From: Exobasidium rhododendri
Lineage: Eukaryota; Basidiomycota; Exobasidiomycetes; Exobasidiales; Exobasidiaceae
Reading direction: 5' to 3'
NCBI GenBank assembly: GCA_026210745.1
Contig: CP110632.1
Location: 4,091,001 to 4,155,000 of the forward strand
Length of the DNA: 64,000 nt
The position numbers and the translations under genes were made by a program. Every line of letters begins with the position of its first letter. Position 1 is the first letter of the stretch. The notes below the pieces were generated by a model. That model was not told where the DNA came from, did not search any database, and was given only the letters and a program-made list of their open reading frames with translations. Positions 1-64,000 of the stretch are shown piece by piece.

Positions 1-314
1 CCCAAGGTATCCTCCACCCTCTGCCTCTCCTTCAGTTGCCGCTGCTTCTCATACCGGCTTCTACTCGCACTGACTGCCTTTGCTGCATTCTCACTCAGCA
101 GTCTTCTTCTCTTTTCACTGGGTGTCTCGAGGGTGTCTAGACGCTCTTGTCCAAGGAAGAGCTCTCCATTGTAATTGATGGACGTATGCTTCCTAGGCGA
201 CTGCCGAGAAGGGGAGGAAGGAGCAGCGTCTGCCACTACCTTTGCCCTTGCTTTTGGTCTCACTTGTTCCTTTTGCGCTGTGATGCGCTCACCTACTCGG
301 CGAAGCTTGGCCAT
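1..314 (-). CDS. Unknown basic protein, N-terminal part (runs off window)
   Basis: An open frame on the minus strand starts at the ATG at 312-314 and stays open to the left edge of the window, so about 104 N-terminal residues are seen. It begins MAKLRRVGERITAQKEQ and is rich in Lys, Arg, Glu and Ala. A stretch near the visible end (SRSRYEKQRQLKERQRVE) looks like a charged coiled coil. Upstream of this ATG the same frame meets a stop within about 50 bases; an earlier spliced exon is possible because a CCCAG precedes the ATG. I do not recognise the family. The plus-strand frames over the same stretch have no recognisable content. Confidence 0.5.
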   Translation of the reverse strand, partial: MAKLRRVGERITAQKEQVRPKARAKVVADAAPSSPSRQSPRKHTSINYNGELFLGQERLDTLETPSEKRRRLLSENAAKAVSASRSRYEKQRQLKERQRVEDTL

Positions 315-610
315 GTTGATGCCAGCCTGGGACACGATATATCCTTATCTCTCCGCACTCATCAGATCTTCAATGCTAAACGTCTGTCGAGACACTCGGT
401 CAACATGCCGCCCAGGGCGGGCTGATTAGATCTTTGCTTATGGTAAGAAAGGTACGTCAGGGCTGAAAGGATATTTCCTCATGTGGAGCAGGCTTAGGTA
501 AGCGGCGTATTGCTTCTTCTCGAAATAAAGGGCTGTAAGTCGCAATACTCAGGCTTCCTGAAAAGTGCAACACTTACCAGCATCTCTAGTGGCAGAGACA
601 CACTCACGTC

Positions 611-2281
611 ATGCGGTCGTCAAGAATTGTGCAGCAACTGTACCACCACAGTACTAGCAGCACCATCAAACGGCAAGCTATCCGAGCGGCGTGTATTGAG
701 GTCCACTCGACACACCGACATGCTGCTTACTCTACGTCAACAGACACACCCTCTGAACAGCAAACAATCTCGCCTACAAAGACACTGGCACAGATTCTGT
801 CCGATTCAATAAAAGCGTCTGGACCTCTGTCTGTGTCTACATTTATGAGGACGTCCCTCTTGAATCCTAGCCATGGTTACTATGCTTCCGCAAACGATCC
901 CCTAGCACCGAATGCAGAGTCATCATCTTCCAGAGATGTTCTGGGAGCGAAGGGGGACTTCGTCACTAGCCCTGAAATTAGTCAAGTATTTGGAGAGTTG
1001 TTGGCAGTATTTTTTGTAGCTAGATGGCAAGCAACGGAGCTGTGCAGAAAGACCAGGCTGATAGAGCTGGGTCCGGGAAAAGGGACTCTACTGGCTGATA
1101 TGCTGCGGACATTCTCACGCTTTGACGGCTTCTTTCACACATTGAAGGAGATTCATTTGGTAGAGACGTCGCCAGGATTGATTCAACTTCAGCACGATGC
1201 CATCAGTAACGCTCTTGCAAAGTGTGGGAAGAAGTTGGTTGGCGCGGATAAAGAAATTTTAGAAGATGACGAGATTCGGATAGAGTGGTTTCCACTAATC
1301 GATAGCGTTCCCATTCAGAACGACAGCTGGTCCATGGTAGTAGCTCATGAGTTCTTCGATGCACTGCCAATGCATATCTTCGAAAGGACCTCGGATGGAT
1401 TCCGAGAAGTCTTGGTTGATGTAGAGCGAGAAGGTCAGAGAAAAGGTGGCATTACGATCTTGAAACCGGGTGACTTTAACGTAGGCGGCCGCAATAGCCA
1501 GAAGGAGAAGCTTAATGCCGATGCAGCTAAACAACCCAAATTCCGCTATGTCTTATCTTCCTCACCTACCCCATGGTCCATGCTTTTGGCGGCTCGAAAT
1601 CCTCGCTTCCAACTTCTGCAACCAGGTCAAAGAGTCGAAATTAGTCCGGAGGCTTGGGCTGCGGCGAGAAGGATGGGAGAGCTAGTGGCAGGAAGAAAAG
1701 CAATGGAAAAGCAAGGCGAAGAGAAGGACGATGTCAATGTGGAAGCAGGCAAAGCGAGAGAGGTGGAAAGACTGAAGGGCGGTAGTATGGGTGGAGCTGG
1801 ATTAATCATTGACTATGGCGATGACAAGGCATTCGGGGGAAGCTTTCGGGTGAGTCTATCGTGGTCCCATATAAAGGCACCCGGCTAAACAACTCTGCTT
1901 CCTCGTCATTCGCATAAATGATAGGCATTCAAAGCTCACCGAATCGTAGATCCACTAGAAGCACCCGGTACAGCCGACTTGACAGCCAATGTGGACTTCC
2001 TTCATATGAAAAGTGCCCTCGCGACAACAGACGCTCGATCACTTGGTCCCATGTTTCAAGCACATTTCCTCAAAGCGCTCGGATTCGACCAACGCATCAA
2101 AGCTCTGACGGACATCGCTACAGATGCAAAGCGGAAACAAGCCATGGAAAGCGCTGCCAAGAGGTTGATTGATCCTACTGGGATGGGTGCACAGTACAAA
2201 GTGCTAGGTATAAGCGCTGAGCAGGCGAGTAGCGGCGAAGCTACAGCTGAAGGAAATCAGTGTTACCCCTTCGAGATGTAG
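611..2281 (+). CDS. NDUFAF7: Mitochondrial arginine methyltransferase NDUFAF7 (MidA family), complex I assembly
   Basis: Two exons (611-1849 and 1925-2281) give 531 residues. The protein belongs to the SAM-dependent methyltransferase family DUF185/MidA; in animals NDUFAF7 dimethylates an arginine of the 49-kDa complex I subunit during early assembly. Visible hallmarks are NPSHGYYA near residue 85, the GDFVTSPEISQVFGE block, the SAM-binding LIELGPGKGTLLADMLR, and VVAHEFFDALP. After the intron comes VDPLEAPGTADLTANVDF. The N-terminus is rich in Arg, Ser and His with few acids, which fits a mitochondrial presequence. The splice joins GGSFR to AFKAHRIVD, the expected family order. Two NADH-dehydrogenase-related genes lie in this window (see 14205-15676) but are 12 kb apart and not co-transcribed. 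Confidence 0.9.
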
Positions 2282-2686
2282 TTATAATCGTAGTGTACCT
2301 CCTAGTGCGCTCGTAATGACGTGCTGTTCTGTCAGGTCGCACTAGGAGAAGTCGAAGAGGAAATCTAGATCGACTTTCAATTCAGATTTATCTCGATTCT
2401 CCACTTTGACGCTCATGTAGACGTACCCTAACAGAGAAGGGTACTAACTCGCCTCGTCCACACTGTCAGATTTTTTGAAAATTAGGCTTCCTGCTTTTGA
2501 CTTCCCATCATCCCCTCAATCTCTTCCTTTCTCATCGAACATTCTTGCTAGGTGACAGACGTCGAGCTGCTGAGCTCGATAGCAGCATTCACAAATCACG
2601 CACCATGGAAGCAGAGGCCAGCACTAGTCGCGGAGGCGGCGTGTACAGGTGAGTCTTACGCCGTTCTCGCCTACGAAAGAAACAGT
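2282..2686. other. Intergenic: 3' end of NDUFAF7 and promoter of the vWA gene
   Basis: No convincing coding exon. An ATG at 2605 could start a small upstream exon of the next gene, but that needs a 37-nt intron (2649-2685), so I start the next gene at 2687. Confidence 0.4.
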
Positions 2687-4756
2687 ATGACTGACAAGGG
2701 GTGCGGCGACGTGAGCAGCATGTTTGGCAATGCTGCTCCTTCCTCCAACAACTTCTCGTCTGGTCTAGATGTGTCAAGTGGGCTGGACGGCAATGCTTCG
2801 TCCAGCGCTACTGATCTGTCAGACTGGACAATAGAGCCTTCTTCAGAGAAGGCTTTGGACCTTGTCTTTGTGAGTGTTGTTTATTACGGGGAAAGTCTGT
2901 CCTGATAGCTATTGGACTGACAATAGAGCAAATTTGTACCAAAATGATGGCAGATTATGGATGCCACGGGATCCATGGGGTCCTACATTGCCTCGGCAAC
3001 AAAGAACATCGAGACCATCTGTGATAATGTGAGCTCGACCTCAACCCCTCGTTAATTACCCTGTCGCTCACCCTTTTCGTCCCCTCTTTGTTATAGATCA
3101 TCCGATCAGAGCAGCTGTCTGGACCAGGCGCTCTAAGGGTTGGTCTTCTTGCCTATAGAGATCATCCCCCACAAGATCACACCTACATTGTCAAGAATTG
3201 TGAGAGAGCATTCATTAGACGCTGCGCTGAATTTAGATAGCTATTCTCCCTCCGTACTAATACTGGCTCTTGATCTTTCAGTCGGATTCACACCCGAAGT
3301 CAGCGAGATGAAGGCTAATCTGAAAACACTTTACGCCTCAGGAGGAGGTGATGGACCAGAAGCTGTGACCGCTGCGTTGCATGCCGTCACCGAGATGGTA
3401 AGTGCCGATGGGATACCGCCAAGTTGTGCTTCTTCGAATTGACCAATATCGCACACACACACACACAGGAATGGAGGCAGAGGGCTACAAGAATGGCCGT
3501 TCTCATTGCAGACGCTCCTCCTCATGGAATTGGGGAATACGGGGACGGCTTTCCAACCGGTTCACCCGATGGCCACGACCCCCTGAAGATTGCCCGACAA
3601 ATGGCAGCGGCAGGTATTCCGCTCTTTATGGTGGCTTGTGAACCAGCTTTAAGCGGATACACCTATGCTGCCGACTTCTATCAAGCTCTCGTGCAAATCA
3701 CCGGAGCACAATTATTGCCTTTGACTAGTGCTAGCTTGCTTGCTCATGTCATTATCGGTGCTGCAGGGGAGGCTATGGATTTGGATCGACTGCACCGAGA
3801 GGTTGGAGATGCTGTTGCAGAGAGGATGCGATCGATGAGCTTGGAGTCTTCTACCGGTGGAGACATCATGGATGAAGTGACTAGAGAACTGCATCAGAGC
3901 TTACGACTTCGTAATGAAAGCACGAAACAACTGTACATCGAAAGCATCTATCGAGAGAGTGAAGCTTCACAAAACAACATCAAGATCTGGACCCAGTCAC
4001 CGGATCTGGCCACCGCCCGGCCTCATTTGAAACGTGTGAGTGGTTGTGTGACTTGTGCTGCTATTCGTCACAGGGGAAATCTCATTCCGGCGCTTTGAAA
4101 TCCTCCTTTGAGCCTTGCAGGTGATAGGTTCTCGCTTGAACGACAAGTACCTACAAACGAAAGCGGCCTCCTCTTCTTACAAGACATACTCGGACTTTCC
4201 TCATCCTCGCTCAACCGCCACAGGAATCATAGCAAAGGACATCTACGAAGCTTCCCACGCTGCTGTTCCTTCTTCCCCAACGCCGTCGAGTCATTCACCC
4301 GAACAAAGTGGCGCTTCTCGTAAAGTCATCTCGAATTTCACGACCTTCTCAGCCACTCCTGGTATGTCCTTCTCTTCTGCTGGTTCACCACAGATGAATC
4401 AATCGTCCTCTGTCTTGGCACCCTTTGGATCCGCCAGTCCTGTGTTTGGTTCGGGAAGCAGCACCTATAATCCAACGTCCTCAGCTTTTTCGAGTCCACG
4501 AGGGAGAGACGGTAACAACACAAATAATGCTATGAGTACTCCCAGGTTCAATCAGGCGCACAGCTTGGACGATGATGACGATGAAGAACTAGACAAACCG
4601 AGCAAGCCTCTGCCTGTAGAAGTATCAGAAGATGGAGGAGTGGAAGTGAAGGGGGAAGACGGTCAAAAGCTGGCCTTCCGACAAGGTGCTATCTCAATGG
4701 AACAAGTTCGAAGGCTAGCGATGCAGAGTGCCTATCGATCTGGACTGGCTAGCTGA
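2687..4756 (+). CDS. von Willebrand factor A (vWA) domain protein
   Basis: Six exons (2687-2869, 2954-3028, 3097-3199, 3282-3397, 3469-4035, 4121-4756) give 559 residues with consistent phases. After a Ser/Asn-rich leader the vWA fold starts at DLVF/IMDATGSMGSY, where DATGS is the MIDAS metal-binding motif (DxSxS with Thr in the first Ser position). It continues through VGLLAYRDHPPQDHTYIV, GGGDGPEAVTAAL and VLIADAPPHGIGEYGDG. The C-terminal third is low-complexity Ser/Pro/Thr with an acidic DDDDDEE run and ends ISMEQVRRLAMQSAYRSGLA. The domain resembles the vWA part of Dictyostelium VwkA-type and uncharacterised fungal proteins; no kinase domain is present here. Function is unknown; MIDAS proteins usually bind other proteins. 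The intron at 3398-3468 contains a short CA repeat. Confidence 0.8.
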
Positions 4757-5023
4757 GCAACCGATTCGGAATCATGTCAATATAGCCTTTTCATCATGAG
4801 AGATGTAGGCCACGAGGGTTGAATGCAGCATACTGTATTCATAAGATCCTGTGGCAGGAGGGTGGGGATATAACTTTGTTCCATAGATCCCAATTTACAA
4901 TTGTCTCATCTACATTAGCGTGGAGAGAGCGTGGAGAGGGGATGTTGCATTTGGAGCGACTGAGCTGTACAAGTAGTTGTCTTGTATTGAAACACCACAA
5001 AGAATCCTTTCGTCTTATGTGGC

Positions 5024-6637
5024 TCATGGAGCCGGCGTGGATGCCGAAGTCGCCCGTCCGGCAATCAGGCGTCCTGTCGCCATGCTCCTTCCATCGGCAG
5101 TCACACCAGGCGCTGAGGGCGACATGGTGACATCTTCCTCTTCCGCTGCTGCTGCTGCTGCCTCTGTGACATCCACCGCGCCGTCTCCTGTCGCTCCCTT
5201 GCTAGGCGTCACCTTGGCTGCTCCTGCTGCTGCGGCTGCTGTCGTTGCTGAAGTGGTGACGATACCTTGATCTAATTCCTCAAAGCTTTCCGGTCTCATT
5301 CTCATCCACCTCATTCTCGGCCCGTTCTTTGCATGCTCACTGACTCGGAAGCCGTAGATCCTGGGTGTGTACAGTCTTGCTTGAGGAGCACGCTGGCCGA
5401 GTAGACTTTGCTGCAAAGTAGGCGCTATCAAGGGTACGTCCGACTTTGGAGAAGTAGATGAAGAGGCCTGTGACTTCTTTTCCACATTGGCTGAAGTAGC
5501 ACCTTGCGCATCTCCGGTCGTTGCTGGATCTGTTCCTGCTGGCTCGACTGAACCAACGCGAGCGCCGTTGTTTGCGGCCTTGGAGAGCGAGGTTTGCGTA
5601 TTCAAAGAGGAGAAATTTGTGCCTATAGGTGCAATCGGTGACGGCGCAAGTTCTCGATATGTCTGGAAGAGGAGGTGGGGAAATGTTGTACCAAAGAAAG
5701 CCCCGTCAACTCCATGAAATCGGCTCGAGGGCGGAGAATAGTTGTCGATACAATTGGCACAGAAGAGCTGCCGAACAGAAGGAAGGTCAATATCATTTCT
5801 CTCAAAACGCATCTTTCTCTTCGCCAATGTCCCCATGACCTACCTTGACTGTGTCGAGGCCAGGCAGATCAGACCTACCGCAAGGTAAGACTGGGTGTGA
5901 ATGGCAGAATACCCTTGGACAAAAGCCAAAATGGCCCCTTTCGTATTTTTCCACCATTTGCTGCAGACCTTGACGAGTGAGAATGAACCTCTGGTGAATC
6001 AGCCCGTAGAGCAGCTCTGCACTCGACTCTACAATCGAAACGTCCGGTATCTTGAGACTATCTTCCTCTGCATCAAAGAAAGTAAGACAAGTCAGTCGAG
6101 TTGCTTCGAATGATCTCTGTTCTCCTGATCAACCTACGTGGTTCGACGTCTAGTATCATCTCTAGTGCCTCCTTGTAGAATGGTACCAATGCATTCAGAC
6201 CTGTCAAATTGAAATCGTCCTCAATGAAGTCTTCACTGACTTCTGCAAAGTATTCGTGGCCCGGGAGTGAACAAAACCAGCTTATCCATGTGAGCGAATC
6301 TGTTCCGCTATCCGATGGTGACTCTGACTCTGTTTTGCGATGAAGGAGGATCCTTGAGCAACACACGAAAGTGGTAGAGACGACTTAGCTTCGGAACCTA
6401 CTCACCGTACGCATCCTCCTCATATTGATTTGCCGCCCCACCATCTCCCACTATCTCTTCTGCTCCGGCCCCTTCTTCCTCCTCCTCCTCCTCTTCTTCT
6501 TCCTCATCTTCTTCAGCTTTATTTAACCCGGGATCTCTCTCTTGTTCGTCATTTGCGCCTGTGCCTGCCTCAATACCAAAGGGAGCGTTCGAACTTGCAG
6601 CTAAAGCGGCTGCCGACGTCGAAGCTTTTGTCGACAT
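5024..6637 (-). CDS. CKB1: Casein kinase 2 regulatory (beta) subunit, extended
   Basis: Four exons (6406-6637, 6138-6329, 5844-6067, 5024-5767) give 463 residues. CK2 beta dimerises through a zinc ribbon and tethers the catalytic alpha subunits. The family core is clear: [18 protein letters not shown], the acidic loop region, [17 protein letters not shown], zinc Cys pairs CPRVFC and CANC, then [19 protein letters not shown] and [18 protein letters not shown]. The usual length is 215-280 residues. The excess here is an N-terminal leader with a long Glu run (about 6470-6510), a Thr/Ala/Ser linker, and a C-terminal tail rich in Ala and Val encoded partly by a CTG/GCT triplet run near 5140-5160. 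It is divergent from the kinase gene at 7971, with 1.3 kb between starts. Confidence 0.93.
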
Positions 6638-7970
6638 GCTGAGGTAAAGTATGCACGAACGACAGGTAGAGTAAAGCTTTCCCTTATCGCAGTGTGTATA
6701 CGGATGAGAGAGGGCTTGGCGTGAGTACGACCTTTATGACTTGTCGAAGTATCGTTGCAGATGGTGTGTGGATATGATGCTGCTTGCTGCGTATCGTGCC
6801 TCGTGGAGCGGTATCAGCGGGAACTCAAACGTGCTCAGGCGACCAAGGAAGTGCAGCGGTGGGATCGTATGACTGGACGTATTAATGCACCGTACTCTGC
6901 CGTACACGAGCGATGAAAGAATGGAAGACACCTCTACTATGGACCAGGAATTAAACAACTTCAGCAACCTAAAAGAGACGATGAGGCGTCGGGACAGAGT
7001 TGCACACACAAAGCACGTGTCAAGAATAGAATTCTATTTGCTTTCAGAGATCAAATTCCACTCTCAGGCTTCAAAGTCCAATACCGGGGTACAGTACTTA
7101 AGTTTGAACACCTCCTGCCAAGTATACATAGTAATATTGCGCTAATCGGCCACGGTTGATCATGGCATTGCCGCCGCCTAGGCAAATTCCAGTACACAGT
7201 ATCTGATGAGTCTACCCCTCGATTCACAAGTTCAATAGTCCATGGCAGTCACAGAAACGCATTTTTCTCACCCTTGCGAAGATGAAAAGGAAGGGCGGCG
7301 AGGATCGCAGACAGACACGGATGGCTGTAAATTGCTCTTCCAGAGTCAAGCGCTTACGTCCTGATCATCTCTAACGAGGACAGGCGTAAAGATCCTCTCA
7401 CCTTCAATCTTCTGATGATGTCTTCCGTTTATGCTACTTCCAGAAAGTTGCTCCCCTTTTTCAGAGTTCCTTAATGTAACACTTCTTTGAGCATGCCACG
7501 TCAGGCGGGTTAGCAGACCATTCTAAGGGAGCCAATTTAAAGCGAAGGCGTTGAGACGGACGAGCGGTGCCTTAACATTATTGAAGCTCCTCCTGATTTA
7601 GTACTTTTTTTGCTTGCACGGTAGTAGTGGGCGCCCAAGCTCGTAATAGCACTTCCCTTTACTCAGAAGAAGCGGCGATGATCAGTATTTGATCCGTTAT
7701 TTGATGGCATATTACAGTCTACTCTTTCTTGTCTACCTTGGCACGCAACTCCCTCTGACATCGACACATCTTGCCTTCTCTCCAAATTTTGGGCACTAAT
7801 CTGCAAAAGAACGAAAAAGGAATCTTCTTCCATTAGACCATGCCATCAGTCACTTCGCTCGCCATACTTTGAATGAAGAGGTCACCCTTATAGCATTCGG
7901 AGAACTTCAACTAACAAGCTTCGGACGGAGGCGCCCAATTTGACAACATTTCTCAGAGTGACAAGCCGAA
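6638..7970. other. 1.3-kb divergent intergenic region between CKB1 and the kinase
   Basis: No frame here looks coding, and I find no tRNA-like arms. A CACGTG motif lies at 7014-7019. The large size for this compact region suggests long 5' leaders or extra regulatory sequence. A short non-coding transcript cannot be excluded by reading. Confidence 0.4.
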
Positions 7971-10900
7971 ATGGCCGATCTTTCCAGCAAGTATGACGAG
8001 GGTAACGAAGTACAGAAGACACCAGAGAGAGGTCTCAGGAGCAAGAGCGGGTCTTCTCGACCGCTGCGAAATTCATTCTCCTTAGCTACGCTCACTTCGC
8101 CATACCGAAGAGGCCTGTTTGCTAATGTGGCCAGTAACATGAGCCCGAATCGCCGTCCAGAGACACCACCTTCTGTTGCGAGAGCAATGCTGGGACTGCA
8201 TTCTACCAGCAAAGCATTACATCCTCGCGGCGCAGAGGCCTCTTCGTCCCGCTCACTCCTGCGAGGCAGAAGCGAGAGAGAACGAGAGGAACTCAAGAAG
8301 AACTCCGAGAGAAACGGCGTGTTTTCATGGACTGACAGTCAGTGAGTAGCCGCAGAGAGCATGACACGAGAGAGAACGATAGGTTCACTGAGACATTGCT
8401 TTGTATAGACTGGAGCGAAAATATAAATTTGAAAAGGAAGTAGGCTTCGGTGAGTATGTCTGAGGAGGTGGTGCTGACAGGTTTCGAGCCTTCTGACAGA
8501 GAGCACGGCTTCTGGAGGACAGGCAATTGGGGTAGCTGTTGGTTGGCCGAGAGTCGAGTCAGCTCGAACGACCTGTCTGCACGAAGAAGTATGGTGGCAG
8601 TCAAAGTAGTTCACAGACAGGGTACTCCGCCCTCCAATGCGAGGGTGAAGGCACTGTGGAATGAGTACAAAGTATTACAAGCTTGTGGTAAGCCTGTCCA
8701 TCCCAATATAGTCCAATTCAGGGAATTTGTCATCACACCCTCGTACGCTCTCGTCGTCATGGACTACTATCAGCAGGCGATGAATGTTGCCTTACCAGTG
8801 TCAACGTATGCTGGTGCTACTGGCTACTTCCAGCAGCTCTTGTCGTCACTGCACTGGCTTCACAGTAGAAATGTGACTCATTGCGATATAAAGGTGGCAA
8901 ATCTGCTAGTCGACTTGAGAGAAGAACCCGAAAAGGGGAGACCGGTCTTGGTTGACTTTGGTTTCGCGACACTTCACGACAAGAAGACTAACTTCATGAG
9001 CAAACAAAGCTGGGGCACTCCGTGAGTAGACGTGGGGATGGCATGCGTGTGGCAGTCTCTCCTTACTTTTTGCACTGCCTTCCATTCCTCCCCCTTGTAC
9101 AGAGAGTATCTCAGCCCGGAGAGAAGTCAGGGTGTTCTGCACGATGAACGCCTATCCGACATTTGGGCCCTTGGTGTGACTTTCTTTGAGATTGCTACCG
9201 GCCGCACGCCATTCGAACACGAGGATGAGCAGGTGAGCGTGACTGCATGGGTACCCTCTGTTCAACGGAGTGAAAAACCACTCACATGTCGTGCATCAGT
9301 TCCTCAGCAAAGAACAGCTCGAGATCTACTACGAGCGGACACTGAGACCAAAGTGGGTGGGCAGCTGGTCCGTTCCAGCAGCTCTTGAGTCTCTTTGCAG
9401 GCTCATGCTTGCTCCCAACGCGAAGGACCGTATCTTTACCACTCAAGCACTTCAGCACACCTTCTTCAGTGATTCGGCTGAGAACTTCGAAAAGACCTTC
9501 AACACGGACAAGTGTCACACTTTGTTGATCGATGAACTGGAAGTGAAGAGGGTTTCGAAGGCTGGCGAATCAGCTTCAGCAGCGACAACAGCTACGACTT
9601 CGACGACTTCGACGACTGCAGAGACTGTAACAGCCAGAACACCCGTCAAGCTGGCTTCCATCCTACCACGCACTTTGTCGAGTCCGATGCGCTCCACAGC
9701 GCCTGTGAAGAGGAGATCAAGTGAGAGCGAACCGCTTCTATCGCCCATTCTTCTAGCCCGATCGACCACGCCTACACCTCAAGGGATTCCAATTGCGGTG
9801 AGAGACACGTCTGAGCCAGAAAGGGACGACAGTACATTTCTGTCCGACGAGATGTTTGCTTTTGGTGACTCTTGCAAGAAGCTGAGTTTTGGCACTGCTG
9901 CGACTAAGAAAGGTGATTTCCTGGTGCCCGCTAGCGACTCTCTGTGGCTCTCCTCGCCGGAAAGTGAGAGCTCTATTGCCGCTAAACGGTGTCGAAACTT
10001 TGAAGCTGACACGGTCACTAGCGATGCGCAAGGTAGTCCTGAAATAAGAATGTGCAACGAAGGAAGAGCGTCTAGTAAGCAGGAGGAAGCATCGGAGCGT
10101 GGGATCTCTTCACACTCAACGCCGCTGACAGTCTATGGAACAGCGTACTCTTCCCATGAAGTGGCAGGAGTCAGGAGTCAGGTCAGCTCGATAGGTCCGG
10201 GAAAGAAGCCGGTCGTAGACCTGTCAAGCGGCACAGAGAAGGAGAGAGAAGGTGAGTACTTGTCTGCAATCGACAATGTGTGGCTCAGAGACGGACTGCT
10301 TTTGACCGCTTCTCGTTACAGACGACACAAAGGAGATGTCTTACGAGATCATGGCGGTCAAGCGGGACTTCATGGAGGCAAAGAAGGGAGACTGGCAGCT
10401 ATGTGCCTCGTCCGTGGATAGTAGGATGAAGCACATCGAGCGCGACGATGTACAAGGGCAGATGAAGAGTATGAAGATCCGTGTGGAGAGCATCCAGACA
10501 GAGCTTCAGGAATCCTCTCGCTACCGTTCCCCTGTGCAGTCGAAGACTTCAGAGATGCGGACCGGTCGAGCGCAGGATCTGGCTGCTCAATTAGATGAAA
10601 TGGCGAGGCTTGCTGCAGATCTCACCCGGATGGTAGAAGAGACCAAATTAGGACTGAGTAGGGTGAACACGAGCGAAGAAGTCAGGCTGTCATCACAGGC
10701 AAGGATAGTAAGAGAGGAAAGTTCCCCAGACAGCGCAAGACGAACAGACTCCTCGACTACTCGTCGTGACCAAACAGCTCCTCTAGACGACAGCAGGACC
10801 CTCACCGTTCCTCTGCAAGGAATGGAGCCAACGTCGCACCCGCATCTTGTTCAGCAAGAACCTGGCCATGGCAGAAGCAGCAAGAGCAAAGCACACGATC

Positions 10901-11880
10901 AAGATCATTCAGCATCGAATGAGATAAGTGCCTGTACAAACCCATGCAGATCGGAGTCATCATCGTTTGTCGATGCAAGTAATTGGATGAATCTCGAAAG
11001 GTGTGGCAGAGAACTCACGCAAACAATGGCTCCTAGTCGGGCCCATCATGTGAGTCACCTTCTCGCTCGTCACGATGCTCGCAAAAGCAAGAACGAAGAA
11101 GTCTCCAACCACAAATGCAACGATGAGATCGATGACTTCAATCCAGTAATCGCCGCTCCGCCCCTCGACAGGAACCTTCAAGGCAGCTCCTTGCAGCTTT
11201 CGAATCAAGACGCAGGGAGAAGGCCTATTATGGCAGATGATACATTTGCAAATGCAGCGAAGACTTTGCCAAGAAGGCCTTCCAAGCACTATCCTCACAA
11301 AGGGGGCATGATGGATATTGTTCAACGTTATGATGACGTCGCCGCTCTCGGCGACACTTCAAGTTCAATAAAGAGAGCACATGCATTGTCTTCTTCTTCA
11401 GTGTCTCCCGTGATTGCCAGTCGACACTCGTCCAAAAGTCGTCGTCAAACTAGAACCGAAGCTGTCAAGTCGTCTTCTGGCATCCCTTTCAAAGAAGAAT
11501 CATCACCATCGTTGAAGCAGCAAGCAGAGCTACGGATGAGTGTGCAGACACCGCCTCGTGCAAGGTTATCGCGAATGAAATCTTTCACTTTCCGTCGACC
11601 GACTTCGATGATCTTTCAGGAAAGTAGCAGTCACTGGCAACGGGGTAAAGGAGGTACATTGGCACCTTTTCTAAGTTCGCCGAAATCTCCTGCAGCATCC
11701 TCTCACGTCGGCGAAGATCCACCTCGACATTATCATCACCGTCACCATCACCGAAAGTCGAACGTCGTGAGCAGTCAATTGTCGTCAATCTGCAAAGACT
11801 TGCCGGCGAAACCAATCGGAATGCTTTGGAATCGCTTGATTCGCGGCAAGACTTCTGTCTTTGATGCTCAGCAAAAGTAG
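7971..11880 (+). CDS. Large Ser/Thr protein kinase, non-RD (HCD catalytic loop), long disordered tail
   Basis: Six exons (7971-8341, 8409-8449, 8523-9021, 9103-9232, 9300-10251, 10322-11880) give 1183 residues. The kinase domain occupies about residues 126-405. It shows a glycine loop VGFGNWGS, lysine in MVAVKVV, glutamate in NEYKVLQ, catalytic loop [10 protein letters not shown], magnesium loop VDFGFA and activation segment [15 protein letters not shown], followed by [21 protein letters not shown]. The canonical HRD Arg is Cys and the APE motif is SPE. The third intron boundary was chosen because it creates an intact GxGxxG. The roughly 120-residue leader and 780-residue tail are Ser/Arg-rich with many TP and SP sites and a His-rich patch. 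It looks CAMK-like; I cannot name the subfamily. It may act in cell-cycle or polarity signalling, but that is a guess. Confidence 0.85.
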
Positions 11881-12098
11881 GGAAGTCGAACGATCTCCTT
11901 TCTCTTCTCTTGGAGTGAGGGCTCTGCTGAGCGACTGGCTGTCCATCGCCGCTCCTCTCCCTGCCTTCCTTCCTTTATTCTCACTGCACCTACTCGTGGC
12001 CACTCTTCCGATGAAGTCCCACACCATCTCATCCATCACGGGGTAATTCAGTTGACTACTAATAAAGAGAAAAAAGAGAGTGGTGGACAAAGTATAGG

Positions 12099-13758
12099 CT
12101 AATCTGCAAGCGCTGTTCCTGACGCACTGCTGCTATCGTCTCCCTCGAGCAGCGAATATTCTAAGCGGGATGAGAAGGCAGAGAAAGAGAGAGGGATGGT
12201 CAGCGTGCAAACAAGGTCTTGGCTTTCTCCCTCTTCCCCTTCTCCATCCATTATGTTGTACAACTCACGCTTCATCAACGTGCATTCGCCGCCCGACTCT
12301 AGATCAATGTTGTAGCAGTAAAAGAGACCTTCGCTAGTGACGCAAATAATCTGTGGCGTCGTGTTACTGATAGCCACTACAGAGCTGACACCGTTGCTTG
12401 GCAGTTTGAGAAAAGCAAAATCTCTCGATGGCTCCCACATCTCTGCTAATGAATTCGGTAGATAGCCCCCGACTGAACCACTCAAATTACGACCTAGTGC
12501 TAGCGACCTCTTGCGGATGGACCCGCTGCGGGTTTTTTTATTCGATCTTAAGCCCTAGTCACAATCGCAAGGACAAACGTAAAGTGCACTCACCTCAAAC
12601 CTCCAGACTTCTTCTTGTCGTCGATGAATGCCTCGTACCCACCCGCTCCTCTCGCCTGGCTCGTCGGGCTGCCATTCTCTGAACTTTCTACACTGTTTAG
12701 ACTAGGACTGCCTGTGTTGTTGGGTGTCGCTATCCTTGCACCCTTCCCACCAGCGTAATTCGAGGATCCTCCTGCTCCTCCTGTAGAATTGAACTTGAAG
12801 ATATGAACCGTCTCTGTGTCGCTTGACACTGCCAAAAGACTGCTGACTGCATTGAAGGCAATCGAGTAGATCTTGGCGTTGTACGTCCCTCTTCTGAATT
12901 GATGCAATTTTTGAGCTCCTGGAACGCTGAAAACTCTGATCACCGTCCCTTTGTCCGATGCAGTCGCCAAAAGCGAACCGGTCGAATTGAGCGCAAGAGT
13001 GGAGATAGGAGTCTTGTGCGCTTGAATTATGTTGGTAACACTGAGTGATAAGAGGTCAAAGATCAAGACGTCTCCCGGCGAACTTTGAGACGAGTTGGAT
13101 GAGAAGGGTGAATTGGCTGATGGGACTGGTGATGGGTAAGCAAGATAGCAGGGGTCTGATGACGGGGATAGTGCACATATGGCTGCAAGACAGTGTGAAT
13201 AGAAAAAGTTAGATCTGTGAGATCAGCAAAGCCGATCTCACGTAGAAGATTAATCCTCTGGCTTACCTTGTGGATTAGGACTCGTCTCGATTGTGTGCAG
13301 CAACTTCATGTTGGAGATGTCGTATATATATATTTCCTCTTCCAATATCACAATTAGCCGCCTCCTGTTCAACCTCACTCCCAAAACCGCTGTCGGAAAG
13401 ACAAGTTCGCAGATTGTGGATTGCCGCTGTGCCGACCAGAAGAATAACAACGTCAGAACTTAAAATGATTTTTTCGAAAATCACTTGAAGAACTCACCTT
13501 TGTGTTGACGATTTTGAGTTTCCTCGGACTGCTGCTGGGCTGACTATCTGCGGTCCCCACAATAGCTACCAGACTCGTGCAGAAGAGCATTTCGACGATA
13601 CTGCAAGGTCCCTCAGCTTTACTGTACACTTTCCCAAAGGGCTCAACATTGGCTATCGAGTACCCTTTCCTTGTGCCTACACTGATACAACTACCGTCTT
13701 GATTGAAAGAGACTGAAAGCAGATCTTGCGATGCTTTCACAGGAGCCGAAGGTGCCAT
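12099..13758 (-). CDS. ATG18: PROPPIN beta-propeller autophagy protein (ATG18/WIPI family)
   Basis: Five exons (13498-13758, 13267-13426, 12594-13182, 12269-12507, 12099-12160) give 436 residues. PROPPINs are seven-bladed WD-like propellers that bind PI3P/PI(3,5)P2 on autophagic, endosomal and vacuolar membranes. Diagnostic features are [17 protein letters not shown] at the N-terminus, [55 protein letters not shown] split over one blade, and the lipid-binding FRRG in [10 protein letters not shown]. After an inserted Gly/Ser loop comes the closing blade [14 protein letters not shown] and a short last exon beginning QYSLLEGDD. Which paralogue (Atg18, Atg21 or Hsv2) it is cannot be settled by reading. 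It converges with the kinase gene, leaving 218 bp between stops. Confidence 0.88.
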
Positions 13759-14204
13759 CTTTATCTTTTACAGAGCGATGAATGATTATGTGGCCGATGC
13801 TTGGTGCACTTCGATGATTACGCAGGCTGTCGGCCAAAGCTCAGGCAAAAAGGATGTGCCAGGACTGCGCTCAGCCTAGCAGACGTAGAGCCAAATTAAA
13901 GAGCAGCGAGTGGAATGGACAAAGTCACAATGAGAACTGGCGGATGTAGAGGCTTGGTCAAGTAAGGCAATAAGGTATTGACCACCCCTCTCAGTGATTA
14001 TCCTGTGTCTCTGGATGCGATTAAAGTTGGCCGTGCGAGTGGGCAATTGAGACACCCACGTGGAGTACTACACGATCCTTTTGGTTCGGCCTGTGCAACA
14101 TTCAGGTCCCGGTCACCTTGAGACACTCGTGGCTCTAGATTTTTACACAAGGCAATCTCTCGCACATTACAGTAGTAGAATTGAAATGGAGTACCGATAC
14201 TGGC
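13759..14204. other. Intergenic: ATG18 promoter and 3' flank of the NDUFA9 gene
   Basis: Nothing coding is apparent. A CACGTG box lies at 14057-14062, about 300 bp upstream of the ATG18 start codon. Confidence 0.35.
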
Positions 14205-15676
14205 CTAATCGACTACATGGTACTTTTGCTTCTTTAGCTTCACCCCAGAATTCTCAACTGGCTGCTCGAATCGTAGATTATTTCTGTACCTTCGCAGGTA
14301 GACGCTTGCTCGTTCTTCTATGAGGTCTGGTTCAATGCCAAGATCAGCGAAGCCGAGTGTCCCTATCGAAGAAGAAGCGAAGTGTACAAGGATCTCATGA
14401 TCAGCTCTTCGCTGGCAAGTCTACAGCGATTGTCAGACCTCATTACTCACCTGCTTCGTCTTCCTTGTCATCGATGAAACGCCTCGTCACTTCATCAGGC
14501 GCCAACATGGGCCACCATGCGAGGTCTCCTATCTTGGCTGCTGCCATTAGAGCAAACTTGGGGATACTTAAGCCTTCTCGGACAGTCTTCTTAAATGTCA
14601 ATGATTCCACTAATCGAAGCAGTTCAATGACTTTGTACGTCTTTGGTCCGGCCAGACTGAACGTTTTTCCAGTGGAGGTAAGATCTGCGTCCATCATGAC
14701 TTCTAATGCTTCAGCAACATCAAACGAGTGCACAGGTCGCATCTTGGTCTGCCCGTGATTGACGTGCCACAGAAGAGGATAGTCTGAGAGCAAGGAACGG
14801 TAAGTATTATTTTATCCAAGACATCTCGAGCCTTTTCCCTTATCAAGTCCCTACTTACAGGCCATTTGATTGAGTAGCCTATCCTCATGTCCAAACATGG
14901 GTCCGGGTCGTACTATAGTTGCGCCTTCGAAAGCCTTCTTGACCAATGCTTCTCCCTCTGCCTTTGATCGCAAGTAGGCACTAGGTGAGTTGGCGTCTGC
15001 ATTTAGGTCAGAGACATGGACAAATCGAGACACGCCAAGTGACTCGGCCATTTGAGCGAGTCGGAGTGCACCTGCTATGTGAACGTCATTGTACTTGAAA
15101 TTCTTCGTTTCGTAATATCTGCCAACTAGATTGTAGACAATGTCGGAATGGCGCATGCACTCTTCGATCTGATCATCGTTTCTGAGATCCCATTCCTACC
15201 GCAAAGATTGAAGAAGAGAAATTAGGGCTCAATACTTGCTACTTCTTAGTATGCGTGACTGCTCTTACCATCGGCACAATTTGACCCAAGTCTCCCATAA
15301 CCTTCAAATGTCTCTTCTCGTCTTCATCGCGGTAGGGCACAATAACTTGAGTGCCCTTTTGCGCCAATCGATTTACTAAGTATCTTCCCAGAAAGCCAGT
15401 GCACCCAAAGACTGTAGCTACATGACCCGAAACGGAAGATCTGATAGAAGGGAAAGTATGAGGAATAAGGACATCACGCTTCCGCTAATATCGCCTCTGC
15501 ACGTCTCACCTTCCTCCTCCATAAGGACCTGCCTTGACGATAGGCTGACCAGTCTTTCGTTTGATGAGCAGATCATGCATGCCGGATCGCTGCTGTTGAA
15601 AGGCGACGGAGCTGGAAGCTAGCCTTAGAGCAGACCCTCGACAGGGCGATGCCGCTGACTGAATCAACAACACCAT
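14205..15676 (-). CDS. NDUFA9: Complex I 39/40-kDa subunit NDUFA9-like (atypical short-chain dehydrogenase)
   Basis: Five exons (15510-15676, 15269-15440, 14859-15195, 14451-14783, 14205-14362) give 388 residues. The start [20 protein letters not shown] is a typical presequence. The mature part opens [21 protein letters not shown], the dinucleotide-binding loop (GxxGxxG), followed by [36 protein letters not shown] and [11 protein letters not shown]. The C-terminus has [11 protein letters not shown] and a last exon with [19 protein letters not shown] and RRYRNN. This subunit binds NADPH structurally at the junction of the peripheral arm and membrane arm of NADH dehydrogenase. The last exon only appears once the GTGAGT donor inside DEAG is spliced; without it the frame would stop early. 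It is divergent from the EF-hand gene with 276 bp between. Confidence 0.92.
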
Positions 15677-15952
15677 CTTAGCGCTTCAACAAGGTGGCTA
15701 AAGGTAGTGTGTGTGTGAAGTCGTATGTAGAAGTGAATGTGTGGTGTCCTGAGTGATGCGAGACCGAGTACCCAGACATCATTGGATTGTGAGCAATCGG
15801 TTCTGAATGGAGGGAGATTGAATTCACGTGGCGTAGGTCGATCCAAGGGAGGGCCAACGCATATCGCCGCGCCCACTAGAAGCACTGTCTCGACTTTGAC
15901 GCTAAGAGATCCCAGACAGTCGATCAGTCGGACAATGCTTCCTCCAACAATC

Positions 15953-17588
15953 ATGGCGTTCAAAGACAAGGTGAGAGAGTGAAATAAGCTTCACAGATGA
16001 AACAGAAGGACTCGAGCTGACCAGTCGAGCAACAAACACTACACAGCTGGTGCTCTTTCTCTCACTTGTCGCTGTGGTCTACGGTCATGGGCCAGAGGAG
16101 ATTGAACCGGCAGAAATTGCTGGGGAAGCTCCTCATGCAAAAGGACAGGAATCATATGTACAAAAGCACATGGCGTCGGAGCATCACATCGGGGCTTTCG
16201 ATCTCGGGAGCTTTTTTTCTCTCCACGACTTGAATCGAGATGGTATTCTGGATGTGAGTGATGTGAAAGAAGTAGACACCAAGTCTGGCCTTGCTGAGCG
16301 ACGTTCTTTCCCCCATGATCTCGTGCAGCGATCGGAGATCGAGGCCATATACGGTGTACACCACAGCACGTCTGTCAAACATTCACCGGACTATGAAGTT
16401 CATGATGAAAAGGCAAACAAGATCGTAGAGAGAGTCCTACGTCGAATGGACAAAGATGGAGATGGGGTCATCACTCAGCGAGAATTCACCAACGCGGGAG
16501 CTGATGGACTCCCCTCATTTGAGGAATTCGGGAAAGGGATCTTGGGTCATCACTATGGTATGTCTTGGCGGAGTGATGACACCGGCTGCTTATAACGCTG
16601 AAGCTGATATTCTTGTTCTCCTCTTCATCCAGACGAAGAATCGGAATACTTTGTACACCACGAAGAGATCTATCACAACACCCCGGAGACACAAGTCGAG
16701 AGCTCCTACAATCATCCCGAAGACGTAGAACATTTTGCTCACCACGAAAAGTTGGAAGAAGAAGAAGAGAGGAGGGAAAGAGCGGCGGAGGGCCTCCCGT
16801 CTCGTGAAGAAGACGAAGCGAAACGAAAGGCAGCCGAAGCAAAGGGTGAAAAGTACACTTCGCCTTACGACGCTCAGATTCCCGAAGCAAATAGTCCGAC
16901 TGCCCCTCAAAATGCATACGATCCTCACATGGAGAGTGGTTTTGCGCATCAGCAAGGATGGGAGTCGACGGAACACGTCTTTAAGACTCCAGAGGGTGAG
17001 CACATCGTCAAAACGCAACCCATCGACATAAACGACGCATCGCAACCGATCGCTAAAGGACATGAAGATACTACCGATGTACCGCAAAGGCTTGTTGGAG
17101 AGACCGATGAAGGCTATAAAGACCGTCTGACTGCTCATGCTCAAAGAAAGCTAGCTGCGCAAGAATTTGCAAAGAAGAATCCAAAGTTGGCCCAACCAGG
17201 AATTGATCCAAAGACTGGTCAAGTGATCCAAGCACCCGGCGAATCGGTCGAGGATTTCCTGAAAAGAAAGCAAAAAGTTCAGTTTGCGAATACAAAGTCG
17301 AAAGCTCCCTACACAGCACCAAGCAAGGAAGACACTCGTAAATCTGCGCCATACAAGGTGAGTTTTTTTCCTTGCCTTTCCTCCCTTTTGTCATTACTAC
17401 ATCTTCTGCTTCCTCAGTCGTTGATCTTTCTGACTTCGCAGTATCCTCCTATCCAGAACCGTCTCAAGAAGCAGAGTTACTTCGTGAGTGTCTTGACAGA
17501 GTAGATTTGTCGTTGGAGGTGAAAAAACCCGCTCACCATTTCTTGATCGACTCTGACGCTCGCTTCTGTCTCTCAGGGTGAATTTTGA
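15953..17588 (+). CDS. SSP120: Secreted/Golgi EF-hand protein, Ssp120/nucleobindin-like
   Basis: Five exons (15953-15970, 16047-16557, 16633-17357, 17442-17483, 17577-17588) give 435 residues. MAFKDKLVLFLSLVAVVYG is a clear signal peptide; an in-frame ATG at 15934 would add six residues. Then comes HMASEHHIGAFDLGSFFSLH, with a first EF-loop (DLNRDGILDVSD) and a second (DKDGDGVITQRE), the layout of Ssp120 and nucleobindin, luminal calcium-binding proteins of the early secretory pathway. Downstream is a charged, probably helical LEEEEERRERAAEG segment and several GE-rich repeats. The last coding exon carries only three residues (GEF) plus stop, so the C-terminus depends on small exons. There is no HDEL-type retrieval signal. 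Function is inferred from architecture. Confidence 0.78.
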
Positions 17589-17697
17589 AGCACATTTCGG
17601 TCAGCTACTTTATTTGACGACCTGATAGTGACTGAACTTTGAACATAGCGTTCTCGTGAATATATGAGTATTCATATTTGTCATCACATCTACTACT

Positions 17698-20018
17698 TTA
17701 CATGGCGAGGCCCACATGGTTTGATTCGACCTTTAAGGGAGCGTAGGGAGAGCACATGGACACAGGGGTGCTCGTCTCGATCTCGTCGAAGATCTGTGGC
17801 AGAAAGGCCATCTCAAAATCGTGTGAGGAAAGGTTACGACTTTTATCTTGAGAATAGCTTCGAGGAAGGGAAAACGCCGATTCGGGATCAGTAGGTGAAT
17901 CAAGGCCTAAGAGGACGAAAGAAGCCGAGCAAGGAATTTCCTGTCGAAGTGAAAGCGATTCCAGTCGCAGTCGATGAGGATTCTTGGCTTTGCTACCCTT
18001 TGACAGACTTGAAGTTCTTGAGGAAGACAGGCTCATCGGAGAGTGGTCGCTGCTACTGCTAATGCTAAGGCTACTCGATCTTGCTCTATGAGACACGGGG
18101 CTGTTGCTTGAAACAGAGTCTCTTGCTTGCTGGCCTATGGAGAATGGCAGCTCTACTTCATCATCCTCCCATTGATGATGATGATGAGAGTATTGTGAAG
18201 AGATGGAAGAGCGAGGTGTCTCAGGAAACCTCTCAATCTCAGGAATCAAAGATTGCGACAAGTCATCTGCGATCGTCGATGATCTGCTATGTTTCGTCTT
18301 CGTTTCCGTGAACCTCGATGTCGATATTCTCTTCTCGGCAGTGCAGTGATTTTCACGATAAAGAAGAAGCTCCTCCTTTGGATCAATGCCTTTGCTGCTG
18401 CGGTTGCTTGCGCCGGCGGATGGTACGATACAGTTTGGATATTGGAATGCCAACGATTCAGTCGAGGAAACGAGCTCTTCCATCGAATCAAAAGATTCTC
18501 CACACAGATCTGTCGCAGTGAAAGAAACGTCGTCGTCACAGTTTTCAGCGAATAATTCCGAGTCGAAAGTCATACGCCTACTACGCTTGAAGTGTCTGCT
18601 GCTACTGCTATTCGTGAAGGAGGGCGGTTGATGTAGATGCACAGACCTACTTCCTTTACGGAAATCCTGCTCTGCCTCTTTCAATTGTTCGATCAAGGAC
18701 TGATAGGGGTGTATAGACGGGCATCCGATCAACACCTCGATATTAGTGCTCCTTCGTTTTCTCTATTCACTTACCCGCAGATGTTTCAACCAAACCTGAC
18801 GTCGCTCTACACTCTCAAATCTGAGCAACCACTCGCCACGTTGACAAGCGACTTGATCGACGGCAGACACACCGTCGCTCGTTTGGTTTGACACGACGTT
18901 TCCACCTACTCTGATGATCCAAGTGCTCCCTTTGCCGTATTCTTTACAGCTTTCTGGCACTGTGGCGTAGCTGTCACTATTCATGATCATCCTCTCTGTT
19001 TCCAGTGCCGAAGTCTCGGAAGACTTGAAGACATGCATACAGACTTGAGGCTCAACGAGGTTCCTCTCCGTGTCACTGAGCTGGCTGTTCAAAGTTATCT
19101 TTCTCGTCTTCCATCCCTTCTTCCTACCCACGACATTCTTTGTTATCTCGTACTTCCACACACTTTCGTCCAATAAGCTTGAGATGCATTTTTCGATTCT
19201 ACGACAAGGAAACGGATTAAGATTATCCGTTGAGACTGTCGTCGATGATGCAGATGCAAGATAAGGTGTGGTCACGAAGACAGACAAGGGCAAAGATAAA
19301 GTAGAGCTAGGTGCTCGTTGATCCGAAATTGAGCCCTCCATGCCGTACACTGACATTGAGCGAGATAATGCGTCAGTAAGGTCGGGAGAGGAGGTACTTT
19401 GGTGTGCGTATGGCGTTCCGACTCTTCTCGTATCTTTTCCCGGAAAGCCAATTATTTGAATGTCAGGAGGTAAAAGAAGGTTGTGATCATCGGGAGTGTA
19501 TTCTTTCATGGCCAGTTGATTGACCGCTGTGCTGTTGTGGATCCTGAAATGACTGTCTGATCTCACTCTCTCGCTCGATATGGGCACAGTGTCCAAGGAG
19601 GGAGAGGCCATGTTCGGCATTGGGGATTTGGGGAGAATGTATGCCTCCGGATTCTCACCAAAGAATCGAGATACCTTGTCACCGCTAGGTGAGTGTCCTT
19701 TGCAAAACATACTGTCCGGTCGTGTCGTCGAAGTATAATTGCTTGAATCGAGGCGATGTCTAGAGATGAGCTCTACGTGGGAAGAGGAGGTGGGAAGGGG
19801 AGGTGGGAAGCAAGCCGTGTGGGAGTGCAAGAGAGAAAGGGAGCAAGCAAGGAGCCATCAGGACAGACACTCTCTTCCCCCTTTTTCCTTCCTTTGTTTG
19901 TTTTGGGAGTTGGAGGGCCTCTTGATCCCCTGCGTCAAAACAAAGTGTGGCTATCTCTCCAAGTGCAATCACACACGACTTACCCTCTCTGCATAACGAG
20001 CGCATCGTAGATCTCCAT
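17698..20018 (-). CDS. Pleckstrin-homology (PH) domain protein
   Basis: Three exons (19984-20018, 18775-19759, 17698-18699) give 673 residues. The first exon encodes MEIYDALVMQRG and joins, over a long inferred intron (19760-19983), to HRLDSSNYTSTTRPD; this start is less certain than the rest. An N-terminal motif DKVSRFFGENPEAYI and a central PH-like domain (about residues 190-345: VWKYEITKNVVGRKKGWKTR through GEWLLRFESVERRQVWLKHL) are visible. The PH domain closes with the Trp-containing C-terminal helix, which the second splice extends as LRSLIEQLKEAEQDFRKGS. The rest is Ser-rich low complexity with many SP sites. It presumably binds phosphoinositides or membrane proteins; no catalytic domain is visible. 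Many fungal PH proteins of this kind act in polarity or TOR signalling, but nothing here decides that. Confidence 0.72.
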
Positions 20019-21182
20019 CTTTGGTGCCCGGCTCGAACAATACCAGCAGTACCACGGCGAGAGGCTTACTCGGTGATCAAGCCATCTAATTCCACGACAA
20101 TCTAATTGATCCCTTGCCCCTTTGTACAGCTCCAGTGCCTCCCCCTTTCCCTCCCACTGTCAACTCGCCTTAACAATGATGCGATGAACTCTTGTTGAAA
20201 GAAGACACTGCTACCCACTATATCCGACTCCTGAGGGAACAATCTGAGCCACACAATATTTTCATCCATTTTCACCATTGTTCGACAGGAAGTGAACGAC
20301 TTTTAAACGAAAGGACTGAGTTGCCTCTTTCCTCGTTCTCGTTCCCTCTGCCTTGCGAGGGCTCATTGATGGAGATTTACTAAGCTCTAAACCAGTCAGA
20401 CTTTACCCTTTATCTTCTATTGTGGATTTTGTGCAGGTTCACCTACTTACGGGAAAGAAAAGAATCGCGCCCGACGCATTTCTTTCAGGCACGGGCCTTT
20501 TTTTCTATTGATTGTAGCCAGAGCCAAGAGGAGGACACAACTCTCCATTGTTCTGATCTTGAAACTAGAACAATGGGCGGTGCTTACCGAGAACTCTCGG
20601 CACTGAACAGGATCGGTCTGCAGTACCATACATGGTTTCCCTCATGAACAATCGGATCACGCCATCACCTGCCCCTTCTACTGCTTGTTCTGAGATGTCC
20701 CGTGAGAGTTTGAATCTGCATGAAAGGCAACGCTGCTGCATCTGAGCGCCGAAAGAGAAGCGACACGGGTGCAAGCAATCATTCATCGCACCGCTTTCCC
20801 ACGCTGTTGCATTCTGCATACCTGAGCATTAGAGAAGGACTCTTAGCCCCTTTTCTTGGGAGATGTGCCATACGGCTGCTTTCGTGTCAAACAGCAGAAG
20901 TCGATCGTGTCTCCTTTCCCTTCTCGCCCACAGTATATCCCCGTCATTTTGAAGGGCCAAGAATTCTGTTTCCGAGAAGGAAGATCTGGCGTCCCCGCGC
21001 CCGGCTAGCGTCTGAGTCAAATTGCCTCGAACGCGCTAATAAGCTCAATCTTTGACTATGGAGAAGTGGAGATGAAAGAAGGGGGGGGCTCCTCCCAAGG
21101 ACGACACGACAACCTAGAGCATCATCTCGTCGTACACAATCTCTGGCCCCAATCATATCCGTGTCATCCATTTAAAGACAAC
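20019..21182. other. 1.16-kb divergent intergenic region
   Basis: Lies between the inferred start of the PH gene and the acyl-CoA dehydrogenase. Frames of 60-110 codons exist on both strands but none has recognisable content. I see no tRNA; one TTCGAGC near 20030 (minus strand) lacks a matching T-arm. Confidence 0.35.
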
Positions 21183-22373
21183 ATGGCAGCCACTAAACAT
21201 GGTGTCAAGACGCTGGCCATAATCGGTGCCTCTGGTCAAATGGGCAACGGAATAGCTTACGTCGCTGCCACACAAGCAAACATTCCTCGAATCCTCATCT
21301 GCGATCAATCTGAAGCGCAACTCGACAAGGGAATCTTGTTCTTTGAGAAGCTGCTGGCTAAGGATGTCGCCAAATCGAAACTGACACAAGATCAGGCGGA
21401 CAGAGCGAGGGCTTCATTGGTCAAAGTCGAAGGTACACACAAACTGGCAGAACACCGAGGAGGACCACCTGACCTAGTGATCGAGGCTGCAACGGAGAAC
21501 TTGCAGATCAAACAAAGCATCTTCAAGACACTGGCTAGTACATTACCATTGAGCACGATCCTGGCGACAAATACGAGTAGTATAAGCGTGAGCAAGATTG
21601 CAGCAAGCGCGCTTGACGATCGAGTGGAGAAGGGAAGTAAGGAGGCGTGGGAGAGTCCAGCTAGGGTGAGTCCTTGTCTTGCTGCTGCTATTAGATTTAC
21701 TCATCCGTCTAACGTTGCCCGGACTACGGTGGCGTGCACAATGTAGACAATAGGACTGCACTTTTTCAATCCTGTCCCATTCATGAAGCTCGTCGAGATA
21801 ATTCCGGCTCTGCAAACTTCTGCAGAGGTTACGAACAGAGCTCGAGCGTTTGCGGAAGCTTGTGGCAAGACTATTACTCAAAGCGCAGACACACCAGGCT
21901 TTGTCAGTAATAGACTGCTGGTGCCATTCATCAACGAGGGTGAGCAGCATGATCCGCTGAAGCTTTGGTATTTCGCCTTAGTAAGATGTGACGTAGCTCA
22001 CTGTATGCAATTTGGCAGCCATCATCGCACTTGAGACGGGTGTTGCGACAAAGGAAGACATCGACACTACTCTCAAGCTTGGCATGAGACACCCCATGGG
22101 ACCTTTAGAGCTGTCGGATTTCATAGGTAACGATACAGTGTATGCTATTGCAGAGACTCTGGCAAGGGAAACAGGCGACTCCAAATACAGGCCGTCAGTC
22201 CTGGTGAGTCCTGCGACGCCATGGCAGCTGGGCTCGACGAGTAAAGCTTTCTTGTAAATAATCTCCTGACAAAACACACCTTCTTCTCTGGACAGCTGGC
22301 AAGGATGGTTGACGCTGGTTGGTATGGTAGGAAGAGCGGCAAGGGCTTTTATGATTACAACAAAGAGTCGTAA
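21183..22373 (+). CDS. 3-hydroxyacyl-CoA / 3-hydroxybutyryl-CoA dehydrogenase
   Basis: Four exons (21183-21665, 21747-21939, 22019-22203, 22296-22373) give 312 residues, the normal length for the single-domain enzyme that oxidises 3-hydroxyacyl-CoA with NAD in beta-oxidation or butanoate metabolism. The NAD-binding fold begins LAIIGASGQMGNGIAYVAA. Then come DLVIEAATENLQIKQSIF, STILATNTSSISVSKIA, GLHFFNPVPFMKLVEIIP (catalytic His in LHFFNP), DTPGFVSNRLLVPFINE and HPMGPLELSDFIGNDT, ending GWYGRKSGKGFYDYN. The glycine loop carries one extra residue compared with the usual GAGxMG (see findings). I see neither a strong presequence nor a C-terminal peroxisomal signal, so its location is open. It converges with the next gene, leaving 71 bp. 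Confidence 0.9.
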
Positions 22374-22444
22374 GGCAATTATGATATGCTGCCTAGCTTT
22401 TTTTTGTTCCTATGGGAAACACGCTTTTCTCCAGGCCACTTCTC

Positions 22445-23537
22445 CTACTGCCAACCTCGACTGAGTAAGCCCACTCTTTTGCCTGCCTGAGACCATGCCG
22501 TCCCCGTATCCTTCTCGCCCCTCCTCTCGTCGACTATCTTCACTCCTGGTACTCGCGAACTTAATTCACTTTGACCGGGTAACAAGAATGGTCGAATGAC
22601 TGTCTCCACATCCAGCTCGGAGATTGTCAAATGCGATGTCGTCGGAGATCGTGATTGTGGGAATGCGACTGGTAGCAAAAGAAAGATGAGGACACTGCTT
22701 GATTTCCGTATCCTTGCCATGTCAGCATGATATGTTTCTAGGAGAGAGACCTTCTTCTCCTCTGCTTGCTGAAGAAGATCATGCTGCTGTTGATTGTTCT
22801 TTTCGAAAAAGACGGGCGAATTGGCTCTTGGTGTTCGATCACCATCACCGTCTTGGTCATCTGTAGAGTATCCATTGATCCCGTTTCTGCAATCATGAAC
22901 ACTTGACGTATCATTCGCTTCTTCCTCCGCCCCACCAACGACCTCCAACATGACTTCACAATGAGCGTCACAGGCTAGCGCTCTCGCCAGGGCTAGCCTG
23001 CCTTCTTCCTTACTGTATTCGAGAACCCTCCTGGAGTCAAAGTTGGGAACACTTGTAAGATTTTGGCCCAACATTGCGACCGTCTCTACTCTGGATCCAA
23101 CGGAAGCTGCAAGTGGAGATGCCTCGTCTACCGGAGGAGGCGGAGCTATCAAGGTGACAGTATAGTATTGAGAAAGGGTCGACAAGAGTCCTTCAAGCAG
23201 CTCCATGTTATCGCTGGTACGAATGAAAGTTGATGGTAGTGACAAGGAGAGTGTTGGAGAATACTTCTTCATAGGAAATCGTGTGAGGCAAATAGAATCA
23301 GCAAGAAGTCTATCACAACCAAAGCAAAGTAGACTCTTGTTCGAATCTCTCAAATCAAATGCTCACCCTTTTCCCCGACGCTGAGCTCTCGCCTTGGTCA
23401 GCGTCTTTCCTCGAAGAAGGCGCACCATCACTCGAGGCAGCGAAGTGTTGATACAGGTAGTAGCTCAAACCTGCGAGAGACACCGCTGCACCAAGGGCTG
23501 CAATAGAACGACTTTTGCCCCTGCGATTTATTGACAT
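22445..23537 (-). CDS. N-terminally anchored membrane protein, possibly Pex22-like
   Basis: Two exons (23367-23537, 22445-23266) give 330 residues. A basic leader MSINRRGKSRS precedes one hydrophobic helix (IAALGAAVSLAGLSYYLY), then a polar linker and a soluble domain. The domain starts with a beta-strand SPTLSLSLPST, a helix LLEGLLSTLSQYY, a strand TVTLIAPPPP, and RRVLEYSKEEGRLALARAL. This order (short N-terminal anchor, then a Rossmann-like domain with an EEGR-type helix) is what I know of Pex22, the peroxisomal membrane anchor of the ubiquitin-conjugating enzyme Pex4. The match is by architecture and a few residues, not by a catalytic motif, so the name is tentative. An Asn/Gln/Asp-rich insertion sits around residues 170-210. 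Confidence 0.55.
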
Positions 23538-23846
23538 GTCGTCGTGATACTCTTGGCAAGGATGATGAAAGTCTGCAGGCAAGATCGAGACTCGATAAGG
23601 GCTGCCCCAAAGACAAATTTTGCGCTTTCATTTTGGTGTGCATAGATAGAATCACGGTAGATAGATTAGATAGGCTTTTTCAAACGCGTCTCCCACGGCC
23701 CACTACTACTCTCCACCCCATTGCCTTTCCTTCTCTAGTGGGGGCGTGGGAGGGTGCGATTGTCATACTCCGAGCAAACATTATTGTTACAAATACAGAA
23801 TAAAGGGTGATGCACATGCGGTTGTTACAGGGAGTGTAGTACACCT
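23538..23846. other. Intergenic: promoter of the Pex22-like gene and 3' flank of PET127
   Basis: Nothing specific is seen; short AT-rich stretches near 23760-23800. Confidence 0.3.
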
Positions 23847-26800
23847 CTAATCTCCTCTTCTCTCATACAGTATCATTCGATCGTTGACTGCTTCTTCAAG
23901 CTTGTCCTGTTGTCCAATTCGTGACAACTCTCTCAATCTCTCTACGCCGACGGTGTTCTTCTTCCATCGTTGCACCGGTTCCTTTCCTTCCTTCTCTTCT
24001 TTGACTTTCTCGCTCTCTGCTGCTGAACTTTTGCTTGCAGTATCTGTGCCGCCCAGACTACTCTCTCCGACCTTCAGCTGGCCAGGAGCAGAGGGCATTC
24101 CGAGCGCTACTCCATTCTTTCGGTCTTCGTAGTACTTCTGCAGTGCGGATTCATTCTTTGACAACTCTCGCTCGCGCATCTTCTCCCGTTCATTCAACGC
24201 TTGCATGTTGGGCAAGATCAGAGGGGAAAGGCCCTCCCCTCGAGCGATGATCTTTCGCAGATTCTCCTGCGTGTCGTGAATATTGAGATCACCTCGAGGG
24301 GTGATTCGATATTCAATCGACCAATGGAGAGGGGGCAAAGAAGACCTTTTCCTTCTAGTAATCTCGTCCTCCATAGCATTGTTGATTCGGTAGCCACTGG
24401 GCGTGTTGAAATCGACTGGTCCCAAGACCAGTTCATCGCCGAGATATCGATCCACCTGCACGTCAAGCTGTAAAAGGCTTCTATCTCGCAAGGCTTTTTC
24501 CCTTTCAATTGACTCTTTCTCCTCCCCTAGGCTTTCCTCGGCAGTGTCTTTAGTGTCGAGGGCATGCTCCGACTCATCTGCTCTCAGCACCTCCTCTTCC
24601 TCTTGCTCTTGCGCTGCCTCCTCCTTTGTGTCAACACCAGCTTCATCCACATACTTTGCAAAAGCAAGCATCTTGGGGTTCTCGCCTGGCTCCGTGTCCA
24701 GTGTGATGCGGAGCGAACGCTCAGGCTTGATGTCGGTGAGAGTATCCAAGATGCGCTCGAGCAGACCAATAGACAACCTGAACGCTTGCTCACCCATCTC
24801 AACACTAGAGAACAGTCTCCTGGCCATCTCTTCACACGGCAAATATTGAAAGCCGAACATGGTAGCCGTGCTATGATAAGCTACCAAGATTCCATCCATA
24901 TTCCCGATCCTAGCTTGGAAAAAGTACTTCAACATCGTTGCTCTCGTCATGTCCCACATTTCTCGCTCGAAACTTTCAAACACACCAGTTGCATGGCGTA
25001 TCTTATAGCCTGACGATTCAACCCAGTTTGCTCGATCCTGCCGAACCGAAATGACGGATCTCGTCTTCAAGTCAAACGACTGCCGAGGTAATCTCTCATC
25101 AGTGCAGTCCAACTGAGATCTCATGAGGAACTTCCCAGAAGAAGCATAATAGTACGCTTCCGGCTTTTCCTTTGCCTCTGCGCTCAAGACGTGACTATTC
25201 ACCCTCAGGTACTTTTCATACTCTTCAGTACTGCTAGTCAACAATTTCTCCACACTCTTTCCCAATTGCATCAATACGTAGTTGTTATTGTCACCATCCT
25301 CTCCTTTATCTGCATCGATCGCATACCGGACAAGCTTCTTTCCCTCGTATTCCTCTTCAAAGCGTTGCAAGACGATGCTTGCTGGTAATTTTGCACCAAA
25401 GCTATATGTCTTGGGAAGGGTAGCAAATCCAGAAGAAAATCCGGTCAAGTCGGGCTGTTTCCAGGCGGAAATGAGAAAGTAGATGTGTGATAGTAAGGCT
25501 GTCATGCTACTGGTACTGCCCGAGTACTTTTTCGACAGCCTTCGAACGAGTTCAGCTAGTTCTGGATCTTTGCTTGAGGTCCTATAGGGAGGCAGCGCCG
25601 AATAGTCAAATAGATCGACATCATAAATATCCCTAAGCTTTGGCTCAAAGTTGTAGATACCCGTTCGAACGTCGCGAAGCCAGTGAATGCCTGGATTGAA
25701 CAGTACTCGATCAAGGCCGTGGGCCAGCTGAGCTACCTCCATCTCTCGGAGTGGCTCGACCTCTTTCACTTCTACATCGTCCGCTCTCAGAATTCCGCCT
25801 ACTGCAACATTCCACTTTCCAACTGTGTCCCACCATTGCTTCTTGCTGTCCGGCAGGGTGGCAAGATGCTCTGCAGGTAAGTATTTATGGCGACTTACAT
25901 TCTTGATGTTTTGAACGTCTGGGCTTGGTATTACGTTGCGATGGCGATCTATTGATGCTCCAGCGATCAGTTCGGTACGTGAGGCTTCAGAACCCCGATA
26001 CCCCTGCCCTCGCATCGTATGCTCTTGCCAATTACCACTGCGGCTGCTCCTTACAGAAGTTGATTCGTCTGCTGGGTCTTGCTGCCTTTGCGGGATCGAT
26101 GAATGAGGCGGCATATCTCTAGAAACCTCCTGTTCATGTTCCTGCTCTTCCTCTTGCACCTCCGGTTCTGCTAGTCTACTTGTCATGCTTTCCAGGATCG
26201 CATCCCAGTCTTCTGCCATACTTTCTCCTAATCGACCACCCGTTGACAGTCCTTCATTCGTCGCATTCTGACCAATATTGACCCCTTTCTGGTTCGGATT
26301 ATCAGAGTAGGGCTCTGAATTCGATCTAGGGGTGAAAGCCGAAGTAGCGCTAACTATTGCTTGCATAGGTTTCCCCTTCGCTTCCTCTATCCTTTGCAAT
26401 CTATTTGCATTCTTCTCTGCTCTTGTGGTCGAAGTATTCTTACGCAACCTCTCTCTTTCGGCAACAACAGCAGCAGCTCTGGCCGCCTCCCCTGCCTGTG
26501 CGCTCCACCTTTCTCGTGCTCTACGTTTGAGATCATCTACGTCAGCTTTTGCTCGGCTTGGATGCTTCCAGCTTGAAGTTTTTGCCTCGGCCTGGTTCTG
26601 GTTTTTGGGAGTACTGCTTTGCCCAACCGAAACACTCAACTTTCTGAGTCTCTTACGAAGCTGCCATGAATTCGCTTTTGCACTGTCAATTTTCCTTCCA
26701 TTGACAGCCTCTGCTTTAACACTCGAGGTGGAAGCCTCTGCAGATATGATATCATAATTGTCCGCAGAGGTAGACTGATGTCTTGCTTGCTGTAGTGTTT

Positions 26801-26894
26801 CTGAGCAAGGGGATTGTCCTGTGAGCACGTATGGCTGATAGAGACTCCTCCATCCTATCCTTGGTCTGGAATGGCGACACGCCACGGACAACAT
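23847..26894 (-). CDS. PET127: Mitochondrial RNA-processing protein Pet127
   Basis: One exon of 1015 residues starting at the ATG at 26892-26894 (an in-frame GTG lies two codons upstream). In yeast Pet127 is a mitochondrial membrane-associated protein needed for 5' trimming and turnover of mitochondrial transcripts, and belongs to the PD-(D/E)XK superfamily. The first 45 residues are a presequence-like Arg/Ser/His stretch. After a low-complexity, Arg/Glu-rich region the conserved core (about residues 340-760) shows AHGLDRVLFNPGIHWLRDVR, KYSGSTSSMTALLSHIYFL, FLMRSQLDCTDERLP, SFDLKTRSVISVRQD and KYFFQARIGNMDGILVAYH. The SQLDC...DLKTR stretch would carry the nuclease-fold acidic and Lys residues. 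The C-terminal third is acidic, then basic, and poorly conserved. It is divergent from UTP10 over 309 bp. Confidence 0.93.
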   Translation of the reverse strand: MLSVACRHSRPRIGWRSLYQPYVLTGQSPCSETLQQARHQSTSADNYDIISAEASTSSVKAEAVNGRKIDSAKANSWQLRKRLRKLSVSVGQSSTPKNQNQAEAKTSSWKHPSRAKADVDDLKRRARERWSAQAGEAARAAAVVAERERLRKNTSTTRAEKNANRLQRIEEAKGKPMQAIVSATSAFTPRSNSEPYSDNPNQKGVNIGQNATNEGLSTGGRLGESMAEDWDAILESMTSRLAEPEVQEEEQEHEQEVSRDMPPHSSIPQRQQDPADESTSVRSSRSGNWQEHTMRGQGYRGSEASRTELIAGASIDRHRNVIPSPDVQNIKNVSRHKYLPAEHLATLPDSKKQWWDTVGKWNVAVGGILRADDVEVKEVEPLREMEVAQLAHGLDRVLFNPGIHWLRDVRTGIYNFEPKLRDIYDVDLFDYSALPPYRTSSKDPELAELVRRLSKKYSGSTSSMTALLSHIYFLISAWKQPDLTGFSSGFATLPKTYSFGAKLPASIVLQRFEEEYEGKKLVRYAIDADKGEDGDNNNYVLMQLGKSVEKLLTSSTEEYEKYLRVNSHVLSAEAKEKPEAYYYASSGKFLMRSQLDCTDERLPRQSFDLKTRSVISVRQDRANWVESSGYKIRHATGVFESFEREMWDMTRATMLKYFFQARIGNMDGILVAYHSTATMFGFQYLPCEEMARRLFSSVEMGEQAFRLSIGLLERILDTLTDIKPERSLRITLDTEPGENPKMLAFAKYVDEAGVDTKEEAAQEQEEEEVLRADESEHALDTKDTAEESLGEEKESIEREKALRDRSLLQLDVQVDRYLGDELVLGPVDFNTPSGYRINNAMEDEITRRKRSSLPPLHWSIEYRITPRGDLNIHDTQENLRKIIARGEGLSPLILPNMQALNEREKMRERELSKNESALQKYYEDRKNGVALGMPSAPGQLKVGESSLGGTDTASKSSAAESEKVKEEKEGKEPVQRWKKNTVGVERLRELSRIGQQDKLEEAVNDRMILYERRGD

Positions 26895-27203
26895 CACCAC
26901 GATTCGTTCCTTGTCTCCTTTGTCGTGCCAACGTCAGCAGGTTTCCTCTCGAGAATTTATAGTGTACAGCAACGGCGCGGGAGAGAGCCTTGCACGCTCT
27001 GCATTACGAACCATTCGAGGACGCCTCACCGAGAGCACAAAATTCCAAAAATCCAAAGACATCAACCCAACCACGTGAGTAGCAATTTTTGGTTTTCCAG
27101 AAATTTGAAGCTTCGTTCCTCGTTCAATCCTCGGGAGCTGCTGCGTAGAACAGACACTCCGATTCATACCCCAAAGGAGAGCGTTGGGAAAGACGAGGTC
27201 ACA
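26895..27203. promoter_or_regulatory. Divergent promoter PET127/UTP10
   Basis: A 309-bp region between two opposite start codons. It contains a CACGTG motif at 27072-27077. It presumably drives both genes; no TATA box is obvious. Confidence 0.45.
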
Positions 27204-30200
27204 ATGGCGTCTTCATTGTCACAGCAGCTGGCTCAAGTAAGGTCCTACAACTCTGCTCAATTGGGGAACGCAAAGAGTGCATCAAAGGCACAGTCTGCTT
27301 CATACTTGTTTCCAGCACACATTGCGTCGACGCAGGACCATTACACTTTGCAGTCGCTGGGCGCCAACGGATGGGAAGAATTGTCGCAGAACGACAACAC
27401 ATTCTTACGATGGGATCAAGCTACTGGTGCGGGTGATTTGTTGTTCGGTGAGAGTAGTCGAGTGCTCGATAGATTGATGAAGAGCAAGGAAGAGAACGAG
27501 GAGCTAGACGGCGCTATCACACAATTCCTGCAATTACTAGGAGGAAATCTGCTGGACAGGAGTAGTGGAAAATGCATTGAATGGCTGGTCAGGAGGTTCA
27601 GAATCCACGAGTACAACGTCGAAGCTGTCCTTTCGACGTTTCTGCCTTACCATGAAACTCAAGAATTTGCGCGAATGCTGCAGCTCCTGAATCTAGAGTG
27701 AGTACTCTTTGTCAGGGGGCACATCTTAGGCCGCAAACCTTCCTGACCTGATCCTCATTTCCTTACCCCTGACAGCGGAAAGCCTCACTTCAGCTTCCTT
27801 CTACCTCTTCAAAAGCGAGCTGTGCCTCTACTGCCATCGATTCTTATTGCCACTCTATTGGGTCCTCCGTCCTCGACTTCGAGTCTGTCTACTTTGCGAT
27901 GGGTCGTAGGCCTCCTTTCACCAAAGACTATCACCCGCTTTCGACGACCGAATTTCGCATTGCAGACCTTCTGGTTCTCTACCATGATCAAGTTCTGTTC
28001 TAGAATACAGGGTCTAGGCGATGACACCTTCCGAATGGGAATCACCAAAGGGAAAGCTAAGAGCAAGCAGAACCGAGAAGACGATTACCAGCAATACTTG
28101 ACAATCTTGCTTCCGGCTTCCATTGATGCTGCAACTACCACGCAACTAGGTATGGACTGTCAGATTGGAGGCTGCCTTGTACTGTGTTCTATCGCAAGCT
28201 GCTTCCAGCTGAGCACAGCAGCGAGAAAGAGTCTGATTGCCAGTCTGGCAGACGCAAAGATGGACGTGCTAAAGGTGCGAAAAGCTTACTTGACATCAAT
28301 CGCTTGTCTATGTATGAGCCAACGCGGTGATGATGGTGGTACTATCTCTTCTCAAGCGCTCTTCGATGCTTCGACTACTGACAAACTGTCCACCAAGCCT
28401 CACTTCTTGGCAACGATCAGCAGTCTTTGCCAGAGCTACGACATGAATGACTTTGTACAACAATTCACACTGGCGCTCTGTCAACGAGTGCACGATGCAA
28501 CGGTGGCAGACAACTCTTCTGCAAGCAAGCTTTTGAGGGAATTTTGGCAAGACAGCTTGATCACACCTGACGAAATCGCCACGACAGTTGCACAAGAATC
28601 CCTTATCTTGTGTTCCAGAGATCCCAACAGCATTCAAAGTCAAGAGAATATCCGTATAATTGCAGACATCCGACAACGAAGGCCCGAATTTCTAGATGAT
28701 GTTGTCAAGCGCCGAATGAGCGGCGCGATCGAAAGTGAACCGCTGAAGAGGGTGTTGAAGCACATCGTTGCCCTTCAAACTGGCTCGACTGTGTCCGACA
28801 TTTCCGATGAAGATGTGGAAGAAGCATTCTCGACCGCGCCCAGACCAGGGAAGGACACAATCGACTCGTTGATTCAGTCGACAGAGGAGACGCATGCCAT
28901 CGAAGGCAGCACTACCGATCTCGCGACGGAGGCCACTCCCGAGACATCTGAAATGGCAACGTACATGTCGGCCATCGTGGCATCCTTTCGCCATCCAAAG
29001 GAATCTTCTCAAACGCTAACGAAATTGTTCTCACAGCTCGGTGACACTTCCCTCTCCTTCTTAGCCTCGGTCTGGACAAACGCTCGAAATGGAGCAGAGA
29101 TCAGACTGGCGGCCCTTTGTCATGCCCAGGTCTACTTGTGCGCTTTCACTACAAATGATGCAAAAGTACGACATGTGGACTTCCAGACTGTCTTGCCCAG
29201 CCTGCTCTATGCTCTCAAGGATGCGGAGTCTACGATTCGTCTGGCTGCTTTGGACTGCATCGGAAGGATATCGGAGGCTGCCAAAGCGATTGAAGGCAGG
29301 AGCAAGTCTGATTCAAAGGTGGAATTGTACGGTTTCGATTCAATCTACGGCCATCCACACTCTGAGCGTCTCAAGTACCTCGACACGAAGGATGTTCTGC
29401 AATTTTCCAGTGCCATTTACAAAGAAAGTGCCTCGTTCGAACACAATGCTCTCTATCTGCACGACTGGATGAGTGCCAACGTGAATCCTGCAAAAGGCGA
29501 ACCCAGGCAGACCACCGCCTACAAAAGGCGAATCTTGGAGTGCCTATTCAGCCATATCCTCTGCTGGCCCAGCTATGATGCCAAGTTGACTCTTCTGGAT
29601 CTACTGGATGGCGTGTACGATGCTAGCAGGCTGTCTACCTTGTTGCCCCTCGTCGAAGAGGTAGTGAAAGGTGACCGCAACCAAGATCTAGACGAGGATC
29701 AATTTGACGCTTATGTGGGATTGCTGATGGGCGCCTACGATAAGACGGCAAAAGACGCCGTGGAAGAGGACGAGGGCAGCTGCTGGTCTCTTTACCTGGA
29801 AGGTCTCGAGAGTGGCCTGCCAATCGTGCAGAAACATGTCACTATCACTCTGCAGAAGAGTGTGTTTGCATTGCTATCAGAGGAAAAGCAGAGAGATGTC
29901 TTTGCCAGATTGGCGAACACGATCGCCAATGCTACTACACCACTACCGGCTGAACTACGCTCCTGCCTCGTGAGCTTGGACATTCGACCGCATGCAATTG
30001 TACCCATTTTGTCAAATCTTCGAGAAATCATCGCCTCACATGCCTTGAAGTCTACCCAAGCAAAGAGAGTGAAGAGAAACAGTGCTTCTACTGAAACGGT
30101 GGACGACGTCTGGTCAAAAGCGATGGCATTACTGGTGGAGATCCTGGAAGCACTGCATTCTCGAGCAGCGCTTATCTCGTCCGAGCTGCTCACAGAGCTA

Positions 30201-32918
30201 TTTGAATGCCTCCGACTAGGAACGGAGCTGCTACTCTCGAATAATTCGACTGGTGAATACTTGATGCAAATCAGTATGAGCAACTTGCGAGCCTCGTTGC
30301 AACTTCTTCCAGCTTCTTCGAGGCAGGGCGCAAACTCTCTCGATCTGTTGTCGTCTTTGCGGGTCGATATAGTTGTCAATGTCATCAAGACACTGTGCAA
30401 CCCCCAAACGTTTCAACAGGCACTTTTGCTCCTTTCGACGCTGGGCGGCATTGCTCCAGACGTGGTTTTACACAACGCCATGCCAATCTTTACCTTTGTA
30501 GGCAGTACCATGCTTCAACGTGACGATGACTACAGCTTTGTCGTTATCGAAAGGGTCTTGCAGAGCATCCTGCCACCCGTCATGAAAGACATGACGGCCA
30601 AAGTGAAAGGGCAAGGGAGTCTAGCTCTTCTACAGTCTAGCAGTCCGTTACTCTGCGTCTTCACCGATGCGGCCAAGCACGTTCCTCGTCACCGTAGAGT
30701 GTCTTTCTTCCACAGCCTCGTACAGGTCATGGGATCCGACTATCTTGCACCTATTTGTATGCTCCTGATCGATCGATATTCTTCCAAGATATCCAAGCAA
30801 ACCGATCTCGTCGAAATACAAATGACGCTACAATTGCCGCTCTCTCTTTTTGCCAAGAGCGGTAGTAGTGGAAGTCGTAGTGATGACGCAGAATCGTCCA
30901 TACACCAGTGGAGCGCGCTGAATGGAATATGGGAAGAGTGTCATCGAAATTGGAATCACCGCAAAGAAGACGCCGTCGAACTGCAAGAGCATGTCTTTCT
31001 GGACTGTGTGGGCAGCTTGAGCATGGAACACAAGAGTCTCCGACTGGATCCCATCAAGAGAGTCATTGCACTGATTCGATTCATCTTCCTCGCACTCGTC
31101 AACCACTCAGACGACATGGCAGAGCAGCAAGAGCAGGAGGAGGGAGACGGAGATGATGGCACCGAGCAGACGAAGTCGATGTGGAACTTCATTGAGCATG
31201 CTCTCTTAATGACACAAGTGGACAACGAGGTCATCAACAAAATTGCTCAGAGCACGCTGGAGGAAATGATGAAGATTGCGCCCATCAACATCCTATTCAA
31301 CGTCACTCTTGAATTGCTCACGAGTAGTAAAGTGGGAGACAACAAGAACGGTCTCCACCTTTGCAGTAAGAGCATCGCTAAGATGTCTGACAGGGATCGA
31401 GAGAGAGCAAGCAAATTCACACCCAAGATCATAGAACTTTGCCACGAACTCATGCGAGGAGAGAAAGACGCTTGGCTGATGGAGCCTGCACTCGAAACAT
31501 TGCTGTCCATCGCCCAAGACTGCTCTGCTTCGGAACATTCCGCCTTGTCGCTTGGATTGCCCCAATTGATCACCCTTGCTCGTCAGAAGATCAAAACGCA
31601 GCAAGTATTAGAATTGTTGATAGTGTACAGCAAGCACCTTGGAACGAGAATGATACCTCAATTGGCCAGTATCGTCTCCATGGGCTTCGACCTGTTGTCC
31701 GACGAGGAGACGATCAATTCCGTCAGGGGCGCTACATTGACTCTCTTTACCAGTCTTGTGCGGTCAATTCCAGTCTTCGCTGCCTCACATGTCAGCTCGA
31801 TCATCAAGCTGTACATTCAACATCCTCTGCTTGCTCAAGAGCTCGGTCAATCTTCCACGCTTCTTTCGGCCATTGTACGGTACATTCCACCCTCTCAATT
31901 GTTCACAACCATCTACACCACCTGGGAGCAAGGTGACAAGGCTTCCTTGCCGCTTCATACCATCTGCCTTGATCTGATGGAAAGGACGATCAAGATGGCC
32001 GACAAAAAGAGTATTATGTCCTCCTACAAGTCCATCTTCAAGTATCTTGCCACCTTATTCGATGCTCGCAGATTTACGATCATCGATACTGCTCACTGGA
32101 AGCTGTCGACAGCGGATTTGATCATCGTGGAAGACAAGGCAGTGTCGGTCTTTCTCAAGTTGGTGCTGAAATTGAACGAGAGCACATTCCGACCGCTCTT
32201 TCTTCGGATCTGTGATTGGGCCATGCTCGATCTGGCGAGTGAAGAAGACGAAAATGATGATGGGGAAGAGGCCGGAGCTGGCAGGACTGGTCAAGAGATT
32301 GTGGCTCGCAAGATTGTTCTCTTCAAGGTGATGAACGCTCTTCTGGCGCAATTAGGCGAGTTGGTGACCAATTATTACCTCAACGTTTTGGACGGGGCGG
32401 TGGATATCCTGCAAGACTCGGCAGCGTCAAGGTTGGAAAGTGAAGAACTTTGGAAGCAGGTACTTTTAAGCCTGAAGCAATCCGCCAATGCTGATAAAGG
32501 AAGAGGTTCTTTCTGGAACGAGAATCACATCAAGGCGATTGCTTCTACCCTGGTCGATCAAGCTGGATCTCCTTATGTCAAGGCTTCTCCCTCATCGGAG
32601 GCTTTACTTGGTGACACTATCGCAGCACTTTGTCAAACCGTTCCGGATGAGAATTGCCTGAAGCAATTCAACAACCAACTATTGGAAAAGACAAGATCGA
32701 GCCAGATCAAGGTAAAGATTTCCTCGATTCGCATCTTGGAGAAGATCTGGAAGAGTAAAGAGTGTGAAGACACTTTACTGGGATTAGTGCCGGAGACGGT
32801 CCCAAGTATTGCAGAGCTGTTGCAGGACAGTGAGGTGCTAGTTCAGGAAGAATTGAGCAGCTTCATCGCAGCAGTCGAGGCGGTCCTCGGTGAAGGCTTG
32901 GAAGGCTACCTGCAGTAA
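27204..32918 (+). CDS. UTP10: U3 snoRNP / t-UTP component Utp10 (HEATR1 family)
   Basis: Two exons (27204-27697, 27776-32918) give 1878 residues, close to the yeast protein (about 1770). Utp10 is a HEAT-repeat scaffold of the t-UTP subcomplex in the nucleolus; it supports rDNA transcription and early 18S pre-rRNA processing. The start MASSLSQQLAQVRSYNSAQL, then ASYLFPAHIASTQDHYTLQS and GANGWEEL are the conserved N-terminus. The rest is a series of helical repeats. The conserved C-terminal block includes FFLALVNHSDD-type helices, DNKNGLHLCSKS and FTPKIIELCHEL, and a final RILEKIWKSKE ... LGLVPETVPSIAELLQD. The closing codons CTG CAG TAA overlap a perfect GTAAGT donor (see findings). Confidence 0.95.
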
Positions 32919-33584
32919 GTATATTTTTGTAACTGTGTACCTTTTCAATCACACATAGATTTTCACTGTCTCTCTTTCCCTTTCGTCGACGGCCTTTCGT
33001 CGACGACGAAGGTGGGTAAAGCATTGACGAGATGCTTGCGTGCCTTGTGTATCACAGATCTGCCCTTAAGTTTCCTGTTCAAGGATGCGTCCACTTTCCT
33101 CGGCCCACATCGTGACGCGCTCTTTTTGCCTGTCGTCCTCCTCACCTTCGTCCCGCTTGCCGTGCACAGAGAGCGCATGACGGCATCTCATTTCGGACAA
33201 ACCTCGTTTGATTTATTGTGTTACTTACCCTGTAGTATGTCAGAGATCCCGAAGTCAGACCGAGAACGATAAGCACATCCCCCACCCTTTCACTTTTATG
33301 AAGCAAGAGGCAGTGTTGAAGTAGCCATCTGCAGAATTCTGACGGTCGGAAGACTAAAGGGGAGTAGAGACCACACAAAGCGACGCGGTTTTTCCAAACC
33401 CAATTCCCTTCTTTCTCTTAGCCGTGTGTATCGTCGTCCATCACCTACATCACTACCTCACAAAGAATTTTGAAAGGCAGAGCGAGCATCCCAAACAGTC
33501 TTGCCGTCGTAGAAAGGGAGAAGGCGAAGGAGACGGTCACTTGTTGTGATTTGTTGCTTTGAGGTCTGTGGATCTGGCACCAAG
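32919..33584. other. Intergenic region between UTP10 and the SET-domain gene
   Basis: A 666-bp stretch. It probably holds the SET gene promoter and 5' leader. The only notable frame is a small basic one on the minus strand (next entry). A short direct repeat of TCGTCGACG occurs near 32985-33008. Confidence 0.4.
32963..33178 (-). CDS. Possible small basic protein (low confidence)
   Basis: An ATG-started minus-strand frame of 71 codons. It reads MRSLCTASGTKVRRTTGKK and then RKVDASLNRKLKGRSVIHKA. The Lys/Arg-rich, stop-free character is unlike random frames here, and a GTAAGT donor lies upstream at about 33230 (minus strand), so it could be the last exon of a small gene. I could not build a convincing first exon and do not recognise a family. 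It may equally be a chance frame antisense to the leader of the SET gene. Confidence 0.2.
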   Translation of the reverse strand: MRSLCTASGTKVRRTTGKKSASRCGPRKVDASLNRKLKGRSVIHKARKHLVNALPTFVVDERPSTKGKERQ

Positions 33585-36500
33585 ATGCTCCGTAGTTCAA
33601 AAGAAGGGCGAAAGCAAGCTGCTCGATTTCATGCTTTCCCACCTTATTCAAATAATTTCTCACGACTTTCATCGTCGTCCTCTTCATCATCTCACGACTA
33701 TGACATAACGAACAATAACATCAAGAGGAGTATTGTCTCTTCTGCTTCGTCAGGGAGCACAATAGATTCGACAGCTAAATCACGACCACGACCGCGACCA
33801 TCACCACTAAGACCACCTTCTTCTTCTTCTTCGTGCTCTTCTTCTTCTTCTTCTTCCTCTTCTTCGACCAAGACAACTGAACGACACGATCGACTGCCGG
33901 GTAGAGATCTTATCAGCTACAGCAAGGGGAACCCAGTGCGACAGAAAGCAGCAGAGGCAAAAGCAGCAGAATCATTGGGAAGTCGGGAGTCAGATGCAAT
34001 GTTGAGCTCTCCCCAGAATGATCACAGTGAAATGCCCGTCTTGGAAAACCTATTAATGCAAGACAATTCTGCAGATCCAACACAAATGAGGCAACGTCTG
34101 GGCACTGAGGATTCGAGTATGGAGCCAGGATCGGATAGAATGACGGATAGAACAATAGAGCAGCACGAAAGTAGCAGCAGCAGCAGCATTAGTAGTAGGC
34201 CATTTGATGTTAAGGAAAAGACTCCCTCTGGTGACAAAGGAGAGGAGAGATCACTCTCTTCGCCTCTTTCATCGCCGCTCACCAGTCATCTTGATGATCA
34301 GGACCTGAACGACGAGGGGTCCAAAATGAAAACGTGGGATGAAGTGATCGCAAGCTTGCCTTTATATGCACAGGAGTATTTGGCGTCTCAGGACGACGAA
34401 AAGTTTACTCTGGGAGGAAACAAAGTGCAAGGCCGACAGGAAGAGCGAGTGATACGAAAGTACGATAGATTTAAGCCGAGAGAAGTAGAAGGACTTCCTC
34501 TATCGAGCCAGAGAGAGAGACGCAGAGTCGTCAAGACACTCAAGCTAGTAGAAGCGGAAGAGACATCATCGCCACGGTCTAAAACAAAGCCCACAACGCA
34601 AGGACCGGCAGAGTCTAGCTCGATGGGGCTCCTAAATGATCAGGGCAAAACAGCAGCTATACGAAAAGCAAGGCGGGTCGGTGCTGGCAGGAGTGTCAAT
34701 GCGAGTACAGAAGGCAAGATTGCTTCAGCGGTGGATTTGAAAAACGTCATCAAGAAGAGTGTAGGTAGGCCTCTCGGTAGTACAAAGCGAAAGAGACAAG
34801 AAATGGAACAAGGAAAGCTTGATATAAAACCAGCTGAAGGCTTGACACCTCGTAGGGATATCTTGGGAAGTGTGGTGGGAAAGGCAGATGAGATAGTGGG
34901 CTCCTTCGAGGAGCCCTTGACGCCCAGACGTTCGTTGCGAGTCAATGAGTCAATGCAGACACCATCAAATCATGATATGAAGGAGAAAGCAGAGTCAAGT
35001 GCTGCCATTGTCGAGGGCGACGCTAGAACATCAACACCTCGAAAGATTCGGACAAGCAAAGAAGAGCAACGTAGACCATCTTCAGCTGTGATGATAAGGC
35101 ATCTTGTTACTCAAGACTTGCAAAGTAACCAGTCACGTATCATTGAGTCAAGCACCTCCGCTCTCATCTCACCAAAGGTGGCAGAGAAGAGTGGGAAGCC
35201 CTTCAGAGCGACTTGGAAGAAGAAGGTTTTCCTGACAAGTGGTCTCTACTCTAGTGACTTTAAAAGTGGAGAGACAAGTGAGAAGCCAAGTGCGATGCGC
35301 AAGCAGGAGATTCAGGAAGGTTTGGGTAGAGGTACTGCTCGGACCCGCAAGTCTTCTGCTTTCCCACTACCTACAGATTATGGTCGGTATCTTCTAGAAG
35401 AAAGAAAAGACTTTCGATTGCCATACTCTGTCTCGCAGGAAATCGACGGAATACGAGAAAAGCTCGAGCAGAAGAAGAAGCCACCTCCTTACAAGCACAT
35501 ATCACAGAACAGGTACGTCAGTAGATCCAAACTACCCGGAGAGATTCTCATTTGTCAATGTCCTCGTGATGAAGACTGTGGCGATCTATGTGTCAATCGA
35601 CAGACAGAGTACCTGTGTCACCCAAAGCACTGCCCTTGTGGAGAAAGATGCACGAACATCTACTTTGGTAAGCGGAAAGCAGTGAGGACAGAAGTGCAGT
35701 GGTACGGAGCTAGAGGGTTTGGTCTAAAGACACTGGAGGCCATTACCAAGGGCGGATTCATCGATGAGTATCGTGGGGAGGTAATCGACTTTAACGAAGC
35801 TGTCCGAAGGATACGAGATCATTACAGAGAGACAGGGAATTACTACTTCCTCATGTACGATGCACCTGCAGGCGAGATGCTCGACGGTGGGTTGAAAGGA
35901 AACGTCACTCGCTTTGCCAATCACTCTTGCGAACCGAATTGCAAAGTGCAAAAGTGGCTGATCTGTGGAACGGATGAGCAAAGATCAGGCGAATTTCAAG
36001 TTGCTCTGTTTGCGGAGAGGGATATTGCACCAGGAGAAGAGCTTACGTACGACTATGGATGGTCCGCCTTTGCGGCCAAGGCAGTCTCTGGAGAAGCAAG
36101 CAGCTCTGCCACACCAGAAGAATGCCATTGTGGAGCAGTCAATTGCTCTGGGTTCCTAGGCGTGAAGAAGTCAGCCATGACAGGTGCGGCAAGCGCGTTG
36201 CAATCAAGGGCGGACAAGAGGGAGAAGAGGAAGAAGAGGAGCAGAAATGAAAAGAAGCGACAGAGCCGGAAGCAGAAGACTGACTCCAGCAAGTCAAACG
36301 CAAAGATTCCATCTGCTGAAGCATTCAAGGAACGACGTAGTAAGAAGAGGAAGAGGGATGATCTGCAGATTCGTGTTGCTCCCCAGTCAATTACAGCCAC
36401 TCCCATCAATCCTTCCATCTTGACAAACCGTACCCCCATCAGAAGCAAACGACGCCCTACTGGTGGTCCGCTAGACTCTCTTGAGTATCAAGTGGATAGC

Positions 36501-37082
36501 CCACTCACCAGTCTCTGCTCCTCGTCGACGACGCATTCAATAGAGGAAGATGCAAGGGGGATAGAGCAGGAAGGCTTCTCTTATGAGTCCTCCCTTTCAT
36601 CAGCAAATAGCACTCGTAAAACGAAAAGGTCAGACGCAGACCTGCATTCAGATTCACAGAGGCCTGTCGATGGTCAGCGTAGGAGAGAGAATCCAAGCAA
36701 CACCAGAAAGCGAAAGTCGAGTGTCACGGAGAGCCAATCAAGCGTGGACAGCAATTTCATCACATCCGCAAAGAGCGCCGCATCTCCACTGGTAAAGAGG
36801 GAATTGGAATTGGTAGAGAAGGCAGACTTCCCCGTTGTTGCCGAGAAGTATCGAAAGAGTCTTCTTCCTAACAAGCAGCTCACTTCTGGCGTAGGAATAG
36901 CAGCAGCAGCAGCACCACAGCGTTTGAAAGTGAAAGACCGAGTAATCCGAGTACTTGTCCGTGTGGACGCTGATGAGAAGGAAGACTTGATCCTGAGCGG
37001 CAAGCGGCAGAGGAGGCTATCTCAAAAGGCAGCGGACCAAGCAAGCGAAGCATCAGAGAAAGCCCCACGGCGACAACGGTAG
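33585..37082 (+). CDS. Histone lysine methyltransferase, AWS-SET-postSET (ASH1-like), with AT-hook-like motif
   Basis: One exon of 1165 residues. The AWS Cys cluster (about residues 650-700) reads ILICQCPRDEDCGDLCVNR then HPKHCPCGERCTNIYF. The SET domain (about 704-826) shows GARGFGLKTLEAITKGGFI, DEYRGEV, the catalytic NHSCEPNC and EELTYDYGW. The post-SET Cys set is ECHCGAVNCSGFLG. No WW or SRI domain is visible, which argues against Set2; AWS plus SET without other domains points to the ASH1-type H3K36 enzymes, though an H3K4 role is not excluded. The long N-terminal half is disordered with poly-Ser runs (33660-33870) and contains SVGRPLGSTKRKRQ, close to an AT-hook. The C-terminal 300 residues are Lys/Arg-rich with several nuclear-localisation-like clusters. 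The first in-frame ATG (33585) follows an upstream stop-free stretch without another ATG of good context. Confidence 0.88.
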   Translation: MLRSSKEGRKQAARFHAFPPYSNNFSRLSSSSSSSSHDYDITNNNIKRSIVSSASSGSTIDSTAKSRPRPRPSPLRPPSSSSSCSSSSSSSSSSTKTTERHDRLPGRDLISYSKGNPVRQKAAEAKAAESLGSRESDAMLSSPQNDHSEMPVLENLLMQDNSADPTQMRQRLGTEDSSMEPGSDRMTDRTIEQHESSSSSSISSRPFDVKEKTPSGDKGEERSLSSPLSSPLTSHLDDQDLNDEGSKMKTWDEVIASLPLYAQEYLASQDDEKFTLGGNKVQGRQEERVIRKYDRFKPREVEGLPLSSQRERRRVVKTLKLVEAEETSSPRSKTKPTTQGPAESSSMGLLNDQGKTAAIRKARRVGAGRSVNASTEGKIASAVDLKNVIKKSVGRPLGSTKRKRQEMEQGKLDIKPAEGLTPRRDILGSVVGKADEIVGSFEEPLTPRRSLRVNESMQTPSNHDMKEKAESSAAIVEGDARTSTPRKIRTSKEEQRRPSSAVMIRHLVTQDLQSNQSRIIESSTSALISPKVAEKSGKPFRATWKKKVFLTSGLYSSDFKSGETSEKPSAMRKQEIQEGLGRGTARTRKSSAFPLPTDYGRYLLEERKDFRLPYSVSQEIDGIREKLEQKKKPPPYKHISQNRYVSRSKLPGEILICQCPRDEDCGDLCVNRQTEYLCHPKHCPCGERCTNIYFGKRKAVRTEVQWYGARGFGLKTLEAITKGGFIDEYRGEVIDFNEAVRRIRDHYRETGNYYFLMYDAPAGEMLDGGLKGNVTRFANHSCEPNCKVQKWLICGTDEQRSGEFQVALFAERDIAPGEELTYDYGWSAFAAKAVSGEASSSATPEECHCGAVNCSGFLGVKKSAMTGAASALQSRADKREKRKKRSRNEKKRQSRKQKTDSSKSNAKIPSAEAFKERRSKKRKRDDLQIRVAPQSITATPINPSILTNRTPIRSKRRPTGGPLDSLEYQVDSPLTSLCSSSTTHSIEEDARGIEQEGFSYESSLSSANSTRKTKRSDADLHSDSQRPVDGQRRRENPSNTRKRKSSVTESQSSVDSNFITSAKSAASPLVKRELELVEKADFPVVAEKYRKSLLPNKQLTSGVGIAAAAAPQRLKVKDRVIRVLVRVDADEKEDLILSGKRQRRLSQKAADQASEASEKAPRRQR
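33660..33872 (+). repeat. TCT/TCG triplet tracts (poly-Ser) in the SET gene
   Basis: Two runs of imperfect TCT/TCA/TCG triplets (about 33667-33700 and 33818-33870) encode serine homopolymers in the disordered N-terminus. They are likely length-variable. Confidence 0.7.
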
Positions 37083-37440
37083 ACGGACGAGGTGTGCATC
37101 TGCGATGGAGCTTGCACTTGTAACGGTCGTCTATCGCACTGCTGAAATCCACTCCAGGCTTGCCTATCCTCTCCTGCCCTCCTGCCCTTCTCACTCCGCC
37201 CTCCACCCTCTTTTCCCCTTTCACACAACCATCCTCCCGATCGCATCCTTGTTTATTTCAATCTATTGCTAATTAATCATGGGAGAGTGTCAAAGAAGAG
37301 CGTGCGACGAACGACATAGAAACATAGAGGTACTTTTTTTTTGGTATAGTGGGAAAGTGCCAGCGAATGGCGAAAATCAAAGATGGTCACGAAAGCAAAA
37401 CAAAGAGCGCAAATGAGAACATGTTTTCAAGGCTCGCGTA
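37083..37440. other. Convergent 3' region between the SET gene and the PHD gene
   Basis: Both neighbours end here. It holds AT-rich stretches and a nine-T run near 37335; no coding content is seen. Confidence 0.35.
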
Positions 37441-40353
37441 TCAGTAAGTGCCACTGCTTGAGGCCATCATTGTATTGGCGCTGCTTCCCGTTCCATATCG
37501 TTGCTGAAAGGCAAGTAGTTCTCTGGTCAGTTCATCCACCAGCGGCATGCTTGACGAATGAAGCTCCTTAAACCTTTTTAGAGATGAGGTGGAAGTCGGG
37601 GTACTAGCGGAGGTGTTTGCATCGATCGTGATCGTAGCAGGAGTAGCAATGACATCCGGCAAAGGCGATTTCGCGCCGAGGGAAGATGCAAGAAGGTCGC
37701 TGGGTATTGGCTGCTGCTCTCCTCCTTCCTCCGCTCCCGCTGTCAAGTCCGCGGTGTCCTGCTCTTGCGCTTCTGGTGCAAGGCAAGCATTCAACTTTGC
37801 CTCTGTCCTTTTCACCACAGCTCCACGTTCAGCATCCGTCGTCTCTTGCTCATTTATTCCCTCAAGGCTCCTGATGCTAGCTGTCGACGAGAGACTCTCT
37901 TCCGCAGAGTCTTTCATTAACTTTTTGGGATCCTTGTAGATGCCCAGGAATTTCATTCTTTTCTCCCTCTCTGCACTCTCGATCTGCAACCGACTGACAA
38001 AGTCCAGTATGTTTCTCACTCTCTTCTTCATTTCTCCCATTGTTGTTCGCTTGCCGGGGTATTTGATCTTGGTATTTGGTTCGGAGAGGGAGATGATTTG
38101 GAACGATTGTGGTGATGCTTGAGTGATCCGATTTGTCTTTTTGTCCTTGGTAGCGGTAGATGTAGCTCCTTTATGACTGGAGGTAGATGTCATTCCCTTT
38201 GTGCTAGCCAGATGCACCTTCAGTGGCTCCGGTCCGTTGGACGAAGGCAAAAGGAAGGCCATGTGTGACAGATGGTCCGGCATGCCCCAGGGTGTACCGG
38301 CGCTATTAGACGATCTGACATTGCTCGATTGGGGACCAGGACTTGCCATTCGACTACCATTGTTCACAGCCTCTCGCAGTGTCGTAACACGACGACTGCT
38401 CTCCACCGTTCGATGCTTGCTAGGACTTGGACTTGGACTACTACTGCCACCTCCAGCGATAACAGAAGCAGCTGCAGCAGCCGCAGCTCGTCTTGCAGTG
38501 TATTGATTGGGATGCTTTGGCTTACCCGAGTCCTGCTCCCGGCTTGAACGTGACTTGTTCGTCTTCTTCGTTATTCCTTGAGAATTAGACGGTAAAACAT
38601 CTTCGTTCTCTCCCTCCTCCTCCACTTCATCGAGTTCCATTTCCATCTCCTCCGCGGCCTCCACTGCTGGACTTGTTCTTCTGCGTTTACTATCTGCTTC
38701 ATCCTGATTAGTAGATCCTCCGACGGGTGAGAAAGACTGTCGCTCAACGTCCTCTGCCGGTCCGCTTCTCTTTCTCTTTCTCACAATCCCATCGGAGCCT
38801 TCCCTCGTAACAATCTCTTCTTCATCATCGTCATTCAAAAGGTGAGCTGGAATGGATTCCCATCCGTAGGCCGAATCTCTACTATTCATTGTGCTTCTCC
38901 TTTTCGGTGGGCTTCTCGGAACGTTCATATCATCTCTACTCAACGATCTCGAAGATCTCCTTTGTGTTTCAGACGGTTGCCGCTTGTGCTGCTGTCCACT
39001 GCTCACAGATCTCGACGCTCCCGGATTCTGCTGTTGTTGCTGCTGCAGTTGAAGCTGCAACTCTTGATGCTCTAGCTCTTGCGCAACGCTCCATCCTGTC
39101 ACCGGATCTCGTCCATCCTTTCTACGCTTTTCGTTTTCCTTTGTCAGTGTCAATACCGCTTCTTTGGCTTCCCTCAGCTCCTTTGCCGCATCTTTAGCAT
39201 TGAGACGTCCACTCTGAGTTTTTACGCCTCCCTTCTTGATTTGTCGAGAAGCAGGCAGGACTCCCAACAATCGTAGGAGTGCGATATGTTGCTCTGGTCG
39301 ACATTGTTCACAAAAGTAAACGTCCGGGCAATCTTCTTCTGTTCTCATTCCCATGCAGATGCAATGCTGCCAGCACTTGCAAGTCTCACACTGAATCATG
39401 AGTCCGACATTCTCATCTGTAAGGACCAAGAAAAAGGGGAGAAGGTGAGTGGGGAAAGTAAGACGATCGATCTCCCGAAAGATGGACTCACCTGAACTGC
39501 CGCAAAGGCATCTAGTCTCCTCTTCCCCGAGTATGGCTGGACCTTCGACATTTTCAGAAGAAGTTTCATTCAGGGTGCCCTCCCCTTCTTCCACTTTTGG
39601 CACTGCGTTTTGCGATATACGTTGCTCGTCTTCTACCGGCTGAGTAGTCTCATTCTGAGGACTGACTGCTCCCCTACGTGTCCGTCGGGGTATGAGAGGT
39701 TCTTCCTCACCGTCACCAAGCGTCTTCAGCCCAAGGCCAGCGAGTTCTTTGATACCACTAGCAGACCTCTGATGATCGGCCTTTCCACTGTCTTTCGAGC
39801 TACTTTGACTAATGCCATCATCTCCTCCATCTGATCCTTGCTTCCCTTCCTCATCTCCGCCATCATGCCTTTCTTCATCGTCTCCCTCAGACTTGATGGC
39901 AGCTGTTGCTTGCTGTTCACTTGACTCTGCCAATTCCACACCTTCCAAGGACGACTGAGCTTCTTGCTCTGCTTTTGCACGATCTGCTGCGTTCAGTGCA
40001 TGACCAACTCCCCTTCTTCTCCTTCTTCCATTCCTCGATCTGGTATTTGCTGTACTTGTGCTATTACTCGACTCGCCACTACCAGAATTATCTTCACCTA
40101 ATTCCTCATCGCCTTCCACAGCAGGAGTACCATCTTTGAGCACCTCTGAGCTTCCTTCGCTCGTATCATTTTCAGCGACTTCTTTGCTAGCACTACCTCT
40201 TGTTCGAGATGACATGGACGAGTTGGATCTCCTGGAGGAGCGCTGATTGTACGGCGAGATGCGTGATCTGGTCACTGGGATGTCAAGACCCGATGTTGAT
40301 GTTGCGTCGATGCTGTTTGACTGTGTCAATCGTGGCGATTGTGAGTGTGTCAT
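37441..40353 (-). CDS. CTI6: PHD-finger chromatin protein, Cti6-like (Rpd3L subunit type)
   Basis: Two exons (39492-40353 and 37441-39416) separated by a 75-nt in-frame intron (39417-39491) give 945 residues. The PHD finger reads ETRCLCGSSDENVGLMIQCE once spliced, then CKCWQHCICMGM and DVYFCEQCRPEQH, which supplies the Cys4-His-Cys3 ligands. In Cti6 the same type of PHD reads H3K4me3 and recruits the Rpd3L deacetylase. The start ATG at 40353 follows a frame extending upstream only via a non-ATG codon. The rest is disordered: acidic Glu/Asp and Gly-Glu tracts before the PHD, poly-Gln, poly-Ala and Ser-rich regions and basic clusters after it. A helical NILDFVSRLQIESAEREKRM segment near the C-terminus is the most ordered remainder. 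The Cti6 name rests on the PHD finger and layout. Confidence 0.75.
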   Translation of the reverse strand: MTHSQSPRLTQSNSIDATSTSGLDIPVTRSRISPYNQRSSRRSNSSMSSRTRGSASKEVAENDTSEGSSEVLKDGTPAVEGDEELGEDNSGSGESSNSTSTANTRSRNGRRRRRGVGHALNAADRAKAEQEAQSSLEGVELAESSEQQATAAIKSEGDDEERHDGGDEEGKQGSDGGDDGISQSSSKDSGKADHQRSASGIKELAGLGLKTLGDGEEEPLIPRRTRRGAVSPQNETTQPVEDEQRISQNAVPKVEEGEGTLNETSSENVEGPAILGEEETRCLCGSSGESIFREIDRLTFPTHLLPFFLVLTDENVGLMIQCETCKCWQHCICMGMRTEEDCPDVYFCEQCRPEQHIALLRLLGVLPASRQIKKGGVKTQSGRLNAKDAAKELREAKEAVLTLTKENEKRRKDGRDPVTGWSVAQELEHQELQLQLQQQQQQNPGASRSVSSGQQHKRQPSETQRRSSRSLSRDDMNVPRSPPKRRSTMNSRDSAYGWESIPAHLLNDDDEEEIVTREGSDGIVRKRKRSGPAEDVERQSFSPVGGSTNQDEADSKRRRTSPAVEAAEEMEMELDEVEEEGENEDVLPSNSQGITKKTNKSRSSREQDSGKPKHPNQYTARRAAAAAAASVIAGGGSSSPSPSPSKHRTVESSRRVTTLREAVNNGSRMASPGPQSSNVRSSNSAGTPWGMPDHLSHMAFLLPSSNGPEPLKVHLASTKGMTSTSSHKGATSTATKDKKTNRITQASPQSFQIISLSEPNTKIKYPGKRTTMGEMKKRVRNILDFVSRLQIESAEREKRMKFLGIYKDPKKLMKDSAEESLSSTASIRSLEGINEQETTDAERGAVVKRTEAKLNACLAPEAQEQDTADLTAGAEEGGEQQPIPSDLLASSLGAKSPLPDVIATPATITIDANTSASTPTSTSSLKRFKELHSSSMPLVDELTRELLAFQQRYGTGSSANTMMASSSGTY

Positions 40354-40893
40354 CTGGGTAAAATGAGTGGTATGAATGCAGCTTGCAAGAGTGTGTGCTC
40401 CTTCTTTCAAGGAAGGGAACAAAAGGATACTTTCACAAGTCCTGTGTTGGGCCTAGACGCTCTGTTCCTCCCAATGTAGCCTTCCTTCCCTTCGTTGAGC
40501 CTCGGTGACTTGCGAATCGATCGTGGTCGTCTGGTCTCTATGGTGGGCTCACGAAAGGGGAGTTCATGCAGGCTGCACTCGAATTCATTTCTGACGCCAG
40601 GCCAAAAAAGGCGCGCCTCGAATTGTCGCCTTGCACGATATTGCGAAGTTCTGAGTTTTTCTGATGTTCGGCCGATGCAGCTTCTTTCGCACGGACCTGC
40701 CGGCACCATGTTTGGCTAGTGTATTCAGGCTTTTGCTTTAGCCGTGTAATTTGCAAGAGTAGACAGTGAGCCACCCCACATCGGTGAAGTATATGAAGGA
40801 ACGTGAAATTTCCCTGCTGTCATTCCTCCTTACCCTCATTCGCCACCGTATCATAACTTCTTGAATACTCAAAGCTTTTTTCTCTACACAGAC
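40354..40893. promoter_or_regulatory. Divergent promoter region, PHD gene / aldolase-family gene
   Basis: 540 bp. A TTTTTTCTCTACACAG just before the ATG at 40894 looks like a splice acceptor, so the aldolase-family mRNA may have a 5'-UTR intron. No other element is clear. Confidence 0.4.
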
Positions 40894-42039
40894 ATGGCAC
40901 CCTCCGCTATTGATCCCAAGGCTGCTGCCCAACACCCCGACTCGAATATGAATGTCTCGCCAACAAAGAACCAGGCCCCCGCCACTTCACAGAAGGAATC
41001 GACAGGTTTCGCCTTTCCTCAGCCTGCCAAATATAAGAGCCTAGAGGAGGAAAGACAAGCAAGGAAGGAGAGGCTGGCTCTTGCTTACAGAGTGTTTGGT
41101 CAGCTCGGCATGGAGGAAGGAGTCGCAGGTCACCTCACCTTTCGAGACCCCATTCTTACCGACCACTTCTGGGTGAACCCTTTTGGACTCAGTTTCAAGT
41201 ATATGAACGTCAGTGACCTACTTTTGATTGGACCGGATGGGCAAATAAAAGCAGGCGGCAAACCAGAGTTACAATACTACAATGCCGCTGCTTTTGCCAT
41301 CCATCATGCTATCCATAGTGAGTGTAGCAGGGTCGAATGACTTGTATTGCCTGTTAAGCATCTTTGCTTTACTCTGCAGCTGCTCGACCCGATTTGGACG
41401 CTGCCTGTCACTCGCATTCGATCTACGGAAAGGTATGCACTGATTGGATGTCTATACCCTTTTCTAATCTCGTGCTCACTTTCTGTTCCTACACTAGGCA
41501 TTCTCTACTCTGGGACGAAATATCGAAATCACTACACAAGACAGCTGCTCCTTCTACGGACAGGTTGCCCACTACGACAGCTTTGGCGGAGTCGTCGTCG
41601 GTGCTGACGAGGGCAACAACATTGCACGGGCCCTCGGGCAGACCAACAAAGGTGAGTAATGCAACTCCTTTGCGCTATAGAGTTTCGAAGTAGGAGTGTA
41701 AACGGCTGAGTGGTCTTTTTCTGGTGATGAACGTGATCAGCGCTCATTTTACAGAACCATGGAATCCTCACGGCGGGCGAGACTATCGAATCGGCTGTTT
41801 CCTGGTTTATCATGCTCGAGAGACACTGTCAAGTGATGCTCATGTCGGAAGCAGCTGCAGCTGGACGAGGTGAAAAGCCTGTTGTGGTCGACGATGAAGA
41901 AGCATCCTTTACCCACAGCAAAACCGGTTCAGAAGTGGCAGGTCACTTTTTCTCTACTCCCTACTTCATTACAGCAAAACGGGCCGTAGCCGACCACGAG
42001 AGGCACGAGTTCCCAATGACTTTTGGTCTGCAATCATGA
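40894..42039 (+). CDS. Class II aldolase/adducin-domain protein
   Basis: Four exons (40894-41317, 41380-41432, 41498-41651, 41741-42039) give 309 residues. The fold is a zinc-dependent class II aldolase (fuculose-phosphate aldolase/adducin head). Visible landmarks are YRVFGQLGMEEGVAGHLTFR, the NPFGLSF substrate loop, the DLLLIGPDG strand, the metal site AACHSHSIYGKAFSTLGR (His-x-His) and ILQNHGILTAGETIESA (third His). All three metal His are present, so it could be catalytic, unlike adducin. Fungal members of this group are often annotated only by domain; the physiological substrate is unknown. An N-terminal extension of about 45 residues rich in Pro, Ala and Ser precedes the domain. Confidence 0.85.
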
Positions 42040-42408
42040 TGAGTCAGTCCCACATGCGTGTACGTGCCTGCTTTTGTATAAATCCGTCTTCTCTTCGCTG
42101 CATAATAATCATTCGAATGCCCGGCGATGTGCTACCCCACGGCTGAATTAAGATTTCCAACTTTATTTTCCTGGTGCATTCAAGAGCCATATAACGTGTC
42201 GATGCTTAAAAACAATTAATTCCCTCGACCAGGCGCTTTTAGGTTGGACCCTACACAGCCTACTTGAGTACTATTTTTCCATTCTTCGCCCCGCCCCTTG
42301 CCCCCTTCCCCACGAGATTTGGGCTTAAAGGCTTCAAGAGCAACGAAAGAAGGCAGTGCAGACTTCCCCTCTTCTTCCATCATTGCACTACTGTTGCTGC
42401 TCGACAAC
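42040..42408. other. Intergenic: 3' flank of aldolase gene and HMG-CoA lyase promoter
   Basis: 369 bp, AT-rich around 42100-42230. Nothing else recognised. Confidence 0.3.
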
Positions 42409-43596
42409 ATGCTCCGTTTCACTACATTAGGGAGAAATCTTCGACCAATTCACAATCAGCTCTTCATCAGCCACAGGGATTTGCCACGGAGGACTTTAGC
42501 TTCGGTGGCAGACAATGCTCGACCGCATGTCAGAATCGTCGAGGTGTCTCCTCGAGATGGACTTCAGAATGAAAAGGGACAACTGAGTACAGACATCAAA
42601 GTCGAACTCATTAATCGACTACAAGATGCAGGTGCGAAATGCATCGAGAGTGGTTCATTCGTGAGCCCGAAATGGGTGCCCAATGTGAGTACGACTTGGC
42701 ACGTTTAGTAGGTTGAGAAGAACGTGTACGATACTAGAATAATCAAGTAGAAGTACAGCATAGCTGATCATCTTCAAGCATCTTCCTCATAGATGAAAGA
42801 CACTGCTCAAGTCTTGCGACAAATCAACACACGGGCGGGCATTTCCTATCCCGTTCTTGTTCCCAATGAGAAAGGTCTCGATCAACTTCTAGCTCTACTC
42901 AAGGAAGGTGCAAATTCAGAACGTAGTATACTAGTGACCGACGAGATCGCCGTCTTTACTGCTGCCTCTGAATCATTCTGCAGAGCAAACACCAATTGCT
43001 CGATTACCGAATCACTAAATCGTCTAGCAACAGTATCACAACGAGCCCTGGATGCCGGCTTGAAGGTCAGAGGGTACATCAGTGTGGTAGCAATCTGCCC
43101 TTACGAAGGCATCGTCTCACACGAAAGGGTCGGTGATATCGCTGACAAGATGCTACAGATGGGATGTTACGAAGTCAGTCTTGGAGATACAGTCGGTTCA
43201 GCAAGTCCGAGTATGATGCTTGATGTTCTGAATGCCTGCACCAAGAAACAATCCGTCGACAAATTCGCTGCTCACTGCCACGATACGATGGGCACCGGAC
43301 TTGCCAACGTATTGGCATTGGTGAATGCTGGTGTGCGATCAGTCGATGCAGCAGTAGGTGGACTAGGTGGCTGTCCTTACTCACCAGGTGCGACAGGCAA
43401 CATCGACACGGAGAGTGTGGTCTATGCGCTTGAAAGGGAAGGTTATCAAACTGGTATTGACCTAAAGAACATGGTGCAAATTGGTGCTTGGATCTCGAAA
43501 CAGGTAGGTCGACCTTACAACAGCAGTGCTGGAAGAGCGCTTTTAGCTCGAATTGAGAGGCAAAAGCAAACCGGGGAAAGTCGGAGCAGATTATGA
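42409..43596 (+). CDS. HMGCL: Hydroxymethylglutaryl-CoA lyase with both presequence and PTS1
   Basis: Two exons (42409-42684, 42793-43596) give 359 residues. The enzyme cleaves HMG-CoA to acetyl-CoA and acetoacetate, the last step of leucine degradation. Catalytic features are all visible: [14 protein letters not shown] (active-site Arg-Asp), [23 protein letters not shown] (metal His pair) and the flexible loop [15 protein letters not shown] with its essential Cys. The first 35 residues ([19 protein letters not shown]) are a strong mitochondrial presequence. The protein ends ESRSRL, so the last three residues SRL form a peroxisomal PTS1. The human enzyme also has both signals (C-terminal CKL). 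The splice at 42684/42793 restores the WVPN-MKDT join. Confidence 0.95.
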
Positions 43597-43621
43597 GGTG
43601 CATCCTTGTATGCAGTTACGC

Positions 43622-43629
43622 GGGGGGGG

Positions 43630-43668
<39 letters not shown>
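43622..43668. repeat. Compound microsatellite G(11)(AG)18
   Basis: An uninterrupted 11-G run followed by 18 AG dinucleotides, placed 25 bp after the HMG-CoA lyase stop in the convergent spacer with RRN7. Likely polymorphic and prone to sequencing slippage. Confidence 0.95.
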
Positions 43669-43673
<5 letters not shown>

Positions 43674-43726
43674 ACACAATCTAGGAAAATATACATGTCA
43701 CCTTAGTTTCCTTCCAAAATCATTCG

Positions 43727-46430
43727 TCATTGCTCTACTGGAACCTTCCTTGGTCGTCCTGGGCGGCGCTTTCCTTGCTGTTCTCGTACGGTCTGCTTGT
43801 CGGACGCTTCTCTCTTCTTTCTTCGCCAGAGCAGCATCTTGATCAAACCGACTTCGACAGCATAGACGGTGTCTGCCATTTCCCCTTGCCGACAGCCCAC
43901 TACCTGACTAGCGTGATGAAGCACTTGCTGATAGTCGGGAGGGTGGGTCTGACTTGGGTCTTTATTGGTATACAGGCTGTGAGCATCTCCGGGACGCAGT
44001 TGACTAATGGATAAAAGTGACGGGCGTGGGGCCTTAGAAGCTGCGTCCTCGTAGAGATCCTTCAAGGATCCCTCTACGAAGTCTTTCTTTTGACCAAGGG
44101 TTTCCCCTCCTACCCTTTCACCTCCTCCTGCCAGATCTTCTCTGACCAAAGGAAGACCTGCATTCAATTCCGGGGCACAAGACAGAAGGTCATCGATGCC
44201 TGGAACGAAATGCAAAGCAAAGGGTTGAGCATGAACAATCACACAGTCCGGGAGCCTTGGAAGAGCTCACCCTCTCTACGCCTCCATTGGTACGCTGTCG
44301 GTCTTTGGGACAGGATGAGTGTACGTTCTGCGTAGTCAAGGTATGTATCCAATTGATCGTCGTCCATGTCAATCGCTTCCACGCTGTCGTCTTCCTCCTT
44401 GTCAGATGCTTCACGTTGCAAGCTCCTCTTCGACAGAGTCAGTTCACTCACCTTTGGGGGTCATAAGTACTCCGATGATCGTGATTGACTTGCTGCTCTT
44501 GCTTCTTTAACGAGCTCAGCCAATGGGCCAGCGTTGGACTTCCACTCCAGATCTCCTCTTCGTCGTAGTTCTCAAATCTGCCAATTGAACAGAGCTCGTT
44601 AGATCTTCCACTCTGTCGTCTCGGCTATGAGCACGCCATTCTCACCTCTCTTCTCCATCCAAACCAAATCTCATCTTCGCCAGCAGTACCACCGTCGCCA
44701 TAAGAACCACTTCCCTGGCACTAGATTTCCTTCCTAAAGTAACTGTCAAGCGAGCATCTAGTTGAGGCTCTGCTCTTCTCTCAACAAGATCTTCTTCGTC
44801 ATCGTCATCTTTGTCCGCTCTGGCAGTCCGCGCTGCGATGTCGATTGGAACTGTGTGCATGGGTATATTGATGTACGCCAATAGAGACTTGGCGGCTGTG
44901 TAGTACGTTGCTGCCATTCAAAAGCCAGAAGCATAGACTTGAGCAGTCAGAAAACGACGACCTTAAGCTTGCGCAGATAGGGTATACTTACGAGGGAGTA
45001 GCATACGCTCTACTAACTTCCAGATGATGGGCAGTACATTCAATTCTGGAAAGTCGATGCCACAATTGTCGTAAAGATCGGTAGCAAGAGCCACTGTCCG
45101 ACGATGTAGACCTGATACGATGGGGATACGCTGTCGCACATGGCGAATAATTAATACCACTGCGAGAGCACTTATCACGTAGAGAGCTACCATGACTCAC
45201 CGAAGGATCTAATTTCCGTACTTCCCGCGCTGGGAAGGGTCGCACCATTTCTGCTGGGAGCTGATGTATCACATTGAGATATGGCAGCTTTCCTGCCTTG
45301 ATCAGCCTGCGATAGGAATGATCCACTGTCAATCGCTGCTACACACTCAAGTAGTACACCTACTTACGTGCACAAATCAATCCACATGACGGGCACTCGC
45401 AAGGAGATCATAGCCAGGTGTAGTATGGCCAACAGATCGTCAAGATCATCTCGGGCCTGACGCTTTAAAATCTTGCCTTCAATCCTGTCATTTTCTTGAC
45501 CTTTCTTTCTTCTCCTTCTCCTCTTCTTCGGTTTGAAGCTGTCCATCTTTCCATCGTCTTCATCGCTTTCTAGGCCAGTCGCTGCCGATTCCCAGCCGGA
45601 AGAAGAGACTACTGTAGTTGTAGCATCTGATTGACTCGCCAGGTCTTCCCTCTCTTCATAGACACCGGCGTCCAGCAATCTTTCTCTTATTGATTCGCTC
45701 TCTTCCCATTCTTCTTCGAGAATTCGTTCCCTCTCCGCATGAGCGGACCGTTGAGCTGCTGCTGCTAGTGTCAGAATCTTTGTCTTTTCGTAGCTCTCAG
45801 TATCGGTCTCTCCGTTTTCTTGCTCTAGGTATGGCTGTGCGACTAAGTTTGTCTTTTGGGACACATACAATGCCCAGAGATCACGACAGATGGGCTATAC
45901 ATGGCAGTGTCTTGATCAGACGGCAAGACCAAACATGTTGCCATTCTCTCCATCGACTCACTTCTATCTCCGCAGGCAGGCCGGGCATCTCAAGTAGAAG
46001 CGCTTGTATTTGCATTCTCAAGATCAATTGCAGAGTCTGAAAGTAAAGAAATCTGCTTCGAGCTCCATACCAGACTGCACGAAGGGGTGATTAGTATCCC
46101 ACTACCCACTCGTGCATTTCCAGTCGTGCCCTCGCATTCACCTCCAGTAGTCTTCACACTCATTTTCTTTCGACCCCTTCTACCTACTCGATCTTGTCGT
46201 TTGAGATTCCTTCTATGCAGCTGTGATCTTGTTCCGTTGAATTCGTCACCGTCTTGAGCCTCTTCATCTCTAAATCCCTGTAAAACATGACCAGAATCGC
46301 ACACTACAAGCGAAGTACTAGGATCGCGCCGAAATCGCTTGGACCCGCAATGAGGACATCGCGGACGTCGACGTCGCTGTGACGATTGAGATTGTGAGCC
46401 GAATGGCTGCGATGTGTACGGAGCACTCAT
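43727..46430 (-). CDS. RRN7: RNA polymerase I initiation factor Rrn7 (TAF1B/TFIIB-like) with C-terminal AT-hook
   Basis: Nine exons (46142-46430, 45962-46074, 45368-45894, 45201-45306, 44992-45130, 44646-44910, 44452-44577, 44271-44383, 43727-44199) give 716 residues with every phase consistent. Rrn7 is the TFIIB-like subunit of core factor that loads Pol I on rDNA promoters. The N-terminal zinc ribbon reads CPHCGSKRF then VVCDSGHVLQGF. The cyclin-fold region follows: ARSRFLYFQTLQLILRMQIQ, PICRDLWALYVSQKTNLV, DLCTLIKAGKLPYLNVIHQL, TVALATDLYDNCGIDFPELN and a TYYTAAKSLLAYINIPMHTV segment. Acidic linkers separate them. The last residues KRRPGRPRKVP are a classic AT-hook, not a feature I know in Rrn7. 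The first intron was placed to give the 67-nt length and frame seen elsewhere. It is divergent from the glycosylase gene over 239 bp. Confidence 0.9.
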
Positions 46431-46669
46431 CTGTATCGATCATAGGTCTAGCTTCCTTCCCGTAGCAGAGTCAAAGAAGAGTTTGGTGTTGACATGCAGG
46501 CAAACATCATAAATCGAGAACATGCAGTTTATCTTTCTTTAGAGTATTTATTTACACATGCGAGGCCGTGCGCAGTTTAAAAAAAGTAGGAGCAGGGGAA
46601 GCGGAGAACTTCCTTCTTCCTTTCCCCCACCTTAGCTGCCATTTTTTCCCCTGGCGGACACCGACAAAT

Positions 46670-47941
46670 ATGGCCAACCTGCGAGCTCGGAACCTTCAAG
46701 CCGCGGCTACATCACTGAGCACCAACTCAAAGACAATAAATCAATCATTCACAGCGCAAAAGGCGAACACTGCCGCACCACCCTCACGAAAGCGAGTGAA
46801 GTCGGAAAAGGGAGATGCTCCTGTTGATGCTTCGCCCGCCAAGAAGAGCAGGAAGATGTCGGCCAAAGCAGAGAAAGTCCAGATCGATGAAGTGTCGCTG
46901 CCCTTCTTGTCTCGCGAAGAGGTCATCAGGGCGACCACAATCGCGTGTCCGACCCTGCCATTCCACTTGTCCGATGCTGTTCATCACTTACGCTCGGTTG
47001 ATGTACGATTTCATCACCTACTCGACACTATCGAACTTACGCCGTATAAAGAACTCGAGAATGGCGAAGTGAAGGAGTTGGATCTGTTCAGGACACTGGC
47101 TTCTTCTGTGCTTGGCCAACAAGTATCTTGGCTGGCAGCACGAGCTATTCTCTACCGTTTTATCCGCCTCTTCTTTCCCCACTTACCTGAGAAGCCCGAC
47201 TTCAACCTGACACCTCGAGAGTCCTTGCCGTTTCCACATCCCATTGACGTAGCCAAGGACGAGTGCACAATCGACATACTCCGAAGTGCAGGTCTCAGTG
47301 GTGCTAAAGTAAAGTACATCAAAGACATTGCGAAGCGATTCTCAGATGGAAGGCTGGATGCGAGGAGAATTATCAAGATGCAAGAAGAAGAATGTATCGA
47401 AGAGCTGGTCAAGATAAGGGGAGTAGGGAAATGGACAGCAGAAATGCTGCTCATGTTTGCTTTGAGAAGAGCCAATATTCTACCGGTGGGCGATCTTGGA
47501 GTTCAACGAGGGATGGTGTTGTTCTTCCTGGCGGATGCTTCAGGACCGTCCATCAGCAAGCGCAAGAAGAAGAGCACAAAAGAGGAGGGGGTGGAAGGGG
47601 CCAACCAGACTAGTCAGGATCTGGAGAGGAAAACAAGTCTATCTCAAGAGACACACCTTGCGACGCTACCGAAAGCGGAAGTCGAGGACATGCCTTCGCA
47701 ATCTCAAGAGCATCAAACAGGTCCCTCTATAATCGCACCAAAGGACGAGAAAGACACGGCAAAGATGCAACCACTTCCGGAAGGTATTTCCATGTCCTTA
47801 CTAAAGTCAAGAAATGATGGGAAAAAAGCAAAAGGCAACGTTTACTTGACGCCACCAGAAATGGAGGCTTTGGCTGAACCTTGGGGTCCCTATCGATCCG
47901 TCGCCTCTTTTCTGATGTGGACGTGCATCGATGGGAGCTGA
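46670..47941 (+). CDS. MAG1: DNA-3-methyladenine glycosylase (HhH-GPD, Mag1/AlkA type)
   Basis: One exon, 423 residues. It removes alkylated bases to start base-excision repair. Nuclear-type basic clusters (PSRKRVKSEKG, PAKKSRK) open the protein. Then LFRTLASSVLGQQVSWLAAR, the helix-hairpin-helix ELVKIRGVGKWTAEMLLMFA and the catalytic Asp in ILPVGDLGVQRG follow. The normal next element (P-x-M-x-x-LAEPWGPYRSVASFLMW) comes only after about 110 residues of Ser/Thr/Lys/Glu-rich insertion, so the fold is split by a disordered loop between the catalytic Asp and the final helix. The ATG at 46670 is the first with a coding-like downstream frame; a 34-codon upstream extension in the same frame lacks an ATG. 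Confidence 0.9.
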   Translation: MANLRARNLQAAATSLSTNSKTINQSFTAQKANTAAPPSRKRVKSEKGDAPVDASPAKKSRKMSAKAEKVQIDEVSLPFLSREEVIRATTIACPTLPFHLSDAVHHLRSVDVRFHHLLDTIELTPYKELENGEVKELDLFRTLASSVLGQQVSWLAARAILYRFIRLFFPHLPEKPDFNLTPRESLPFPHPIDVAKDECTIDILRSAGLSGAKVKYIKDIAKRFSDGRLDARRIIKMQEEECIEELVKIRGVGKWTAEMLLMFALRRANILPVGDLGVQRGMVLFFLADASGPSISKRKKKSTKEEGVEGANQTSQDLERKTSLSQETHLATLPKAEVEDMPSQSQEHQTGPSIIAPKDEKDTAKMQPLPEGISMSLLKSRNDGKKAKGNVYLTPPEMEALAEPWGPYRSVASFLMWTCIDGS

Positions 47942-48103
47942 GTGACTCGCATGCCGGACACCAAAATGGCAATATACTGTACAACAAAGCATTGCTATAA
48001 ATACACAAGGAGAAAGCAAAAGTAGTAGCCGACACTACAACAACAAGTAAAAATTATACTCTTCGGGGGAGACCTTGCAATTTCGATGGTGATGAGTGTG
48101 TTT

Positions 48104-50089
48104 TTAGAACTCGAGAAAGAGACTGCCCAAGCCGCTCTTTATAGACGATGTCGACTTGCAAAAGTTCGTCCTATCCTCCCATGCGTGGTCACTCCACCAG
48201 GTTCTACCGACCGTCTCTTTGTTGCCGTATGGCCCTCGGTCCTTTGTCTGTACAACGAACTGCTTGACTTTTTGCTTCCTTTCGCGTGCGGTAATCTGAC
48301 TAGGGGTGATGCCATCTTCTTGCGACGAGACGAAGGAATGGAGACCCATCGGGCGGGTGGGAAAGGTGAGCCGAGGCTTTTGTATGTTGATCAGTCCTAG
48401 GTCACTGCGAGCATCAAACGTGCCCTCAAAGCCAGAGTCATGCTTGATTACGATTGACCCGAGCGTCGTGATGATACTAGAGTTGAGCTTGACGCCTTTC
48501 TCCTGATTACGATAGTTGACAAAGATTTCACCCACTTCATTGCGTATCACTGCTCTTACATCTCGACACCTGACTCCATTGTCACGTCCAGCTGATCGAG
48601 GTAGCTCTTCTTGCTGCAGCAGGAAAATGTCTTCCCCCTCAAAAAGATCACTTCTCAAATCAACATCGACCACGATTCCTCCCCTTTCTGAAGACAATTC
48701 CAGATCCTTAGTCCTATAAGTTCCACCTAAAATACCATCATCGTGCTTTACTTTAATCGACTTTGCAATCGCCACATCGGTGATGTTGATACCACCATTG
48801 ATAGTCTTTAGGGAAATACTGTCCCTTGCAATCAGCTTGTTCAGCCAAATAGGTCCATTGACGATGCTGATGGCAATGCTAGGAGAAATGATAGTCGCAA
48901 CGGGCGTCCGCAAAATATCTCTCACTTGTCCATTTTGTGTAGAGATGGAGAAACTCTCGTTTGCTACAAATCCACTGACAAAGTCTGCTCCACCATTCAA
49001 TTGTACGGACTTCATTCTGCCGACGGTGACATGGTCGAATTGATCTTTCGAGAAAGCTGGATTGTGCATCCCTTCCACTGAAAGTCGCATGTTGTCGAGG
49101 ATAAAGCCAAGCTCGGGGAGAAACGACGAGTTGTCCTTTGCCAATCCTGCAGAGGACCTCTTGCGCCCGTGTGGAACCAAGATCTCAACATTGATCGCCA
49201 TGAACGAATCGTCTTTGGGGAGGTGTCGCGCAGAAGATCCATAAATGCCAACACCCTTCTTGTGAGCGTTCATCTGCATCTTGTTGATTCGAAGGCTATC
49301 ACGCAAGGAAATCTCGGTAAATTGGGCCTCAATCTTGACAAACACTTCATCGATCATGTCCCCACCTGCCCTTTTGATCAGCTCTTCTTCTGTGAGTGCG
49401 GCTATGTTGACAATCGCAACCCTGCCGCTATACCGTGAATCACCCCCGGTAGCATGCAGGAAGAACTCGTCGAAAGCCGAAAAGGTAAAAGAAGCCTCCG
49501 AAGAGTACAGCGGGACATAAGGTTTCGGCCAGAGGTCTGGCTTTCTAAGAGTCGGTGTCGACCAGTCTGGACTGCCGATCACCGAGCCGTCAGATCTAGG
49601 CGTCTCTGGCATCTTGTCGTCTCGCTTAAGAAGACCAAACTTCCTCAGTACGAATAGGATGACCAATAAGAATATCAAGATGATGCCGAGAGATCGAATA
49701 TGTCTGCAGAACATCTTCGTAAATCGCAGCTTTCTTTTGATGCGCTGTCTCTGCCTTGTCGTTAGGAGTGGTAAAGATTCATCCGACGCATCAGAATCAG
49801 TTCTCAGCATCTCCCTCTGTGATGTTCTCCTTGAAGATCGTGATGGCCTTTCTTGCGGGTGAATTCCAACCTCTGTTCTGTTCGATGGAGACTGTGATGG
49901 TCTCGAGCTGCTGGATACAGTGGCGGGCGTTGCTGCTGTGGCGGAAGAAGAAGAAAAGGAGGAGGAGGCTTCTTCGTATGCAGGAGGAGGCTGCTGCCAA
50001 TCTAGTGCTCCTGCTGTGTCATTTCGCGCAGCGTATTCCCTCGCCTGTCTCTGCGCATCTTCATCTACTTTGCTGTCTATTATAGCCAT
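48104..50089 (-). CDS. Single-pass membrane protein with DUF4097-like beta-repeat lumenal domain
   Basis: One exon of 661 residues, starting at the ATG at 50087-50089. The cytosolic N-terminus (about 135 residues) is Ser-rich and carries a PPxY motif (QQPPPAYEEA), the ligand of WW domains such as Rsp5-type ubiquitin ligases, and an acidic dileucine (ESLPLL). A single membrane helix follows (SLGIILIFLLVILFVL) preceded by Lys/Arg, so type II topology is likely. The large C-terminal domain consists of short strands repeating patterns such as SVQLNGGADF, SISTQNGQV, SISLKTINGGINIT and GIVVDVDLRS, as in DUF4097-type beta-helix or adhesin-like proteins of fungi. No catalytic motif is seen. It may be a vacuolar or surface protein whose trafficking is set by the PPxY and dileucine signals. 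Confidence 0.75.
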   Translation of the reverse strand: MAIIDSKVDEDAQRQAREYAARNDTAGALDWQQPPPAYEEASSSFSSSSATAATPATVSSSSRPSQSPSNRTEVGIHPQERPSRSSRRTSQREMLRTDSDASDESLPLLTTRQRQRIKRKLRFTKMFCRHIRSLGIILIFLLVILFVLRKFGLLKRDDKMPETPRSDGSVIGSPDWSTPTLRKPDLWPKPYVPLYSSEASFTFSAFDEFFLHATGGDSRYSGRVAIVNIAALTEEELIKRAGGDMIDEVFVKIEAQFTEISLRDSLRINKMQMNAHKKGVGIYGSSARHLPKDDSFMAINVEILVPHGRKRSSAGLAKDNSSFLPELGFILDNMRLSVEGMHNPAFSKDQFDHVTVGRMKSVQLNGGADFVSGFVANESFSISTQNGQVRDILRTPVATIISPSIAISIVNGPIWLNKLIARDSISLKTINGGINITDVAIAKSIKVKHDDGILGGTYRTKDLELSSERGGIVVDVDLRSDLFEGEDIFLLQQEELPRSAGRDNGVRCRDVRAVIRNEVGEIFVNYRNQEKGVKLNSSIITTLGSIVIKHDSGFEGTFDARSDLGLINIQKPRLTFPTRPMGLHSFVSSQEDGITPSQITARERKQKVKQFVVQTKDRGPYGNKETVGRTWWSDHAWEDRTNFCKSTSSIKSGLGSLFLEF

Positions 50090-50397
50090 ATTTGCAAGTC
50101 CGAATGAAATGTGGAGAGAGCAAGGAAAGGCTGATGGAATGAGAAAAGGCCGACAGTCAGGACATAGGCGAGTGCGCAGCTCTTTGGTTGTAATGGGGGA
50201 CTGATTTACCTCTCTCAAAGCGACCTGTCAAATGTGTCAAGAAAGTGTGAGTCAGATGGTCTGTGCGAGTGAAACCACGTGCACGGATCAAGGCCAGCAT
50301 AGGGGAGGCATCATGACGATCTACGATCATTCCTGTACCTAGCTCACCTCCAGAGCATGTTTCTAAAGAGGCTGTCTCTCCACGAACATCTCTCACT
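50090..50397. promoter_or_regulatory. Divergent promoter, membrane protein / CAP1
   Basis: 308 bp between opposite start codons, with a CACGTG box at 50276-50281. Confidence 0.45.
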
Positions 50398-51804
50398 ATG
50401 ACCGACCGAGCGGTTCTGGCGGCTCCGCTCCTGCTGCAGGCTCCTCCAGGTCAACTACCGAACGTGTATGAAGATTTACTTGGCTTGGTAGGATCGGAAG
50501 GTGACGATGCTCAACAAGACGAAAGTAGATTTGTATCATTGGCAGCCACAGTACGAGAACAGCACAACATCGAGCAGAACATTGTAGTCGAGTTGCCGAA
50601 TGAGAAAGGGAGGAGTGTGTTGTGCTTCAGTGCGGCTCATGCGGGGCAGTCGAATCGCTTTCTTGCTCCACGACAGAAGATCACTTTTGCAGTTGATCAC
50701 GAAACTTTGGTGAGTCTTCTAATGTCTTCGAATTGAAGCACCGGAATGAGATTTTCATCAATGTCATTGTCATTCCAGAAAACGTCGGATGAAAAGTCAT
50801 ACAAGCCTAACGCTACAGTGGAAGGTTTTCGATCGCTGTTAGAAACGTATCTGTCCGAGTACGTAGAAGATCGGTATGCGACTGGCCTCGTCGATGTATT
50901 CGCCGTTTCTTTGCCTCGAATTCAAGTTCCCGTTCACGAGGAGACGGTGGAAAGTGCGATAGATGCGACAGAAGCGGAAGGGAAGGAGACAGCTACAGAG
51001 CCCGTAAGGTCAGATGCCGAAGATCAGATGGAAGGTCAAGAGGAGGAAGGGGAAAGGCATAATGTAATTAATGAAGAAGCCATGCAGCAAGAAGACGAAG
51101 AGAAAGCTAATAGTATGGAAGACGTTGTTGATGATCCAGTGACGACGGCAGAAGCTATGGAGGAAGTAGAAGAGTCCAACAAAATCTCACCGGTCAATGC
51201 AGCTGTTGTGGAGGAGGAAGACACAGAGACAGAAGGAGAGACAAAAGTAGTGATTCACATTGTTGCAAATCGATACAAGCTATCTAACTTTTGGTCAGTC
51301 CTGAAGATGAGACAGGGGACTTACCGAGCAATTTACTGACCTGTTCTCCGTATGAAATGCAGGTCCGGACGATGGCGTGCAACTTACACGATCTCGTCGC
51401 CATCTGCAAACGAGATGGAGGGCGACGTCAAAGTTCAGATTCACTACTTCGAAGAAGGTAACGTACAATTAAATTCAAACAAAGCCGAACGACTGGCACT
51501 ACCAAATGAAAGTGTCGATGAAGACTCAAAGGCAAAGGCAATTGTGCGAGTGATTGAGAAATTCGAAGCGGATTATCAGGAAGTATTGTTCAAGACGTGC
51601 AATGAGCTCAGCGAAGGTGCTTTCAAAGCTCTTCGAAGACAGCTTCCGATGACGAAGCAGAAAGTAGACTGGGACAAGGTGAGTGGGATCCGGGTGCAGG
51701 AATGGGGAAGGTCTGCATAAGGTGCTGACAAAGACGATATGCCCCGTATTCGTGCACAGGTTCTCAACTACAAGCTTGGTTCCGAGTTGACAGATGCGTC
51801 CTGA
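50398..51804 (+). CDS. CAP1: F-actin capping protein alpha subunit, with acidic insertion
   Basis: Four exons (50398-50709, 50779-51293, 51363-51678, 51760-51804) give 395 residues. With the beta subunit it caps barbed ends of actin filaments in cortical patches. Matching features are LLQAPPGQLPNVYEDL, the central NRYKLSNFW and the spliced SGRWRATYTIS, VQIHYFEEGNVQL, then the conserved C-terminal FKALRRQLPMTKQKVDWDKVLNY. The usual length is 265-290. The excess is a roughly 100-residue stretch (50940-51240) rich in Glu, Asp and Ala, which would protrude between the two domain halves. The final exon adds only KLGSELTDAS. It converges with ALG7, 117 bp apart. Confidence 0.92.
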
Positions 51805-51921
51805 ATGAGAAATTGCAAGGAGAGAAGAGGGGGGGGTTGCTACATTAATGAGACCGTCTAATACTACTATTACAGATGTTCGTATGCGTGTGCGAGGTTC
51901 GTATCGCTTGGTGGGTCTGTT

Positions 51922-53664
51922 TCAAGGGAAGACAATGGCGGCAAGCCAGTAGCGAACGCCGAATGCGCAAAGACTGCAGAAGATTTGGAACAGCATGACG
52001 TGTCTCCAAAGACCGGGTTCATCAATTTGAGGCTGAGTGTTCGTGTTGCTCTTTGGATCGTCACTGCTGGAAGCTTCGCCTTTGGTCTCTTGTGGATGTA
52101 CGCCTCGAAAGACGAGAATTGCGTTGAGGAGAGTAAGGTTTGTTGAACTTCTTAGTCGCTTCCTACCATTAACTTTATCGGTGTCGTCCCACTGTAGTCG
52201 TGCCAATCTGAAAGCAGCAAAGAGTCGCAATATGGCTACAGTGATCGGCTTTGCAGGCATCTCCGGCGAAAATGTTGCCACGGAGGGGTGCAATGACATC
52301 GTCTTGAGATTGACACTGTGGCAAAAGGAGAGATGGCATCAAAATTCCCTGTCCGTGCACTGAGACATCGCTCCTGTCATCTTTTAGTCACACTCACCTG
52401 GGCACTCGATGTCTGGGACATGGCACTAAGCCGGCCAATTGAGGTAGACTAAGTCCAAAATTGATGAGTTGCGGAACAAAGAACAGCAAGAGTGTCTTGG
52501 AGAAGTGGCCCAGAACACCGGCACATGCTAGAAGTTGACCGGCAAAATAGCAGAATGTGTCCCCAACAAACACCTTGGCAGGATATCTAGTATTGTGATG
52601 AAGGAAAGGCGAGGATGAGCGTCTGGTTCCTAATCTTTCGAGCTCTGCTTGACTTTGCTTGACTTACCTGTTCCAGCTCAATAGACCTACACAGCAACCG
52701 CAGAAAGGGAGCAGAAGAGCGAGACTGAACAGATGACGATCTCGAAGCTCGACTGTCGCAAAGCTTCCTGGTTGTCCCGCTCTAGGATCTAGATAGAGAA
52801 TATCATTGCAGCATAATGAAAGTGCAATAATGAGCGCTTGGCCGACTTCCACTCCATTGATACCGGCAAGAATATTGATGCTGTGAACGCTGAATATCGA
52901 GAGCATCAATATAAAGATGTAGTATAGAGGGCCCAAATCGACGATGCTACTGCCTAGCCATAAACGTAAAGGAGAGGGCCAACCAGGTACGACGACTGAC
53001 GTTCCGCCTTTGCCAGCTCGATAGACAACTAGCATTGGGAGGCTAGCTAAGATGGGGATCGGCATTTTCAGCCTCCATCGGATGTCGAATATATCGTCAA
53101 GGAACCCAAGCATAATGGAGGAAATTAGAGAGAGCATGGACGAGAGATATGTGGCCAGCTGAAGGTGACTAGGTACTTCAGCACTTCGAGCATGGCGATC
53201 TATTCGGGCGTACAGCTCATACTCACCTCGTGGTGTGGAAAGCCTGACGTGCCCATCATGTCACCACTCCAGCCTCCATCCAAATTGCTCCTGACTTCAC
53301 CGTTCTTGCGAAAGCCCCCGTAGCGAAAAGGAATGAAGCAGAACATCAGCATACAGTACAGCAGACTGACCGGCAGCCCAATGCTCTCGGGTATTCGATC
53401 TGGCGATCCTTTCAGCAGATCACGACCTCCAAAACCCTTCTCCAGGAAAGAATCCTTCGTCGAATGGATAATGTACGACGTCAAGAGAGGAGCTGCGAAT
53501 GTGAGCGCGAGCGTCGGTATTAGACCTGGTAGAAGTAGGACATCTTGAACATGTTCGAGCGTCTGTGGCGAGTAGAGGCGCAGTCCAACATATGTAGAGA
53601 CCAGCAAAGCTGATGATGAGGCGTACGCTGGCTTCTGTCTAAAGAGGAGCGTTGCCAGCTCCAT
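51922..53664 (-). CDS. ALG7: UDP-GlcNAc:dolichyl-phosphate GlcNAc-1-phosphotransferase
   Basis: Four exons (53227-53664, 52668-53158, 52398-52586, 51922-52315) give 503 residues. Alg7 catalyses the first step of N-glycan precursor synthesis in the ER membrane and is the tunicamycin target. Seen are [20 protein letters not shown], the aspartate cluster [50 protein letters not shown] and [15 protein letters not shown], with about ten membrane segments. The start is the ATG at 53664; no ATG lies upstream in the same frame. The C-terminal exon has [18 protein letters not shown] as expected, followed by a final hydrophobic [17 protein letters not shown] segment. Confidence 0.94.
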
Positions 53665-54021
53665 GGAGACTAGGTCGAGAGGAGGAGGGGGCCGGCGGCG
53701 TGATGCCAAGAAGAAAGCTCAAAAGAAATACCACTTCACGGACGACGAGCATTACGCCTGGTCCAAGCTCAACTACTGGAGAAATGGCCGACTTCCGCAA
53801 ACCAGCCACGCCCTCCGTATAAGTTTCAGATGGTACAGATAGTCTACTACGACGCCCTGATAACAGACACCGTCTTCGCTTTTCGCTTTGCTCTGATGGA
53901 TGTTGTACAGCCTGACTGGCCGATGAATGTGAATGCGATGTGTTATGTTACATGATGGACGTCAATTCTAGAATCGACATTCTGCTTCTCGTTTCAATTT
54001 CAGGAGAATGTCGTCCTGCTC
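53665..54021. other. Intergenic: ALG7 promoter and 3' flank of the SCOC-like gene
   Basis: 357 bp; nothing recognised. Confidence 0.3.
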
Positions 54022-54551
54022 TTAGCTCTTCGCTGCCAAGCTCTTTGTGACACTGTCGATGTACTGCTGCAGTGTGACGTTGTCTGCTTCCGCTTTGATG
54101 CACTCCTTTTGGACCGAAGTGACCCTGGCAATGAGGCCTTTTAGAGGATTGAAGAAGGAGCAGATAGCGCTGATCAATAAAAACATATCCGGAGACTTGA
54201 GGAAAATGCTTCGACTCACCTTTTAGCCCCTCCTGCATTGTCATGATATCCCTACGCAGAAGAGATATACCGGTCAGTCATAGGAGGTTAGTTCACTTCT
54301 TCTCAAGGAGCACACTTGTGTCAAAGACTCTGTAGTGCTCCAAGAGTAGTCCAGTCGAAGACTCACTTCACCAATCTCTGCTTCTCTACAATCTCACTTG
54401 CGCTCACTTCCGTCTGGACACTCCAAGCAACGCTATCTGTAAAGTCCCCCACCGAAGCTTCTGTGCCGGCAAAGGAAGGTGAGGCTATGCCGTCGCTCGC
54501 CATGACAGTAAAGTGAGTGACAGACCTAGCAATACGGAGGGCACAAGCCAT
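54022..54551 (-). CDS. Short coiled-coil protein, SCOC/Slo1-like
   Basis: Three exons (54367-54551, 54220-54251, 54022-54137) give 110 residues. The last exon begins LIARVTSVQKECIKAEADN and continues VTLQQYIDSVTKSLAAKS. Its heptad spacing and EADNVTLQQYI parallel the SCOC family (human SENQVLGQYIENLM), small Golgi coiled-coil proteins that bind Arl1/Arl3-type GTPases; yeast Slo1 is the Arl3 partner. The middle exon is only 32 nt (KDIMTMQEGLKG). ATG at 54551 is the first; an internal one at 54503 gives MASDGIASPSF and may be the true start. The 1.4-kb repeat-flanked element begins 37 bp upstream of the 54551 ATG, so the promoter must be in or across it. Confidence 0.72.
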
Positions 54552-54586
54552 CGTACATCTTCATTGCGGGTAATCAATATATACCG

Positions 54587-54617
54587 TACCATGCGCTACT
54601 ACTATTAAATACACGTG
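54587..54617 (+). repeat. Left terminal inverted repeat (with TA)
   Basis: 31 bases, TACCATGCGCTACTACT and on to CACGTG at 54612-54617; exact reverse complement of 55983-56013. Confidence 0.95.
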
Positions 54618-56011
54618 GGTTTTTTGACCACTATTGAATACGCCGTGTACGACATGCTGTATCACCATGACTGGCCTCCCCATGTAAAATAGCAACTAAT
54701 GAAATAGAATTGTATGAAGATTCTGAACCAACTTGTCTGAAGCAAAAAGTGTAAAACATGCCGTTTTGAGTGAGCTGCTCTAAGTGTGAAATTTTATTAG
54801 GCCCTAAAAAACCAGTCAAAAAGTCCCGGGAACGCAAACACCATACACGGTGTATCGATGGCAATAACGGTACTACCATAACGTTGTTCAATGAGCTCGA
54901 GACTTTGATACAATGTAGAAAAGTACAGTATTATATATATGAGATGTGAAAAAAAATGAGACAATACATATGAAAGAGAGGAGATATAGAGGTATTGAGC
55001 CACTACGCCAGAAGGGTCAATACTACAAAAAAAGTCATGGTCACGGTACAGGATTTACGCGAATCTAGCTCTACTGCCTCCGCGCAAGAGCTGCAAGCTC
55101 CAGTAAGTTGAGTGGATCATTAGTAGTATCATATCTAGCACTCTATCCATTTAGAATGACCGTTTGTTCTCAATATGGGTGTGTCGGCACACATTTCTCA
55201 ACTTCACTTTAATTGACCCCCAAAAACAGACTCGACTTCAATTATCTCCTTCTTTTGTCACTACAATGTATTTTAGAACTTAGTAAATGTTTTAGCTGTG
55301 TATCAGAGCAATCTTACCTATCAATTTTATGCCTTGAAGTAGCCTGTAGATCACGCAAATGAGCTTCGTAGATGGAAAAATGGTCAAATTTGGGTCATTA
55401 TGGCAGTTTCACGGTCCTAAAATGACCCGATTTTGCTATCTTATCTGATAGACGTTGTGTTGAGTTCATACTCTACAGTTATGTCCGGAATTAGTAGGAA
55501 AAAGGATTCAATGCTTAAAAAGGACCAATTATTAATCATACTGACAAGTAAACAGCCTTTGTAGCTTTTCAAGGCCATTTTCAATGGTGTACCCGATCAG
55601 CATGATTCTGGAATCAATACACAATAAAATAAGTGTTTAACTTAATAGAAGTTGTTCATTACTATCTTCTATATCGTTTCCTGCTTTTAAATTTGTACAT
55701 TATTAATGAGAATATGCTACAAAGCAAGATACCGCTGACACCATGGTGCAAAATTTCTAAAAAATGATGGTGTAGTGCGTATTTCTCAGTGATAGCTTTT
55801 TGGACGCGCACAAAACCAACACACCATCTTCTCTTATAGGAAAACTTCATCAAATTCCATGAGAGCGTCTATTTTACATAGGGAGAGTGATCCGATAGGA
55901 GTGCATGGTCATGCCTGCGACGTCAGAGGGCGCAAATAGGGGCCAGGAGAGCGTCAATCGGGTGTTTTCACGTTCCCGAAATCACGTGTATTTAATAGTA
56001 GTAGCGCATGG
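54589..56011. mobile_element. TIR-flanked, AT-rich non-autonomous element (MITE-like or transposon relic)
   Basis: The left end (54589-54617) and right end (55983-56011) are perfect 29-bp inverted repeats starting CCATGCGCTACTACT and ending CACGTG. Both are flanked by TA (54587-54588 and 56012-56013), which would be a TA target-site duplication, making a 31-bp perfect inverted match in total. The 1.37 kb between is AT-richer than its surroundings (55201-55260 has 22 G/C in 60) and contains no frame above about 90 codons and no transposase motif that I can see. TA duplication is typical of Tc1/mariner-type elements, but the superfamily is not proven. It sits between the SCOC-like start and the 3' end of HOM3. 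Confidence 0.8.
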
Positions 56012-56013
56012 TA
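55983..56013 (-). repeat. Right terminal inverted repeat (with TA)
   Basis: Exact reverse complement of 54587-54617; begins CACGTG at 55983-55988 and ends GCGCATGGTA. Confidence 0.95.
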
Positions 56014-56244
56014 TTCAGATGGAGCCGCCCCTACGCTGTGCCACGTGCGGCCACATCCAGAAGGACAAAGGCCATCGATCGTGAGCTGTGGTCAAATATC
56101 CCTCTCTTCCCACAATTCAAGAACGTATGAAATGAATACATGGCAGATTAATTTTACAAAGGAGCGAGCGAACCTATTGTTGAGGGAATCGGGTGCGGTG
56201 TTGGACAGGGCAAGCGGAGGAAAAAGGTAGGTGGAATGGTGAAG

Positions 56245-58306
56245 CTAGAAGAAGGAGCGACCGAAATTGCCGGCTTCTTGATTTGCTGTCTTTGTGCCGA
56301 CTTCGAGGACCTGTGATTGTGTGGAAGGGAATATCGAGAGAGTCAAGAACGTGCACTGATATCTTCTTTGGACGTGGTCGCTTACTCACCGAATAGTGGA
56401 TGAGATTGAGAGCTTTGAGAGCACTTCTCTTTGCAATCACACAACTGATGTTGATCTCATTGGCCCCTTGGCTGATCATCTCGATGTTGATGTTTCCTTC
56501 TGCTAGAGTGGTGAACATCTTTCCCGACACTCCAATCATGTTCCTCATCTGGGTCCCCACGAGACTCAGGATCGTCATGTCTTTCAGAATAGAGACGTGA
56601 CCAAGGTAGCCTAGCTCTACCTTCAACTTCTCCAACGTCTTGACTTTCTTGAGCCCGGCTTGTGAGCTATGCAAAGCCATCGATACATGAACCTCCGACG
56701 TCGAAATTAAATCCACAATCACTCCGTATTTGTCTAGTGTAGAGAATATTTTAGCAAAGAAGCCGTGAGAGATTGTCTTTCGATTCGAGTGTACGTTGAG
56801 AATCCAGATATCTTCCTTGATCGTGACAGCTGTGGGAAGCTTCCTCGGTTTCTGTTCAATAGGCACGCCGTTTGCGATATGAGAGGGCGTGAAGAAGGCA
56901 GAATTACTTCCCCAAGGTGTGTTGGCACCACTGCTTGGTCCTGGCGTGGTAGGTTGCTTTAGCAGTCCTCCGAGCTCTTCCACATCCTCTTTACTTCCGG
57001 CCACTGGTGGAAAGATGACGGTACCCCCTCCTGAAGGATTCTCGACGTTCTTGATACGAATCGGAACCGATTTCTTGATGGCCTGCTCCATTGTGAAAGG
57101 ATGAATGACTTCACTACCATAGTATGTCAGCTCAGCAGCTTCTTCTGGTGTGATGGCAGGTATCAATCGAGCGGTAGAGACCTTTCTCGGATCAGCTGTG
57201 AAAACACCATCTACTTCCTTCCAGATCTGCAGTTCCGACGCTTTCAGGCCCACAGCGCATAGAGCAGCACACAAGTCCGTGTAACCTCTCCCGACTTGTG
57301 AAAGTAACGAGCCTGGCACATTTCCAAAGTATCCAGTCACAACCGGAACTCCTCTCACCACCTTCAACTTCTCGCTCATCTTCAATGACAAGAGGTCGTA
57401 GAATGATTGATCAAGCACTTCATCGTCTCGAGCAAAGCCTGCATCGTTCTTCACTACGTTGTTTGCCAATTCTTCCAGAAAAGCCGCATCGACGATATTT
57501 TCCATGCCCACCAATTCTGCATCAATGCCCGCATCGATGAGAGAGCCGACGACAATACGACATGATAGCCGTTCCCCAATGGACATGATGATGTCTTTCG
57601 ATCGTGAAGAGATCTCTTCGATTATCTTCGCTGCCATGAGAAAGTCTCGCAGTTTCTCACAATCTTCCACAATGTCATTTTCCAGCCGTTCCCTCGCTTC
57701 TGTATTCTTGGTGACAGCCAGCCTTGCTGCCTCTAGGTGATCGTTCATGATCTTGTCCACTGTTGCATTGTAGCCAATAGAAGGTGAAGTAGAAGAAGCG
57801 GCCTGCTCACTCCCTCCTGCCTCTGTGGACAATCCTTTCAACTTGCTATCCAGCGTTGCCGAGGTGAAAGCAGGGCTCTCTGTGCGCCGATTCTGATTGA
57901 CCACTGCTAAACTTCCAGTCCTGCTGAGACCTCTCCCATTTCGAGAGAAGGCGGAGAGAGAATTACTGTGCGGGCTATTGTTTGATCCATTTGCAAGACT
58001 GGAAATAGAATTGGATAGACTGTCTGTCATTAAATCTGCTTCTTCTTCTGTTTGCAGTGCTTCTCTCGCAGCTTGCAGTAAGAGGTTCGTAGTACCCAGA
58101 GCTTTTGTATGACCCGATCGAGCGGAACAGACGATGGCGAGTCGTACGTGCGGGTTGGCTAGATACGAAGGTGCGATGACGTTCGAAATCGTCGACAATT
58201 GCTTGCCGACAGAGGTTCCTCCATACTTTTGCACGATCCAAATTGGTTCTGAATCAGAATGGTCGTGTGGATCGGGTGATCCCGGTTGGTGTGTCGTTGG
58301 CGGCAT
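56245..58306 (-). CDS. HOM3: Aspartate kinase (first enzyme of Thr/Met/Ile synthesis)
   Basis: Two exons (56390-58306, 56245-56310) give 660 residues. The catalytic start WIVQKYGGTSVGKQLSTISN, the IMSIGERLSCRIVVGSLID block, VVTGYFGNVPGSLLSQVGRG and GRGYTDLCAALCAVGL, QIWKEVDGVFTADPR and ITPEEAAELTYYGSEVIHPF are all standard. Two ACT domains follow (VHSNRKTISHGFFAKIFSTL, VGTQMRNMIGVSGKMFTTLA, NIEMISQGANEINISCVIA), which in fungi sense threonine. Insertions of Ser/Thr/Gly-rich sequence sit near residues 80-170 and 430-480, as in fungal Hom3. Splicing at 56389 changes the end from a long Arg/Ser tail (read-through) to a 22-residue tail VLEVGTKTANQEAGNFGRSF; I favour the spliced form (see findings). 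Confidence 0.94.
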
Positions 58307-58659
58307 TTTCTGCAAGGTGAAGAGGTGATGGTGGTGGAGTTGGCAGGATTGGAAAAGCTTCCTTTACTCGCTGCTCTTCTCGTCTAGCAAAGTGACTTGC
58401 TAGTGACTCCCGTCTTTTCTTTGGAAATGCACTTGAAATGTAAATTCCAGTACCGTAAGGGAAAATTAAAAAAAAAAAAGAAGGTCCGCCAGGGCGGCAT
58501 CACGTGCTGAGCTAGACAACAACACTTTCGCCCTTGGGAAGTTTGTGTGTGCTCGTTGAGCTCCAACACTGCCGTGTCAACACTTCCCCACCCACTTTGC
58601 CGTCATCGTCTCCTGCTTGATCATCTAGCTGTATCTGCTGCCGCAAAGCGTACGCACAT
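58307..58659. promoter_or_regulatory. Divergent promoter HOM3/CSE1
   Basis: 353 bp with a 12-base poly(A) run (58468-58479), a typical nucleosome-excluding tract, and a CACGTG at 58501-58506. It presumably serves both genes. Confidence 0.5.
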
Positions 58660-61600
58660 ATGGCGACCGCACCAAGCCAAGAGACGCTTAGTCAGCTCTC
58701 ACAGCTCTTCAGCGATACGCTGAACCCAGCCGCGAGGAAGCAAGCCGAACAAACCTTGACCACCTTGGAACGGCAGCCGGAACAACACTTTACCGTTCTG
58801 CTTCTCACACTTATATCCTCGCCAAACGAATCGATACCCGTCCGACTGGCAGCTTCAATCAAACTCAAGAACATCTGCAGACGAGCTTGGTCTGACGAAG
58901 ATTCACTCGAAACCGAAGATGATACGCAGCTCTCAATCTATCAACTGGTCTCTGAACCAGACCGCATTCACCTCAAGACGTCCCTATTGCCCCTTCTCAT
59001 ACAGCTATCGCAGCCATCAGTACTGTCAGTCAATCCTATTGGGCTTCGATTGCAGCTCAGCGAGTCGATCGCTTTGATTGCAAGTCAAGACTTTCCAGAA
59101 ACATGGCCTACTTTGTTAGATGAAATGGTGGTCGGAATGCAAACTTCGAGTCCTGACTCGGTTGCCCTTCAAGCTGTACTACAGACCGCTCATAGCATCT
59201 TCAGAAAGTGGCGAGCAGCTTTCCGATCAGATGTACTGTACACCGAAATCAATTATGTCTTGGCAGGGTTCGCCCAGCCTTTTCTTGAGCTTCTGAAGGT
59301 GAGCGTAGCAGAAGCGGAGGTTTGACCACCTTACTGATGATAATCTCTACCTCTCTTGTGCATTCTCTATCCTTCTGAAATAGCGGACTGATGATATGTT
59401 ATCTCAGTCGTCGCCTCCTCCTGCCACCACCACCACAATGCTCCTCCTGACACAACTATTTCATGACCTTTCGGCGCAAGACCTACCACCACTATTTGAG
59501 GACAATCTTCCATCGATTTTTGCCCTTCTGCTCAAATATCTCAATCCCAGAGCTTCTCCAGAGGGCATGTACATGAAGAACCCCTCTTTGGCTGTATTGA
59601 TGGATGGTGCAGAAGACGAGACTGCCCCTCAAGATGGGCAAAAGATTCGAGCAGAGATTTGCAGCATTGGCGAGCTGTATGCGCAGAGATATCTGGATGC
59701 CGCCGAGGGCAGTATTCCCGACTTTGTCAAGAATGTTTGGGAAATGCTAGGTGGATGTGGAAAGGGGGAAAAGGAAGATGTGGTAAGTCGTTGTCGTCGA
59801 ATGATAAAATGCATGCATGTGCTGACCTTGCTTTCTCCTTTTCCCCCTCTCAGCTAGTTGCAAGGGCAATCTCATTTCTCTCTACTGTGGTCAAGATGCC
59901 TTCACAGAGAAACAATTTCTCTGATGACTCGACACTCGAAGCTTTCGTCAACGCCATCATTCTTCCAAACATCTCGTTAAGGGAGCAGGATGAAGAGATG
60001 TTTGAAGATGAGCCGTTAGAATGGATCAGACGAGAATTCGCCATGGACAGTGGAGACACAGATACCAGACGTCGAGCGGCGTCATCGTTTACTCGAGCTC
60101 TATTGGATCAATTTTCAGATCAAATCACTTCGATTATTTCACGATACGTCAAACAGTACTTACAAAAGTATGCAGAGGATGCCACAGAGAATTGGAGGTT
60201 CAAGGATACGGCAGTGTATTTACTGTCGAGTATCGCCAGTACAAGTAGTACGGCTGCCCACGGTGTCTCCTCAACCAATACTCTTGTGGACGTGGTACAA
60301 TTCTTTTCTGATAACGTTTTCGTGGATTTGCAAGCAGATCCCAACTCTGTCCACCCGATCTTACAAGCCGATGCGATCAAATACCTACACACCTTCCGAA
60401 ATCAGCTTACAAAGGAACAATTACTATCAGTGCTACCGTTGTTGGTCCGTCACTTGGAATCTTCCAGCTATGTGACTTCCTCTTTCGCAGCTATCACCAT
60501 CGAGCGGATCCTTTTCCTCAAAGCTCCTGGTTCTACAACGACTGCTCTGTTCACGCCCGGCGATGTGGAACCATTTGCAGAATCAATCTTGATGGCGCTG
60601 TTCCGCAACATACAAAGTGGAAGGACTCCAGAGAAGATAGCGGAGAACGACTACCTAATGAGGTGTGTCATGAGGTTGATCGTCACTGCGAGGGAAAGAA
60701 TGCTGCAAGCTAGAGGGCCGGTATTGTCTCACCTCGCTGCTATTCTAGGGGAGATCTCAAAAAATCCAAGTAACCCGAAATTTAGTCAATACTGCTTCGA
60801 GAGTGTCTCTGCCTTGATCAGGTTAGTAGTAACAATTAGGAAAGAGACTATTCATATTGACTGACTCCTTGTCTTTTTGCCACTGCCTTTTTGCCACTGC
60901 TCAGATTTGTCACAGCTGCCGATCCATCGACAGTCGCCGAATTCGAGCAAACATTGTCAGGGCCTTTCATGACGATCCTTCAGCTTGATGTCACTGGTGA
61001 GTGGATGCTTCACTTCCTCACTTCCCATTGGTCCTCGCTGACCTGGCCGAATCAACGCTCCATCAACCCTTTTTCTCTGCCCTCAGAGTTTGTCCCATTC
61101 GTCTTCCAGATCTTGTCACAAATGCTCGAGCTCCACAACGGCAGTGACATACCCCCATCGTATACATCACTACTACCCTCGCTATTGACACCTACGCTAT
61201 GGCAAACGAGGAGCAATGTTCCTGCGTTGGTGAGGCTGCTGCAAGCTTTCTTGGCAAAGGGCGGCAGTCAAGTCGTGACGGCATCCACGCTCCAAAGCTT
61301 GCTCGGGATCTACCAACAATTGATTGCCAGTCGAGTCAACGATGAGTTTGGATTCGAATTGCTCCTGAGCATCTTTCAACACGTCAGCAAGTAAGTCTCT
61401 GTCCTTTGGTGTAGCTTGCCTGTTCAGTCTTGCGTTGATGCTCACACTGGGCGTCAATTTCCTCTCTCAGTGCCAACTTGACGCCGTACAAAGCACCGGC
61501 CTTGACGCTGATGCTCACTCGTCTTCAAAGTAGCAGGACAGAAAAATTTTCCAGGGGCTTTGTCAACTTTGTCGCCTCGACGAGCTGCATCGAAAAGGAC

Positions 61601-62304
61601 GGCTTCCCCGACTACTTAGTAGGTGCCTTTGACGCTGTACAGCCTGGGTGAGTTGAAAGGTAGATACAAAGCTATATTAAAATTGTGCGGCACTCACTCC
61701 CGTCATCACCTACCCATTTGCAGTCTATTCTCGCAACTGCTTCAGGGCGTCATCTTACCAGATTTACCCAAAGTGTTGCCTCGCCAAAGAAGGGTGGTAG
61801 CCGCTGGTCTTTCTCGACTCTTGTTGACAAGCAATGAGATGCTGAATCAAGCTAGTCTACTCTCGGTGTACCCTGCCTGCCTTACTGCACTCCTTCGGAT
61901 GGTCAACGATCAGTCGATCTCTACCAGCCTTTCCTCCAAAGACGCTGCTATCGATGCTGATGAGATCTTTCTGCAAGATTGGGAAGATCAAAGTGTGGGG
62001 GCTAGTAGTAATTTTGCCGTTCTGAAGAGCAGTACCACCTCCCACACAAGGACAGATCTGACGAGTTTCTTGGGTGGCAAGGACGTTCGACAGTATCTCG
62101 GCCAAGGTCTGAAGGAGCTCAATGCTAAACAAGGGCAGAAAGTGAGTGATATTCTTGCCTGCTCTCAGACAAGAGAGAGAAATGAGAGACGGAGAAGATA
62201 TTGACTGGCCTTTCCTCGTAACCCTTTCCCCGGATCAGACAAACACAATATTGAGTCACGTCCCTCAAGACATCTTACTACCATTTCAGCAGTATCTAGT
62301 GTGA
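58660..62304 (+). CDS. CSE1: Exportin Cse1/CAS (importin-alpha recycling)
   Basis: Eight exons (58660-59298, 59384-59782, 59854-60821, 60905-60996, 61087-61390, 61471-61647, 61724-62141, 62239-62304) give 1020 residues. Cse1 carries importin-alpha back to the cytoplasm with RanGTP; it is a 20-HEAT-repeat karyopherin. The importin-N domain is clear (LSQLFSDTLNPAARKQAEQT, IRVRLAASIKLKNICRR-like stretch with VRLAASIKLKN). Later landmarks are SQDFPETWPTLLDEM, AEICSIGELYAQRYLD, WIRREFAMDSGDTDTRRRAA, KDTAVYLLSSIAS, HPILQADAIKYLHTFRNQL and KPNFSQYCFES-like FSQYCFESVSALI. The C-terminal half has FEFILLSIFQH-like helices and a final ILSHVPQDILLPFQQYLV. Phases agree through all introns. Confidence 0.93.
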
Positions 62305-62449
62305 GATGAGTGGCCTTTATGGAAAAATGGACGCATCTGTAGATGTATAAAAGCGCAGCAATTTTGTTAATTGGACTTGACGTCGACTAAAGAAGTGTGT
62401 GGACATTTACATGTACGATGTAATCTACAGAGAGGTAGGGGAGCAGCCG

Positions 62450-63949
62450 CTAAGCTGTCACAATCGTGCTAGGCGTGGTGCCAAGAGCGTGAATAGGTCC
62501 AGAGCCTGCAGAGAGAAGAGAAGAAAAGAGAAAGGGAGCGTGAGTAGACAATTTAGAGCCTCCTTTCTGTACGAATAAATCGCACCTGTGGGACCTTCAA
62601 GCTGAAACCAGTTGACCAGCGGCTCTTCACGACCGCCCAGAGCATTCAGGATGTCTTGAGATAAGACTCCTCCTAAGATGGCGCAGGTAGGCGAAAATTC
62701 ACCTGGTTGGGTGATGCTCGTTTCCAGTGCGGTGAAGTATGTTTGACTATCTACTCCTTGTGTTTCGAATATGGCCTTTGAGTCTACACCTCGATCCTCC
62801 ATTATTCGAAGGGCAACATCAAGCAATTCTGCTGCCTTGGGGGTGCTCACGCTGTCTCCTTCGCAATACTCGTCGTAATCCAACAATGCCCATGCCGCAA
62901 AAAGTCCGGGACTCAGTCGATTCCGCCTTTGCTGTGCTCGAGTCAGTCCTTTCCAAGAGGTGTCTAGTGCTGTGCGAAGAGGTACAAATGCTTGACGTCG
63001 TTTCTCCAGTATGACAGTCGGTGTAGACACGGCTAGTGAAGGAGTCTCTTCCGAATTTGCTCCGTTGCCGTTGCCGTTGCCGTTCTCTGCAGCTGCAGTA
63101 CTCTTGGAAGCTGCTGGAGGTCCACTTGCAATAGGCCTCTCAATGACATACTCATGAAAGTCACCTAGATCACTAAAGATCCAGCCATTTAACCCTAATG
63201 TACCTGCGCAGTAAAAGGGAATCGATAGAGCTCGACATCGTTCATCCAGAGACATCTGCAATTTTGGGAAGATTTACATGACAACAATAAGTATTAAATG
63301 AAGAGTGAAGAAGTGCCACCACTCACTAGGACACTTTTCCCCCAGGCTTTAGACAAGCCTTGAGGGCCTGATGGAATACCCGTCACCACAGCATGCACCC
63401 CTAAGGAACTCAATTTGGACGAAGCTGGATCCAGGATGTCAGTCAGATCAGCAGGCGACAGGACGTTGATTCTGACCAGTGGGTTGAGTGCTTGTATCCT
63501 CGCAGCTGCTGGTGGGAGTCTCTATAAGGAAGTGCAATATCCTAAGATCAGCATACCTGCAATCTTCCAGACACGAGCTCTATAACCCTTCTTCTCCTCC
63601 TGCAAAACCCACATCTTTCTCGACGTCCTCTTCTCTCCAAAAGAAACCTGCCGACAAGTCATGCCACTGGGTCGTTTCTCTAAAGTCCACGATCGTCAAA
63701 GCACTAATACCAGCCAATACCCAGTTCTTGATCGCTTCAGTGGTGAGACCATCTAGATTAATGACCAGGATGTGTGCTTTACGGATTCGAGTCTGCGCTT
63801 CAAGACCCCAAAGGCGGATCTGTCGATCGTAGAGCGCGGCTTCGTCTGTCAACAGCTCAAGCATTCATCAGGCGAAGTCCCTCCCAGTCGCAACCTTTAC
63901 AGCTTTTCTCACCTTCCGTGACAGCGTTGTTAGGCTCCTCTGCCGCCAT
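62450..63949 (-). CDS. AOS1: SUMO-activating enzyme subunit 1 (Aos1/SAE1)
   Basis: Five exons (63913-63949, 63613-63845, 63327-63521, 62586-63255, 62450-62505) give 396 residues. With Uba2 it adenylates SUMO. The start EDEAALYDRQIRLWGLEAQT carries the Arg that reaches into the partner active site. Then AHILVINLDGLTTEAIKN (the Rossmann glycine region, unusual here), LSAGFFWREEDVEKD joined to RLPPAAARIQALNPLV, FYCAGTLGLNGWIFSDLGDF, and after a Ser/Asn/Gly-rich insertion the second half with LDTSWKGLTRAQQRRN, CAILGGVLSQDILNALGGRE and the last exon GSGPIHALGT. The second intron uses a GTGGGT donor (91 nt); it restores the normal spacing EEDV-x8-ARIQALNP. Confidence 0.9.
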
Positions 63950-64000
63950 GGCCGTTTCTTGAGATTAGGAAGATGAAGGAAGAGAGCTGACGTTACTAAT

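What the first reader, a model, noticed from the sequence alone, without database searches (positions are those of the whole stretch)
54587..56013. Perfect-TIR, TA-flanked AT-rich insertion just upstream of the SCOC-like gene
Two exact 31-base inverted matches bound 1.37 kb of AT-rich DNA that contains no recognisable gene. The ends abut TA on both sides, as for a Tc1/mariner-type target duplication. Perfect repeat identity suggests recent movement or selection. Each repeat ends internally in the palindrome CACGTG. The left end lies 37 bp before the SCOC-like start codon, so the element would carry or displace that promoter. It may be a young non-autonomous family in this lineage or a relic with a lost transposase.
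Basis: partly seen in the sequence, partly recalled or inferred. Interest (0 to 1): 0.75.

Follow-up and report, generated by a model that had tools for sequence, protein, structure and literature searches.

The report
Non-autonomous pogo-type jumping DNA family
The sequence is one of 27 related jumping-DNA copies in a plant-parasitic fungus; most lack their own mobility gene and are probably moved by the enzyme of a few longer relatives, which makes it a real but fairly ordinary mobile element.

Summary
In detail: a perfect 31-bp inverted pair (TA plus a 29-bp repeat) bounds 1,427 bp of non-coding DNA, 35 bp upstream of the inferred start codon of a SCOC-like gene. It is not single-copy. The genome (by inference Exobasidium rhododendri CBS 101457) holds 23 copies of the 1.4-kb form (78-100% identical), two 655-bp deletion chimeras and two 2.9-kb relatives. 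All 27 sit between TA dinucleotides; two nested copies show one TA becoming two. The 2.9-kb copies encode a spliced transposase with HTH_psq, HTH_Tnp_Tc5 and a DD35D DDE_1 domain, the make-up published for Fot/Fot-like pogo elements; one frame is open, the other holds three stops. In the 1.4-kb form the transposase coding region is replaced by a ~741-bp AT-rich core found nowhere else in this genome. Best reading: a recently active non-autonomous pogo/Fot-type family moved in trans; ordinary in kind, no description found in the library searched. Less ordinary: one non-coding core is shared by three terminal-repeat lineages, is more alike than their ends, and holds a 23-bp stretch invariant in 23 of 23 copies. 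Its function is unknown.

The parts
54587..54588 (.). TA, left copy of the target-site duplication
   Evidence: 27 of 27 elements TA-flanked; one TA becomes two in both nested insertions
54589..54617 (+). left terminal inverted repeat, 29 bp, ending in CACGTG
54589..55018 (+). left end module, shared with the 2.9-kb coding copies (82% and 73% identical); there it lies 3' of the transposase stop codon
55019..55759 (.). ~741-bp AT-rich non-coding core; the 23 genome matches are the 23 copies of the 1.4-kb form; takes the place of the transposase coding region
55430..55452 (.). 23-bp stretch invariant in 23 of 23 copies; contains CTATCTTATCTGATAG (55436-55451) with three WGATAR-like sites (GATA-factor consensus recalled, no binding shown)
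   Evidence: 0 of 2000 column permutations reach a run of 23
55760..56011 (+). right end module, shared with the 2.9-kb copies (88% and 74%); there it lies 5' of the transposase start codon
55983..56011 (-). right terminal inverted repeat, 29 bp
56012..56013 (.). TA, right copy of the target-site duplication
54022..54551 (-). SCOC-like (DUF2205) gene whose inferred start codon lies 35 bp from the element (neighbour, not part of the element)

Best explanation
54587-56013 is a non-autonomous DNA transposon of a pogo/Fot-type family in Exobasidium rhododendri. Transposase made by a 2.9-kb relative most likely recognises the shared ends, cuts the element out and inserts it at a TA, which is duplicated (TA duplication shown; trans-mobilisation inferred). 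The 1.4-kb form arose when the transposase coding region of a longer element was replaced by a non-coding core between its 3' and 5' untranslated parts (arrangement shown; the event, for example faulty gap repair with template switching, inferred). It then spread, and the copies have exchanged blocks with each other and with the coding relatives (mosaicism shown; mechanism inferred). This copy lies in the upstream region of the SCOC-like gene; an effect on its expression is possible but untested.
For: Own-genome search: 23 copies of the 1.4-kb form, two 655-bp and two 2.9-kb relatives on three contigs. 27 of 27 flanked by TA, outer flanks differ. Nested insertions in L019 and L011: TACCATGCGCTAC-TA-[element]-TA-CTATT against the intact TACCATGCGCTACTACTATT, so one TA becomes two. 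L030 carries a five-exon transposase of 582 aa, all four modelled introns GTGAGT...AG (introns 3 and 4 agree with the deposited fragment, introns 1 and 2 are my model), Pfam HTH_psq, HTH_Tnp_Tc5 and DDE_1 above curated cut-offs, D176/D294/D330 aligned in 5 of 5 proteins, 35 residues between the last two. The window copy shares only 1-432 and 1174-1427 with L030. Recent copying: C1:651616 and C1:508589 differ by one gap column and no substitution; C3:4015283 and C3:3160107 by 4 substitutions and 4 gap columns. C1_9936 (1.4 kb) has ends closest to the 2.9-kb L031 (94% left, 88% right) but the common core.
Against: No movement was observed. The commonest terminal-repeat type (17 of 27 elements, this one included, two sub-variants lumped) has no 2.9-kb copy with the same repeat in the assembly; the open transposase (L030) bears another repeat type, so cross-mobilisation or a lost partner has to be assumed. 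No empty site at this locus could be checked: no other strain is held. The 29-bp repeat is short for Fot.
Confidence: 0.93

Rival explanations
1. The core is a selected cis-module (for example a transposition enhancer, or a regulatory insert with GATA-like sites), kept while the ends diverged, and not mere filler.
For: C1_9936 against the 22 other 1.4-kb copies: core 79-85% (mean 81.3), left end 72-83% (75.8), right end 56-71% (65.5); a 75-column window with 63 invariant columns and a 23-column invariant run are reached by 0 of 2000 permutations, a 40-column window with 34 by 14 of 2000.
Against: Block exchange between copies can homogenise the core without selection, and column permutation does not allow for it. 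No conserved RNA structure: window core z 0.44 and -0.88 on the two strands; 3 of 172 predicted pairs with both sides changed on the plus strand, 12 of 23 cores given. One Rfam match, far below its gathering score (15.2 against 100 bits). No shared reading frame. The 655-bp form lacks the core and lies in two places.
Confidence: 0.2
2. The 1.4-kb family is an independent transposon with its own, now lost, transposase that happens to resemble the 2.9-kb one at its ends.
For: The core shows no significant similarity to the 2.9-kb interior and the commonest repeat type has no coding partner.
Against: The shared ends run over 432 and 254 bp at 73-88% identity, far beyond the repeats, and C1_9936 matches the ends of L031 at 94% and 88%.
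Confidence: 0.06
3. Domesticated promoter or insulator element maintained for host genes.
For: CACGTG ends 52 of 52 uninterrupted repeats; the window copy lies close to the SCOC-like start.
Against: Near-identical copies at unrelated places and two self-insertions point to ordinary mobility; at least two copies abut frames open over the whole 950 bases examined (C1:508589, C1:1344166), so sites are not confined to promoters. No expression data.
Confidence: 0.03

Closest known systems
Fot/Fot-like family of the pogo superfamily (IS630-Tc1-mariner group)
   Same: HTH_psq + HTH_Tnp_Tc5 + DDE_1, DD35D, TA duplication (published for FotC/FotD and for 50 Fot-like elements) (PMC7386202: section 8 read in full; other passages)
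   Different: The five database relatives found outside this genome are only 22-29% identical (a word-limited search that scored 7,991 candidates); most Fot elements have TAA duplications and most Fot/Fot-like repeats are 40-60 bp, here TA and 29 bp; not placed by a tree
Fungal MITEs of the pogo/Tc1 group, e.g. mimp of Fusarium (search listing and abstract openings only; their features otherwise recalled)
   Same: Non-coding, terminal repeats shared with a coding relative, this copy upstream of a gene
   Different: 1.43 kb and 23 copies, larger and rarer than a typical MITE (recalled); interior not derived from the coding relatives found
Ds-like non-autonomous elements with unrelated interiors (recalled)
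   Same: Ends of a coding element around foreign filler
   Different: Here one filler is shared by three terminal-repeat lineages

Membership tests
pogo superfamily, Fot/Fot-like | DDE_1 catalytic domain with DD35D spacing | tested here: met
   Pfam DDE_1 E 1.7e-13; D176, D294, D330 invariant among 5 aligned proteins, 35 residues between the last two; definition from PMC7386202 section 8
pogo superfamily, Fot/Fot-like | HTH_psq and/or HTH_Tnp_Tc5 DNA-binding motifs | tested here: met
   both above curated cut-offs
pogo superfamily, Fot/Fot-like | TA (or TAA/TAAA) target-site duplication | tested here: met
   TA, 27 of 27 elements; direct empty/filled comparison twice
pogo superfamily, Fot/Fot-like | terminal inverted repeats: 40-60 bp in most Fot/Fot-like, 40 bp or less in most pogo families | tested here: inconclusive
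   29 bp: within pogo, short for Fot
pogo superfamily, Fot/Fot-like | phylogenetic position of the transposase in the Fot clade | not tested
   no reference Fot transposases were fetched; five weak homologues found outside this genome
MITE | short (usually well under 1 kb, recalled), non-coding, terminal repeats of a coding element, high copy number | tested here: not met
   non-coding and ends shared, but 1.43 kb and 23 copies; better called a non-autonomous derivative. The 655-bp form fits in size but has 2 copies
non-autonomous, trans-mobilised derivative | moved by the transposase of a coding relative | not testable with these tools
   needs an excision or binding assay

The most novel reading that the evidence does not exclude
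A single non-coding core, sitting where a transposase gene was, has been handed between three terminal-repeat lineages of one pogo-type family and is kept by selection (it helps transposition or brings a GATA-like regulatory switch to insertion sites), so that the non-autonomous form is a modular parasite with exchangeable ends and not a simple deletion product.
Probability: 0.15. Interest if true: 0.55.

Novelty: new member of a known kind. Interest (0 to 1): 0.33.

Why it matters
It adds a pogo/Fot-type family with coding and non-coding members, for which no description was found in the library searched, and a clear case of module exchange between copies. Near-identical copies and an open transposase frame suggest it could still be active, which would make it useful for telling strains apart and for studying how non-autonomous elements acquire unrelated interiors and cross terminal-repeat lineages. 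For the SCOC-like gene it offers a simple test of promoter replacement by a mobile element.

Tried and rejected
Gene in the interior: not supported. Frames are within shuffles in 22 of 23 cores, the exception is not shared; no Pfam match for ten frames of the window copy. A spliced gene without recognisable domains is not formally excluded. Structured RNA: not supported (12 of 23 cores given to the consensus fold). Core derived from the transposase interior or from elsewhere in the genome: no match besides the 23 copies at E 10 or better, none significant in the 2.9-kb copies. Target preference beyond TA: none obvious by eye in 54 flanks of 27 elements against window TAs (no statistical test). 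CpG loss in the window copy: not seen, observed/expected 0.84 against 0.83 in the window. Solved-structure relatives by sequence: none at E 0.01. A second protein search with a five-row alignment found no new relatives. A Pfam scan of the open frame beside C1:508589 gave no family. No structure prediction was made.

Printed record: no description of a transposon family in Exobasidium was found in the held PMC open-licence library (searches; for Ustilaginomycotina in general, 12 of 312 papers listed). PMC13010171 was seen in passages only: it masks repeats with RepeatModeler and cites the genome paper of E. rhododendri (Li, Liu and Wang 2023, Phytopathology), which is not held, so its repeat annotation is unknown to me. 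Subscription papers and repeat databases were not searched.

Full report
Observation. The 31-bp inverted pair at 54587-54617 and 55983-56013 is exact. Its first two bases are the TA of the target-site duplication, so the element's repeat is 29 bp. The element is 1,427 bp, GC 0.388, with a core at 0.366, beside 0.495 for window 1-54000.

Host. The window is part of a 17.65-Mb, four-contig genome. The transposase of a 2.9-kb relative matches, at 99% over 56% of its length, the protein CBS101457_002273 of Exobasidium rhododendri, recorded on a contig of 7,127,044 bases, the length of contig C1. The host is therefore taken to be E. rhododendri CBS 101457 (Basidiomycota, Exobasidiales), by inference.

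The family. A search of the own genome with the element gives 23 copies of the 1.4-kb form (77.6-100% identical to the window copy), two 655-bp copies and two 2.9-kb copies: 13 on C1, 5 on C2 and 9 on C3. The tool calls its counts lower bounds. The end pattern TACCATGC-N17-CACGTG occurs 52 times without mismatch, and all 52 are ends of these 27 elements; the two missing ends are those split by nested copies. With up to two mismatches there are 121 matches against 62 for the reversed control pattern, so the remaining 69 are about what chance gives; one of them is the end of a degenerate 568-bp copy at C1:1633736-1634303.

Target site. All 27 elements lie directly between TA and TA, and outer flanks differ. 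Two elements sit inside the terminal repeat of another: C1:4777367 in the left repeat of C1:4778794, and the 655-bp C2:2099817 in the right repeat of C2:2098400. Comparing the split repeat with the intact repeat at the other end of the same outer element shows one TA in the empty site and two around the insertion, a direct demonstration of the duplication.

The coding relatives. L030 (C1:5452022-5454935) and L031 (C3:1412725-1415622) are 77% identical. On the minus strand L030 holds a five-exon frame of 582 codons with introns of 63, 111, 165 and 82 nt, all beginning GTGAGT. Splice sites were chosen by eye; the deposited fragment agrees for introns 3 and 4 only. The protein has HTH_psq, HTH_Tnp_Tc5 and DDE_1 above Pfam's cut-offs and D176, D294, D330 aligned with four homologues. 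L031 has three in-frame TGA codons. A study of the pogo superfamily gives DD35D and HTH_psq and/or HTH_Tnp_Tc5 as the Fot/Fot-like make-up, and TA duplications in FotC, FotD and 50 Fot-like elements (PMC7386202, section 8 read in full; other passages). Relatives found outside this genome are distant: five proteins at 22-29% identity, none added by a second search.

Short against long. The window copy shares 1-432 and 1174-1427 with L030, nearly the same stretches with L031, and nothing in between. In L030 the left shared part stops about 37 bp beyond the transposase stop codon and the right shared part begins about 21 bp before its start codon (positions). The coding region has thus been replaced by a core found only in the 23 short copies. 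The core shows no shared reading frame and no sign of conserved RNA structure. One copy, C3:1944767, has a 110-codon open frame that none of its 100 shuffles reaches; its nearest relative has 90 and most others 47-61, so I do not read it as a gene.

Mosaicism. Three terminal-repeat types exist: one, in two sub-variants, on 15 short copies and both 655-bp copies; one on 7 short copies and L030; one on C1_9936 and L031. C1_9936 has ends 94% and 88% like L031 but the common core. C3_3498626 has the repeat of the first group, a core closest to that group (92%) and a right end closest to the second group (94%). The 655-bp copies join 1-407 of one sub-lineage (96% to C1_508589) to a piece like 1181-1428 of another (96% to C3_3498626). 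Blocks have been exchanged. The core is more alike between C1_9936 and the 22 others (mean 81.3%) than either end (75.8% and 65.5%), and holds a 23-bp invariant run at 55430-55452 (0 of 2000 permutations). Homogenisation by exchange and selection are both possible; I favour exchange as the simpler.

Age. Closest pairs: 0 substitutions and one gap column (C1:651616, C1:508589), 4 substitutions and 4 gap columns (C3:4015283, C3:3160107), 19 substitutions for the window copy and C2:4384066. Movement is recent in part of the family; the copy most distant from the window's differs by about 22%.

Neighbour. The element lies 35 bp upstream of the inferred start codon of a SCOC-like gene (DUF2205), with a gene carrying an AA_kinase domain on its other side, also on the minus strand. 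It separates the gene from its former upstream sequence; whether expression changed is unknown.

Results against the reading. No coding copy with the window's repeat type is in the assembly. No movement or empty allele at this locus was seen. The Fot label rests on domains and spacing, not on a tree, and the 29-bp repeat is shorter than the 40-60 bp usual for Fot.

Verdict. A real, recently active (inferred), non-autonomous pogo/Fot-type family: a new member of a known kind, with an unusual shared core.

Noticed in passing
L030:3892-3927 and L031:3882-3911: Intron 2 of the transposase (as modelled) holds a perfect palindrome in both 2.9-kb copies, 36 and 30 bp, with a paired G/C change between the two.
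   Followed up: partly
L030 element positions 1143, 1563, 2660; window 55760-55772 (one-base variant): CGCCATCATTTTTT: 25 of 25 exact genome occurrences lie in this family. Allowing one mismatch, a 13-base version is found three times in each 2.9-kb copy (introns 3 and 4 and before the start codon), once in each of 23 1.4-kb copies at the right boundary of the core, and not in the two 655-bp copies. Could mark a recombination or binding site.
   Followed up: partly
L046:2588-2750 (C2:362087-362249): Isolated 163-bp piece 78% identical to the transposase exon 2 region of L030 with no other match to four family members in the 5.3 kb fetched.
   Followed up: partly
L030 / protein CBS101457_002273: The deposited 364-aa protein covers only the later part of the transposase and starts in another frame, so the gene is probably mis-annotated.
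   Followed up: no
L017:51-998 (C1:508589) and right flank of L024 (C1:1344166): These copies abut frames open over the whole 950 bases examined on one side, so they may lie in or next to genes; the first has no Pfam match, the second was not scanned.
   Followed up: partly
element position 43 (window about 54629-54641) and counterparts: The inner half of the left repeat (position 14) recurs at position 43, i.e. 29 bp further in, in 24 of 27 elements and at no right end (one mismatch allowed; absent from both type-three elements, whose repeats differ, and from C2:4899878). A possible second transposase-binding site on one side.
   Followed up: partly
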